Source: Lachnospiraceae bacterium
GTDB lineage: Bacteria > Bacillota > Clostridia > Lachnospirales > Lachnospiraceae
Length of the DNA: 48,567 bases
Reading direction: 5' to 3'
Assembly (NCBI GenBank): GCA_024698075.1
Contig: JAILRP010000021.1
Location: 1-48,567 of the forward strand
The number at the start of each line of letters is the position of its first letter. Position 1 is the stretch's first letter. Positions 1 through 48,567 of this stretch are shown here, piece by piece. The notes below the pieces were generated by a model. The model worked only from the letters and a program-made list of their open reading frames with translations, was not told the origin of the DNA and did not search any database. A program made the translations under genes and the position numbers.

Positions 1-101
1 CATTGATAAGACCCCTTGAAGACGACGAGGTAGATAGGGCATGGGTGTAAGTGCAGCAATGCATTCAGCTGAATGCCACTAATAGGTCGAAGGCTTTTTT
101 C
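1..101 (+). rRNA. rrl: 23S ribosomal RNA, 3' end (partial)
   Basis: The first bases carry the conserved 3'-terminal segment of bacterial 23S rRNA, including the GACGACGAGGTAGATAGG stretch and the CTAATAGGTCGA block that precede the end of the molecule. The gene enters from the left edge. The 3' end is placed near 101 by analogy with other 23S genes and is uncertain by a few bases. Only about 46 bases separate it from tRNA-Asn, so no 5S rRNA gene fits directly downstream. Confidence 0.93.
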
Positions 102-147
102 AGGAAGGTGTCAGGCTTCATTATCAGTATTTAGTTTTTAAAGCCAT

Positions 148-219
148 TCCTCGATAGCTCAATGGTAGAGCATTCGGCTGTTAACCGAAGGGTTGTTGGT
201 TCGAGCCCAACTCGGGGAG
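148..219 (+). tRNA. tRNA-Asn (GTT)
   Basis: The cloverleaf folds completely. The acceptor TCCTCGA pairs with TCGGGGA, the anticodon loop CTGTTAA gives GTT, and the T arm is GTTGG-TTCGAGC-CCAAC. The discriminator base is G219. CCA is not encoded. Confidence 0.97.
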
Positions 220-235
220 TTTAAAAAAGGAATCA

Positions 236-307
236 GGCTCCGTGGTCAAGCGGTTAAGACATCGCCCTTTCACGGCGGTAACACGGGTTCGATTCCCGTC
301 GGAGTCA
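236..307 (+). tRNA. tRNA-Glu (TTC)
   Basis: The acceptor GGCTCCG pairs with CGGAGTC with one G-U pair. The anticodon loop CTTTCAC gives TTC, and the T arm is ACGGG-TTCGATT-CCCGT. CCA is not encoded. It lies 16 bases after tRNA-Asn, so the two are probably co-transcribed with the rRNA operon. Confidence 0.97.
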
Positions 308-348
308 GTAAATATCTTGGCTTATTGATTTTCTGCCAAGACAAATAC

Positions 349-422
349 GGACCTTTAGCTCAGTTGGTTAGAGCAACCGGCTCATAACCGGTCGGTCCTG
401 GGTTCGAGTCCCCGAAGGTCCA
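349..422 (+). tRNA. tRNA-Met (CAT), elongator type
   Basis: The acceptor GGACCTT pairs perfectly with AAGGTCC. The anticodon stem-loop ACCGG-CTCATAA-CCGGT gives CAT. The first acceptor pair is G-C, which argues for elongator rather than initiator tRNA. The T stem reads CTGGG against CCCCG, leaving one T-C mismatch where most homologues have CCCAG. CCA is not encoded. Confidence 0.93.
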
Positions 423-430
423 CTCAAAGG

Positions 431-454
431 GCCCACAAAAATGTGGGCTCGTTT
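431..454 (+). terminator. Terminator-like hairpin between tRNA-Met and tRNA-Asp
   Basis: A 7-bp stem GCCCACA/TGTGGGC closes an AAAA loop (431-448) and is followed by TCGTTTT. It could be a weak intrinsic terminator or a processing signal within the tRNA cluster. The T-run is short and interrupted, so efficiency is doubtful. Confidence 0.45.
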
Positions 455-466
455 TGAAAACTATAA

Positions 467-540
467 GGCCCAGTGGCTCAGTTGGTTAGAGCGCCGCCCT
501 GTCACGGCGGAGGTCACGGGTTCGAGTCCCGTCTGGGTCG
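467..540 (+). tRNA. tRNA-Asp (GTC)
   Basis: The acceptor GGCCCAG pairs with CTGGGTC with one G-U pair. The anticodon loop CTGTCAC gives GTC, and the T arm is ACGGG-TTCGAGT-CCCGT. The discriminator is G540 and CCA is not encoded. Confidence 0.97.
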
Positions 541-553
541 TTACTTTTGAATC

Positions 554-639
554 GCCGCAGTGGCGGAATTGGCAGACGCCCGGGACTTAAAATCCCGTGG
601 GTAGTGATACCCGTGCCGGTTCGACCCCGGCCTGCGGCA
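554..639 (+). tRNA. tRNA-Leu (TAA)
   Basis: This is a class II tRNA with a long variable arm (TGGGTAGTGATACCCG region). The acceptor GCCGCAG/CTGCGGC pairs perfectly. The anticodon loop CTTAAAA gives TAA, and the T arm is GCCGG-TTCGACC-CCGGC. CCA is not encoded. Confidence 0.97.
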
Positions 640-654
640 TAAATGAATGATTAC

Positions 655-682
655 GAGAACCTGTTTTGCGGGTTCTCTTTTT
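655..682 (+). terminator. Intrinsic terminator after the tRNA cluster
   Basis: The stem GAGAACC (655-661) pairs with GGTTCTC (671-677) and is followed directly by TTTTT. It sits 15 bases after tRNA-Leu and probably ends the rRNA-tRNA transcript. Confidence 0.85.
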
Positions 683-698
683 ATATCGGTATGTACGG

Positions 699-707
699 TG
701 CTATAAT
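699..707 (+). promoter_or_regulatory. Extended -10 promoter for the HD-domain gene
   Basis: TGCTATAAT is a perfect extended -10 element 40 bases before the start codon. The -35 region (TTTTAT, 17 bases upstream) is weak, as is common for extended -10 promoters. A start site near 714 would give a leader of about 34 bases. Confidence 0.65.
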
Positions 708-747
708 GGCCACAGTATCATAAAATCCGGCCGAAAGGAGTTTGGAT

Positions 748-1362
748 ATGGGCATGGATGATTTTATAAGCAGCGGAATAAAGAGGCTTGATTCACAACT
801 GATCTTCACGGCGGAGATAGATAAGATGACTTCGGTGCTTCGCAGGAACCTTCTTGTTGATGGAAGCCGAAGGGAAAATGATGCGGAGCATTCCTGGCAT
901 ATAGCGGTAATGGCCCTCCTGTTCACTGAATATGCCAAAGAACCGGCAGATGTCGGAAGGGCTGTTCAAATGTGCGTTGTGCACGATCTGGTGGAGATAT
1001 ACGCAGGTGATACGTTTGCGTATGACTCTGCCGGAAACGCAGATAAGGAAGATAGGGAAAAAGCAGCCGCAGACAGGCTGTTTTCACAGCTTCCCGAGGA
1101 ACAGGGAAGGAAGATTCGGTCGCTATGGGAAGAATTCGACGCAATGGATACGGCAGATTCCAAATATGCGGCATGCCTTGACCGCATACAGCCTTTTTTG
1201 CACAATACACTTACTGACGGCCACACATGGGCCCTGAATGGGACGAAAAGGGCCGATGTGGAAAAGAGGATGGCCGTTGTAAGGGAATTCATGCCGGAGG
1301 TTTATGCCTGGATGGATACCTGCATGGACGAAGCCGTTGAAAAAGGATGGCTTATGCAATAA
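748..1362 (+). CDS. HD-domain phosphohydrolase (YfbR/HDDC2-like)
   Basis: This predicted soluble metal-dependent phosphohydrolase of about 204 residues belongs to the HD_3-type family, some members of which are 5'-deoxynucleotidases. Seen: the metal-binding pattern with His in AEHSWHIAVMA and the HD pair in VVHDLVEIYAGDT, plus the Arg-rich segment upstream (RRNLLVDGSRREN) typical of the YfbR/HDDC2 branch. The start at 748 is preferred because AAAGGAG (734-740) is correctly spaced from it; an in-frame TTG at 742 lies too close to the SD. It appears to be transcribed alone from the extended -10 promoter. The exact substrate cannot be read from the sequence. Confidence 0.85.
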   Translation: MGMDDFISSGIKRLDSQLIFTAEIDKMTSVLRRNLLVDGSRRENDAEHSWHIAVMALLFTEYAKEPADVGRAVQMCVVHDLVEIYAGDTFAYDSAGNADKEDREKAAADRLFSQLPEEQGRKIRSLWEEFDAMDTADSKYAACLDRIQPFLHNTLTDGHTWALNGTKRADVEKRMAVVREFMPEVYAWMDTCMDEAVEKGWLMQ

Positions 1363-1368
1363 CACTGC

Positions 1369-1397
1369 TTGAGCGCGCCTGAAATTTATGGTAATAT
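1369..1397 (+). promoter_or_regulatory. Promoter upstream of the cyclophilin gene
   Basis: A -35-like TTGAGC (1369-1374) is 17 bases from a -10-like TAATAT (1392-1397). A start near 1404 would leave a leader of about 45 bases containing a small GCCGT/ACGGC stem. Confidence 0.5.
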
Positions 1398-1449
1398 AAA
1401 TGACGGCCGTTATTGACAGACGGCTGACAAGAAAAAGGAGAGACATGAC

Positions 1450-1971
1450 ATGGCAGAAAATCCGATAGTCACATTTGTTATGGAAGACGGCGGCACGTTT
1501 AAGGCCGAATTATATCCGGATGTTGCCCCGCAGTCCGTTTACAATTTTATCTCCCTTATAAAGAAGGGATTTTATAACGGACTGATATTTCACAGGGTGA
1601 TCCCCGGATTCATGATCCAGGGAGGCGATCCCGAGGGAACCGGAATGGGAGGCCCGGGATATTCAATAAAGGGTGAATTTGCAAGCAACGGCTTTAAGAA
1701 CGGCCTGAAGCATACAAAGGGCGTTCTCTCAATGGCACGCAGCATGATGCCTGATTCTGCGGGATCACAGTTTTTCATCATGCATGAAACGAGCCCGCAT
1801 CTTGACGGCGAGTATGCCGCATTCGGTAAGATCACGGAAGGCCAGGATGTTGTAGATGCGATAGCGACCGTTGCAACGGATTATTCCGACAGGCCGGAAA
1901 GGCCGCAGGTAATGAAGTCGGTGACTGTTGAGACTTTCGGGACCGAATATCCGGAACCCGATAAAATATGA
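1450..1971 (+). CDS. Cyclophilin-type peptidyl-prolyl cis-trans isomerase
   Basis: This enzyme isomerises Xaa-Pro bonds during protein folding; there is no signal peptide, so it should be cytoplasmic. Seen: the hallmark FHRVIPGFMIQGGDPEGTG with the catalytic Arg, then GVLSMAR and SAGSQFFIMH (the QFFI block), and LDGEYAAFGKI near the C-terminus. Length (173 residues) matches single-domain bacterial cyclophilins. AAAAAGGAG ends at 1440 and places the start at 1450; an overlapping ATG at 1445 is out of frame. The next gene starts 16 bases after the stop, so the two are probably co-transcribed. Confidence 0.95.
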   Translation: MAENPIVTFVMEDGGTFKAELYPDVAPQSVYNFISLIKKGFYNGLIFHRVIPGFMIQGGDPEGTGMGGPGYSIKGEFASNGFKNGLKHTKGVLSMARSMMPDSAGSQFFIMHETSPHLDGEYAAFGKITEGQDVVDAIATVATDYSDRPERPQVMKSVTVETFGTEYPEPDKI

Positions 1972-1987
1972 GGATCAAGGAGCGGTT

Positions 1988-2302
1988 ATGGAAACAATAG
2001 AATTCAGATATGACACACAGCTTTTGCTGGACCACTATATAAAAGAAGGTGAAGACGCCGATGATGTGGCCGATGATCTTGTTGATGAGATAAGGGATCA
2101 CATCATTGAGACTTTCAAAGGTGACTCAATGGTAGTTGCCGGGGACTCCGGAGAGGATGCTTTCGGGGAGAAGGCGATAGTAAAGCTTCATTACCATACC
2201 AACGAACCCTGGCTTGTTTTGGAATATTGCAGGTCGCTTGGCGAAATATATGATATAGTAGTAGAAGACATGGACAGACAGTCCAGAGATCTCAAAGGCT
2301 GA
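1988..2302 (+). CDS. Stand-alone FakA middle-domain-like protein
   Basis: This 104-residue acidic protein has no close named family that I can assign. Residues 45-97 (GDSMVVAGD, then LHYHTNEP, VLEYCRSLGEIYDIVVEDM) strongly resemble the stretch of fatty-acid kinase subunit FakA that usually reads GDSLVVVGDD, VHVHTNxPGxVL and KIxNM. The opening IEFRYDTQLLL resembles FakA's YxCTEFxL strand. The two His of HYH (68 and 70) are kept, but the position aligned with FakA's Cys is Asp9. FakA itself has about 550 residues, so this looks like an isolated middle domain without the kinase part. AAGGAG (1977-1982) fixes the start. Its function is unknown. Confidence 0.75.
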   Translation: METIEFRYDTQLLLDHYIKEGEDADDVADDLVDEIRDHIIETFKGDSMVVAGDSGEDAFGEKAIVKLHYHTNEPWLVLEYCRSLGEIYDIVVEDMDRQSRDLKG

Positions 2303-2336
2303 CAGAGCCGGTTAAAAAAGAAGGGTGGGGTATCAG

Positions 2337-3005
2337 ATGAGAAAAAAGATGAGACGGTTATGTGCTGCAGTTCTTGTTGGTGTTCTTAGCATCGGTTTTG
2401 CCGTTCCGGCATACTGTGCAAATATCGTTAACATCGTACCGGGGCCGGTAAAGAACAACGGAACGATGCTGAACATTGACATCGGCAATGAGATTCCCAG
2501 AAAAGTGAATCTGGGTATGGAGATAGCGTCCATTCAGGGAGTCTATTTCTGCAATCACTTCGAGCACTGCCACAATACATATTACAGCGGATGCAACCAA
2601 TATCTGGCAACCAATACATACAGCAACGGATGTGCTCTTCCTTATTCCAAGGTTTCAACGGCAGATCCCCGTTCAAAGGCGATCCTCACAAGTGCCGCGA
2701 CTGCACTCGGATATGCACCCGGAGATGCATTCGGGCTGGAGATTGGAACTTTTACGAACGGGATAGGCTATTATCCGTGTCCTTCGCTTGCGGTACCGAT
2801 GAACTATGAGATACTTGCAAGAAACCGTGCGGGATGTGTTCCTGGAATGCTGGCGCTTCTGCCGAACGGAGCGGTAACGCTTCTCAATGCATGTGAGTTT
2901 GACCAGACTTTCTCCAATCAGTGGTATGTGGACGGCACGCGTATGTACTATCTCCATACGCTGTATCCGGATGCGGTATATATGCTTGTTCATATCCCGG
3001 TATAG
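2337..3005 (+). CDS. Secreted cysteine-rich protein of unknown function
   Basis: I do not recognise the family. The product (about 222 residues) opens with a clear signal peptide: MRKKMRR, a hydrophobic core of about 18 residues, then VPAYCA as the likely cleavage region. The exported part carries seven further Cys, four of them clustered around residues 60-100 (YFCNHFEHCHN, SGCNQ, NGCALP), which suggests disulfides or metal binding. It is rich in Tyr and Asn, like an extracellular protein. A GTG at 2325 is possible, but the ATG at 2337 sits better behind AAGGGTGGGG. No terminator separates it from the preceding gene, so co-transcription is possible. Confidence 0.8.
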   Translation: MRKKMRRLCAAVLVGVLSIGFAVPAYCANIVNIVPGPVKNNGTMLNIDIGNEIPRKVNLGMEIASIQGVYFCNHFEHCHNTYYSGCNQYLATNTYSNGCALPYSKVSTADPRSKAILTSAATALGYAPGDAFGLEIGTFTNGIGYYPCPSLAVPMNYEILARNRAGCVPGMLALLPNGAVTLLNACEFDQTFSNQWYVDGTRMYYLHTLYPDAVYMLVHIPV

Positions 3006-3113
3006 AATGGGCCGGATAGATCATTCGGATCTGGGAAAGGCCGGACGCGGATATTAGATGTTGACATTTCGTTTATATTACGTGTCTGACAGCTCTTTAT
3101 TTACGGTATATTC

Positions 3114-3144
3114 ACGGCGTGTTAACTTCGGGTTAACACGCCGT
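3114..3144 (+). other. 13-bp hairpin downstream of the secreted protein gene
   Basis: ACGGCGTGTTAAC pairs perfectly with GTTAACACGCCGT around a TTCGG loop. There is no T-run after it, so it is either a Rho-assisted or mRNA-stabilising 3' hairpin, or an operator. Together with the dyad at 3149-3200 it occupies much of the 379-base gap 3006-3384, in which I see no gene. Confidence 0.7.
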
Positions 3145-3148
3145 TCAT

Positions 3149-3200
3149 ACTTTGTTCACGAAAACCTTTAAGGATTTTAAGTAATTTTCTTGAACAAAGT
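3149..3200 (+). repeat. Long inverted repeat upstream of the sugar importer
   Basis: ACTTTGTTCA (3149-3158) and TGAACAAAGT (3191-3200) are perfect complements. After one mismatch the pairing continues with GAAAA (3160-3164) and TTTTC (3185-3189), giving 15 of 16 pairs around a 20-base loop that itself contains CCTTTAAGG. Possible roles are a regulator binding site or an RNA hairpin. A TTGACA begins at its right edge (3200) with a weak TTGAAT 17 bases on. Confidence 0.7.
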
Positions 3201-3276
3201 TGACAAAATCCGATTCAATTTCTTGAATGTTTTACCCAAAATGTAAATATTGCCCAATAAAAATGTCAAAAAGGGG

Positions 3277-3305
3277 TTGCAAAACTATAATTATTGCAAT
3301 ATACT
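3277..3305 (+). promoter_or_regulatory. Promoter of the sugar-binding lipoprotein gene
   Basis: TTGCAA (3277-3282) and TATACT (3300-3305) are separated by exactly 17 bases. The start site would be near 3312, giving a leader of about 73 bases. The cre-like site at 3313-3326 lies just at the transcription start. Confidence 0.7.
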
Positions 3306-3312
3306 ACATTTA

Positions 3313-3326
3313 CGAAAACGATTAAG
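3313..3326 (+). promoter_or_regulatory. cre-like site (CcpA/LacI-family operator candidate)
   Basis: CGAAAACGATTAAG matches 11 of 14 positions of the cre-type consensus TGNAARCGNWWWCA, with the central ACG core intact. Its place at +1 of the importer promoter would fit repression by CcpA or a local LacI-family sugar regulator. It is an inference from one site. Confidence 0.4.
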
Positions 3327-3384
3327 GAAACTTTATCGGAATCAAATTCATTTTTCATTCATTAAAAAGGGAGGAAAACGAGTA

Positions 3385-4806
3385 ATGAAGAAAAAAGTAC
3401 TTAGCACTTTACTTGCAACGGCTATGGTAGCTGCAATGTTAGCAGGCTGTGGCTCACAGGCAGCAGCACCCGCTCCTGCAGCAGAAGCACCCGCAGAGGA
3501 AGAAGCACCCGCAGAGGAAGCAGCACCTGCAGAAGAAGCAGCTCCTGCAGAGGAAGAAGCTCCTGCAAGTGATGAAGGAAAGGTTCTCAACATTTATTGT
3601 TGGAATGAAGAGTTCAAGAGCCGTATTACAGCTCACTATCCCGGATACGAAGAAGTAGACGGAACAACAGGTAAGATCGGTGATGTTGATGTTAAGTGGA
3701 ACATCACTCCTAACGAGAACAATGCATACCAGAACAACCTTGATGCAGCACTTCTTGCACAGGCAGATGCAGCTGCAGATGAGAAGATCGACCTCTTCCT
3801 TGTTGAGGCTGACTACGCTCTTAAGTATGTTGATACAGACTACACGGTTAACGTAGCTGATTTTGGCCTTACAGATGCTGACCTTGCTGAGCAGTATGAC
3901 TACACCAAGAAGATTGTAACAGATTCAAACGGCGTTCAGAAGGGTACATCATGGCAGGGATGTCCTGCGATCATGTTCTATAACAGGGAGATCGCTAAGG
4001 AAGTCCTTGGTTCAGACGATCCTGCTGATGTTCAGGAAGCAGTTAAGGATTGGGCAGCTTTCAAGGCTACGGCTGACAAGCTTAAAGATGCCGGCTATCA
4101 GGCATGCTCATCAGTTAACGATACATATCGTGTATACTCAAACAACGTTACATCCAAGTGGGTTGACGGCAACAAGATCAATATCGACAAGAACATCGAG
4201 AACTGGGTTAACGATTCCAAGGCTCTCGTAGATGCCGGCGAAGCAGGAACACATGATCTGTGGTCAGACGACTGGTCAAAGGGCTTCTTCAAGGATGGTA
4301 AGGTATTTGCATACTTTGGTCCCGCTTGGTTCATCAACTTCTCAATGTCATGTGACCAGGAAGGTTCCGTTGGTATCGACGGTGGTTGGGGCGCATGCGT
4401 AGGTCCTCAGTCATTCTTCTGGGGCGGCACATGGATCTGCGGAGCAGCAGGCACAGATAACCCGACTCTTGTTGGTGACATCATGAAGACAATGACCTGC
4501 AATGCAGACGTTATGAAAGAGATCGTTCAGCAGGATGACGACTTCGCAAACAACAAGAAGGCTATGGCTGAGATGGCAGCTTCCGATTATACATCAAAGA
4601 TCCTTGGCGGACAGAATCCTCTTCCTATGTACATGGAAGGTGCTGAGAAGATCGATCTTTCAAACCTGTCAGCATATGACCAGGGATGCAACGAGAGCTT
4701 CCAGAACGCTATGAAGGATTACTTCAACGGCAACGCTTCATATGAAGAGGCACTTGATAACTTCTACAAGAGCGTTATCGAGAAGTATCCTGAGCTTACA
4801 CAGTAA
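3385..4806 (+). CDS. Sugar ABC transporter substrate-binding lipoprotein
   Basis: This extracellular solute-binding protein (family 1 type) of a carbohydrate ABC importer is 473 residues long. Seen: a lipoprotein signal MKKK...MLAGC with lipidation at Cys22, then an Ala-Pro-Glu linker (residues 23-61), then the binding domain beginning KVLNIYCWNEEF and containing the usual PAIMFYNREI and WAAFKATADKLK blocks. The start at 3385 follows GGGAGG; an open frame continues upstream but lacks signals. Codon choice (AAC, AAG, TTC, CTT) is that of a highly expressed gene. It has its own promoter and a strong terminator, so its message can outnumber the permease mRNA. The sugar cannot be identified. Confidence 0.93.
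   Translation: MKKKVLSTLLATAMVAAMLAGCGSQAAAPAPAAEAPAEEEAPAEEAAPAEEAAPAEEEAPASDEGKVLNIYCWNEEFKSRITAHYPGYEEVDGTTGKIGDVDVKWNITPNENNAYQNNLDAALLAQADAAADEKIDLFLVEADYALKYVDTDYTVNVADFGLTDADLAEQYDYTKKIVTDSNGVQKGTSWQGCPAIMFYNREIAKEVLGSDDPADVQEAVKDWAAFKATADKLKDAGYQACSSVNDTYRVYSNNVTSKWVDGNKINIDKNIENWVNDSKALVDAGEAGTHDLWSDDWSKGFFKDGKVFAYFGPAWFINFSMSCDQEGSVGIDGGWGACVGPQSFFWGGTWICGAAGTDNPTLVGDIMKTMTCNADVMKEIVQQDDDFANNKKAMAEMAASDYTSKILGGQNPLPMYMEGAEKIDLSNLSAYDQGCNESFQNAMKDYFNGNASYEEALDNFYKSVIEKYPELTQ
3487..3567 (+). repeat. 18-bp tandem repeat encoding the APAEE linker
   Basis: Four consecutive 18-base units encode APAEE(E/A), plus a partial fifth (APA). The units differ only at third positions and at the last codon. 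They form the flexible linker between the lipid anchor and binding domain, and copy number could vary by slippage. Confidence 0.85.
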
Positions 4807-4838
4807 TCAATATCCGCATTATTGATAAAGTGATAGGA

Positions 4839-4874
4839 AAAGCGCCTGCCTATTAGTGGGCAGGCGCTTTCTTT
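4839..4874 (+). terminator. Intrinsic terminator after the binding-protein gene
   Basis: AAAGCGCCTGCC (4839-4850) pairs with GGCAGGCGCTTT (4859-4870), a 12-bp GC-rich stem followed by CTTT. It lies 32 bases after the stop codon and separates the binding-protein transcript from the permease genes. Confidence 0.88.
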
Positions 4875-4906
4875 ATCGAAAATCACGTGTTTGCAGTAGT
4901 TTATTA

Positions 4907-4915
4907 TGCTATAAT
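4907..4915 (+). promoter_or_regulatory. Extended -10 promoter for the permease genes
   Basis: TGCTATAAT is a perfect extended -10, identical to the one at 699-707. The -35 region is poor. A start near 4922 would leave a leader of about 95 bases before the first permease start codon. Confidence 0.6.
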
Positions 4916-5017
4916 ATGCACGGGTTTATCTGACGGAAATGCATGAAGTACGATCGAAGATCGTTGCGCCGGATAAGCTCATGCTAATGAAAAACCAGGA
5001 GAAGGAGGGACATCATA

Positions 5018-5974
5018 ATGGCAAATACGCCGAAAAAAGGCAAGAGCCGGGTCGTAAGGTATAACAAATGGGGTTATATCTTCCTGATCCCATTTATCGT
5101 AGTTTATCTGATCTTCCAGTTGGTTCCGTTGTTCACAACGATCTACAACAGTTTTTTTGAGAACTATTTATCGGGTCTTAAGCAGATAGGTCCCAATTTT
5201 GTCGGACTTGCGAACTATAAGGAGATCGTGACCAACGGAGATCTCATAAAGTATACCCAGAATACGCTTATCATGTGGGTTCTCGGGTTTGTTCCCCAGA
5301 TATTCTTTTCACTCCTTCTTGGAGCATGGTTTTCTGATGCAAGACTCCGCATCAGGGCCGCCGGATTTTTCAAGACGGTCATCTACCTTCCAAACCTTAT
5401 CATGGCGGCTTCGTTTGCAATGCTGTTCTTTACGCTGTTTGCCGATTCAGGCCCCATAAACACAACGATGATCAATATGGGACTCATTTCCGAGCCGTAT
5501 AAGTTCCTTGAGCATGCGGCGGGATCGCGCGGACTGGTAGCGTTCATGAACTTCCTTATGTGGTTCGGTAATACGACGATCCTTCTGATGGCTGGAATGC
5601 TCGGCATCGACGGTTCCCTTTTTGAAGCGGCGCAGGTTGACGGCGCGACATCTACGCAGGTGTTCTTCAGGATCACCCTCCCGCTGCTTCGTCCGATACT
5701 TCTCTACGTTATGATAACATCACTCATCGGCGGACTGCAGATGTTCGATGTTCCTCAGGTCCTGACAAACGGCAAGGGCAATCCCGTCAGAATGTCCATG
5801 ACGCTCATAATGTACCTGAACAACCACCTGTATTCAAAGAACTTCGGTATGGCCGGTGCGCTTTCGGTATTCCTGTTCATCATCACCGGAATCCTGAGCC
5901 TTATCGTATACAAGTTCTCTGTTCAGGACAATGTGGATGAAGTCAAGCCCAAACGCAACAGGAATAAGAATTAA
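5018..5974 (+). CDS. Sugar ABC transporter permease (MalF/UgpA-like)
   Basis: One of two inner-membrane subunits of the importer, 318 residues with about six membrane segments. Seen: the N-terminal block WGYIFLIPFIVVYLIFQLVP, the FVGLANYKEI segment that follows the first helix in this family, and the EAA loop EAAQVDGATSTQVFFRITLP near residues 206-225, which contacts the ATPase. The basic C-terminal tail (KPKRNRNKN) is cytoplasmic. AGAAGGAGGG precedes the start. It lies 14 bases from the next permease gene. No ATPase gene is present, so a shared MsmK/UgpC-type ATPase elsewhere is the likely partner. Confidence 0.95.
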   Translation: MANTPKKGKSRVVRYNKWGYIFLIPFIVVYLIFQLVPLFTTIYNSFFENYLSGLKQIGPNFVGLANYKEIVTNGDLIKYTQNTLIMWVLGFVPQIFFSLLLGAWFSDARLRIRAAGFFKTVIYLPNLIMAASFAMLFFTLFADSGPINTTMINMGLISEPYKFLEHAAGSRGLVAFMNFLMWFGNTTILLMAGMLGIDGSLFEAAQVDGATSTQVFFRITLPLLRPILLYVMITSLIGGLQMFDVPQVLTNGKGNPVRMSMTLIMYLNNHLYSKNFGMAGALSVFLFIITGILSLIVYKFSVQDNVDEVKPKRNRNKN

Positions 5975-5988
5975 GGAGGTGGACCTGA

Positions 5989-6855
5989 ATGAGACAAGAC
6001 AAAGAATACAGTGTTGAGGGCGGTTTAGGTTTAACCGTCAGACGGATAATAGCTTATGTGGTGCTGATCCTCCTTACGGTCCTGTGCCTGTTCTGGTTCT
6101 ACATCCTGTTCGTCAATGCCAGCCGTGCGCATTCGGATCTTGCAAGGGGATTCACGCTCATACCCGGCAAGTATCTGCTGAAGAACTGGCAGGGTGTCGT
6201 AAACGGAACGCAGCCCATAGCAAGGGGAATGCTCAACTCGTTCATAATCGCTGCATGTGCTTCGGTACTGAGTGTTTATTTCTCGACGATGACGGCATAT
6301 GCGATCCATGTGTATGACTTTAAGGCCAAAAAAGCGATCTTCACATTCATACTTGCGGTAATGATGATACCCACGCAGGTTACGGCACTCGGTTTCATCA
6401 AGCTGGTCCAGGGGATAAAGCTTGAGAACAGCTTCATACCGCTCATCATTCCGACGATCGCTGCTCCCGCGACTTTCTACTACATGAAGCAGTATATGGA
6501 GAGCACACTTCCGCATGCGATCGTAGAGGCGGCAAGGATCGATGGAGCTAACGAGGTCCGGACATTTAACACGATATCGCTTCCGATGATGAAGCCTGCT
6601 ATAGCGGTACAGCTCATCTTCACGTTCGTGTTCAACTGGAACAATTACTTCACTCCGGCACTGATCCTGCATGACGACAAGAAGAAAACGCTGCCGATAC
6701 TCATTGCCCAGCTTCGAAGCGCTGACTTTCTGAAATTTGACATGGGCCAGGTATATGTTACGATAGCGTTCTCGATATTCCCTGTCATCATCGTATATCT
6801 CTGCCTGTCGAGGTTTATCGTCGGCGGAGTGGCATTAGGCTCGGTCAAGGGCTGA
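5989..6855 (+). CDS. Sugar ABC transporter permease (MalG/UgpE-like)
   Basis: The second importer permease has 288 residues and about six membrane segments. Seen: the first helix VVLILLTVLCLFWFYILFVNA, then a long periplasmic-side segment with LLKNWQGV, and the EAA loop EAARIDGANEVRTFNTISLP around residues 183-202. TAAGGAGGT gives an excellent ribosome site. It pairs with the upstream permease to form the membrane channel. The transcript ends at the shared hairpin at 6879-6911. Confidence 0.95.
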   Translation: MRQDKEYSVEGGLGLTVRRIIAYVVLILLTVLCLFWFYILFVNASRAHSDLARGFTLIPGKYLLKNWQGVVNGTQPIARGMLNSFIIAACASVLSVYFSTMTAYAIHVYDFKAKKAIFTFILAVMMIPTQVTALGFIKLVQGIKLENSFIPLIIPTIAAPATFYYMKQYMESTLPHAIVEAARIDGANEVRTFNTISLPMMKPAIAVQLIFTFVFNWNNYFTPALILHDDKKKTLPILIAQLRSADFLKFDMGQVYVTIAFSIFPVIIVYLCLSRFIVGGVALGSVKG

Positions 6856-6878
6856 CATATAAAACAACTAAAGATCAT

Positions 6879-6911
6879 AAAAAAATGGCATTTCTCATGC
6901 CATTTTTTTTA
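6879..6911. terminator. Bidirectional terminator between convergent operons
   Basis: AAAAAATGGCA and TGCCATTTTTTTT flank a TTTCTCA loop, giving an A-rich/T-rich stem that works in both directions. It ends the plus-strand importer transcript and the minus-strand operon, whose last stop codon lies inside the hairpin. Confidence 0.88.
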
Positions 6912-7755
6912 TGAAATCTTTCAGGCCCTCGGGCCAGTCATCAAAAGTTCCTGTAAGTCCGGTGTCGCCCATCGCCACAAGTTTGTTGCTGCCGTGGTAG
7001 TCACTTCCGGCCGTCATATAAAGCCCATAGCGCTCCGCAAAATCGTGCATGCCCTTTATCAGCTTATCGGTGAATCCGGAGTAGAAGACCTCCATCCCCT
7101 TAAGGCCGTATTCCACGAGCTTTTTAAGCCGCATGTCCATGTCATCCCCGAGTATCAGCTGGTCGCCGCTCCCATAGGCGGGGTGGGCAAGGACCGGGAT
7201 CCCTCCGGCACCCAATATACCTTCTATTGCTTCGCGTGGACTGACGTGCTCGGACCGGACTTTCAGCTTGTTTAGATAGTTGTCTATGGCATCCTGCTTG
7301 CTTTCCGAAAAGCCGTATTTGGTCATGAGGTTTCCGATATGTGGCTTTCCGGGGTTGTTGATGGCATGAAGCATATCGCAGTCCTCCTTTGAGAACTCAA
7401 AGCCGAATTCACGCTTCAGGCCGTCAAGCCTCGCATCAAGCTTGCCCATGCGGATATTATGGCCTTTCCGGACAACTGACAGGATCGACTCGGATCCCGG
7501 ATCATAGCCGTATCCGAGTATATGATATTTGCCGTCATCATCCCTGCAGGAGAACTCGACGCCGGTTATGAAAGCGGGACCGTCGGGTTTTATGAGCGGC
7601 ATGATGGCCGTGCATCCCTTGACATCATCATGGTCTGTCAGGGCAAAAAGGTCCAGCCCCGATGCAATGGCATTTTTCAGTATCTCCTCGGGCGTATCCG
7701 TACCGTCGGATACGGTGGAATGCATATGAAGATCTATCTTTGCGTAAGTTTTCAT
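6895..7755 (-). CDS. PHP-domain metal-dependent phosphoesterase
   Basis: Predicted cytoplasmic phosphoesterase of 286 residues, similar to the YciV/RNase AM group, which acts on short oligonucleotides or 3',5'-nucleotide bisphosphates. Seen: the N-terminal metal motif DLHMHSTVSDG, LTDHDD at about 40, a Glu-containing GVEFSC block, LAHPAYG in the middle and the C-terminal SDYHGS. All expected metal ligands look present. It is the last gene of a minus-strand operon, 11 bases after the STAS-kinase gene. Whether it belongs functionally with the signalling genes upstream is unclear. Confidence 0.9.
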   Translation of the reverse strand: MKTYAKIDLHMHSTVSDGTDTPEEILKNAIASGLDLFALTDHDDVKGCTAIMPLIKPDGPAFITGVEFSCRDDDGKYHILGYGYDPGSESILSVVRKGHNIRMGKLDARLDGLKREFGFEFSKEDCDMLHAINNPGKPHIGNLMTKYGFSESKQDAIDNYLNKLKVRSEHVSPREAIEGILGAGGIPVLAHPAYGSGDQLILGDDMDMRLKKLVEYGLKGMEVFYSGFTDKLIKGMHDFAERYGLYMTAGSDYHGSNKLVAMGDTGLTGTFDDWPEGLKDFIKKMA

Positions 7756-7766
7756 TTCAAAAAGTC

Positions 7767-8933
7767 CTAAAACAGAAGGGTATCGTAAGTGTCAAGAAGC
7801 TTGGTGAGCTCGCTCTTCCACAGTTCGATCTCTGCGCGCCCCTTATCGCTCTCAAGTCCCTTACGCCGTATTGAGCGGCGGATCATTCGTGCATATCCTA
7901 TGATCCTGGCCTTGTCCTCGACTTCGTTAAGCCTGTTCTCGTCATCGGTACCGAGGTATCCTGCAAGGGATTGGCGCCAGAATTTCTTTCCGGTCTCTAT
8001 GTCAAAGCCCTGGAAGTCTTTTATCGCTTCGGGATCGTACTCGGAATAGCCGATGAAGGAATTGTACATAGAGGCAAGCTCAAAAACCGGATGGCCGACA
8101 GCGAGGGTGTCCATGTCTATTATGAGGACCTCGTCATCCTGGAGCTCTAAATTCTTTGTATGATAGTCCCCGTGCATCATATGGTCATCATGGGGGATGG
8201 CACTGATGAGTGCTGCAAGCTTATCGCCGTATTCCTTCGGGAGGTGATCCTTCATGAATGAGGCCCAGTTGTCCGCGGTCACCTTCATGTCGGGCAGCTT
8301 TCCCGCCGGAACAACGGTTCCGTGGATCTTTTTAAGCATCTCGACATATTCGTCAACACACCAGTCGAACTTGTCGGGCTCGTTTGAGAGTATCTTGGAG
8401 AAAGACTGCGCATTCAGAAGCTCGAAGACCGATCCGTAGCTATTCCCGACCTTTACGACATCATATGAGATAGCGGTCGGTATCCCAAGGATAAGGGCAA
8501 GTTTTGCAACCTCACGTTCATGCTTGATGTCTTCAAGGGCATCGGGATTGTTATAAACCTTTACGACATTATCCTTGTCTATGCGGTATATCGTGCCGTT
8601 TGCACCGCGGCCGATCTCCTCACAGCCTTCGATAGAGACGGTCCTGTATGCCTTCTCGACGGTCATCATCTCGGTAAAGCCTGTCATTTCGAAGATATCA
8701 TATACTTCGGCGCTGGCCTCCGTGATCTTCAGGTCGGGATATGATTTTTTGACCCTGAGTATGACGCGAAGTCCCGCACTTGAGATGTACTCGAGTGCCG
8801 AGGCATCGAGTATGACAGCGGGCCGGTCGTGCCCCTCAAGCCTTGAGAGCATATCCTGTTCAAGGGATGCGGCGTTATCGGAGGTGATACGCCCCTTAAG
8901 TGGTATCATGATAGTTTCTTTGCCGTTTTCCAT
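7767..8933 (-). CDS. STAS domain fused to APH-type kinase
   Basis: This 388-residue fusion joins an anti-sigma-factor-antagonist-like STAS domain (about 1-100) to an aminoglycoside-phosphotransferase-fold kinase (about 105-388). Seen: LDASALEYISSAGLRVIL, with Ser52 aligned to the phosphorylated Ser of RsbV/SpoIIAA; then a Gly-rich loop GRGANGTIY, Lys in VVKVY, the catalytic HGDYHTKN and the metal-binding IDMDT. The architecture resembles proteins I recall under TIGR02172. The SpoIIE-type phosphatase encoded just upstream is the natural enzyme to dephosphorylate the STAS domain, which suggests a partner-switching module with a built-in kinase. The kinase substrate is unknown. Confidence 0.88.
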   Translation of the reverse strand: MENGKETIMIPLKGRITSDNAASLEQDMLSRLEGHDRPAVILDASALEYISSAGLRVILRVKKSYPDLKITEASAEVYDIFEMTGFTEMMTVEKAYRTVSIEGCEEIGRGANGTIYRIDKDNVVKVYNNPDALEDIKHEREVAKLALILGIPTAISYDVVKVGNSYGSVFELLNAQSFSKILSNEPDKFDWCVDEYVEMLKKIHGTVVPAGKLPDMKVTADNWASFMKDHLPKEYGDKLAALISAIPHDDHMMHGDYHTKNLELQDDEVLIIDMDTLAVGHPVFELASMYNSFIGYSEYDPEAIKDFQGFDIETGKKFWRQSLAGYLGTDDENRLNEVEDKARIIGYARMIRRSIRRKGLESDKGRAEIELWKSELTKLLDTYDTLLF

Positions 8934-8960
8934 CGTCTTGGTTCTCCTTTTCCATCTGAT

Positions 8961-10595
8961 CTATCCATTATACTCCAAACAGAGCATTGTGAGGTCATCA
9001 AACTGTTCCGCGCCCCTGACAAATTCATCGACATCTTTGCGGACATTCTCAAGCAGGTCTTTGAGGCTTGAGTCCTTATGCCTGTTGAGCGAGGCGACCA
9101 TCCTTTCGTTTCCGAACATTCCGCCGTCCGGATCGGTTGCCTCGGGGACTCCGTCGGTATATATGAACAGTCTTGAGCCGGGCTTTAAGGTAAATTCATA
9201 TCCTTTGTATGATGCTTCTTCCATTGCCCCTACAACGAGCCCGTGCTTGTCCATAAGAAGCTCAAAGGAGCCGTCCGCGTCCATGACGGCGGGATATTCA
9301 TGTCCGGCATTTGCCGCCCTGACAAGGCCTGTGGAGAGCTCTATTATCCCAAGCCATACGGTCACGAACATGTCGAGAGTGTTGCGCGAGCAAAGGGTGC
9401 GGTTCATTCCGGTCAGTATATCCGCAGGATCAGCACCTATGCGGGACCTCTCCGTTGCCATGATGTTGGTCACCATCATATAGAGAGCGGCAGGAATGCC
9501 TTTTCCGGATACATCACCGATGACTATGGCCAGATGGTCGTCATCTATGAGCACATAGTTGTAAAAATCGCCCCCGACCTCTCTTGCCGGCGACATTGAC
9601 GCGTATATGTCAAAATCGTTCCGCTCCGGGAATGCCGGAAATGTGTTTGGAACGGAATTCATCTGTATCCTTGTTGCCAGGGCAAGCTCGGTGTCTATCC
9701 GCTGCTTCTCTGACGTGACTGCGGTCAGATTGTCGATATAGCTGACCATGTCATGCTCCATGGTGTCTATCGACTGCGACAGGCCTGAGAGCTCCTTGAA
9801 ACTGCTTAGTGAACCGAGCGGTTCTGTGATGGTGTTCTCATGCGCGAAGCGTATGGCTTCCGCCGCGACCTTTCTTATCGGTTTGACGAACTGCAGCCTG
9901 ATATATATGACGGCTATCACGGAAGATATCAGGGCGATGATGGCGGCGGCAATGGCAGTAGTGATAACATAGGGCTTTCTTGCCTTGTAGAATTCGCTCA
10001 TTGGACGCTGGACGCACAGGATCCCCCTGACTGTGCCGCTGTCATCCTTTACCGGGACCATCGTGGTGATGTGGGGATTCATGCCGCCCAGATCCCTTAC
10101 CCGATAGATGGTCTCGCAGGGACTGCCGTCCTCGTATATGGCCTTATACTTTTCCCGGTACTTTTCGTTTGTGGTATCCTGCTCATGCCCGAGCTCCCAT
10201 TCGACATAGTGTGAATCGTCAACGGTGTTGTCCACCGCATTGAAGACTGACTTAAAGCGCCCGTAGTCGCTCGTGTCGACAACGATGACATAGATCAGGG
10301 AAACCCCGAGCTTCTGACAGCATTTATTGAGATAACGCCTCGTCATGCTGTATTCATCAGCCCGCTCTCCGGCGAGATAGTCCTCGAGATAGTCTCCGTC
10401 AACGAGCATAGCAGCGGTGTCGGCCATGTGAAACGTGGTCGTAGAGGCCTCTTTTTTAAATGCCTCGGTAAAACTGGCAAATCCCGCTGTGATGCTGGCC
10501 AGTCCGAAGACCACGACGAGAAGCAGTATCGAGCCTATTATGTTTGCAGCCATGCTTGACTGCATCTTATATACGATCCTGATCGGTTTTTTCAT
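8961..10595 (-). CDS. Membrane-bound SpoIIE/RsbU-type PP2C phosphatase
   Basis: Sensor phosphatase of 544 residues. Seen: a first membrane helix (about 15-38), an extracellular sensor region of about 170 residues, a second helix (about 208-232), a HAMP-like linker, a short coiled coil, then a PP2C/SpoIIE catalytic domain (about 300-544) with GGDFYNY, GDVSGKGIPAALYM, NAGHEYP, YTDGVPEA and the terminal FDDLTML. All metal-binding Asp positions appear intact. It should dephosphorylate a STAS protein in response to an outside signal, and a STAS fusion lies 27 bases downstream. There is no SD, and a TATAAT (10603-10608, minus) ends 7 bases before the ATG. Confidence 0.92.
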   Translation of the reverse strand: MKKPIRIVYKMQSSMAANIIGSILLLVVVFGLASITAGFASFTEAFKKEASTTTFHMADTAAMLVDGDYLEDYLAGERADEYSMTRRYLNKCCQKLGVSLIYVIVVDTSDYGRFKSVFNAVDNTVDDSHYVEWELGHEQDTTNEKYREKYKAIYEDGSPCETIYRVRDLGGMNPHITTMVPVKDDSGTVRGILCVQRPMSEFYKARKPYVITTAIAAAIIALISSVIAVIYIRLQFVKPIRKVAAEAIRFAHENTITEPLGSLSSFKELSGLSQSIDTMEHDMVSYIDNLTAVTSEKQRIDTELALATRIQMNSVPNTFPAFPERNDFDIYASMSPAREVGGDFYNYVLIDDDHLAIVIGDVSGKGIPAALYMMVTNIMATERSRIGADPADILTGMNRTLCSRNTLDMFVTVWLGIIELSTGLVRAANAGHEYPAVMDADGSFELLMDKHGLVVGAMEEASYKGYEFTLKPGSRLFIYTDGVPEATDPDGGMFGNERMVASLNRHKDSSLKDLLENVRKDVDEFVRGAEQFDDLTMLCLEYNG

Positions 10596-10611
10596 GTTAT
10601 CAATTATATAT

Positions 10612-12108
10612 TCATTCGGCCAGGAGGAAAAGCCGCCCGGCAGGATTTTCGTAGATACAATCGTATTTGGCGTTCACACTGTCGTATATCTCAGGCAGAT
10701 TTTCCTGAAAATCATCCCCGATTATGAGCCACTTCGGAGGTGAATCCTCAAGCATGCCGAGTATGTCGGTGAGCGCATCGGGATACAACTCTATGAAATA
10801 CGGCAGATTGACGACATATCTGCAGCAGGGAATGATGTCATTTGCTTCGAACATCTGCATGTCTATCATGAACGAAAAAACGCTGTCGCGGTCACATTCG
10901 GGTATCAGGGCGCCTATATCGGTGGCATTTCTCTGATAATCGAGGGCAGCCTCGGAATCCCTGTCATAAATAACTGTCCGGACCGTATCAAGCCCTGACG
11001 GAACATAATAGCACAGATAAATGAAGAAAAGGGCGATAACAACGGCCTGTTTCCAGTTTTCAAACAGTATGATCGGATCATAAACCTTCAGGAACATAAT
11101 CAGGGCAAGAAGAAGTGCGGGATACACTGTTGTGAAGTAATAGTAATACGGGGTTCCGAGATGAAGAAGCAGCCAGGTGGCCGCAGACATCGCCATTATC
11201 AGTATCGAGACCTCTTTTTTCATCCGGTCGCGGTGGAGAATGGCAAAAACAAAGGCGAAAACGCATCCAGAAAGCTTAAGCTCCCAGGTGATGCCGAAGG
11301 TCTCGTAATAATCGGTTCCCCGTGAAAATCCGAGGGAGAACACGCAGAAGATCATATCGGAAAGAGCCCCGTTCAGGCCGAAGTATAGGATCACAGGCCC
11401 GGCGGCGGCCAAAAGTCCCAAAAGCAGGGCAAGCATGTTACGGAAGAATTTTCCGATGCTTCGTGATGCAAGGTTTCCGAACAGAACCGCGGCCGCGATA
11501 CCGAGTATCGGAGCCGATACGCTTATCTTTGAGAAGACATCCACGCCGAGGCATAAGCCGAGCACGGCGACCGTCATGAACGGGACATCATTGAACGAAC
11601 CTTTCTGCCTGACAACATATAGTATCGCATACAGGCAGGCTAAGGAAAGCGGAAGGGCGAACTCCTCCAGCGTGTTTCCGCCCCAAAGGGTGGTGATATT
11701 GCCCCAGAGATAGACGGCAAGCACGAACAGAGCCTTTTTCTTCGATATGAAGAGAAGACATATCTCATATATCAGTATGACCGAAGCGAAGGCAAAGGGT
11801 ATCTGGATCAGGAAGGCACCGAGCCTGTCATGGGCCATGAGCTGGCCGGCGGCCTGTATGAAGAAAAAATAGGGCCCCTTGAGGTCGAAAAAATCGCGGT
11901 ATGGGATCCTGCCGTTTAATATCCCGCGCCCGACGAGGGTGAAGAAGCTTGCATCACAGCCGTACCAGAGACGGTAGAATGGGCTTGTCCAAAGTGAGAA
12001 CAGCAGAAGATGAATGGTTGAAACGAAGAAAAGTGCCGTATATTCCATTATCTTCTGGCGGATCGGAAGCCTATCCAGATCCGGATCTATATAAGCCTGT
12101 GTTTTCAA
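10612..12108 (-). CDS. GT-C fold membrane glycosyltransferase-like protein
   Basis: A polytopic protein of 498 residues with about ten membrane helices, resembling dolichyl/undecaprenyl-phosphate sugar transferases (GT39/ArnT-like). Seen: the first extracellular loop GCDASFFTLVGRGILNGRIPYRDFFDLKGP, where the Asp residues fit the catalytic metal or lipid-phosphate site of GT-C enzymes. It would transfer a lipid-linked sugar to an acceptor outside the membrane. The start is a TTG with AGAGG 7 bases upstream. It is the first gene of the minus-strand operon, and its stop is 16 bases from the SpoIIE-type gene. Donor and acceptor are unknown. Confidence 0.8.
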   Translation of the reverse strand: MKTQAYIDPDLDRLPIRQKIMEYTALFFVSTIHLLLFSLWTSPFYRLWYGCDASFFTLVGRGILNGRIPYRDFFDLKGPYFFFIQAAGQLMAHDRLGAFLIQIPFAFASVILIYEICLLFISKKKALFVLAVYLWGNITTLWGGNTLEEFALPLSLACLYAILYVVRQKGSFNDVPFMTVAVLGLCLGVDVFSKISVSAPILGIAAAVLFGNLASRSIGKFFRNMLALLLGLLAAAGPVILYFGLNGALSDMIFCVFSLGFSRGTDYYETFGITWELKLSGCVFAFVFAILHRDRMKKEVSILIMAMSAATWLLLHLGTPYYYYFTTVYPALLLALIMFLKVYDPIILFENWKQAVVIALFFIYLCYYVPSGLDTVRTVIYDRDSEAALDYQRNATDIGALIPECDRDSVFSFMIDMQMFEANDIIPCCRYVVNLPYFIELYPDALTDILGMLEDSPPKWLIIGDDFQENLPEIYDSVNAKYDCIYENPAGRLFLLAE

Positions 12109-12128
12109 CCGGAAACCTCTATCTTGTT

Positions 12129-12157
12129 TTGACTTTTGACACTTATATCATTATAAT
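12129..12157 (+). promoter_or_regulatory. Plus-strand promoter for gene 12208
   Basis: TTGACT (12129-12134) and TATAAT (12152-12157) are separated by exactly 17 bases. The start site would be near 12164, giving a leader of about 44 bases. It shares its -10 sequence with the opposing promoter. Confidence 0.75.
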
Positions 12158-12178
12158 AAGAAAGGTTTACATTTGCAA
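12150..12178 (-). promoter_or_regulatory. Minus-strand promoter for the GT-C/SpoIIE operon
   Basis: Read on the minus strand, TTGCAA (12178-12173) is followed after 17 bases by TATAAT (12155-12150). The -10 elements of the two divergent promoters overlap within ATTATAAT, so RNA polymerase cannot occupy both at once. Confidence 0.7.
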
Positions 12179-12207
12179 TAAAATCAAGGATTTATAGGGA
12201 TGATGAC

Positions 12208-12684
12208 ATGTACGGACAGGAAGCGAATCTGAAGGAACAGATAATAGAAGAATACAAGGATGATCTCGTAAAGCTACTGAAATATCTTCCCTTTTTTGAA
12301 AAAAAGGGTGCAGATGCCGGTCAGAAGTATTACGAGGGAGACGGGGAGAACAAGGTAATCCCGGTGCCTGTTTATGATCCGACACTCCTGGCTTTTGTCA
12401 AGGAGATAAAGACTACCAAGTTCATCAATAGGAATTATCCGTATATATACCGCAGATGGAGGATGCCGGATGCCAATGCGGAGCGCATTGCCATGGGATC
12501 GGCGACGCTTAGGGATATCGACCTGTTCCGCGGTATAATGAGCAGATATGTGCTCGAGGGGCAGACCAGGGCTGTGATGTGGACTGCCGGGGTAGAGGAG
12601 AGGATATTTGCTACTGCGCTTACAAGGCTCCGTTCCCTGATGTTCGACTACAGCAAGGACCCCGCTGACAAGCGCCCGCACTGA
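12208..12684 (+). CDS. Conserved-looking hypothetical protein
   Basis: I do not recognise this 158-residue soluble protein. There is no signal peptide or membrane segment. It has an acidic/basic N-terminal helix (EQIIEEYKDDLVKLLKYLPFFEKK), a Tyr-rich centre (NRNYPYIYRRWRM), and a C-terminal half that looks helical. The start follows AGGGATGATGAC. It is the first gene of a plus-strand run, with 19 bases to the aminotransferase gene, so it is likely translated from the same mRNA. No function is proposed. Confidence 0.8.
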   Translation: MYGQEANLKEQIIEEYKDDLVKLLKYLPFFEKKGADAGQKYYEGDGENKVIPVPVYDPTLLAFVKEIKTTKFINRNYPYIYRRWRMPDANAERIAMGSATLRDIDLFRGIMSRYVLEGQTRAVMWTAGVEERIFATALTRLRSLMFDYSKDPADKRPH

Positions 12685-12703
12685 CGGTTTCGGAGGAAAG
12701 ACG

Positions 12704-13894
12704 ATGATATCGAAAAAAATGGAAGGCCTTGTAAAAGGCAGCTCTGTCATAAGGGCGATGTTTGAAGAAGGAAGGCAGATGGCCGAAAAGTACGGAGAGG
12801 AGAATGTCTTCGATTTCTCACTCGGCAACCCGAACGTGCCCGCGCCCGCGGATGTGAATTCCGCCATTATAGATATAGTAAAGAATACGGACAGCGTAAG
12901 GCTTCACGGATATATGAGCAATATCGGACATGACGGTGTAAGGTCAGCGGTCGCGGATTCTCTCAACAGACGGTTCGGAACTTCCTATGACAAGTCCAAT
13001 ATAGTCATGACCGTTGGGGCAGCAGGCGGACTCAATGTCGTATTTCGGGCCGTGCTCAATCCCGGTGATGAAGTCATAGCGTTCGCACCATACTTCGGTG
13101 AGTATAACAATTATGTCGCAAACTATGACGGGAAGATGGTTATAATAACACCTGATACCGAAATGTTCCAGCCGAATCTTGCCGAATTTGAGCGGAAGAT
13201 TACCGATAAAACCGCATGCGTTATTGTGAATTCCCCTAATAACCCAACAGGCGTTATTTATTCAAAGGACACCCTTGACAGGCTTGGGGAGATTCTTGAG
13301 AAGAAGCAGAAGGAATATAACAGGACGATCTATCTCGTTACCGATGAGCCCTACAGGGAACTTGCCTATGACGGGGCAGTGGTCCCGTGGGTTCCGGACA
13401 GCTACCGCAACACGATAGTCGGATATTCATACAGCAAATCGCTCTCGCTTCCCGGCGAGAGGATAGGTTATCTGGCCGTTCCGTCTTCCGTTGACGGTTT
13501 TGCTGAGCTGATGTCGGCGCTTGGGGTTGCGACCAGGATACTTGGATTTGTCAATGCGCCGTCGCTCATGCAGTTCGTGATCGAAAAGTGCGTTGACTGC
13601 GTTACCGACGTTTCATTTTATGAGCGCAACAGGAATACGCTCTATGAGGGGCTTACAAAGTTCGGATTTTCGTGCATGAAGCCCGAGGGAGCATTTTACC
13701 TGTTCCTGAAATCGCCCATTGATGACGAAAAAGAGTTCGTCAGCATGGCAAAAAAATACAACATCCTTATGGTGCCGGGCTCAACCTTCATGTGCCCGGG
13801 TTACGTCAGGATAGCATACTGTGTATCTTATGAGACCGTGAAGGGTTCTCTTCCGGGATTCGAAAAGCTGGCCGGAGAGCTCGGGCTTATCTGA
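12704..13894 (+). CDS. PLP-dependent aminotransferase (aspartate aminotransferase-like)
   Basis: Fold-type I class I/II aminotransferase, 396 residues. Seen: the NSPNNPTG block near 175, Asp214 in LVTDEPY (contacts the PLP ring nitrogen), Lys245 in YSYSKSLSLPGERIGY (Schiff base) and a C-terminal Arg in GYVRIAY for the substrate carboxylate. AGGAAAG precedes the start. It is 8 bases from a second aminotransferase gene. Substrate specificity cannot be read directly; aspartate or another amino acid donor is likely. Confidence 0.93.
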   Translation: MISKKMEGLVKGSSVIRAMFEEGRQMAEKYGEENVFDFSLGNPNVPAPADVNSAIIDIVKNTDSVRLHGYMSNIGHDGVRSAVADSLNRRFGTSYDKSNIVMTVGAAGGLNVVFRAVLNPGDEVIAFAPYFGEYNNYVANYDGKMVIITPDTEMFQPNLAEFERKITDKTACVIVNSPNNPTGVIYSKDTLDRLGEILEKKQKEYNRTIYLVTDEPYRELAYDGAVVPWVPDSYRNTIVGYSYSKSLSLPGERIGYLAVPSSVDGFAELMSALGVATRILGFVNAPSLMQFVIEKCVDCVTDVSFYERNRNTLYEGLTKFGFSCMKPEGAFYLFLKSPIDDEKEFVSMAKKYNILMVPGSTFMCPGYVRIAYCVSYETVKGSLPGFEKLAGELGLI

Positions 13895-13902
13895 GGAACG
13901 AT

Positions 13903-14982
13903 ATGAACTGGGAAGACAATGTCAGGCGCGTCACCCCCTATGTGCCGGGTGAACAGCCCAAAGACGGGCAGAAAGTCATTAAACTTAATACAAACGAAAA
14001 CCCGTATCCGCCGTCACCGCTGGTCTTTGAGGTGCTGAAATCATATGATGCGTCCTCGCTGAGGCTTTATCCGCCCGCGGATGCGGCACCGCTTCGTGAT
14101 GCGATCGCGGATCATTACGGCTTTTCGGGCGATGAGGTGTTTACCGGCGTGGGGTCCGATGATGTGCTCGCCATGGCTTTTCTTACGTTCTTTAATTCGG
14201 ATAAGCCGGTCCTTTTTGCCGATATTACATATTCCTTCTATGATGTCTGGGCGGACCTGTTCCGGATACCATATGAACTGTGTCCTCTTGATGATGATTT
14301 TCATATGCGGCTCAGTGATTATAAACGGCCTAACGGAGGGATCGTGATCGCCAATCCCAATGCGCCTACGGGGATTTCAGAACCCGATGACATAGCGTTC
14401 ATCGAGGAGATAGTCTCAGCAAACCCCGGAAGCGTCGTTATAGTGGACGAGGCATATGTTGATTTCGGAGGCCATACAGCGCTTCCGCTCATCAGAAAAT
14501 ATGACAACCTCATGGTGATCAGGACTTTTTCCAAATCCCGTTCTTTTGCGGGTATGCGCATCGGATATGCGTTCGGATGCAGCAGGCTCATAAAGTATCT
14601 CAATGACGCAAAGTATTCCTTCAATTCATACACGATGAACAGACTGACCATAGAACTGGGTGTGGCGGCGCTTTCCGACGGGGAATACTTTGAGAAGACG
14701 GTCGCTTCGGTGGTAAGGACGAGGGAGCAGTCGGCGGAGGAACTTAGGAAACGCGGATTTACGGTCACGGATTCAAAGACGAACTTCCTGTTTGCCAGAC
14801 CGTCCGGGATAAGCGCACGAGAGCTTTTCAGAAAGCTCAGGGAGCGCGGCATCTACGTCAGATGGTGGGATAAACCGAGGCTTAAGGACTGGCTCCGTAT
14901 TTCGGTCGGAACCGATGAGCAGATGCACGCATTGATGGAGGCGGTCGATGAGATACGGGATATGTCCGGCGAAAAGACGTGA
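13903..14982 (+). CDS. hisC: Histidinol-phosphate aminotransferase
   Basis: PLP enzyme of 359 residues that converts imidazole-acetol phosphate to histidinol phosphate in histidine synthesis. Seen: the N-terminal LNTNENPYPPSP typical of HisC, Asp182 in VDEAYVDF, the PLP Lys211 in TFSKSRSFAGMRIGYAFG and RISVGT near the C-terminus. No other his genes are nearby, so the enzyme may be a stand-alone HisC or a broad-specificity relative acting on other aromatic or phosphorylated keto acids. It is tightly linked to the upstream aminotransferase. Confidence 0.9.
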   Translation: MNWEDNVRRVTPYVPGEQPKDGQKVIKLNTNENPYPPSPLVFEVLKSYDASSLRLYPPADAAPLRDAIADHYGFSGDEVFTGVGSDDVLAMAFLTFFNSDKPVLFADITYSFYDVWADLFRIPYELCPLDDDFHMRLSDYKRPNGGIVIANPNAPTGISEPDDIAFIEEIVSANPGSVVIVDEAYVDFGGHTALPLIRKYDNLMVIRTFSKSRSFAGMRIGYAFGCSRLIKYLNDAKYSFNSYTMNRLTIELGVAALSDGEYFEKTVASVVRTREQSAEELRKRGFTVTDSKTNFLFARPSGISARELFRKLRERGIYVRWWDKPRLKDWLRISVGTDEQMHALMEAVDEIRDMSGEKT

Positions 14983-15025
14983 ACCGGTATCCGGCCGGCA
15001 GAAAAAACAGTAAACGAGGAAGAAC

Positions 15026-15526
15026 ATGACTACATTCACATATTATCTTATAGTTTTCTTTATCTCTATGGTCCCGCTTATCGAACTTCGAGGGGCCATA
15101 CCGTTTGCATACGGGTTTAAGGCGGATGATCCGTCGTTCAGCCTGCTTCTCGGATATATACTGATCGCGGTCGGAAACATGCTTCCGGTGCCGCTGATCT
15201 TTTTCTTTGCGAGGAAGGTCCTTGAGTGGGGCGCCGAGAAGCCCGTCATAGGCAAATTCTTCTCGTTCTGCCTGAAAAAAGGCCATAAGGGCGGGGAAAA
15301 ACTGAAATCAAAGGCCGGAAGGGGCCTGTTCGTGGCACTCATGCTCTTTGTGGGGATACCGCTTCCCGGAACCGGTGCATGGACTGGGACGCTTGCGGCA
15401 TCCATACTTGATATGGACTTTAAGGAGAGCATAGTGGCGGTAATGTGCGGAGTGGCGCTTGCGGGCATAATTGTCAGCATAATATGTGCCCTGGGCTTTG
15501 GCGCATGGTTTGGGATCGCCGCCTGA
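15026..15526 (+). CDS. Small membrane protein, COG2426 (Sm_multidrug_ex) family
   Basis: This integral membrane protein of 166 residues has about four or five helices. Seen: MVPLIELRGAIPFAYGF near the N-terminus and MLFVGIPLPGTGAWTGTLAAS in the middle, both hallmarks of the COG2426 'putative small multidrug export' family. The family's transport role is poorly supported, so the name should be read with caution. GAGGAAGAAC precedes the start. It is followed 13 bases later by hslO. Confidence 0.88.
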   Translation: MTTFTYYLIVFFISMVPLIELRGAIPFAYGFKADDPSFSLLLGYILIAVGNMLPVPLIFFFARKVLEWGAEKPVIGKFFSFCLKKGHKGGEKLKSKAGRGLFVALMLFVGIPLPGTGAWTGTLAASILDMDFKESIVAVMCGVALAGIIVSIICALGFGAWFGIAA

Positions 15527-15539
15527 GTGAGGAAATGAG

Positions 15540-16415
15540 ATGAGTGACCACATCATAAGGGCAACTGCTGCAAATGGGACAGTAAGGGCTTTCTGTGCTT
15601 TTACAAGGGATCTGGCGGAATATGCGAGGTCCTGCCATGATACATCGCCGGTCGTAACGGCCGCCCTCGGACGTCTTCTGACCGCGGGAGCAATGATGGG
15701 GAGCATGCTGAAGGCGGAAGGTGACCTGCTGACCCTGCAGATACGCGGTAACGGTCCGATGAGGGGGCTTACGGTCACGGCGGATGCCTCGGCAAATGTA
15801 AAAGGATACCCTCTTGAAGCGGGTGTGATGCTTCCCCCGAACAGATTCGGGAAGCTTGATGTGGCAGGCGCTGTGGGCGCAGGGACCCTGACCGTCATCC
15901 GGGATATGGGCCTGAAAGACCCTTATGTGGGCCAGGTCGAGCTCGTATCGGGAGAGATAGCAGAAGACATAGCATATTATTTTACGACAAGTGAGCAGGT
16001 TCCCTCTGCAGTGGCTCTCGGGGTTCTTATGGATAAGAACAACACGGTCAGGCAGTCAGGGGGCTTTATAATACAGGCGCTGCCCGGCGCGGATCCGGAC
16101 ATTCTGGATTCTCTTACGGAAAAGCTTTCCACGATGCCTTCCGTGACTTCCATGTTTGAGGCCGGGATTACGCCTTCGGATATTCTCGGTGATATATTGG
16201 GAGATAAGGATCTTCTGATACTTGATACTATACCGACCGGGTTTAAGTGCGGCTGCGACCGGGCAAGGGTCGAAAAGGTCCTGATAAGCCTCGGCCGGGA
16301 AGAGATAGCTTCTCTGGCAGCCGAAGGTGTTCCGGCGGAGCTGAAATGCCAGTTCTGCGGCAAAGCGTATGAGTTTTCGCCTGATGAGCTGATGCATCTT
16401 CTGCAAAGCCTGTAG
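15540..16415 (+). CDS. hslO: Redox-regulated chaperone Hsp33
   Basis: Cytoplasmic holdase chaperone activated by oxidation, 291 residues. Seen: the N-terminal DHIIRATAANGTVRAFCAFT, RGNGPMRGLTVTAD, the YPLEAGV segment, and the C-terminal zinc-binding cysteines CGC (about 242-244) and CQFC (about 275-278), which form disulfides under oxidative stress. All four are intact, so the redox switch should work. GAGGAAATGAG precedes the start. Length is normal for the family. Confidence 0.97.
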   Translation: MSDHIIRATAANGTVRAFCAFTRDLAEYARSCHDTSPVVTAALGRLLTAGAMMGSMLKAEGDLLTLQIRGNGPMRGLTVTADASANVKGYPLEAGVMLPPNRFGKLDVAGAVGAGTLTVIRDMGLKDPYVGQVELVSGEIAEDIAYYFTTSEQVPSAVALGVLMDKNNTVRQSGGFIIQALPGADPDILDSLTEKLSTMPSVTSMFEAGITPSDILGDILGDKDLLILDTIPTGFKCGCDRARVEKVLISLGREEIASLAAEGVPAELKCQFCGKAYEFSPDELMHLLQSL

Positions 16416-16454
16416 AAGATTCCGGAATGTGTGCCGGCTGGGACTGCCGGCTGT

Positions 16455-16481
16455 TTGACAGGCCGAAATTTATAGTATTTT
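16455..16481 (+). promoter_or_regulatory. Possible promoter for dapF-glnN
   Basis: A perfect TTGACA (16455-16460) precedes TATTTT (16476-16481) with a short 15-base spacer. Just upstream, GCCGGC (16433-16438 and 16446-16451) forms a small hairpin after hslO. The spacer is sub-optimal, so this is a moderate call. Confidence 0.45.
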
Positions 16482-16505
16482 GTGAAAAAGGGGGAGATGG
16501 GGATC

Positions 16506-17393
16506 ATGAAATTCACAAAAATGCACGGATGTTCCAATGACTATGTGTATGTTGACTGTTTTACCGAAACCGTTGAAAACATGAGTGTTTTCGCGAAAGA
16601 GGTAAGCGACAGGCATAAGGGGATCGGGTCGGACGGCGCGATATTCATCTGCCCCGCCGAGGGTGCAGACTGTGAGATGAAGATGTACAATTCCGACGGA
16701 TCTTATTCCGAGATGTGCGGAAACGGGATAAGATGCGTCGCAAAGTATGTTTACGATAAAGGTATCGTAGACAAGAAGGACATGACGATACTGTCCGGCG
16801 GCCAGCTGAAGTCGATACACGTTGAAACGGGGCCGGAGAGGGTAAGCGATCTTACTGCCACATCTTTTTCGGCCAGGGAGGACGGAATGGCCGTCAGCCG
16901 TGTCAGGGTGGACATGGGAGAACCGGTGCTGAACGCCGACAGGATTCCCGTGATCTTATCGGACGGGTGCGAGACCGTCATATCCCATGACCTTTTCGTG
17001 GGTGACAGCAATTACAAAGTAACATGCGTTTCAATGGGCAATCCTCACTGCGTGGTCATGGTCGACCACGTCGGCACGGTCCCGATCGAGGAACTCGGAC
17101 CTAAGTTCGAAAATCATGTATCCTTCCCGAACCGCGTCAATACGGAATTCGTCCATGTGCTCGACAGGCAGAACGTATGGATGCGCGTATGGGAGCGCGG
17201 AGCCGGAGAGACTCTGGCGTGCGGAACGGGTGCGTGCGCGGCGGCAGTCGCATGTATACTGAACGGCCTTACCGATGAGCGCGTGACGGTCCATCTGAAG
17301 GGCGGCGATCTTGACATCGCGTGGGACAGGAGCGGTGACGGCCATGTCTACATGACGGGCGGCGCGGTCACGGTATTTGAAGGAGAGATATAA
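16506..17393 (+). CDS. dapF: Diaminopimelate epimerase
   Basis: Converts LL- to meso-diaminopimelate for lysine and peptidoglycan synthesis. Seen: the start MKFTKMHGCSNDYVYVD (usually HGLGNDF), first catalytic Cys in MCGNGIRC, VSMGNPHCV, and the second catalytic Cys in ACGTGACAAAVA. Both cysteines of the PLP-independent racemase mechanism are present. The start at 16506 is preferred over in-frame GTG 16482 or ATG 16497, because GGGGGAG (16490-16496) is best spaced for it and it matches the usual DapF N-terminus. glnN begins 3 bases after its stop. Confidence 0.96.
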   Translation: MKFTKMHGCSNDYVYVDCFTETVENMSVFAKEVSDRHKGIGSDGAIFICPAEGADCEMKMYNSDGSYSEMCGNGIRCVAKYVYDKGIVDKKDMTILSGGQLKSIHVETGPERVSDLTATSFSAREDGMAVSRVRVDMGEPVLNADRIPVILSDGCETVISHDLFVGDSNYKVTCVSMGNPHCVVMVDHVGTVPIEELGPKFENHVSFPNRVNTEFVHVLDRQNVWMRVWERGAGETLACGTGACAAAVACILNGLTDERVTVHLKGGDLDIAWDRSGDGHVYMTGGAVTVFEGEI

Positions 17394-17396
17394 CTT

Positions 17397-19502
17397 ATGA
17401 CCAATGTACCTGAGATATTCGGAAGCATGGTGTTCAATGATGCGGTGATGCAGGAGCTGCTCCCGAAGGAAACCTACATGTCGCTGCACAAGACGATAGA
17501 AGACGGCAAAGAGCTTGACATCAATGTCGCAAACGAAGTCGCCATGGCAATGAAGGACTGGGCGGTAAAGAAGGGCGCCACACATTTTACGCACTGGTTT
17601 CAGCCGATGACCGGACGTACCGCGGAAAAGCATGATTCGTTCGTGTCACCGCAGCCTGACGGCAGGGCGATAATGGAATTTTCGGGCAAGGAGCTCATAA
17701 AAGGGGAGCCTGATGCATCGAGCTTTCCTTCAGGCGGCCTTAGGGCGACCTTCGAGGCAAGGGGCTATACGGCATGGGATCCCACCAGCTTTGCGTTCGT
17801 AAAGGACGGAGTGCTCTGCATTCCCACGGCATTCTGCTCATACGGAGGGGAGGCGCTTGATAAGAAAACCCCGCTCCTCCGCTCGATGGAGGAGATCAAC
17901 ACCCAGGCGATGCGTATCCTCAGACTGTTCGGCAACACGGATGTCAAACATGTCTGGACTACCGTCGGAGCTGAGCAGGAGTATTTTCTCGTGGACAGGA
18001 ACCTGTACAACAGAAGGAGGGACCTTATCTTCTGCGGCAGGACTCTGTTCGGCGCGCCGCCCCCCAAAGGCCAGGAGATGGATGACCATTATTTCGGTGC
18101 CATAAAGCCCAGGATATCCGCGTTCATGAAGGAACTGAACGAAGAACTGTGGAAACTCGGGGTCTACGCCAGGACCGAGCATAACGAGGCGGCCCCCGCA
18201 CAGCATGAGCTTGCCCCCATATTTACGACGACCAACCTGGCAACCGACCAGAACCAGGTGACGATGGAGATAATGAAGAATGTGGCGAGAAAGCATGACA
18301 TGATCTGCCTTCTTCATGAAAAGCCTTTCGAGGGTGTCAACGGAAGCGGCAAGCACAACAACTGGTCGATCGCCACCGACACAGGTGTGAACCTTCTCGA
18401 ACCAGGAAAATCCCCTTATGAGAACGCACAGTTCCTTCTGTTCCTTGCCGCCATGATAAAGGGCATAGATGAATATCAGGAGATCATGCGTGTGTGCGTT
18501 GCTTCGGCCGGAAACGACCACCGTCTCGGTGCCGCTGAGGCACCTCCGGCTATCGTATCGGTATTTGTGGGAGATGACCTTGCCGAAGTGCTTGACTGTA
18601 TAGAGCAGGGAAAATCATACGCCGGAAGCGAATCGGGGAGAATGGAGATCGGAGTTTCCGTTCTTCCGTCCATTCCAAAGGATTCAACGGACAGAAACCG
18701 CACATCCCCGTTTGCCTTTACCGGAAACAAGTTCGAGTTCAGGTCAGTGGGAAGCTCCCAGTCAATAGCCGGGGCGAATACCGTGATCAATACGATCATG
18801 GCCGAAGAACTGAAGCAGTTTGCCGATGAGCTTGAAAAGGCGGACAAGGATGGGTTTACCCAGGCCCTCAATGATCTTATAAAGAGGACGATCAAGGAAC
18901 ATAAGCGCATTCTCTTCAACGGGGACGGGTATTCCGGAATATGGGAGGAAGAGGCTGCACGCCGCGGGCTTGCCAATCTTAGGACTACCGTCGATGCGCT
19001 CCCCGCTTTCCTGCTTGAAAAGAACATCAGGCTGTTCACAAGCCATAACATATATACGGAAAAAGAGATGAGGAGCCGCTACGCGATACTTCTCGATTCG
19101 TATAACAAGATAATCAACATTGAAGCCCATACGATGATCGATATGGCAAGGAAGGAGATACTTCCCGCGGTGAGCAGATATGTGGGAAGCCTTACGGATA
19201 TACTTAACAGCAAGATCGCCGCATCCGAAAAGCTCGGAATGCCTCTTTCACACAATATGGAAGAGGAGACGGCCGGAAGCCTTTCCGCCCTCTGCGATGA
19301 GGCTGTGACAAAGACGGTCCTTCTCGAGACGCTCATCGCAAAGACGGATTTTAAGGATGATCTTGCAAGGGGCCGGTATTACAGGGACAGCGTGATCCCT
19401 GCCATGAAGGAGCTCCGCCGGATATGCGATTCCATGGAGAAGCTCACGGCAAAGGATATGTGGCCGTTCCCGCAATACGGTGACATGCTGTTCAATATTT
19501 GA
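17397..19502 (+). CDS. glnN: Type III glutamine synthetase
   Basis: ATP-dependent amidation of glutamate by the large GSIII type, 701 residues, common in Bacteroidetes and Clostridia. Seen: the GSIII-specific N-terminal region ([19 protein letters not shown]), [20 protein letters not shown] in place of the GSI metal motif, [27 protein letters not shown] (the NGSG-H ATP/glutamate block) and the C-terminal helical region specific to the type. AAGGAGAG (17380-17387) overlaps the end of dapF, so translation is probably coupled to it. Confidence 0.97.
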
Positions 19503-19504
19503 TG

Positions 19505-20323
19505 CTATTTTCCGGAAGATTTCTTTGAACCTGTGTAAAACAGGATGACTGCACAGACAGTGCATGCAATGGTCGCGGCGGCAATAAGCCCCCAGCTGAC
19601 GGATGCAAAACCTGTTGCGTCAAATTCACCGGAATCCGCATTCTGCAGATGCGCGAAGATGCTTCTTACGTCAAATACCGCAACAGCGGCGATCAGAAGG
19701 CCCGCTATCCATTTTGTGACCGGGATGGGTTCTTTGCGGCTCTTTGAAAATGGGACGATGTTATCCTGCCCCATATCAAGGATCGATCCGATATAGTAGG
19801 CAATGACGGATGTCACGATCGTTTCGGGGATCATGTAGGTCGCATTATATCCGACGGAATACCAGAAAGCTGCCTCTGTAGGTATTGACAGCCCGGCCCA
19901 GACGGTGGCACCGGATATGACATGGCATATGTACCTGAGGATACAGACCGTAACTGTTCCGAGAACGAGGGCGCGTGGCTGCGCAAGGCTCTTCCGGTAT
20001 ATGCCTCCGAGTCCGATGACAGTAAAAGCGACTATGTAATCCAGGAGCATCACGGCAGCAACGGACTGCCAGGTGGTAACATAAGAGAGCGTGTTGAGCC
20101 CGAGAAGCTGCTGTATGATGCCGAATACGGCGCCTGAGAGCAGTCCCCATCGTATCCCGTGACGGTATGATATTATGATGACCGGGAGCATGCATCCGAT
20201 TGTGACGGTGCCGCCATAAGGCAGGTCCAGCAGTTTTATCATGGACAGGACGGTGGCGATCGCCACCATTATCGATGATTCGATGAGTTTCTTGGTTTTT
20301 GATGCGGTTACGGTTTCAGACAT
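19505..20323 (-). CDS. thiT: ECF thiamine transporter substrate-specific component
   Basis: Integral membrane S-component that binds thiamine and works with the EcfAA'T energising module, which is not in this window. Seen: PYGGTVTIGCMLPVIIISYRHGIRWGLLSG, LDYIVAFTVIGLGGI, RYICHVISGA and SVGYNATYMIPETI, all at ThiT positions. The protein has about 272 residues against about 180 for typical ThiT, because two further hydrophobic segments follow (about 202-218 and 242-262). The start at 20323 follows AAAGGAGGA; the open frame upstream runs through the TPP riboswitch and is not translated. The riboswitch supports the thiamine assignment. Confidence 0.93.
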   Translation of the reverse strand: MSETVTASKTKKLIESSIMVAIATVLSMIKLLDLPYGGTVTIGCMLPVIIISYRHGIRWGLLSGAVFGIIQQLLGLNTLSYVTTWQSVAAVMLLDYIVAFTVIGLGGIYRKSLAQPRALVLGTVTVCILRYICHVISGATVWAGLSIPTEAAFWYSVGYNATYMIPETIVTSVIAYYIGSILDMGQDNIVPFSKSRKEPIPVTKWIAGLLIAAVAVFDVRSIFAHLQNADSGEFDATGFASVSWGLIAAATIACTVCAVILFYTGSKKSSGK

Positions 20324-20331
20324 AAAAAGAT

Positions 20332-20372
20332 CCTCCTTTAGAACATAATAGGAGGGATATAGATGCTTCCCT
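20332..20372 (-). promoter_or_regulatory. Expression platform of the TPP riboswitch: SD-sequestering switch
   Basis: On the minus strand, CCTCCT (20355-20350) can pair with the Shine-Dalgarno AGGAGG (20337-20332), hiding the thiT ribosome site. The overlapping TCCCT (20357-20353) can instead pair with AGGGA (20372-20368) at the 3' end of the aptamer. TPP binding should hold AGGGA in the aptamer and so free CCTCCT to block translation. This is read from base pairing only. Confidence 0.65.
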
Positions 20373-20446
20373 ACGCCGGCACTATCCGGATCAGGTAATG
20401 AGGGTTCGCCGATCGGCGATCTCAGCATTTGCTCCCCTAGCCTATA
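20358..20446 (-). ncRNA. TPP riboswitch (THI element)
   Basis: On the minus strand the conserved THI blocks occur in order: TAGGGGAGC, GCTGAGATC, ACCC, TACCTGATCCGG, then GCCGGCGTAGGGAAGC. P1 can form between TATAGG (20446-20441) and the AGCATCTATA end (20367-20358). It lies 35 bases before the thiT start codon and should turn thiT down when thiamine pyrophosphate is plentiful. Confidence 0.96.
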
Positions 20447-20456
20447 CAACAACCGA

Positions 20457-20485
20457 AATATATCACTATGATGTTATACAGTCAA
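20457..20485 (-). promoter_or_regulatory. Promoter for the thiT riboswitch transcript
   Basis: On the minus strand TTGACT (20485-20480) and TATATT (20462-20457) are 17 bases apart, with TG one base before the -10 (TGATATATT, extended). Transcription would start near 20450, just ahead of the aptamer. Confidence 0.8.
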
Positions 20486-20527
20486 CCGATTATTTTTTTC
20501 TTTTTGTAATATTTTAGGGATATGTAA

Positions 20528-23500
20528 ATGCCCGGAAACGATGGCACACACATCCGAGAGCAGACCGAAATGGCGTTAAAATTCTGGCTTGGCGGGGCAA
20601 AGAGCGACAAATCCCGCAGACTGTACAATTATATACTCGATGAGGCATCGAGGCATCCGGAGAGGCAGTATCTTGTCGTCGTGCCTGAACAGTTCGGCCT
20701 CGCGACACAGAGGGAGCTCGTTCTGGGTTCGAAAAATCACGGGATACTCAATATCGACGTGCTTTCATTCACCAGGCTGGCCCACAGGATAAGCGATGAG
20801 GTTGGGGCTTCGGGATCTGATGTCACTATGCTCGACGATGTTGGCAAGAGCCTTATAATCGGAATGCTTAGTGCCAGGAAGAAGCAGGAGCTTTCCGTCC
20901 TCGCAAAGAATATAGACAAGCTGGGGTACATTGATAAGATCAAGTCCGTCATATCTGAATTTTACCAGTACGGAATAAGCCCGGAAAAGGCAGGTGAGAT
21001 GGCCGCGGCGGCAAAGGCGGCCGGAAGGGGCCTTCTGGCGGAAAAGCTTAGCGATGTATCAAAGATCTATTCCGCATTTGCCGATTACATAAAGGACCGC
21101 TACACGACCGTCGAAGAAACACTCGGCCGGGTCAGCAGGCTGATCCCGGATTCAGAGACGGTGAAGTGCAGTGAGGTCGTATTTGACGGTTTTACCGGAT
21201 TCAACCCTGTTCAGAACAAACTGATCGGGGTGTTGATGGAAAACGCGATAAACGTACATATTGCGCTAACTTTCGAAGATTGTATACAAGAAATCAGCGC
21301 GGATGGACAGATAAGAGAACATGAGTTATTTTATCTGTCCAGAAATGCAATGAACCAGTTGGGCCGTATAGCGGACGAGAAAAAAATAACAATACTCGAT
21401 CCATACAAGGCCGATAAAAACGAGATAAATAGCACATGTAATTCTAAAGACAAAATTGTATACACGAATAACACCTCCGCATGGAAATTAAATAACATAT
21501 CTGTAAAACTGTTTGCCGGGCGCAGCCCCGACGAGGAGACCGGGATGGTCTTTTCAAAGATGATGGCGCTTATCCGCGAGCAGGGCTATCACTACAGGGA
21601 CATTGCGATACTGACGGGAGATGTCGAAGGCTACCGCCACTATATCGAGAGGCTCCTTGAAAGGCATCGGATCCCTTTTTTCATCGATACCACCGAACCC
21701 ATACTTCTTAATCCGTTCATAGAGTACATACGGGCGTTTATCGGGATCATTACCGAAAACTACAGCATTCCTTCCGTGTTCCGTTTTATGAAGTCGGGGC
21801 TTGCGGGCTTTACCGGGGATGAGACGGACCTTCTCGAAAACTACTGTCTGGCCGCCGGAATAAAGGGATATAAGGCATGGCACAGCCGCTTTTATGCGCA
21901 TACATCCGTATACGGTGTCGATGAACTCGCGGTGCTCGAGCCTTTAAGAGTGCGGCTTGTTGAGAAGACTGACCGTTTTGCGGCCGGGCTTGGGGAAGAG
22001 CAGATAAATGCCGGGAGCAGGAAGAGCATAAGACAGTTCTGCGAGGCGCTATACCTTCAGATCGTCTCAGACGGCATAGAGGATAAACTGAAAACTGCGG
22101 CGGAAGAATTCGAAAAAAGCGGAAACAGGGCACTGTCTGCGCAGTATGGGAAGATATATGTCCGCATTATGGATGTTCTGGACGAGCTTTGCGCGCTCAT
22201 ACCCGACGAGGAAACGGACATCAGGGGATTTTCAAAGCTCCTGGATGCGGGGCTTGACAGCATCAGGATCGGGATCATACCGAGCGGAATGGATCATGTC
22301 CAGGTCGGAGATCTGACCAGGACAAGGCTTAATGATATCAAGGCGCTGTTCATAGTCGGCGCAAATGACGGGATCATACCGAGGGATACGAAGCGGGCAG
22401 GGATAATAAACGAGTCCGAGAGGGAATTCCTGACGGGCACCGACGGCATCGTCCTGGCACCGACTGCAAGGGAAGAGATGTTTTCCCAGCAGCTCTATAT
22501 ATACATGGCGGTAAACAGGCCTTCCGAGAGGCTTTTTGTGTCATATTCGCGCACATCAGCGTCCGGGACCGCGCTTATGCCTTCGTATATCGTAAAAAAG
22601 CTCATCGATGCCGTTCCCGGGCTTGAGACGGAGAGGACGCCGGATATCCCGGAGGCTTATTCCGATCCCGAGGAGGCTTTTGAGGAGCTTACGCGGTTCA
22701 TATACCCTGCCATCACCAATACACTTGATGCCGGGAGGGCAGCAAGGGTTGTCGGCATGGCAAGGTATTTTATTGCTGACGCAACATACAGGCCGCGTCT
22801 TATGCGTATACTTGAGAGAGAGGTGATAAACCGCGGAAGGGATGCCGGGGATTCGATCGGACATGCGCTTGCACACGCGATATACGGGAAAAAGATCACA
22901 GCCAGCATCACCAGGCTTGAAGAATACGCCAAATGTGCATACAGGTATTTCCTTGAATATGCCGTAAGACTGAAGGACCGTGAGATATTCACGTTCGAAT
23001 CAAAAGATATCGGGAACATCTTCCATGATTCGATGAAGACCTATTCCGAGCTTATGGAGAAGAAGGGACTGAGCTGGATGGGGATAACGCCGGATGAGCG
23101 GACCTCGCTTATGGATGAGGCTGTCGGTACGGTGCTTGAGGCTTATGCTTCCGGCAAGCTTTCATCATCAGCGAGAAATGCATATATGGAAAAGCGTATC
23201 CGGCAGGTCATGAGAAAGAGCGCGGATATCGTAAGCTCCCAGATCAGACTGGGCAAATTCACGCCGAAGTATTTCGAGGTGGATTTTGATACGGTGGAAG
23301 ACGACAGCGCTCTTGCCATAAGGCTTAACGATGAGGATATGATGCGCCTTTGCGGGCGAATAGACAGGATCGACACATATGAGGCGGAGGATGGGGTATA
23401 CATCAGGGTCATTGACTATAAATCGTCACAGCATGAGATGAACCTTGCGGCCGTATATGAAGGGAGACAGCTTCAGCTGCTGGTATACCTTGATGCTGCG

Positions 23501-24070
23501 GCCTCGATCGAAAAACAGGCGCAGAAACTCCGGGAATACGCAAAAGAGGTAATCCCCGCGGGAGTTTTGTATTATCGCTTTGATGACCCCCTGATAGATG
23601 AAAAAAGGGAGCTTTCCCCAGGGGATATACAGGCGCTTGCCATGAAGAAACTGAGCATGCGGGGCCTTGTCCGCGGCGAAGTCCCGATCTTGGAGCTCAT
23701 GGACGAGAATATCCGGCAGGATCCCACGGTCCTGTCCGTAACGATGACCTCCTCGGGTGCCAGGAAGTCCAAACAGACGGTTTTCGACGGTGATTTTGAA
23801 ATTCTGTCGGAATATGTGAATAAATGCATACGCGAAATCGGTTCGGATATCCTTGGCGGGAACATTGCGGTCCCGGAGCCTGACAACAGAACGCGCTTTA
23901 CAGGCCCGGACTGCGGATTCTGCCCTTATGGCACAATATGCGCGGGCCGGGGAGCCGTGAAGGAACTGTCCGGGGATGGTGATGAGGAAGAAGCAGAAGT
24001 TAATGCTCCGGATTCGCGTATGGATAACGAGAAGTGGATAGAAAAGATGAAAGAGAGAATGGAAGGGTAA
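20528..24070 (+). CDS. addB: ATP-dependent helicase/nuclease subunit B (AddB)
   Basis: Subunit of the AddAB helicase-nuclease that processes double-strand breaks for recombination, up to 1180 residues. Seen: a Walker A-like GGAKSDKS near the N-terminus, [14 protein letters not shown], the nuclease motif VIDYKSS near residue 965, and the iron-sulphur ligands: a first Cys in [14 protein letters not shown] and three in [11 protein letters not shown] at the C-terminus. The first ATG (20528) has a weak AGGGA; homologous AddB proteins usually start just before the Walker motif, so 20570 (MALKFW) may be the true start. Bases 21250-21500 are conspicuously richer in A and T than the rest of the gene. 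Confidence 0.93.
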
Positions 24071-24072
24071 AT

Positions 24073-25314
24073 ATGAGCAGAACAGAGGATCTTGGCAGAA
24101 AATACAACATCGCGGTTGCGGGAACAGGATATGTAGGAATGTCGCTTGCTGTGCTCCTCGCCCAGCACAACCACGTGACGGCGGTTGACATAATTCCGGA
24201 AAAGGTGGAGATGATAAACAGAAGGATCTCGCCGATAAAGGATGAATACTTAGAAAAATACTTAGCTGAAAAGGAGCTCGACCTTACCGCCACGTTAGAC
24301 GGCGACAGTGCATATGCACATGCGGAATTCGTGATAATAGCAGCTCCGACTAACTATGACAGCGATCAGAACTTCTTTGACTGCTCGGCGGTCGAATCCG
24401 TAATAAAGCAGGTGATGAGAGTCAATCCGAAGGCGGCAATGGTCATAAAATCAACGATCCCCGTAGGTTATACTCTCTCGGCGAGAAAGAAGTTTGCTAC
24501 CGACAGGCTTCTGTTCAGCCCGGAATTCCTTCGGGAGTCAAGGGCTCTCTATGATAACCTTTACCCTTCGCGCATTATCGTATCATGCGATGAGAGCACA
24601 GAAGCGGATGCCCGGCTGTTTGCCGCGCTCCTTGAACAGGGCGCCCTCAAGGAAGACATAGATGTGCTTTTCATGGGATATACCGAAGCGGAAGCCGTAA
24701 AACTCTTTGCAAACACTTATCTGGCGCTTCGGGTATCGTATTTCAACGAGCTTGACACCTATGCCGAGTCAAAGGGACTTAATACGGAGGAGATCATCAG
24801 GGGCGTATGCCTAGACCCGAGGATCGGAGACCATTACAACAATCCGTCATTCGGATACGGCGGATACTGCCTTCCCAAGGATACAAAGCAGCTCCTGGCC
24901 AACTTCGAGGATGTCCCGCAGAACATGGTGACTGCGATAGTTGAGAGCAACAGGACACGTAAGGACTATATCGCCGACCGGGTCCTGGAGATTGCCCGAA
25001 AAAACTGCGGCAGATGCGATGGAAGCGGCACGATGACGATAGGTGTATTCAGGCTCACGATGAAGAGCAATTCCGATAATTTCCGCAATTCATCCATACA
25101 GGGCATCATCAAACGTGTGGTCGAAAAGGGAGCAGGTGTCATAATATACGAACCCTCGCTTTCCGACGGGGATATGTTTGACGGATGCAAGGTAGTGAAC
25201 GATCTTGAGACTTTTAAGAAAATGAGCAATGCCATAATAGCCAACAGATACGATCCGTGCCTTGATGATGTGGCGCAGCGTGTATATACAAGGGATATAT
25301 TCAAACGCGATTAG
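24073..25314 (+). CDS. ugd: UDP-glucose 6-dehydrogenase
   Basis: NAD-dependent oxidation of UDP-glucose to UDP-glucuronate, a precursor of acidic surface glycans; about 413 residues. Seen: the Rossmann [35 protein letters not shown], the Lys-Asn segment [18 protein letters not shown], and the catalytic Cys in [21 protein letters not shown] (24061-24067), inside the end of addB, places the start at 24073. The gene sits between addB and addA with gaps of 2 and 15 bases, so it is almost certainly in the same transcript as the DNA-repair genes. Confidence 0.95.
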
Positions 25315-25329
25315 ACAGGAAACAGACAG

Positions 25330-28300
25330 ATGGAACCAACAGGCAATCAGAAGCTTGCGATCGGAATAAGGGACTGTAACGTGCTTGTGTCCGCTGCTGC
25401 AGGGAGCGGAAAGACAAGTGTTCTTGTTGAGCGCGTTGTCAGAAGGATAACGGATGAGCGCCTGGACGTTGACCGCCTGCTCATAATGACTTTCACTAAA
25501 GCGGCCGCCTCAGAACTGCGTGACAGGATAAGGGAGGCGATCGACAAAAAGATAACGGAGCTTCGGAAAAAGCCCGGGTGCGACCCGGAGATGCTCTCGC
25601 ATCTGGAGAAGCAGAGCATGCTTGTCCACAATGCGAGCATAACTACGATACACGGCTTCTGCAAAAGCGTCATTACGGACCATTTTGATGAAGTATCGCT
25701 TGACCCGGACCATCGCATAGCGGATGAGAACGAGTGTAAGCTCCTGAAGGCCGATGCTCTTGATGAATGCATGGAAAATGCTTATGAGAAGGGGGATGAG
25801 TCCTTCCTTGAAGCGGTAGAGTGCTTTTCGGGCATGAAGGGAGACGGAGGCTTTGCCGACCTGGTGATCCCGATACACAGCTTTCTGACCGCCAGTCCCG
25901 ATCCCGAAGAGTTTGCAAAAGAGTGCCTGGCGGCCTATGAGCCGTCCTCTTTTGAGGAATTCAGGGATTCTGCCATCGTAAGGAAGTTTGAAGGAAGCAT
26001 ACTGAAAGAGCTTGACCGGCTTAAAGAGGCGGTTTTGCGTGCAAAGACCATCATAGACGGGCATGAGGAACTGAATCCGTACAGAGCCTGCATAGAGGCG
26101 TATATCGCGTTTTTTGAGGATACTGCGGAGGATGTTTCCAAATCCGCAAGCGTGTATGAAAGTGTCCGCCGGGCGTTAGGATGCGCCGATTTTCCCGGAT
26201 TCGGGAGGGTGAACACCAAAAATCTTGATCCGGAGGCTCTTGCGGCAAAGGATGCCGTGGGATCCTGCCGCGATACAGCCAAGAGCGGGATCGGATCGCT
26301 GAAGGAGAAACTTGCGTTTGACCTTAATGCAGTCTATGAGCATATCCTTACGGCTTCGGGTCCCTTAAAGGCACTTATAGGGCTTGTGCTTGATTTTGAT
26401 AAGGTCTACGGGGCAAAGAAAAGGGACCTCAATGTGATAGATTACGGCGATATGGAGCACATGGCGGTCAGGATACTGAAAAATCCTGAGATAGCCGCCT
26501 CATACCGCGAGAGGTTCGCTGAGATATATGTTGACGAATACCAGGACAGCAACATGATACAGGAGGTGCTCGTTTCACTGATCTGCCGTCATGATCCGGG
26601 CAACGTGTTCCAGGTAGGTGATGTTAAGCAGAGCATTTACAGGTTCCGTCAGGCCCGCCCCGATTTATTCCTTTCCAAATACAACTCTTATTCTCCTGAT
26701 GAGCGAGGCGATGACAGAAGGATACTTCTGAATGACAACTTCAGGTCCCGCAGGGAGGTCGTGGATGCGGTAAACGAGGTGTTCGAACGAATAATGAAGC
26801 CCGATCTTGGAGGGATTGATTATGATGAGTCAAAGCTTGTATACGGTGCCACATGCTATGGAGACGCGGGCGACAGCACATACAGGACCGAACTCATCAT
26901 AGGACTTAATGATGAGCTCTCTGCGGCCGAGATGAATGCGGCCATAATCGCAGGGAAGATATCATCGATGATAAGATCCGGATTTATCGTATATGATAAG
27001 GCGGCTGATACGATGCGCCCCGCTTCGTACAGGGATTTTACGGTACTTGTGCGGTCGATCAAGAAGATGGAGCCGGTATTTCGCGAAGTATTTGCCTCCG
27101 CCGGGATCCCTCTTGCCGTAACCGGACGAGAGGGATATTTCGGGACGCTTGAAGTCAGTACGGCACTTTCATTTCTGTCTGCGGTGGACAATCCTTTCTG
27201 CGACATACCCCTAGCTGCACTCATGAGAAGCCCGGTCGGAGGATTTTCTGATACGGACCTTGCAAGGCTCTCGGTTTCGGGGCAGAACAGTAAGTGCCTG
27301 TATGACAGGGTAAAGCTTGCCGCGCTTTCCGGGGATGCGGACCTTAAGGAAAAGTGTGAACGCATCATCTCCTTCCTCAGAAAATACAGGGAGATGTCCG
27401 GATATACTCCTGTACACGGCATCCTGGCGGATTTTATAGATAATGAGTACGGCGACTATGTAAGATGCATGGACAAGGGGGAGCAGAGGATGGCGAACCT
27501 TGCCATGCTCCTGTCAAAGGCGGAAGATTACGGCAGAACCAATTTCAGGGGACTTTATCAGTTCGTAAGATATATAGACCAGGTGCGGAAATACCAGATA
27601 GATGACGGAGAAGCGGGGATCAATTCCGAAAATGATGACGTTGTGAGGATCATGACCATGCATGGCAGTAAAGGCCTTGAATTTCCGGTATGTTTCCTCG
27701 CGGGCATTGAAAAGGGAAGAAACAGGCGGGACGAGACCGGATCCGTCATATGGAGCATATCCGGGGGCTTCGGGTGCTCGTATACCGACCTTAAGAACAG
27801 GACAAAGGGGACTACGCTCCCCAAGATGATCGTCAGTGAAGAGAACAGGCTTGATTCCCTAGCCGAGGAGATGAGGATATTCTATGTTGCAATGACCCGT
27901 GCCCGAGAAAAGCTCATTATGGTAGGATGCGGCAAACAGGAGTTTTCAGGCACTGCCGAAAGTGCGGAAAGGGCCTCGTCTTATCTGGACATGCTGAGGT
28001 CGGCATACGGAGAGGAAGGCTTTTCGCATATCGACATCAAGCATGTGACGGAGGAAGATCTGGTACTGTCAAGGCTTCGTGAGCACATGGAGAGGGAGTC
28101 GGCAGGAGATAAGCTTCTGGCTCTTGCCAGGAAAGGGGCAGACATAGGAGTTTCTGAAGTTCCGGAATACTTAAAGCCGCTCTCGTTTATGTATCCTTAC
28201 CCCATAAATCCTGCCCTTACGGCCAAACTGTCCGTTTCTGAGCTTAAGCACAGGGCGATGAAGGAAATGGAAGACAAAAGCGCCATCGTGGATGAAGGCG

Positions 28301-28878
28301 AGCGGCTGTTCAAGGAAACCGACCCGGAAAACTACATACCCGTGTTTATGCGAGCCGAGGGACAGACCGCGACGGGTGGGACTTTCTATGGAACGGCATT
28401 CCACAGGATATTGGAACTGTGGGACTATGCGGCATTTGAAGGAGAGGATGTCACACCGGCGGATGTTGATGTATTTGTGGAGAGAATGCGCTCCCTGCAT
28501 CATATGGACGGAGCGGAGGCGGATGCGATAAGAGCTGCGGATGTAGCAGCATTTCTCAACTGTCCGCTCGGCAGGAGGATGAAGAATGCCGCCGTGGAAG
28601 GACGCCTTTTCAGGGAGCAGCCGTTTGTCATAGGTGCTGACGAAGACGGTGAGACCATTCTCGTACAGGGGATCATAGATGCGTTCTTTACGGAGCCTGA
28701 CGGGATCACGGTCGTTGATTATAAAACCGACCGCGTGGACAGGGAGGAGATGCTGGTAAACAGGTACAGGACGCAGCTCGAGTATTACGGCAGGGCGCTT
28801 TCTCAGATAACCGGCATGAGGGTCAAGGCACTTTCGATATATTCCACCAGGTTCAGGAAGCAGATAGATATCGCGTGA
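25330..28878 (+). CDS. addA: ATP-dependent helicase/nuclease subunit A (AddA)
   Basis: UvrD-type helicase plus RecB-type nuclease, 1182 residues. Seen in order: Q-motif TGNQKLAI, Walker A SAAAGSGKT (21-29), motif Ia LIMTFTKAAASELRDRI, Walker B YVDEYQDSN (about 401-409), motif III VFQVGDVKQSIYRFRQARPDLF, motif V MTMHGSKGLEFPVCF, motif VI YVAMTRAREKL and the nuclease VVDYKTDRV near 1135. Both activities should be intact. It acts as a complex with AddB. It lies 15 bases after ugd and 17 before the VTC gene. Confidence 0.97.
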   Translation: MEPTGNQKLAIGIRDCNVLVSAAAGSGKTSVLVERVVRRITDERLDVDRLLIMTFTKAAASELRDRIREAIDKKITELRKKPGCDPEMLSHLEKQSMLVHNASITTIHGFCKSVITDHFDEVSLDPDHRIADENECKLLKADALDECMENAYEKGDESFLEAVECFSGMKGDGGFADLVIPIHSFLTASPDPEEFAKECLAAYEPSSFEEFRDSAIVRKFEGSILKELDRLKEAVLRAKTIIDGHEELNPYRACIEAYIAFFEDTAEDVSKSASVYESVRRALGCADFPGFGRVNTKNLDPEALAAKDAVGSCRDTAKSGIGSLKEKLAFDLNAVYEHILTASGPLKALIGLVLDFDKVYGAKKRDLNVIDYGDMEHMAVRILKNPEIAASYRERFAEIYVDEYQDSNMIQEVLVSLICRHDPGNVFQVGDVKQSIYRFRQARPDLFLSKYNSYSPDERGDDRRILLNDNFRSRREVVDAVNEVFERIMKPDLGGIDYDESKLVYGATCYGDAGDSTYRTELIIGLNDELSAAEMNAAIIAGKISSMIRSGFIVYDKAADTMRPASYRDFTVLVRSIKKMEPVFREVFASAGIPLAVTGREGYFGTLEVSTALSFLSAVDNPFCDIPLAALMRSPVGGFSDTDLARLSVSGQNSKCLYDRVKLAALSGDADLKEKCERIISFLRKYREMSGYTPVHGILADFIDNEYGDYVRCMDKGEQRMANLAMLLSKAEDYGRTNFRGLYQFVRYIDQVRKYQIDDGEAGINSENDDVVRIMTMHGSKGLEFPVCFLAGIEKGRNRRDETGSVIWSISGGFGCSYTDLKNRTKGTTLPKMIVSEENRLDSLAEEMRIFYVAMTRAREKLIMVGCGKQEFSGTAESAERASSYLDMLRSAYGEEGFSHIDIKHVTEEDLVLSRLREHMERESAGDKLLALARKGADIGVSEVPEYLKPLSFMYPYPINPALTAKLSVSELKHRAMKEMEDKSAIVDEGERLFKETDPENYIPVFMRAEGQTATGGTFYGTAFHRILELWDYAAFEGEDVTPADVDVFVERMRSLHHMDGAEADAIRAADVAAFLNCPLGRRMKNAAVEGRLFREQPFVIGADEDGETILVQGIIDAFFTEPDGITVVDYKTDRVDREEMLVNRYRTQLEYYGRALSQITGMRVKALSIYSTRFRKQIDIA

Positions 28879-28895
28879 ACTATAAGGACTAAACT

Positions 28896-29621
28896 ATGGA
28901 CGGATACCGCAGGGAACTGAAATTCATAATATCCGATGCATTGATGCTCGACATCAGAAACCGCATCGGAACTATCATGAAACCTGATGAGCATCAGAGC
29001 AGGGATCATTACCGGGTGAGGAGCATATATTTTGACAATCCTTCACATACGTGCATAAGAGAGAACCTTGCCGGGGTGTCCACAAGAGAAAAATACAGGA
29101 TCAGGACATATGACTGCGACAGCCGGACTATCATTGCCGAGATCAAGATAAGGCACAGAAGCACGGTATCAAAAATGAGCACTCCGATAGACACCGCTCT
29201 GTTTGACGCCCTTATATCCGGAGACCGTGAAAACGCCGCAGGTGTGCTCAGATCCCGCATCGATGAAAGCGGGGCGGCCGGATCCGGAAAGTCATGCCGT
29301 GTTCTCGAGAAGTACCTTGTAAGGATAGCCTCGGAGGCTTATTCCCCTTCGGTGATGGTCGATTACGAGCGGAGCGCCTATGTTTATCCGGCCGGAAACG
29401 TCCGGATCACTTTTGACAGAAATGTATTTGGATCGCAAGAGTATTCACGCATGTTCGATAATGCACTTACGGGAAGGCCGGCGCTTGACCATGGCCTTCA
29501 TATACTCGAGATCAAGTATGATGAGTTCCTTCCGGATGAGATAAAAGCCGTGCTCGGCGGGATGCAGCTTGAGGCCTCGAGCAGTTCGAAATATGCCGCC
29601 TGCGCCCTTCGGTTCATATGA
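28896..29621 (+). CDS. VTC-domain polyphosphate polymerase-like protein
   Basis: A 241-residue protein that is essentially one VTC domain; in yeast Vtc4 this tunnel-shaped domain makes polyphosphate from ATP. Seen: YRRELKFII at the start, YRVRSIYFDNP, REKYRIRTYD, EIKIRHRSTVSK, VMVDYERSAYV, RITFDRNV and the C-terminal HILEIKYDEFLP with a Glu that fits a metal ligand. The basic and acidic tunnel residues all look present. No membrane segment is fused; the membrane partners are probably encoded downstream (DUF4956 protein). AAGGAC precedes the start. Whether the product is polyphosphate is not shown by sequence. Confidence 0.87.
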   Translation: MDGYRRELKFIISDALMLDIRNRIGTIMKPDEHQSRDHYRVRSIYFDNPSHTCIRENLAGVSTREKYRIRTYDCDSRTIIAEIKIRHRSTVSKMSTPIDTALFDALISGDRENAAGVLRSRIDESGAAGSGKSCRVLEKYLVRIASEAYSPSVMVDYERSAYVYPAGNVRITFDRNVFGSQEYSRMFDNALTGRPALDHGLHILEIKYDEFLPDEIKAVLGGMQLEASSSSKYAACALRFI

Positions 29622-29650
29622 TGTGGGAACCGGCACGGACAAAAAGCTTG

Positions 29651-29679
29651 TTTAATATGAAAAGATATTAATGTATAAT
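29651..29679 (+). promoter_or_regulatory. Promoter close to the YidC-sulfatase gene
   Basis: TATAAT (29674-29679) lies 17 bases after TTTAAT (29651-29656). The start site would be near 29686, only about four bases before the ATG at 29690, which has no Shine-Dalgarno sequence. Confidence 0.55.
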
Positions 29680-29689
29680 AAATGCTGTT

Positions 29690-32257
29690 ATGGGTGAAAT
29701 ACTGTATGATCTGGTGATCAGGCCGATCTTTCTGCTGCTTGAGATCGTTTTCAAAACGGCTTATTCAGTCTGCGGCGATCCCGGAATATCGATAATAGCC
29801 GTCAGCCTTACGGTAAACATACTCATTCTGCCCCTGTATCTGAAGTCTGATGCACTCACTGCCGCAGACCGTGCCATACAGAAGAAGATGGAGCCGTGGA
29901 TCAGGCACATACGAAGGACTTTCAAGGGTGACGAGCGTTTCATGATCCTATCCGAATATTACAGGCAGAACGACTATCAGCCGTATTATGTTCTGAGGAG
30001 TTCGCTGTCGCTGCTGCTTCAGATTCCTTTTTTTATCGCCGCTTACAAGTTCCTGTCGGAGCTTCAGCTTCTTCACGGCGTGCCTTTCCTGATGATAAAG
30101 GATCTTGGCAGTCCCGATGCCATAATCCGTGCAGGAGGTCTTTCAATAAACCTTCTTCCGGTCCTGATGACGGCGATAAACCTTGTATCTTCGGCCATAT
30201 ATACGAAGGGCGGCCCGCTTAGGGAGAAGATTCAGACGATAGCACTGGCCCTCGTATTCCTGGTCCTTTTGTATAACAGCCCTTCGGGACTTGTTTTTTA
30301 CTGGACTCTCAATAATCTTTTCTCGCTCGGCAAGAACGCGGTCATGTCTGCCATGGAGCATGCGGGCCCTGTACGGACGAAAAAGAAGGCAGAACATGGC
30401 GTTGATGAGCACTATGGCGGTATCTGGCTGTCATCATCGCTCTTCATCTCGGCATTTATCGGAATGGTCATTCCGCTGTCGGTCATCATTTCATCGCCGC
30501 TTGAGTTCATAAAGCGCGGTAAATATGCCGACCCGACGCTGTATGTATATTCTGAGGCGGCTACGGCCGCGGGATTTTTCCTAATATGGTCCGGAGTCAT
30601 ATTCTACCTCGGGACCCCCTTTTTCAGGCGTATTTATGCAAAAGCATGCATGTGCGCGGCGGCCGCCTTTTTTATTGATTTTATGGTCTTCGACCGCAAT
30701 TTCGGTGTGCTTTTTGAAGACCTGAAATTTTCGGAGACCTTCGGTTATTCGCCGTATGAGATGATACTGAACCTGGCAACGCTGCTTTTTGCCGTACTGA
30801 TACTGATGATCCTGGTAAAAGACCACAGGCGCGGCGTAGTCCTGGCAATGTCGATACTTGCAGTAAGTTCCATAGCCGTATCGGTATACCAGACGGCCAC
30901 CACGTCCGTGAAAGTCAGAAGATCGGAGAACTACTGGTCATCCACATATGTTGCCGAAAAGTTCGATCCTGTGCTCAGGTTTTCAAGGACAGGGAAAAAT
31001 GTAGTCTTACTCGTGCTTGACAAGGCAATAGGCGGATATTTCCCGTATATAATGGGGGAAAAGCCCGAAATTGAAGATGAATTTTCGGGTTTCGTCTTTT
31101 ACCCCAATACTGTGTCGACATCCGCATGCACGAGCCAGGGGATCCCCGCTCTTTACGGCGGATATGAATATACGGCATGGGCCGTGAACCGGAGGGCAGA
31201 GGATACCTTAAAGGATAAGATGAATGAGGCCCTCACGGTCCTTCCGAGGCTTTTTTCGGATGCCGGCTATGACAGCGTGATATGCGACATACCATATGGA
31301 AACTTTAAGGATGACGGAGATCTTTCCATATATGATGATATTGGAGGATGCGACTCTTTCTGGCTCACAACCGGCATATATTCGGGTCTTCTTACCGAGG
31401 ATGAGCTGAAGGCGACCGATCCGGACCGCCAGGTCCGCAATTTCTTCTGCTACAGCTTATGCAGGGCGGTTCCGCTTGTCATGCAGAAGCTGATGTATGA
31501 CGACGGAAACTACAATGCGCTCTACCCGAACAGGGTGACCAATTCGTTCGCAAACAGTTATGTTGTGATGAAGCACCTTGGTGAGCTTACGAGCATAACG
31601 GATGACGGTGCGGGGGAGCTTATTGTCATGCAGAACTATATGACGCATGAGCCGACATTCCTCGATCCGCCGGATTACCGGCTGACATCGGTCACCGAGC
31701 ACAACAGCACCGAGGGCAGAAACATGACGATAGGCGGCAGCACGCTCCTTCTGGATAACGATGACCGTCTCAAAAGTTATGACTCGAACGTATCGGCATA
31801 TCTTTTTGTCGCAGATTGGCTAAAAAAGCTTAAAGAAGAGGGAGTCTACGACAATACGAGGATAATCATAACCGCCGACCACGGATACGCTTACGGCCAG
31901 ATGGAAAGCCTTGTCATGGATGACATAGGGCTTGATGCCGAGGCGGTAAACCCCATCCTTCTCGTGAAGGACTTTGGATCCGAGGGTAAGCTCAGGCAGG
32001 ACGATTCGTTCATGACAACTGCGGATGTGCCTGCAATGGCTATGGAGGGACTGATAGATTATCCCGTCAATCCGTATACGGGCGCATTGATATCGAGTGA
32101 GCAGAAAACAGAGGGCCCGCTCATAATAAATGCATCAACAAACGGGATCACGGGACATCACGGCGAATATACCTATGACATTTCCGACAGCCGCTGGTAT
32201 ACGGTGAAAGACAGCATATTCAGCAGGGAAAACTGGGAAATCTATAATGACCAATGA
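29690..32257 (+). CDS. YidC/Oxa1 domain fused to LtaS/sulfatase-like domain
   Basis: An 855-residue protein. Residues 1-220 look like a five-helix YidC/Oxa1 core: VNILILPLYLKSD matches the first YidC helix, LQIPFFIAAY the second, and PSGLVFYWTLNNLFSLGKN the last. The groove Arg of Firmicute YidC2 aligns with Asn43. More helices follow (about 245-400), then an extracytoplasmic alkaline-phosphatase-superfamily domain (about 435-790). It has VVLLVLDKA (Asp443 as metal ligand), STSACTSQGIPALYGG (Thr or Ser nucleophile candidates 474-482), ITADHGYAYGQ (Asp730-His731) and HHGEY near the end. It may be a phospho-transferase or hydrolase for an envelope polymer whose membrane part derives from YidC. 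Confidence 0.88.
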   Translation: MGEILYDLVIRPIFLLLEIVFKTAYSVCGDPGISIIAVSLTVNILILPLYLKSDALTAADRAIQKKMEPWIRHIRRTFKGDERFMILSEYYRQNDYQPYYVLRSSLSLLLQIPFFIAAYKFLSELQLLHGVPFLMIKDLGSPDAIIRAGGLSINLLPVLMTAINLVSSAIYTKGGPLREKIQTIALALVFLVLLYNSPSGLVFYWTLNNLFSLGKNAVMSAMEHAGPVRTKKKAEHGVDEHYGGIWLSSSLFISAFIGMVIPLSVIISSPLEFIKRGKYADPTLYVYSEAATAAGFFLIWSGVIFYLGTPFFRRIYAKACMCAAAAFFIDFMVFDRNFGVLFEDLKFSETFGYSPYEMILNLATLLFAVLILMILVKDHRRGVVLAMSILAVSSIAVSVYQTATTSVKVRRSENYWSSTYVAEKFDPVLRFSRTGKNVVLLVLDKAIGGYFPYIMGEKPEIEDEFSGFVFYPNTVSTSACTSQGIPALYGGYEYTAWAVNRRAEDTLKDKMNEALTVLPRLFSDAGYDSVICDIPYGNFKDDGDLSIYDDIGGCDSFWLTTGIYSGLLTEDELKATDPDRQVRNFFCYSLCRAVPLVMQKLMYDDGNYNALYPNRVTNSFANSYVVMKHLGELTSITDDGAGELIVMQNYMTHEPTFLDPPDYRLTSVTEHNSTEGRNMTIGGSTLLLDNDDRLKSYDSNVSAYLFVADWLKKLKEEGVYDNTRIIITADHGYAYGQMESLVMDDIGLDAEAVNPILLVKDFGSEGKLRQDDSFMTTADVPAMAMEGLIDYPVNPYTGALISSEQKTEGPLIINASTNGITGHHGEYTYDISDSRWYTVKDSIFSRENWEIYNDQ

Positions 32258-32284
32258 CAATAAGATCATGTACGGAGGCACAGT

Positions 32285-32959
32285 ATGAGTTTTAAGGACT
32301 TAATCTCAAACAATTTCATCAGCGGATTTTCGGGGGCGGACATTACCGTGGCGGAGATAATCACGACTCTCGGCGTGACTTTCCTCATAGCATTGTATCT
32401 GTTCGCGGTATACCGTTTTATCACCGAGAACGCGTTTTATTCAAAGGAATACAATATTTCGATGGTCGCCATGGCCATTGTCACGGCGGGGATAATCCTC
32501 GCGATGCAGTCGAGCCTTGTTATCTCCCTCGGCATGGTCGGCGCCCTTTCGATCGTAAGGTTCAGAACCGCGATAAAAGAGCCCATAGACCTGCTGTTCC
32601 TGTTCTGGTCCATAGGAACCGGAATAATATGCGGGGCGGGACTTTATAAGGTGGCAGTCGTCCTGGCGGTATGCGTGACGATCGCCATAGCGCTCCTCAA
32701 GTTCATTCCCGAGAGCAGGACGGGGATGATGCTGTTTGTAGGGTCGGCCGGAAAAATACCGTCAGAGGAACTCTACGGGGCGGTCAAGCCATACGGAAGG
32801 ATCGTCAGCGTAAAGTCGGTCAACATGACTTCTTCGGGCACCAATGCGGTCTATGAGGTCAGGGTTAAGATGGCCGATGAGATGGTTCGGGCCGTCAAGG
32901 GCATAGAAGGAGTTGACAGCGTATCGCTTGTCAGCCATGACGGAGAATTCAGAGGTTAG
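32285..32959 (+). CDS. DUF4956 family membrane protein
   Basis: A 224-residue protein with about four membrane helices (roughly 20-45, 58-85, 102-118, 120-140) and a soluble C-terminal domain. Seen: GMVGALSIVRFRTAIKEPIDLLFLFW, the signature of DUF4956. The C-terminal part (about 150-224) resembles a small ferredoxin-like fold. DUF4956 genes are frequently found beside VTC-domain and CotH genes, as here, so it may be the membrane partner of the VTC enzyme. CGGAGG precedes the start. It ends 3 bases before the CotH gene. Confidence 0.87.
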   Translation: MSFKDLISNNFISGFSGADITVAEIITTLGVTFLIALYLFAVYRFITENAFYSKEYNISMVAMAIVTAGIILAMQSSLVISLGMVGALSIVRFRTAIKEPIDLLFLFWSIGTGIICGAGLYKVAVVLAVCVTIAIALLKFIPESRTGMMLFVGSAGKIPSEELYGAVKPYGRIVSVKSVNMTSSGTNAVYEVRVKMADEMVRAVKGIEGVDSVSLVSHDGEFRG

Positions 32960-32962
32960 ATA

Positions 32963-34567
32963 TTGGCAAAGAGGTTCTTATTTCTGCTAACAGCATGCTT
33001 TGTCGGAGCCGCTGCGCTTGCAGGGGCTCTTTTGTGTGAAAGAAAGAGCGATATCAGGGCTCAGCGACCAACTCTTGAATGCACAGATGAGACGATACTT
33101 CAGCTTCCGTACTTCGATCTGCTTGCAGCAGGCAACGAAAACCGGCATCTTCCGACCGATGTCGAAAGCTACAGCTTAGGTGACGGGATGATCCACCTCA
33201 TACTTCCCGAAGCTGTATCACCGAACGCAGTCGCCGTGTACATAAGGGATAAGGAAGGGAATTATCTTGCAAGGCGCGTGTATGATTTTACCGGAAAGGT
33301 GATGATAGGGCCATGGGAAGTGGTGCTCGAGCATCCGTCAATTCCGACGGTCTATTTTGAGTCTGAGGACCCTTCCGTATTTTCCGCATTGAATGCTTCT
33401 GCAGACAAGAATATCATCTGCGATGGTAATATGCACATATGTGTAGGCGAGGAAGATTCGAAAGAGAACGGATGGTACAGGGAATACCTGAGTGCATCCG
33501 GAGACGGCTCTTATAAGACCACTGCATCGCTTCAGGGCAGGGGAAGCACGAGCTGGGATGTGGACCGTAAAAGATCTTACAGCTTGAGGCTGAAGAGGTC
33601 AGAGAACCTTCTCGGGCTCGGTAAGAACAGAAACTGGAACCTTATCGGCAATGTTTTTGACCGGTCGCTCATCAGGAATGTTACGTTTAATGAGATAAGC
33701 AGGCGTGCCGGGATAGACTACCAGCCGAACATGATAGATGTCAACCTGTATGTGGACGGGGTCTATCAGGGTGTTTACACGCTTACGACCAAGATTAGCC
33801 GCAATAAGAACAGGGTTGCCTTAAGGGGCGGTGACTATTTTTACAGGCTTGACCCTCCGGAACCCGAAAATCCCATCACATATGAGTCCATGGCATGGTT
33901 TGGCGATGGGCTTGCCTATCCGGCGGCAGACCTCCTGTATCCGGAAATGCCATCAGGGAGGGAATTTGCGGAAGCATCGGATATCCTCCAAACATTCATT
34001 ACCGCAAGAGACGATCCGAATGTCCCGGGGTTTGATGAGATATGCGATCTTGACTCGCTTGCGAGATATTATTGGATACAGGAAGCATCAATGAATTTTG
34101 ATGCCTGTTCGAGGAGCACGTATTTCTATTATCTCAGAAACGACTCAAAAGTGCATTTTGGACCAGTATGGGACCTTGACCTTACCCTGGGTTCCCCATA
34201 TGAAAAGGAGAAGGTTGATTTTTCCGGACCGGAAGGCTGGAAGATAAGGGAACTCGGATGGTATTCCCGGCTTTTCATGAGACCGGAGTTTGTCAGTGCG
34301 GTATATGATGTCTACTATAACGGGGGCGTCAGGGAAGCACTTCTTGGCGGGACTGCGGAATTTGAGAAGCAGAGGGCGATCCTTGCGGATGAGGGACGGC
34401 TTAACTTTCTGTTCTACGGAAGCCCCATCGAATATGAAGTTCCGACAGACCATGGAAGTGATTACGACAGCTACTGTGATAACATGATAGATTTTTATAA
34501 GAAAAGGGTTCAGTGGATAGATGCCGAGATGGAGGCCGGCCGGGGCACGGGGGTAACTTCACCTTGA
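32963..34567 (+). CDS. CotH-type kinase family protein, secreted/membrane anchored
   Basis: A 534-residue protein with an N-terminal signal anchor (FLFLLTACFVGAAALAGALL) and an extracellular CotH domain (about 170-520). Seen: LQGRGSTSWDVDRKRSYSLRLKR, NWNLIGNVFDRSLIRNVTF, YVDGVYQGVYTLTTKI and the active-site block FGPVWDLDLTLGSP. CotH of Bacillus phosphorylates spore-coat proteins using a degenerate kinase fold; related proteins occur outside spores. The start is a TTG with AGAGG 7 bases before it, overlapping the end of the DUF4956 gene. The neighbourhood suggests it modifies an envelope protein. The target is unknown. Confidence 0.88.
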   Translation: MAKRFLFLLTACFVGAAALAGALLCERKSDIRAQRPTLECTDETILQLPYFDLLAAGNENRHLPTDVESYSLGDGMIHLILPEAVSPNAVAVYIRDKEGNYLARRVYDFTGKVMIGPWEVVLEHPSIPTVYFESEDPSVFSALNASADKNIICDGNMHICVGEEDSKENGWYREYLSASGDGSYKTTASLQGRGSTSWDVDRKRSYSLRLKRSENLLGLGKNRNWNLIGNVFDRSLIRNVTFNEISRRAGIDYQPNMIDVNLYVDGVYQGVYTLTTKISRNKNRVALRGGDYFYRLDPPEPENPITYESMAWFGDGLAYPAADLLYPEMPSGREFAEASDILQTFITARDDPNVPGFDEICDLDSLARYYWIQEASMNFDACSRSTYFYYLRNDSKVHFGPVWDLDLTLGSPYEKEKVDFSGPEGWKIRELGWYSRLFMRPEFVSAVYDVYYNGGVREALLGGTAEFEKQRAILADEGRLNFLFYGSPIEYEVPTDHGSDYDSYCDNMIDFYKKRVQWIDAEMEAGRGTGVTSP

Positions 34568-34592
34568 GGTTTTGCCTGCGTGGTGTTATTTT
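34564..34592 (+). promoter_or_regulatory. Promoter at the ECF-like gene
   Basis: TTGAGG (34564-34569) and an extended -10 TGTTATTTT (hexamer 34587-34592) are 17 bases apart. The expected start site is at 34599, which is the A of the ATG. Confidence 0.5.
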
Positions 34593-34598
34593 TATTCT

Positions 34599-35171
34599 AT
34601 GGAAAGATTCAGATACGGAACAAAGGAAATAATAGCTACCGTATGCTCTGCCGCGCTTTTTGTGCTTATGAGACATATCGGGAGCTATTTGGCAGTATCG
34701 GGGATGCTGAATCCCGAAGTTTTTGAATGGATACGGCCGGGTGTTGTGATAGTGACAGTCTGCGCTGTATTTTTCGGTCCTGTGAGCGGGATGCTGTGCG
34801 CCGTTGCAGGCGAGTTCTTAATGTATGTGACCGCCGAACCGAACATCAGCTATCCGAGGATAATAGCTATAGGACTATACGGTTTCTTTGTTGGACTGTA
34901 TTTCGGAAGGACCCACTACGATCCTGAGGATTTTACCCCGAGGGCGTTCATGGATTTCAATGCGATACAGATCATGTGCGGGATTTTTGTCACAATGATA
35001 TTTCTTCCGCTTGCAAGGTTTATTGCGGAGGATGCCAACATATATGATGAGATAACTGCAGGCGTTAAGAGCCTTGTCGGATGCGCAGTGACGGTTGGGA
35101 TCATATGCCCCATCATCATGGGGATCGTCTGCGCCGTCCTTGTCGCCGTGCATAAAAAGCGTGGGACTTGA
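34599..35171 (+). CDS. ECF-transporter S-component-like membrane protein
   Basis: A 190-residue protein with about six hydrophobic segments. Its layout (FGPVSGMLCAVAGEFLMYV, then SYPRIIAIGLYGFFVGLYFG) is that of ECF S-components, which bind a vitamin or other micronutrient and work with a shared EcfAA'T module. The ligand cannot be read, and no riboswitch is visible upstream. The start is chosen at ATG 34599 because the in-frame TTG at 34572 lies only two bases from its only SD-like sequence. No ribosome site precedes 34599, and the mRNA may be leaderless. Confidence 0.7.
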   Translation: MERFRYGTKEIIATVCSAALFVLMRHIGSYLAVSGMLNPEVFEWIRPGVVIVTVCAVFFGPVSGMLCAVAGEFLMYVTAEPNISYPRIIAIGLYGFFVGLYFGRTHYDPEDFTPRAFMDFNAIQIMCGIFVTMIFLPLARFIAEDANIYDEITAGVKSLVGCAVTVGIICPIIMGIVCAVLVAVHKKRGT

Positions 35172-35197
35172 AGCAGTTTATGCATATGTGATAAAAT
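35168..35197 (+). promoter_or_regulatory. Promoter for the GT2 gene
   Basis: TTGAAG (35168-35173) and TAAAAT (35192-35197) are 18 bases apart. The start site would be near 35204, giving a leader of about 30 bases to the TTG start at 35235. Confidence 0.5.
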
Positions 35198-35234
35198 AAC
35201 ACGGATAATGACTGACCGTGCGGAGGACAGATCT

Positions 35235-36167
35235 TTGAACAGGATAGCGGTGCTGATACCTTGCTATAATGAGAGCAGGACCATCGGGAAGGTGGTCAGG
35301 GACTATAAGGAAGCTCTTCCTGAGGCATCGGTATACGTATATGACAACAATTCCACAGACGGCAGCGCTGAACTTGCCAGGGAGGCCGGAGCGATAGTCC
35401 GCCATGAGTACAAGCAGGGCAAAGGCAATGTTATGCGCCGCATGTTCATGGAGATCGATGCGGACTGTTATCTCATGGTCGACGGTGATGACACGTATCC
35501 CGCCGAGAGTGCAAGGCAGATGATCGATGCCGTTCTTACTAGAAAGGCCGACATGGTCATCGGGGACAGGTTGTCATCGACGTATTATGATGAGAACAAG
35601 AGACTTTTTCATAATTTTGGCAATACTATAGTGAAGAAGTCCATCAACATCCTGTTTCACAGTGACATTACCGATATTATGACGGGTTACAGGGCTTTCA
35701 GCTACCGGTTCGTAAAAACTTTCCCGGTTCTGTCTGAAGGTTTTGAGATAGAGACAGAGATGACCATCCATGCGATCGACAAGAACATGGAGATAGATAA
35801 TGTCATAGTTCAGTACCGTGACCGCCCCGAGGGAAGCGAATCCAAGCTCGACACCGTAGGGGACGGGATCAAAGTGCTGATGACGATCATCAATTTCTAC
35901 CGTATTTACAGACCGCTGCAGTTCTTTTCGGGACTGTCGCTCGTGATGATAATAATTGCTTTTGCGTTTTTCATTCCGGTGTTTGCATCGTTCATCGCAA
36001 CACATACGGTCACAAAGATACCGACACTCGTTGTTTGCGGCTTTGTAGCGCTTGCATCGATCCAGTCGTTCTTTTCCGGGATGATACTGAATTCACTGAA
36101 GCAGAAGGAACGTCAGGATTTTGAGATAAAGCTCCACCAGGTCAGCAGACCTTCGAGGGAAGACTGA
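35235..36167 (+). CDS. Family 2 glycosyltransferase with two C-terminal membrane helices
   Basis: GT-A fold transferase of about 310 residues, resembling polyprenyl-phosphate sugar synthases of the DPM/GtrB kind. Seen: RIAVLIPCYNESRTIGKVV at the N-terminus, VYDNNSTDGS, the metal-binding VDGDDTYPA, ITDIMTGYRAFSYRF, FEIETEMTIHA, and two helices near the C-terminus (about 235-258 and 266-290). The start is set at TTG 35235, because CGGAGGA (35221-35227) lies 7 bases before it and homologues begin at this point; the ATG at 35208 has no SD. It probably supplies a lipid-linked sugar to the neighbouring envelope genes. Confidence 0.92.
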   Translation: MNRIAVLIPCYNESRTIGKVVRDYKEALPEASVYVYDNNSTDGSAELAREAGAIVRHEYKQGKGNVMRRMFMEIDADCYLMVDGDDTYPAESARQMIDAVLTRKADMVIGDRLSSTYYDENKRLFHNFGNTIVKKSINILFHSDITDIMTGYRAFSYRFVKTFPVLSEGFEIETEMTIHAIDKNMEIDNVIVQYRDRPEGSESKLDTVGDGIKVLMTIINFYRIYRPLQFFSGLSLVMIIIAFAFFIPVFASFIATHTVTKIPTLVVCGFVALASIQSFFSGMILNSLKQKERQDFEIKLHQVSRPSRED

Positions 36168-36174
36168 GAGAAAA

Positions 36175-37185
36175 ATGGCAGAACAGAAGAGCAGGAGGAC
36201 TGCCCCTACCGTACAGGACGTGATCAACGGCCAGTCCGGTAAGCCGCATCCCAGATTTAAAAGCGGATATACGGGTCCTAAGAAGCCGCCACAGACAGCA
36301 ACTGTTGTTCAGGCTTCACCGGTGATACCGGCCGCCGCCCACAGGAGCGGAGGCATACTTGATTATGCCTGGATCGCTTACTGCCTTGTGCTCGCGATAG
36401 GACTGACCACGGCTCTTGTAGCATACGGAAAGGGCGGCAGTGCGGGAGAAGGCATATACTATCCTACGAATGTCTTTACAATAACTGGTGTTGTTAAAGA
36501 TATATACAGTGATTACTACAACGGAGGGCTTGGAACAGCATATGCTGCTGCTCCTGCGAAAAACACAGCAGATGCTGTCGGAACTGAAACATCCGATGAT
36601 CCGAACAATACACTTCTCGGTGAGACCGTAGAATCGACTGTACCCAATTCCACTACCGGGGCAACGATGACACTTGATGTGGGAAGTTCATACGGCAGCT
36701 ATTCCAATGCGGCGAGCCATGAGGAGCTTCTCGAGCAGCTTGACAAGGCCATGGCTGCAAATGACTTTGAATTCGTCGGAATGAAGCTTGCATACGAGGA
36801 TGATGAGACCAAGACCCTGATAGGCTATCCTCAGTCTGTCGTTGAGCATTTTACCAAGTATATGGCAGACAACCCGGACAAGCGGGCCAATTTCCTTGCA
36901 GAGGTCAAGGATGGCTCGACGTTTTCGGTAAAGAACGGGTCAGCGTATCTTCTTAAACTTCCGCTTCTGCAGTTCACGATAAACATGGGATATGACGGCA
37001 CAACGATCTCCATTTCGGGATTTTCGGACCAGACAATGGATTCGGGACAGAGTGCGGTCGTAAGCCCGCTCCTTCCGTGCATGTACACCATACATGCCGA
37101 AACGGCCAAGGGCTCGCAGACATCTGAGGTTGAATGCAACATGAACGAGGGCAACCTTAAGATCAATATCGGAGTTACCGATTAA
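36175..37185 (+). CDS. Single-pass membrane protein, possibly TcaA-like
   Basis: A 336-residue protein. Residues 1-58 are basic, Pro-rich and cytoplasmic; one membrane helix follows (about 62-82); the remaining 250 residues are outside. A Thr/Asn/Ser-rich stretch (about 120-175) may be disordered. The C-terminal part (VKNGSAYLLKLPLLQFTINM, then SPLLPCMYTIHA) vaguely recalls the repeat domains of TcaA/YvbJ proteins, but I cannot confirm a family. It starts 7 bases after the GT2 gene with a weak GAGAG site, so translation may be coupled. It is probably part of the envelope module. Confidence 0.75.
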   Translation: MAEQKSRRTAPTVQDVINGQSGKPHPRFKSGYTGPKKPPQTATVVQASPVIPAAAHRSGGILDYAWIAYCLVLAIGLTTALVAYGKGGSAGEGIYYPTNVFTITGVVKDIYSDYYNGGLGTAYAAAPAKNTADAVGTETSDDPNNTLLGETVESTVPNSTTGATMTLDVGSSYGSYSNAASHEELLEQLDKAMAANDFEFVGMKLAYEDDETKTLIGYPQSVVEHFTKYMADNPDKRANFLAEVKDGSTFSVKNGSAYLLKLPLLQFTINMGYDGTTISISGFSDQTMDSGQSAVVSPLLPCMYTIHAETAKGSQTSEVECNMNEGNLKINIGVTD

Positions 37186-37188
37186 TGG

Positions 37189-38643
37189 ATGCATATGGAA
37201 TGGAAAACTCTCATGTGTCCCGAGAGGATCCGCACAGTGACAAGAAGTGCGGCAAAGGACACCAGATCTGAATTTGAAAAAGACTACCAGCGCATCATTT
37301 CAAGCGCATCGTTTCGGCGCCTGCAGGATAAAACGCAGGTTTTCCCATTGGATAAAAGTGATTTTGTCAGGACAAGGCTCACGCATTCGCTTGAAGTCTC
37401 CAATTTTGCGCGCTCAATAGGACGGATGATCGGAGACAGGATAATGAGCGAGGGCCTTAGCACTGATTATGATGCCGACATGCGCGAAGACGTCTGTACG
37501 GTCCTTGAGTGTGCCGGGCTGCTTCACGATATCGGGAATCCGCCTTTTGGGCATTTCGGTGAAGATGCCATCCGTGATTGGTTCAGAAAGAACCTTTATA
37601 CGGTAAGCTATAAGGACGGAAAGCTTTCAGATGCGCTCTCCGAGCAGCAGGTGCAGGATTTCTGCCATTTTGAAGGAAATACACAGGCGCTTCGTGTCGT
37701 AACAAGGCTTCATTTCATGGTAGATGAGCACGGAATGAACCTTACGAAGGCACTGCTTGCCACGATAATCAAGTATCCGGTATCATCTGTCGGGATATCA
37801 TATGATAAGAACGACCCGGAAAGGGACGTATCCCACAAGAAAATGGGCTATTTTGCGGCCGATGAAGATGTGTTCGAAAGCATTCAGGAAGGATGCGGCA
37901 CATGTGGCAGAAGGCATCCGCTGGCATTTGCGCTTGAGGCGGCAGATGACATTGCATATACAACGGCTGACATAGAGGATGCCGTCAAAAAGAAGCTGCT
38001 TGATGTTGCAACGCTTATCAGTGAGATGAGATCCGCCATTGAAAAGGCAGAAGGCTCGGCCCCGGCTGAGCAGACCGAGACGGCAGAGAAGCTGATATCA
38101 AAGCTCGAGCACTACTATAACCGTGCAGTTGATAACGGATATGAGGAGCCGCAGCTTTATGCTGTACAGAACTGGGTTATCAGGATACAGGGTATCCTTC
38201 TCACAAATGCAGTTGACAGTTTTATTGAAAACTATGAAAGCATTATGTCAGGGACTTTCCGGAAGGAACTGCTCGCTGACAGATCGGGATCGCTCGTCAT
38301 GAGAGTCCTGGGTGACGTTGCGCTCAGGTACGCGTTTTTATCCGAGCCGATACTCAAACTCGAGGTCGCCGCGGATACGATATTTGATTTTCTTCTCGAG
38401 AAACTTGTAAATGCACTGAAATATTACGACACCGATGACTGGAAAATGCACTCATGCGCAGTTGACAGTAAAATGATCGGACTGATCTCACCGTCGTTCA
38501 TGCAGGTGTATAAGATCCATTCGAAGAATGCACCGGAAAATGAAAAGCTTTATCTAAGGCTTCTTCTGGCAACGGACTATGTCTCGGGAATGACCGACAG
38601 TTACGCCAGGCGGCTATACAGAGAGTTGAGGGGAATAGAATGA
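37189..38643 (+). CDS. dgt: Deoxyguanosinetriphosphate triphosphohydrolase (dGTPase)
   Basis: HD-superfamily enzyme that hydrolyses dNTPs, typically dGTP, to nucleoside and triphosphate; 484 residues. Seen: [12 protein letters not shown], the first metal His in [19 protein letters not shown], the HD pair in [28 protein letters not shown] and [15 protein letters not shown] with the last Asp ligand. Length and motif order match the family. An in-frame ATG at 37195 is an equally possible start. The next gene overlaps its stop by four bases (ATGA), so the two are co-translated. Confidence 0.95.
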
Positions 38644-39353
38644 TGGAATCGTTTGGTGCGTTTGCCGTTCGCAAGCTGCGTGATGCAGGATCGGTGGCAT
38701 ATAGAATAATAGCCTTCCCATTTGTGAAGATTGGAGTCGAAAGAAAAACCGACAGCATCATAGGAAAGGGCGTCTACCTATATAAGGGAACAAAGCTCTC
38801 CGGCAGAAACTATATCGGAGACAACGCAATGCTTGCCGGTGTCGACGTCGGCTACAGCACATACATAGCTCCCGGCGCCGTTATGAGCGGTACACGGATC
38901 GGAAGCTATTCATGCATCGGGGATGTCCGGACAGTGATAGGACGCCATCCGGTAAAAGGTGAGAACATTGCAATACATCCTGCGTTCTATTCGACCGCAA
39001 AACAGTTTGGATACACGTATGCGAAGGATACATCCTATGAGGAAGTAAAATATGCTGACGGCGACAGGTTTATTGTGATCGGAAGCGACGTCTGGATAGG
39101 GTTCGGTGTCATGATAACCGATGGTGTTACGATAGGCGATGGGGCAGTTATCGGAGCCGGGAGCCTGGTTACTGCCGATGTCGAACCGTATGCAATATAC
39201 GCCGGCACTCCAGCCAAGAAGATAGGAATGAGGTTTGATGACGCGACCGTAGGGAAGCTTCTTGAACTTCGATGGTGGGACAAAGGAGAAAAGTGGATCG
39301 CCGAACATGCGCAGCTTTACAGCGATCCGGCCGGGTTCTTTGACGGGATATGA
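38640..39353 (+). CDS. Left-handed beta-helix acyltransferase (CatB/hexapeptide family)
   Basis: A 237-residue acyltransferase built from hexapeptide repeats. Seen: successive hexad runs ([40 protein letters not shown]), the catalytic-His loop [20 protein letters not shown], and the typical [42 protein letters not shown]. Such enzymes move acetyl groups onto sugars or antibiotics; next to FdtA-like and glycan genes a sugar acceptor is more likely. Start ATG overlaps the dgt stop, with GAGGGGA upstream. Confidence 0.92.
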
Positions 39354-39441
39354 AGCGGAGCCGAAGCCGGTCCTGCATGGCATTTGCCGGTTAAATCCCT
39401 CTTTGTGGGGAATTCAGATATGAAAGGAATGATTTAAACAG

Positions 39442-39849
39442 ATGATCCATGAATTATACCGAAAACTCTATTTTTCTGATTTTGGCGACGAGCGCGGAAA
39501 ACTTGTTGTTGCGGAAGGTGATATAGACATTCCCTTTGCGATACAGCGTGTTTTCTATATATATGGGTCCGATGATTCGGTTGTCCGGGGCCAGCATGCA
39601 AACAGGAATTCCCAGTTTGTCCTCATCAATGTTGCAGGATCTTCAAAAGTCACTCTCACCGACGGGGTGAACAGGGAGACGGTGACACTGAGCCGCCCGA
39701 TGGAGGGCCTGTACATACCGAAGATGGTGTGGAAGGAAATGTATGATTTTTCAAGCGATTCAGTGCTTCTCGTTCTCGCGAGCACTCACTATGATGAAAG
39801 CGAGTACATAAGGGATTATGAAGAGTATGCGGCGATGATGCGGACTTAA
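39442..39849 (+). CDS. FdtA/QdtA-like sugar 3,4-ketoisomerase (WxcM family)
   Basis: A 135-residue cupin. FdtA-type enzymes isomerise dTDP-4-keto-6-deoxyglucose on the way to 3-amino-3,6-dideoxy sugars. Seen: DERGKLVVAEGDIDIPFAIQRVFYIYG, RGQHANRNSQFVLINVAGS with the active-site His, and LYIPKMVWKEMYDFSSDSVLLVLAS. The partner aminotransferase is not in the window. The SD (AAAGGA, 39423-39428) is rather far from the start. The transcript probably ends at the hairpin at 39865-39897. Confidence 0.9.
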   Translation: MIHELYRKLYFSDFGDERGKLVVAEGDIDIPFAIQRVFYIYGSDDSVVRGQHANRNSQFVLINVAGSSKVTLTDGVNRETVTLSRPMEGLYIPKMVWKEMYDFSSDSVLLVLASTHYDESEYIRDYEEYAAMMRT

Positions 39850-39864
39850 AATTTGAATCTGAAG

Positions 39865-39900
39865 ATAGCACTTGACATATAAATCGGCAAGTGCTATTTT
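39865..39900 (+). promoter_or_regulatory. groESL promoter inside a 10-bp dyad
   Basis: TTGACA (39872-39877) and TATTTT (39895-39900) are 17 bases apart, with TG before the -10. The promoter is embedded in a perfect dyad: ATAGCACTTG (39865-39874) and CAAGTGCTAT (39888-39897), followed by TTTATT. The dyad could end the upstream transcript, act as a second HrcA-type operator, or both. Confidence 0.75.
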
Positions 39901-39912
39901 ATTCTCTGTGAG

Positions 39913-39939
39913 TTAGCACTCAACACAAAAGAGTGCTAA
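39913..39939 (+). promoter_or_regulatory. CIRCE operator (HrcA site)
   Basis: TTAGCACTC, nine bases, GAGTGCTAA: a perfect match to the CIRCE consensus. It lies just downstream of the groESL promoter -10, where the heat-shock repressor HrcA would block transcription and where the RNA hairpin can affect mRNA stability. Confidence 0.98.
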
Positions 39940-39981
39940 CAAGAAAAGACATAACATATAATATGAAGGAGGAAATAGATC

Positions 39982-41903
<1,922 letters not shown>

Positions 41904-41908
41904 GCGTA

Positions 41909-42047
41909 GCATTAAACCAGATATAGAAACACAGGAACACCCCTGGGAAAGCATTTATGTTTTCCCAGGGGTGTTTCTGTGTTTTGTAATCCGGCGCAAG
42001 CCGGATATGAGCGAAGCGAAGCGTAGCGAATATATCTGGTTTAATGC
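41909..42047. repeat. 17-bp inverted repeat flanking the groEL terminator
   Basis: GCATTAAACCAGATATA (41909-41925) and TATATCTGGTTTAATGC (42031-42047) are perfect complements. They enclose the 24-bp terminator hairpin and the first copy of the 15-bp repeat. The arrangement resembles a small palindromic repeat element, but I see no target-site duplication. Confidence 0.75.
41927..41984. terminator. Long terminator hairpin after groEL
   Basis: AAACACAGGAACACCCCTGGGAAA pairs with the downstream arm ending CTGTGTTTT, 24 pairs with a single G-U, around a loop of about 10 bases. A-rich and T-rich ends allow termination in both directions between groEL and the convergent minus-strand locus. Confidence 0.85.
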
Positions 42048-42130
42048 GTATAGCGCTAGCCGGATATGAGCGTAGCGAATATATCAGGCTTGGAGCGTAA
42101 TGTATCTCGGGCGCCAGCCGGATATGAGCG
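41999..42130. repeat. Three copies of a 15-bp repeat
   Basis: AGCCGGATATGAGCG occurs at 41999-42013, 42058-42072 and 42116-42130, at 58-59-base spacing. Each copy is followed by GCGAAGCG or GCGTAGCG-like bases. The 331-base gap 41904-42234 contains these repeats, the hairpins described separately, and no gene that I can support. Confidence 0.8.
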
Positions 42131-42194
42131 AAGCGGATCATAAGACGCTCGCGCATATAAATCGCCTGCGGCGATGGGCGCTCGCGGTGCAGTC

Positions 42195-42221
42195 AGGGAC
42201 TTCCCGCTAAAGCGGGTCCCT
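42195..42221 (-). other. Hairpin downstream of the minus-strand glycan locus
   Basis: CCCGCT/AGCGGG (42203-42216) is extended by AGGGA/TCCCT with a small bulge. It lies 14 bases past the stop of the GNAT-like gene and may stabilise or end that transcript. No T-run follows on the minus strand. Confidence 0.5.
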
Positions 42222-42234
42222 CCTGCCAGCATGT

Positions 42235-43248
42235 CTATGGCCTGTCCTGGTCGCAGTCGGCCTTGAAGAACAGGCACTTCGCCTCACGGTTGGAGCTGTC
42301 CACGTATATGTCCACGTTTTCGCATACATAAGGGCTGAAATAATTGGGGATTATATTATCGGCATCGTCAATCGATACCATCCCGGCCTGCTTCGCATAC
42401 TGCTCGTCAAACCCGTCAAAGTAGAAATCCACGTACTCATTGTCTTTAAGCAGCGAATCGAGAAAACCGCCGATCATGCCGAAAAGGCTCTGCTCGCCTG
42501 CATAGTCTACTATCCGCACGGCAGTGGATGAATTGCACTCCTGGATGCGGGTTACCATAAACGCGCGTCTGCCGCCGCAGTCTATCCCCCAGACATCATA
42601 ATGGTATATGGGATGATCAAAAAACCGCCTTTTATAATACCAAAGGTCCTTGTAGGGTATGCAGTTTTCCATGTAATCACTGTCATAATATCCTTCAAGC
42701 TCACTGATATTGCCGATCCTCACAACAGATGCTTCTGACAGCAGGAAGTCCGGGATGATCTTATCCTTTACGGATGCGATCCTGTACTCATCCCTGTCGG
42801 CAAGCCTGTAATAATGCTTCATCTTTGCGGTGTAATAATGGCAGAGGCGTGAAAGGAGCGGGACTGAGGTCTTGGGATTGGCACCGACCCCGAGGTCACA
42901 TCTTGCTCCGATGATGTTCATGAGCCTCTTTTTCAGCTGGATTCCGAGCATCGGCTCGGCGCCTGGAATAGTCATCCAGATGACGCCCCATATATCGAGC
43001 TTTTCGGGATCGTGTGAGCACGGAAGGAATCCCAGCACGCCGTCTATCGTGCCGCTGTCATGTCTTTTGGCTATCAGAAAATCAACCCTGCCGTCAACGA
43101 CCATTTCGTATTCGAAAAAATCACGGTCCGCTGCCAGGATATGTCCCCGTCTCCAGTGCGTGTCTATAAAAGCCATCACTTCTTCTATCTCGCCGTATTC
43201 GGCAAGGCGTATATCATATTTTTCATCAAATCTGTCCGGCATGCTCAT
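42235..43248 (-). CDS. GNAT-like protein of a surface-glycan locus
   Basis: A 337-residue soluble protein. The N-terminal 170 residues look like a GNAT-fold acyltransferase (IEEVMAFIDTHWRRGHILAADRDFFEYEM, then GVLGFLPCS, then LGVGANPKTSVPLL); the second half is a further, less clear domain ending IYVDSSNREAKCLFFKADCDQDRP. The DQDRP ending is shared with acyltransferase-like proteins of glycan loci, from memory. The start overlaps the stop of the deacetylase gene (ATGA), so translation is coupled. It probably acylates an amino sugar, possibly one freed by the deacetylase. Confidence 0.7.
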   Translation of the reverse strand: MSMPDRFDEKYDIRLAEYGEIEEVMAFIDTHWRRGHILAADRDFFEYEMVVDGRVDFLIAKRHDSGTIDGVLGFLPCSHDPEKLDIWGVIWMTIPGAEPMLGIQLKKRLMNIIGARCDLGVGANPKTSVPLLSRLCHYYTAKMKHYYRLADRDEYRIASVKDKIIPDFLLSEASVVRIGNISELEGYYDSDYMENCIPYKDLWYYKRRFFDHPIYHYDVWGIDCGGRRAFMVTRIQECNSSTAVRIVDYAGEQSLFGMIGGFLDSLLKDNEYVDFYFDGFDEQYAKQAGMVSIDDADNIIPNYFSPYVCENVDIYVDSSNREAKCLFFKADCDQDRP

Positions 43249-44231
43249 TTCTTTTCGTATATGACCCCGTCTTTCTTATAGTTTTCGCTCTTGGGCGGAA
43301 AATCGTTGCAGTCAAGCCTCGGAAGCTCAAGCGGCTTATCGGCAGCAAGGTCCGCCACCCTGACTTCGGTCGTAAGGCCGATGCATGCGCCCTTCTGCCG
43401 TATGAACGAAAGCACGCCGTCATTATAGCTTCCGTAGGGATAATTCATTACCCAGCGGTCCCGGTCTATGAATTCATCCATCACGGACAGTGCCTTTTCT
43501 ATATCTTCGCGCATCTTGTCTTCGGGAAGGTTTCCGAGCCAGTAATGGTCATATCCGTGAAGGCCTATGAACATTCCGTGGCGCCTAAGAGTCCTTATCA
43601 TGTCCTCTGTCATATAAAGCTCATATGCCAGCACTTCCTCCGAAACGCCCATGTATTTTTCGAACAGTTCGCTGGAGATGATGTTCCGAAGCCTTTCGGG
43701 GAGCACGGTCTGGAGCATTCTTTTAACGAATGTGGGCTCTGCACCCTCAAATCTTCCGTCGATTCCGTACTGCGCCCAAAGCTCATCGGTCGGCGGAAAA
43801 TCATACTCCGCTCCCCGGTAGCGGTCCATTTTCTCCTTAAGGTCAGCCGCAAGCTTTTTGTGGTCTGCAGCAGCAAGGATATAGTGTATCTTATTTACGT
43901 CAAGGAGCCTGTGCTCTGCAAACGTCTTGCCCGGTATGAAGAAAGAACCCTGAAAGCCGTATTCCTCAAGCAGCGGGAGGGCATAAGTGTAGTTGTCGGC
44001 ATATCCGTCGTCAAAGGTAAGAAGAAGCGCATTATCGGGAAGCCTTGACCTGCCTTCTGCAGAATCGATTACCTGCTCCATCGTGACGACATTGAAATTA
44101 TCCCTGAAAAAATCAAGCTGCTGCCGGAACAGGGGGATATCAAGCCCCTTTATCCCGGGATAGCGGCTGTGCTTTAAATCCCTTGTATAGTGGTACATCG
44201 ATATGTACAGTTTCTGCCGGCTGTCTTCCAT
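43245..44231 (-). CDS. Polysaccharide deacetylase (NodB-like)
   Basis: Carbohydrate esterase family 4-like protein of 328 residues without a clear signal peptide. Seen: YHYTRD near the N-terminus, the metal and catalytic block LLTFDDGYADNYTYALPLL, FQGSFFIPG, and HGYDHYWLGNLPEDKM with the His ligands, then NYPYGSYND. It would remove N-acetyl groups from a sugar. The start at 44231 is chosen because AAAAGGAGG lies 6 bases upstream; the open frame runs ten codons further. It overlaps the GNAT-like gene. Confidence 0.9.
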   Translation of the reverse strand: MEDSRQKLYISMYHYTRDLKHSRYPGIKGLDIPLFRQQLDFFRDNFNVVTMEQVIDSAEGRSRLPDNALLLTFDDGYADNYTYALPLLEEYGFQGSFFIPGKTFAEHRLLDVNKIHYILAAADHKKLAADLKEKMDRYRGAEYDFPPTDELWAQYGIDGRFEGAEPTFVKRMLQTVLPERLRNIISSELFEKYMGVSEEVLAYELYMTEDMIRTLRRHGMFIGLHGYDHYWLGNLPEDKMREDIEKALSVMDEFIDRDRWVMNYPYGSYNDGVLSFIRQKGACIGLTTEVRVADLAADKPLELPRLDCNDFPPKSENYKKDGVIYEKK

Positions 44232-44286
44232 ACAGTCCTCCTTTTCATCGGCATCTGTCATTCCGCAATAGGGAATGCGGCTATAT

Positions 44287-45246
44287 TCACCTTCCGCCCA
44301 TCCACCTGTTTATGTCGTCTGCAAGCTGCATCGTTCTAACTTCGGTGGCGTCTTTTTTAAGATGCAGGTATGTATCGTAAAAATACTCATAAGGGTACAT
44401 GTAGTCCGTAAAATCCGAGATGACGGTGCAGTCAAGGCTGTCTTCGAGCTCTGCCTGAAATCCTGCGATGTCAGCCTCATCAAAATCGGAATATCTGCCG
44501 TACGCTATCGGATATCCGGCGATAAGAAGCGATGCTCCCCGGCTGCTTACATATTCATTGTACCTGTTAAGGCGCGACATGCACATCCTGCCCGTCTTGG
44601 GGGCTTTTACGGGATGCGCCGATGTGTCGGAAAAATACTCTTCCGGATCCATCTGCTTTTCGGCGGGCTTAAATATCACATCCCCATACTCGTTGAACGC
44701 ACTTCTCGAGTAGCTTCCGCCTTCATCTTTGTTGCCGTCTTTCGTAAGCCAAAGCGAGAATGATTTCCGAAGATAGTTCGGATATGCCGCGAGCATGCCG
44801 GGCATGTCGCGAAGCCGCAGTATCCCGAGCATTTCGGGATGGTTGTCGATGGTTATCCATGCAAGCGACGGACTGGGGATGTCATCCTCGTCATCATAAT
44901 ACGTATGGCAGACGATGACGAGGTCTCCTTCTTTGATGTTCATCTTGGCAAACTCTTCATGGAATGCGTTTCCGAGCCCTGCATGAAGACCGAGATTGAC
45001 GACGGGAAGTCCCGTTTCCTTTTCAAGAAGGGCGGAATCGATCCCGAATGGAAGGTTCGAGTTGCCTACAAGGATGATCTTGGGGCTTTCTGTGGCCCGA
45101 AGCCTTGCGGCCTTATCGAGCGCAGATGCCTGGTAATTGTATCCGTACTGGCTCCCGGCGGCGAAGAAGTCGAGCGCTGCCGCCAGGAACATGCACAGGC
45201 TGACGGCGAGCAGCAGTATTAAGATTTTTCCGATAAATTTTTTCAT
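44287..45246 (-). CDS. SGNH/DltD-like membrane-anchored protein, MBOAT partner
   Basis: A 319-residue protein with an N-terminal membrane anchor (ILILLLAVSLCMFLAAALDFFA) and an extracellular SGNH-like domain. Seen: ILVGNSNLPFGID (block I with the Ser), VVNLGLHAGLGN, and FYDTYLHLKKDAT (Asp-His pair). Such proteins receive the acyl group exported by an MBOAT protein and pass it to a polymer. The upstream MBOAT gene ends 5 bases before it, which supports the pairing. The start at 45246 (MKKFIGKI) gives a proper anchor; the frame upstream lies inside the MBOAT gene. Confidence 0.85.
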   Translation of the reverse strand: MKKFIGKILILLLAVSLCMFLAAALDFFAAGSQYGYNYQASALDKAARLRATESPKIILVGNSNLPFGIDSALLEKETGLPVVNLGLHAGLGNAFHEEFAKMNIKEGDLVIVCHTYYDDEDDIPSPSLAWITIDNHPEMLGILRLRDMPGMLAAYPNYLRKSFSLWLTKDGNKDEGGSYSRSAFNEYGDVIFKPAEKQMDPEEYFSDTSAHPVKAPKTGRMCMSRLNRYNEYVSSRGASLLIAGYPIAYGRYSDFDEADIAGFQAELEDSLDCTVISDFTDYMYPYEYFYDTYLHLKKDATEVRTMQLADDINRWMGGR

Positions 45247-45251
45247 ATCCG

Positions 45252-46691
45252 TCAAAACTGAAAATATATGAACTCCGTTGAGTTGGATGCCGGAAGATGG
45301 AATATCGTCCAGACGGTCAGAATTATGTAAACCAGCCACCGTACCGCCGTCTTTTTGGAGGAGATGGCGGTTATCACATCTGTTTTTAATGAATACCAGT
45401 CAAATGCCGCAAGAGCTGCGACCGAGACGGCCAGAAATGCGAACGGAAGCTTGGCAAGTCCTATCGAGATGAATCCGCTCTGAAGATATCCGACCGGGGA
45501 TGATGCGCCGTCAAACATGTGCCCTATCATATAGAACGCATCGCCTATGGAGTTTGCCGCAAAAAATACCCAGGCTATGCTGCAGAATATGAACACGCAT
45601 ATGATGCGCAGTGCGCGCACGATGCCGGTGCTCGTCCTCTTTTTTGCGGGGACGAGGATGTTTTCAAGTATCTGTGCCAGCCCGTGGATAAAGCCCCAGA
45701 AGACAAACGTCCAGTTTGCACCATGCCACAGGCCGCTTATAAGGAATGTTATGAGAAGGTTGATGCAGGTCCGGATACGTCCCCTGCGGTTGCCGCCGAG
45801 AGGGATATAAACGTAATCGCGAAACCATGTCGAGAGGGAGATGTGCCACCTGCTCCAGAATTCGCGTACGCTCTGTGAAAAGTACGGGCAGGAGAAATTC
45901 TTCATAAGGTCGATGCCCATAAGCTTTGCGCAGCCTATGGCTATATCGGAATAACCGGAAAAATCACAGTATATCTGCACCGTAAAAAGGACGGCGGCTA
46001 GAACGAGCGAGAATCCCGAAAAATCATGGGGCCTGTCGAACACCTTGCTGATATAAAGCGCTATCGTGTCGGCTATGGCTATCTTCTTGAAATATCCCCA
46101 TGCCATCTGCTTGAGCCCGTACGTCGCCTTTGCCCGGTCAAAATTCCGGAACATCTTTATCTGCGGCAGGAGGCTTTCCGCTCTTCCTATGGGGCCGGCC
46201 ATTATCTGGGGAAAGAACATGGTAAATGCGGCATATTTTCCGAAATGGTGTTCGGCGGGGCACTTATCCTTATAAACGTCAATGACATAGCCGAGTGTCT
46301 GAAACGTATAGAACGATATGCCTATGGGAAGAAGGACGTTCAGCACCACGGGGTTTAACGGCATGCCGAAGAAAGTAAATACTTCCGATATGCTCGTGCT
46401 GAAAAAATTAAAGTATTTGAATACGAAAAGAACGCTGAGGCAAAGTACCAGAGCGCATAATAGAACTGCCCTGCGTCTTTTTGGAGATGCTGTTCTTTCC
46501 ATGAGGATCCCCGCGGCAAAAGATACGGCTGTGGCAAAAAGCAGAAGTACCACGTAGACGGGATTCCGGCTCATATAGAACCAGCAGCTTGCCAAAACCA
46601 GCACGACCCAGCGGAACCTCCCCGGACAAAGCCAGTACACGGCGAAGGCTATGGGCAGAAATATGGCAAATTCTAAGGAGTTAAAAAGCAT
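45252..46691 (-). CDS. MBOAT family O-acyltransferase (AlgI/DltB-like)
   Basis: A polytopic membrane protein of 479 residues. Seen: SLEFAIFLPIAFAVYWL at the N-terminus, LPIGISFYTFQTLGYVIDVY, MFFPQIMAGPIGR, VQIYCDFSGYSDIAIG, REFWSRWHISLSTWFRDYVYIPLGG and LWHGANWTFVFWG with the invariant His. It would move acyl groups, usually acetyl, across the membrane for O-acylation of a surface glycan, handing over to the SGNH protein downstream. It heads a four-gene minus-strand operon. No SD precedes the ATG. Confidence 0.96.
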   Translation of the reverse strand: MLFNSLEFAIFLPIAFAVYWLCPGRFRWVVLVLASCWFYMSRNPVYVVLLLFATAVSFAAGILMERTASPKRRRAVLLCALVLCLSVLFVFKYFNFFSTSISEVFTFFGMPLNPVVLNVLLPIGISFYTFQTLGYVIDVYKDKCPAEHHFGKYAAFTMFFPQIMAGPIGRAESLLPQIKMFRNFDRAKATYGLKQMAWGYFKKIAIADTIALYISKVFDRPHDFSGFSLVLAAVLFTVQIYCDFSGYSDIAIGCAKLMGIDLMKNFSCPYFSQSVREFWSRWHISLSTWFRDYVYIPLGGNRRGRIRTCINLLITFLISGLWHGANWTFVFWGFIHGLAQILENILVPAKKRTSTGIVRALRIICVFIFCSIAWVFFAANSIGDAFYMIGHMFDGASSPVGYLQSGFISIGLAKLPFAFLAVSVAALAAFDWYSLKTDVITAISSKKTAVRWLVYIILTVWTIFHLPASNSTEFIYFQF

Positions 46692-46697
46692 AGGTAT

Positions 46698-46726
46698 ATC
46701 TTACTTATATTGGGATGTTTTTTCAA
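46698..46726 (-). promoter_or_regulatory. Promoter of the MBOAT operon
   Basis: On the minus strand TTGAAA (46726-46721) and TAAGAT (46703-46698) are 17 bases apart. The -10 ends six bases before the ATG at 46691, so the mRNA could start at or within a base of the start codon. Confidence 0.45.
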
Positions 46727-46739
46727 GCCTCATACGGTT

Positions 46740-46768
46740 TTGACTACTACAGGCAATGATGATAAAAT
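46740..46768 (+). promoter_or_regulatory. Promoter of the second deacetylase-like gene
   Basis: TTGACT (46740-46745) and TAAAAT (46763-46768) are 17 bases apart. The start site would be near 46775, about four bases before the ATG at 46779. Confidence 0.6.
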
Positions 46769-46778
46769 AATCACCGCT

Positions 46779-47501
46779 ATGTTTGAGAAAAAGACTGTTT
46801 ATTTCACATTCGATATGGACTGGGCGGGAGATGAAGTCCTTGCCGATTTTCACGCTCTCTTAAAAGAATGCGGCGTATGCGCCACCATCCATGTGACGCA
46901 TGATACCCCGATGCTTTCCGAACTGCGAAAAGATGATGCGATCGACCTTGGGATCCACCCGAACTATAACCCGCTTCTTCTTGAAGGTTCGGACAGGACG
47001 GTCGCCGATGTTCTTCGTGACATTAAGAAGATCGTGCCTGAAGCCGTGAGCCTTAGGAGCCATGCGCTTACCGCAGGAAGCGTCATTGCGAGGCATTATG
47101 CCGAGGTCGGGATAAAGTATGAACTGAACACATATATCCCGCCAAGACAAGGCTCGGCCATATTTCCTTACGAGGCGCCGATAGGGTCGCACCTCGTGCT
47201 TCCTTTCATTTTTGAGGATGACCTGTACCTCCTCAAAAGATCGGGGGATCCGGATTTCTGGCTCGGGGATGATTTTACGGCTCCGAGGATATTCAATTTC
47301 CACCCGATACATCTGTACCTGAACACGGACAGCATGGAAACTTATGAGCGTGCGAGACCGTACTTTAAGGATATAAACGAACTTCGGAAGATGAGGAACA
47401 GTACGGAATACGGAATGCGGGACCTGTTCATTGAGCTTTCACAAAAGGCCAAAGGGCTGGGCTATGAAAGCCGCAAGATAAAGGATGGTGACTGGGATTG
47501 A
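46779..47501 (+). CDS. Polysaccharide-deacetylase-like protein (WbmS type)
   Basis: A 240-residue soluble protein. Seen: VYFTFDMDWAGDEVL (metal-binding Asp12/Asp14 region), LGIHPNYNPLL, LRSHAL, and IFNFHPIHLYLNTD near 195. This order is that of the WbmS-like branch of NodB deacetylases found in O-antigen and capsule loci. It would deacetylate a nucleotide- or lipid-linked sugar in the cytoplasm. The start at 46779 is chosen because the frame upstream contains only TTG codons without SD; 46779 itself has no SD either. The next gene overlaps by TTGA. Confidence 0.82.
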   Translation: MFEKKTVYFTFDMDWAGDEVLADFHALLKECGVCATIHVTHDTPMLSELRKDDAIDLGIHPNYNPLLLEGSDRTVADVLRDIKKIVPEAVSLRSHALTAGSVIARHYAEVGIKYELNTYIPPRQGSAIFPYEAPIGSHLVLPFIFEDDLYLLKRSGDPDFWLGDDFTAPRIFNFHPIHLYLNTDSMETYERARPYFKDINELRKMRNSTEYGMRDLFIELSQKAKGLGYESRKIKDGDWD

Positions 47502-48529
47502 GAGTAGCCGTGCTCGGAAGGAGCGGGATTCTTTATGAGACCATAGACAGACTGAGAGGTGCCGGCCATGAGGTCGTTCTTGTCGGCACATGCCGTGCGG
47601 CCGATGAATACGGGATTAGGGAAAAGGACTTTGAGGAAAAGGCCAAAAGCATAAGTGCGGTCTTTTTCAATGACGCCGCGATAAACAGCGAAAAAATAGT
47701 ATCTCTCTTGCGATCCGCCGGCGCGGAGATTGCGGTAAGCTTCAACTGGCTGACCGTTGTGGGTGCCGAAGCAGCAGGCTGCTTTAAATACGGAATACTC
47801 AACGCCCACTGCGGTGACCTTCCGAGGTACCGCGGAAATGCCTGCCCCAACTGGGCGATCTTAAAGGGCGAGAAGGAATATGCCATCAGCGTTCATTACA
47901 TGAAGCCCGGTGAGCTTGATTCCGGGGACATACTGATAAAGAGAAAATACCCGATCGGTGATAAGACATATATTACCGACATATATGAGAATATGAAAAA
48001 AGTCATTCCGGATATGTTTACGGAAGCGGTCGGCATGATAGAGAAAGGTCATGGAAAAGGTGAGGCACAGAGCACCGATCCGGCGGATTCCCTCAGGTGC
48101 TACCCGAGGATACCGTCAGACAGCTTCATCGACTGGAATGACACCTGTGAGAACATCATCAGGAACATAAGGGCAAGCTCACATCCGTTTTCGGGAGCTT
48201 ACTGTTACTGTAACGGACAGAAGATATATATATTTGAGGCAGCATCCGAAGGCTATCCGGCCCCCTGCCATGTAAATCCCGGGCAGGTCATATCGGTGGA
48301 CCGCGATAAGGGCTCTGTCGGGATAGCGGCATCCGACGGGATCGTTTCCGTAAAACGGGTGACGGCTGACGGGGTGGAACATGATGCCTCCGAAATACTC
48401 AAAAGCACCAGGATAAGGCTTAATTTCTGCCTGCCTGATGAAGTATACGGCTTAAGGCGCGAACTGGCCGAACTTAAAGGTGAAATATCCGCCCTAAAAG
48501 AGGAAATATCGGCCTTAAAGGAGCATTAG
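47498..48529 (+). CDS. Sugar N-formyltransferase-like protein
   Basis: A 343-residue member of the formyltransferase fold (Fmt/ArnA-like). Seen: the N-terminal RVAVLGRSG, LNAHCGDLPRYRG with the catalytic Asn102 and His104, and GELDSGDIL with Asp141, so the triad is complete. Residues 318-343 form a short coiled coil (heptads of ISALKEE). A true Fmt is unlikely in this glycan context; formylation of an amino sugar, perhaps the product of the preceding deacetylase, fits better. The start is a TTG overlapping the upstream stop (TTGA), so translation is coupled. Confidence 0.87.
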   Translation: MRVAVLGRSGILYETIDRLRGAGHEVVLVGTCRAADEYGIREKDFEEKAKSISAVFFNDAAINSEKIVSLLRSAGAEIAVSFNWLTVVGAEAAGCFKYGILNAHCGDLPRYRGNACPNWAILKGEKEYAISVHYMKPGELDSGDILIKRKYPIGDKTYITDIYENMKKVIPDMFTEAVGMIEKGHGKGEAQSTDPADSLRCYPRIPSDSFIDWNDTCENIIRNIRASSHPFSGAYCYCNGQKIYIFEAASEGYPAPCHVNPGQVISVDRDKGSVGIAASDGIVSVKRVTADGVEHDASEILKSTRIRLNFCLPDEVYGLRRELAELKGEISALKEEISALKEH

Positions 48530-48567
48530 CCGAAGTGGCTTTACGGCATCAGTAAGTGTTTACGAAA

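What the first reader, a model, noticed from the sequence alone, without database searches (positions are those of the whole stretch)
29690..32257. YidC/Oxa1 core fused to an extracellular LtaS/sulfatase-like domain, with the insertase Arg replaced by Asn
One uninterrupted frame joins a YidC-like five-helix core (1-220), further helices (245-400) and an alkaline-phosphatase-superfamily domain (435-790). In Firmicute YidC2 the groove Arg precedes LILPL; here the same position is Asn43 (VNILILPL). The YidC fold may have been recruited as a membrane platform or lipid/polymer channel for the extracellular enzyme, not as a protein insertase. Automated pipelines are likely to label this protein simply as YidC, hiding the catalytic half.
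Basis: partly seen in the sequence, partly recalled or inferred. Interest (0 to 1): 0.85.

Follow-up and report, generated by a model that had tools for sequence, protein, structure and literature searches.

The report
YidC-fused surface headgroup transferase
A bacterial gene joins a YidC-type membrane module to an extracellular phosphotransferase, and the genes beside its relatives suggest that it helps carry choline- or phosphonate-type groups across the membrane onto cell-surface molecules, a step reported as unknown for phosphonates.

Summary
The 855-codon frame joins a YidC fold (1-224), five more helices and an LtaS/EptA-type alkaline-phosphatase-superfamily (AP) domain with D444, T481, H653, D730 and H731 in place. 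It is no frameshift: 45 non-redundant loci carry the fusion, mostly Lachnospiraceae.

The Arg-to-Asn argument fails: fusions conserve N or Q there, but ordinary YidC proteins of the same genus have Tyr (15 of 15 fetched).

Context points to the function. In 27 of 45 loci a Glyphos_transf gene (PF04464) lies within 20 bp; 18 of 45 hold PEP-mutase (phosphonate) or choline-kinase genes nearby. A second architecture swaps partners: YidC fused to Glyphos_transf, the AP enzyme separate. Genome G036 has a phosphonate cluster without a fusion; its only fusion is the window type.

Best reading: part of a transmembrane decoration system. Cytosolic Glyphos_transf puts the headgroup on a lipid, the YidC domain helps it cross, the outer domain transfers it. 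Outer transferase: well supported by sequence and fold. Pathway link: supported by context, but no Glyphos_transf nearby in 13 of 45 loci, the window included. Lipid crossing by YidC: inferred, untested.

In the window the gene sits among VTC, DUF4956 and CotH genes, an arrangement found in 3 loci.

The parts
29690..32257 (+). YidC-AP fusion gene, 855 aa
29690..30361 (+). YidC/Oxa1 domain (residues 1-224), five-helix core plus cytoplasmic hairpin
   Evidence: Pfam 60KD_IMP; AlphaFold2 and Foldseek to YidC
29816..29818 (+). codon of N43, at the position of the groove Arg of E. coli/B. halodurans YidC; N 40, Q 5 of 45 fusion rows
30404..30922 (+). five further helices (239-411), layout of LtaS/EptA-type enzymes
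   Evidence: helices; membership by layout is inference
30974..32086 (+). alkaline-phosphatase-superfamily domain (429-799), predicted to lie outside the cell
   Evidence: Pfam Sulfatase, Foldseek; location inferred
31019..31021 (+). D444, predicted metal ligand: D in 51 of 51 fused and 19 of 20 separate AP proteins (E in 1)
31130..31132 (+). T481, predicted nucleophile: T in 51 of 51 fused and 19 of 20 separate AP proteins (E aligned in 1, L093)
31646..31648 (+). H653, predicted active-site His: H in 48 of 51 (3 gaps) and 20 of 20
31877..31882 (+). D730-H731, predicted metal ligands: 48 of 51 (3 gaps) and 20 of 20
28896..29621 (+). VTC-domain (polyphosphate-polymerase-like) protein, neighbour also in G021 (L026) and G036 (L027)
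32285..32959 (+). DUF4956 protein, neighbour (in G036 a DUF6056 gene lies between)
32963..34567 (+). CotH-kinase-family protein, neighbour; CotH is also the next gene after fusions L048 and L055

Best explanation
The protein is the membrane-crossing and outer, transferring part of a system that decorates a cell-surface polymer or lipid with small phospho- or phosphono-alcohol groups (2-aminoethylphosphonate, choline- or ethanolamine-phosphate). Steps: (1) a cytidylyltransferase makes CMP-AEP or CDP-choline; (2) a cytosolic Glyphos_transf (PF04464; TagB/TagF relatives, recalled) moves the headgroup onto a membrane lipid; (3) the YidC-fold domain gives the polar headgroup a path to the outer leaflet; (4) the outer alkaline-phosphatase-superfamily domain takes the headgroup on T481 and passes it to the surface acceptor. 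Shown here: domain identities, conserved active-site residues, recurrent gene linkage, two alternative fusions of the same three parts. Inferred: outer location of the AP domain, the lipid intermediate, the YidC role, the acceptor. The window copy may have arisen from a phosphonate-cluster copy and may work in trans, perhaps on the product of the VTC/DUF4956/CotH locus; this last part is a guess.
For: Glyphos_transf lies within 20 bp of a fusion in 27 of 45 non-redundant loci and within 6 kb in 32 of 45. The window's genome has one Glyphos_transf, directly beside its second fusion (L025). Six contiguous genes Ppd, YidC-AP, Glyphos, NTP, PEP mutase, AEP transaminase in L025, L028, L029, and the same six in another order in L065; Pfam identities of the L025 genes. 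PEP mutase in 9 of 45 loci, choline-kinase family in 9 of 45, any headgroup-activation gene in 22 of 45. Swapped architecture: YidC-Glyphos in 20 of 397 family genomes at 550 bits or more; an AP-superfamily gene within 2 kb in 15 of 24 such loci, and Pfam Sulfatase genes in three more, one of them below its cut-off (L101) and one about 4.4 kb away (L095). L060 holds the AEP set with the parts re-fused. G036, 99% complete: AEP cluster with no fusion in it (L145), while its only fusion is the window type. AP residues conserved in fused and separate forms. E. coli YidC and other insertases scramble lipids in vitro according to PMC10491306 (preprint; passages). PMC6697681 (search listing; passages) calls the later Pnt steps enigmatic and expects carbohydrate or lipid acceptors.
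Against: No Glyphos_transf in the fetched stretch of 13 of 45 loci: the window, L026, L027, L031, L035, L048, L049, L055, L056, L057, L071, L074, L076; L031, L048 and L076 end close by at a contig end, and the genomes of the window, L026, L027, L071 and L074 have one elsewhere. G250 (94% complete, fusion at a contig end) has no Glyphos_transf match at all. Of 24 YidC-Glyphos loci, six show no AP gene: L036, L039, L085, L086, L089, L094 (L039 and L094 end at the contig end). No lipid intermediate, acceptor or activity has been seen. A housekeeping flippase elsewhere could do the crossing. The tree does not settle whether the two YidC recruitments were independent (AU p 0.174), and one search carried a long-branch warning and an unsettled bootstrap. 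One copy (L056, second gene) lacks the cytoplasmic hairpin of the YidC domain, so the intact domain may not always be needed.
Confidence: 0.5

Rival explanations
1. The YidC domain is only a membrane dock: it holds the cytosolic Glyphos_transf next to the AP enzyme and moves nothing itself; crossing is by another flippase.
For: The cytoplasmic hairpin is strongly conserved in the fusion family (consensus); in the second architecture the YidC domain is fused straight to Glyphos_transf.
Against: Polar residues inside the predicted helices are invariant in the 15 rows of A3 (S39, N43, Y119, N154, T161, N164, Q182, Y204, W205, N208, S212, K215 among them), more than a plain anchor seems to need; in the larger set N43 is Q in 5 of 45. 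By their family names no other translocator lies in the contiguous six-gene core of L025, L028, L029; helices of those genes were not predicted.
Confidence: 0.25
2. The YidC domain still works as a protein insertase or chaperone, dedicated to inserting or folding the attached multi-helix enzyme or a partner.
For: YidC fold with TM-score 0.72; W205 aligns with the Trp of B. halodurans YidC TM5; loss of Arg is not diagnostic.
Against: LtaS/EptA-type enzymes elsewhere are not known to need such a fused partner (recalled); G036, G034 and G011, each 99% complete, have an ordinary YidC hit besides the fusion; the recurrent linkage is to headgroup-activation genes.
Confidence: 0.15
3. The AP domain is a hydrolase (phosphonate or phospholipid diesterase) that recycles or removes headgroups, not a transferase.
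For: Foldseek also ranks phosphonate monoester hydrolases high (rank 2), and the only phmmer matches of the second half are a sulfatase and such hydrolases.
Against: Conserved Thr at the nucleophile place without a CxPxR formylglycine motif (motif recalled) and five preceding helices as in LtaS/EptA; the linked genes are biosynthetic.
Confidence: 0.1

Closest known systems
LtaS / EptA / OpgB / PptA membrane phosphotransferases (alkaline phosphatase superfamily)
   Same: five helices, then an AP-superfamily domain with D444/T481/H653/D730/H731 in the expected order (order of the LtaS residues recalled)
   Different: preceded by a whole YidC domain; many relatives are linked to CDP/CMP-headgroup genes
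YidC/Oxa1 insertases (SpoIIIJ, YidC2)
   Same: fold, five-helix core, cytoplasmic hairpin
   Different: separate group in the trees (100/100); N or Q at the groove position; fused to an enzyme; an extra copy beside an ordinary yidC in G036, G034, G011
Multi-component transmembrane glycosylation (GtrA/GtcA-type; PMC8035078, abstract and section 8 read)
   Same: same logic: cytosolic transferase, lipid intermediate, flippase, outer transferase
   Different: here phospho/phosphono alcohols, Glyphos_transf inside, an AP-superfamily enzyme outside, a YidC-like candidate translocator; none of this is shown biochemically
Pnt phosphonyl tailoring (PMC6697681, passages read)
   Same: PEP mutase, Ppd, AEP transaminase, PntC-like cytidylyltransferase in the cluster of relatives (L025 and others)
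   Different: its passages name LicD-like phosphotransferases or glycosyltransferases nearby; its main text has no occurrence of YidC, sulfatase, alkaline phosphatase, glycerophosphotransferase or flippase
Lic-1 and PptA phosphorylcholine pathways (PMC10434233, passages read)
   Same: choline-kinase and LicC-like genes, and an AP-superfamily transferase
   Different: that paper states that there is no evidence of Lic-1 and PptA coexisting within a species; here related parts are neighbours in several loci, with Glyphos_transf and a YidC domain
CotH / polyphosphate polymerase / DUF4956 / DUF4832 accessory genes of Gram-positive Pel loci (PMC7112168, passages read)
   Same: VTC, DUF4956 and CotH genes beside the window's fusion
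   Different: the YidC-AP gene is inserted; pel genes and DUF4832 were not found among the 20 of 41 window ORFs that I scanned with Pfam

Membership tests
YidC/Oxa1 superfamily (fold) | five-helix YidC core | tested here: met
Protein insertase YidC (function) | inserts membrane proteins / replaces SpoIIIJ | not testable with these tools
   needs complementation
Protein insertase YidC (function) | positively charged groove residue in the first core helix | tested here: not met
   N43; but 15 of 15 fetched ordinary YidC of the genus have Tyr, so the feature does not define insertases in this group
LtaS/EptA-type phosphotransferase | Thr nucleophile and D/H metal ligands | tested here: met
   by alignment and conservation only; no LtaS sequence was aligned, roles recalled
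LtaS/EptA-type phosphotransferase | five membrane helices before an outer domain | tested here: met
   helices in the AlphaFold2 model; that they span the membrane and that the domain lies outside is inferred
LtaS/EptA-type phosphotransferase | headgroup transfer from a lipid donor | not testable with these tools
   needs biochemistry
Type I sulfatase | CxPxR / SxPxR formylglycine motif at the nucleophile | tested here: not met
   CTSQG at 480-484; T481 conserved, 480 variable; motif recalled
Pnt (CMP-phosphonate tailoring) cluster | PEP mutase, Ppd, AEPT and PntC-like cytidylyltransferase together | tested here: met
   for the genome's second copy (L025); not met at the window locus itself
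CotH/PPP/DUF4956 accessory set of Pel loci | CotH kinase, polyphosphate-polymerase-like and DUF4956 genes together | tested here: met
CotH/PPP/DUF4956 accessory set of Pel loci | contiguous with a pel operon | tested here: inconclusive
   20 of 41 window ORFs scanned with Pfam, no pel gene among them; the others were not scanned

The most novel reading that the evidence does not exclude
The YidC fold has been recruited, perhaps twice, as a dedicated translocator for a lipid-linked phosphonate or phosphocholine headgroup; fused either to the outer transferase or to the cytosolic one, it completes another kind of transmembrane surface-decoration system and supplies the missing last steps of bacterial CMP-phosphonate tailoring.
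Probability: 0.35. Interest if true: 0.92.

Novelty: new variant of a known kind. Interest (0 to 1): 0.76.

Why it matters
PMC6697681 calls the steps after CMP-AEP enigmatic (abstract start), and PMC10434233 says that the pathway providing the choline-phosphate donor of PptA remains to be identified (passage). These gene sets bring a cytosolic and an outer transferase together with one shared membrane part, so both questions become testable with a handful of proteins. If the YidC domain moves lipids, it would be a dedicated physiological use of the scrambling activity that PMC10491306 measured in vitro for insertases. The finding also warns that proteins labelled YidC can be surface-tailoring enzymes.

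Tried and rejected
Frameshift or assembly fusion: rejected, the fusion is conserved in many genomes; among the 10 genus genomes G027 (L035) shows a break, described and not mended. 'Arg lost, therefore not an insertase': rejected on the Tyr of the genus's ordinary YidC. Fusion as the cell's only YidC: the window's genome shows no ordinary yidC, but rnpA gives no match either, while G036, G034 and G011 have both kinds, so an assembly gap is likelier. Sulfatase activity: rejected on the missing formylglycine motif. Promoter scan around the gene: 9 found against 11.9 expected, uninformative. Hydropathy alone missed the core helix at 106-123 and was not used for topology. A claim that the two fusion types exclude each other was dropped: 18 and 20 of 397 genomes with one overlap (G058) is about what chance gives (0.9). 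A claim of two independent recruitments was softened (AU p 0.174). The grouping of the window type with the phosphonate-cluster copy L028 (99/99) is in the thinned tree; the fuller tree left it open.

Seven fusion rows were left out of the groove count and trees (45 of 52 used): L035, L048, L050, L057, the second L056, the third L052 and the second L077 copy; of these L057 has N and the second L056 copy has T. Ordinary YidC: 15 of 21 genus hits were fetched. The tree left out L079 and L101 and used 20 of 44 fusions, 16 of 23 YidC-Glyphos, 8 of 15 genus YidC and 24 other YidC rows. The ORF picker missed Glyphos_transf in L064 and L079; one search repeats the count on stop-to-stop frames and recounts it. 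The AP-domain model missed the outer enzymes of L093, L095 and L101, which Pfam found (L101 below the cut-off).

Literature: the ten searches covered only open-access papers, and I saw listings (titles and starts of abstracts; 15 of 33 papers, 12 of 21). No listed title or abstract start described YidC fused to an LtaS/sulfatase-type or Glyphos_transf domain; the three-term search had zero hits. I do not claim that it is nowhere in print.
Full report
What is there. Window 29690-32257 (+) encodes 855 aa without interruption. Pfam gives 60KD_IMP (32-219) and Sulfatase (436-737), both above the curated cut-offs; NCBIfam passes only for YidC. The AlphaFold2 model of the whole protein has mean pLDDT 82.2. 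The N-terminal 237 residues folded alone give a YidC: the eight Foldseek matches with E<=0.001 are all YidC structures, TM-score up to 0.72. The second half (helices 239-268, 282-307, 310-334, 355-378, 380-411, then a mixed alpha/beta domain) matches PbgA/YejM, LtaS, phosphonate monoester hydrolase and other alkaline-phosphatase-superfamily structures. So the gene looks like YidC plus a complete LtaS/EptA-like enzyme. N437, D444, T481, H653, D730 and H731 were checked in 51 fused and 20 separate relatives. Fused: N437, D444 and T481 in 51 of 51; H653, D730 and H731 in 48 of 51, with three gaps (fragments). Separate: N437, H653, D730, H731 in 20 of 20, D444 in 19 (E once), T481 in 19 (E aligned once, L093). 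The formylglycine motif of sulfatases (recalled) is absent.

The groove residue. N43 takes the place of an Arg of E. coli and B. halodurans YidC. In 45 fusion rows the residue is N in 40 and Q in 5; in 24 YidC-Glyphos fusions K in 23 and R in 1; in 15 of 15 ordinary YidC proteins fetched from the same genus (of 21 such hits) it is Tyr; in 24 ordinary YidC of other Bacillota it is K in 12, R in 11 and M in 1. The ordinary gene of G036 lies in dnaA-rnpA-yidC-jag order, read from the translations. The Asn is therefore a conserved family mark, but losing Arg says nothing about insertase activity in this group. Other polar residues within helices are invariant in the 15 YidC domains of A3, compatible with a working hydrophilic groove.

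Distribution. Fusions occur in 10 of 37 genus genomes, G027's being broken; in 18 of 397 family genomes at 300 bits or more; and in 3 of 398 phylum genomes (the window's own, one of the same family, and G746 of another family), a fourth match, G787, being a 244-aa YidC-like frame of 75 bits. Named contigs add several Lachnospiraceae, a Saccharofermentans, a Eubacterium and a Spirochaetaceae record. The window's genome has two fusions, 49% identical.

Neighbourhood. I took stretches around 46 fusion loci (45 after removing a near-copy) and scanned them with models built from Pfam-identified genes (recount). Glyphos_transf is within 20 bp of a fusion in 27 of 45 and within 6 kb in 32 of 45. PEP mutase is present in 9, choline-kinase family in 9, a PntC/LicC-like cytidylyltransferase in 20, any of the activation genes in 22. 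In L025 (the window genome's second copy), L028 and L029 the order is Ppd, fusion, Glyphos, cytidylyltransferase, PEP mutase with a CTP-transferase domain, AEP transaminase; Pfam identities for L025 are. Glyphos_transf is rare: 0 to 3 per genome in the eight genomes checked, so such adjacency can hardly be chance; I computed no formal probability. Thirteen loci have no Glyphos_transf nearby, the window among them; CotH occurs in 6 of 45 (window, L026, L027, L033, L048, L055).

Swapped architecture. In G032, G004 and others a YidC domain is fused to Glyphos_transf (26-214 and 268-544 in L037), and an LtaS-like enzyme is a separate neighbouring gene. Such proteins occur in 20 of 397 family genomes. 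Among 24 loci an AP-superfamily gene lies within 2 kb in 15, and Pfam adds three more with the reservations given; six show none, two of which end at a contig end. PEP mutase is present in 8 of 24, choline kinase in 5 of 24. L060 shows the AEP set with this arrangement. The same three functions thus recur with the YidC domain attached now to the outer, now to the inner transferase. The YidC domains of the two types form separate groups (100/100 and 100/99); the second lies beside the ordinary Lachnospiraceae YidC (99/93), which suggests separate recruitment, but one origin is not rejected (AU p 0.174), and warns of long branches.

The window locus. Here the fusion sits between VTC and DUF4956, with CotH next; G021 has the same order, G036 the same with a DUF6056 gene added. 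A CotH / polyphosphate-polymerase / DUF4956 set is described as an accessory of Gram-positive Pel loci in PMC7112168 (passages). DUF4956 is present in 36 of 37 genus genomes, whereas only three loci have the fusion beside it; the neighbours of the other DUF4956 genes were not examined. The window-type sequences group with the phosphonate-cluster copy L028 in the thinned tree (99/99); the fuller tree leaves this open. G036 is telling: at 99% completeness its phosphonate cluster runs Ppd, Glyphos, cytidylyltransferase, PEP mutase, AEP transaminase with no fusion (L145), and the only fusion found in the genome is the window-type one. The three genomes with the window type all carry a phosphonate cluster (L025, L028, L145). 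G040 likewise has a phosphonate cluster without a fusion (L147) and fusions elsewhere (L071, L074).

Mechanism. A cytosolic transferase that uses CMP/CDP-activated headgroups, and an outer transferase of a superfamily known to take headgroups from phospholipids (PMC10434233, passages), need a lipid carrier that crosses the membrane. In the compact L025-type core the fusion is, by family names, the only membrane protein. E. coli YidC and other Oxa1-family insertases scramble phospholipids in vitro (PMC10491306, passages). The inference that the YidC domain provides the crossing follows from these, but no step of it has been measured. The logic equals that of multi-component transmembrane glycosylation (PMC8035078, section 8) with other chemistry.

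Limits. Function is inferred from context; 13 of 45 loci lack a nearby Glyphos_transf; G250 has no match to it at all; a degenerate YidC domain exists (second gene of L056). In the window locus the donor and acceptor are guesses.

Noticed in passing
L103-L117 (ordinary YidC of the window's genus): The groove position is Tyr in 15 of 15 fetched ordinary YidC proteins of this genus (21 such hits), where other Bacillota mostly have R or K.
   Followed up: partly
L052:3946-12872; L056:2755-8154; L070; L077; L080: Tandem copies of the fusion (three in L052, the last cut by the contig end); in L056 the second copy lacks the YidC cytoplasmic hairpin.
   Followed up: partly
L043:3658-5715: Triple fusion: MobA-like NTP transferase, CTP_transf_like and PEP mutase in 685 aa; PMC6697681 mentions such triple fusions.
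   Followed up: no
window 44287-46691 (-): MBOAT acyltransferase beside a 350-aa protein without Pfam match; a relative of the latter (about 25% identity) lies directly upstream of the fusion in L055.
   Followed up: partly
L101:6909-8660: Radical SAM/SPASM domain fused to CTP_transf_like in a phosphonate locus next to a YidC-Glyphos fusion; possibly another phosphonate chemistry.
   Followed up: no
L098:13543-16575: STT3/PglB-like oligosaccharyltransferase (1010 aa) near a YidC-Glyphos/AP pair.
   Followed up: no
L027:7500-8972: In G036 a DUF6056 protein gene stands between the fusion and DUF4956; absent in the window.
   Followed up: no
L044:4898-6703 and L037:12428-14245: MobA-like NTP transferase fused to a class I/II aminotransferase domain beside these loci; its headgroup is unknown.
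   Followed up: no
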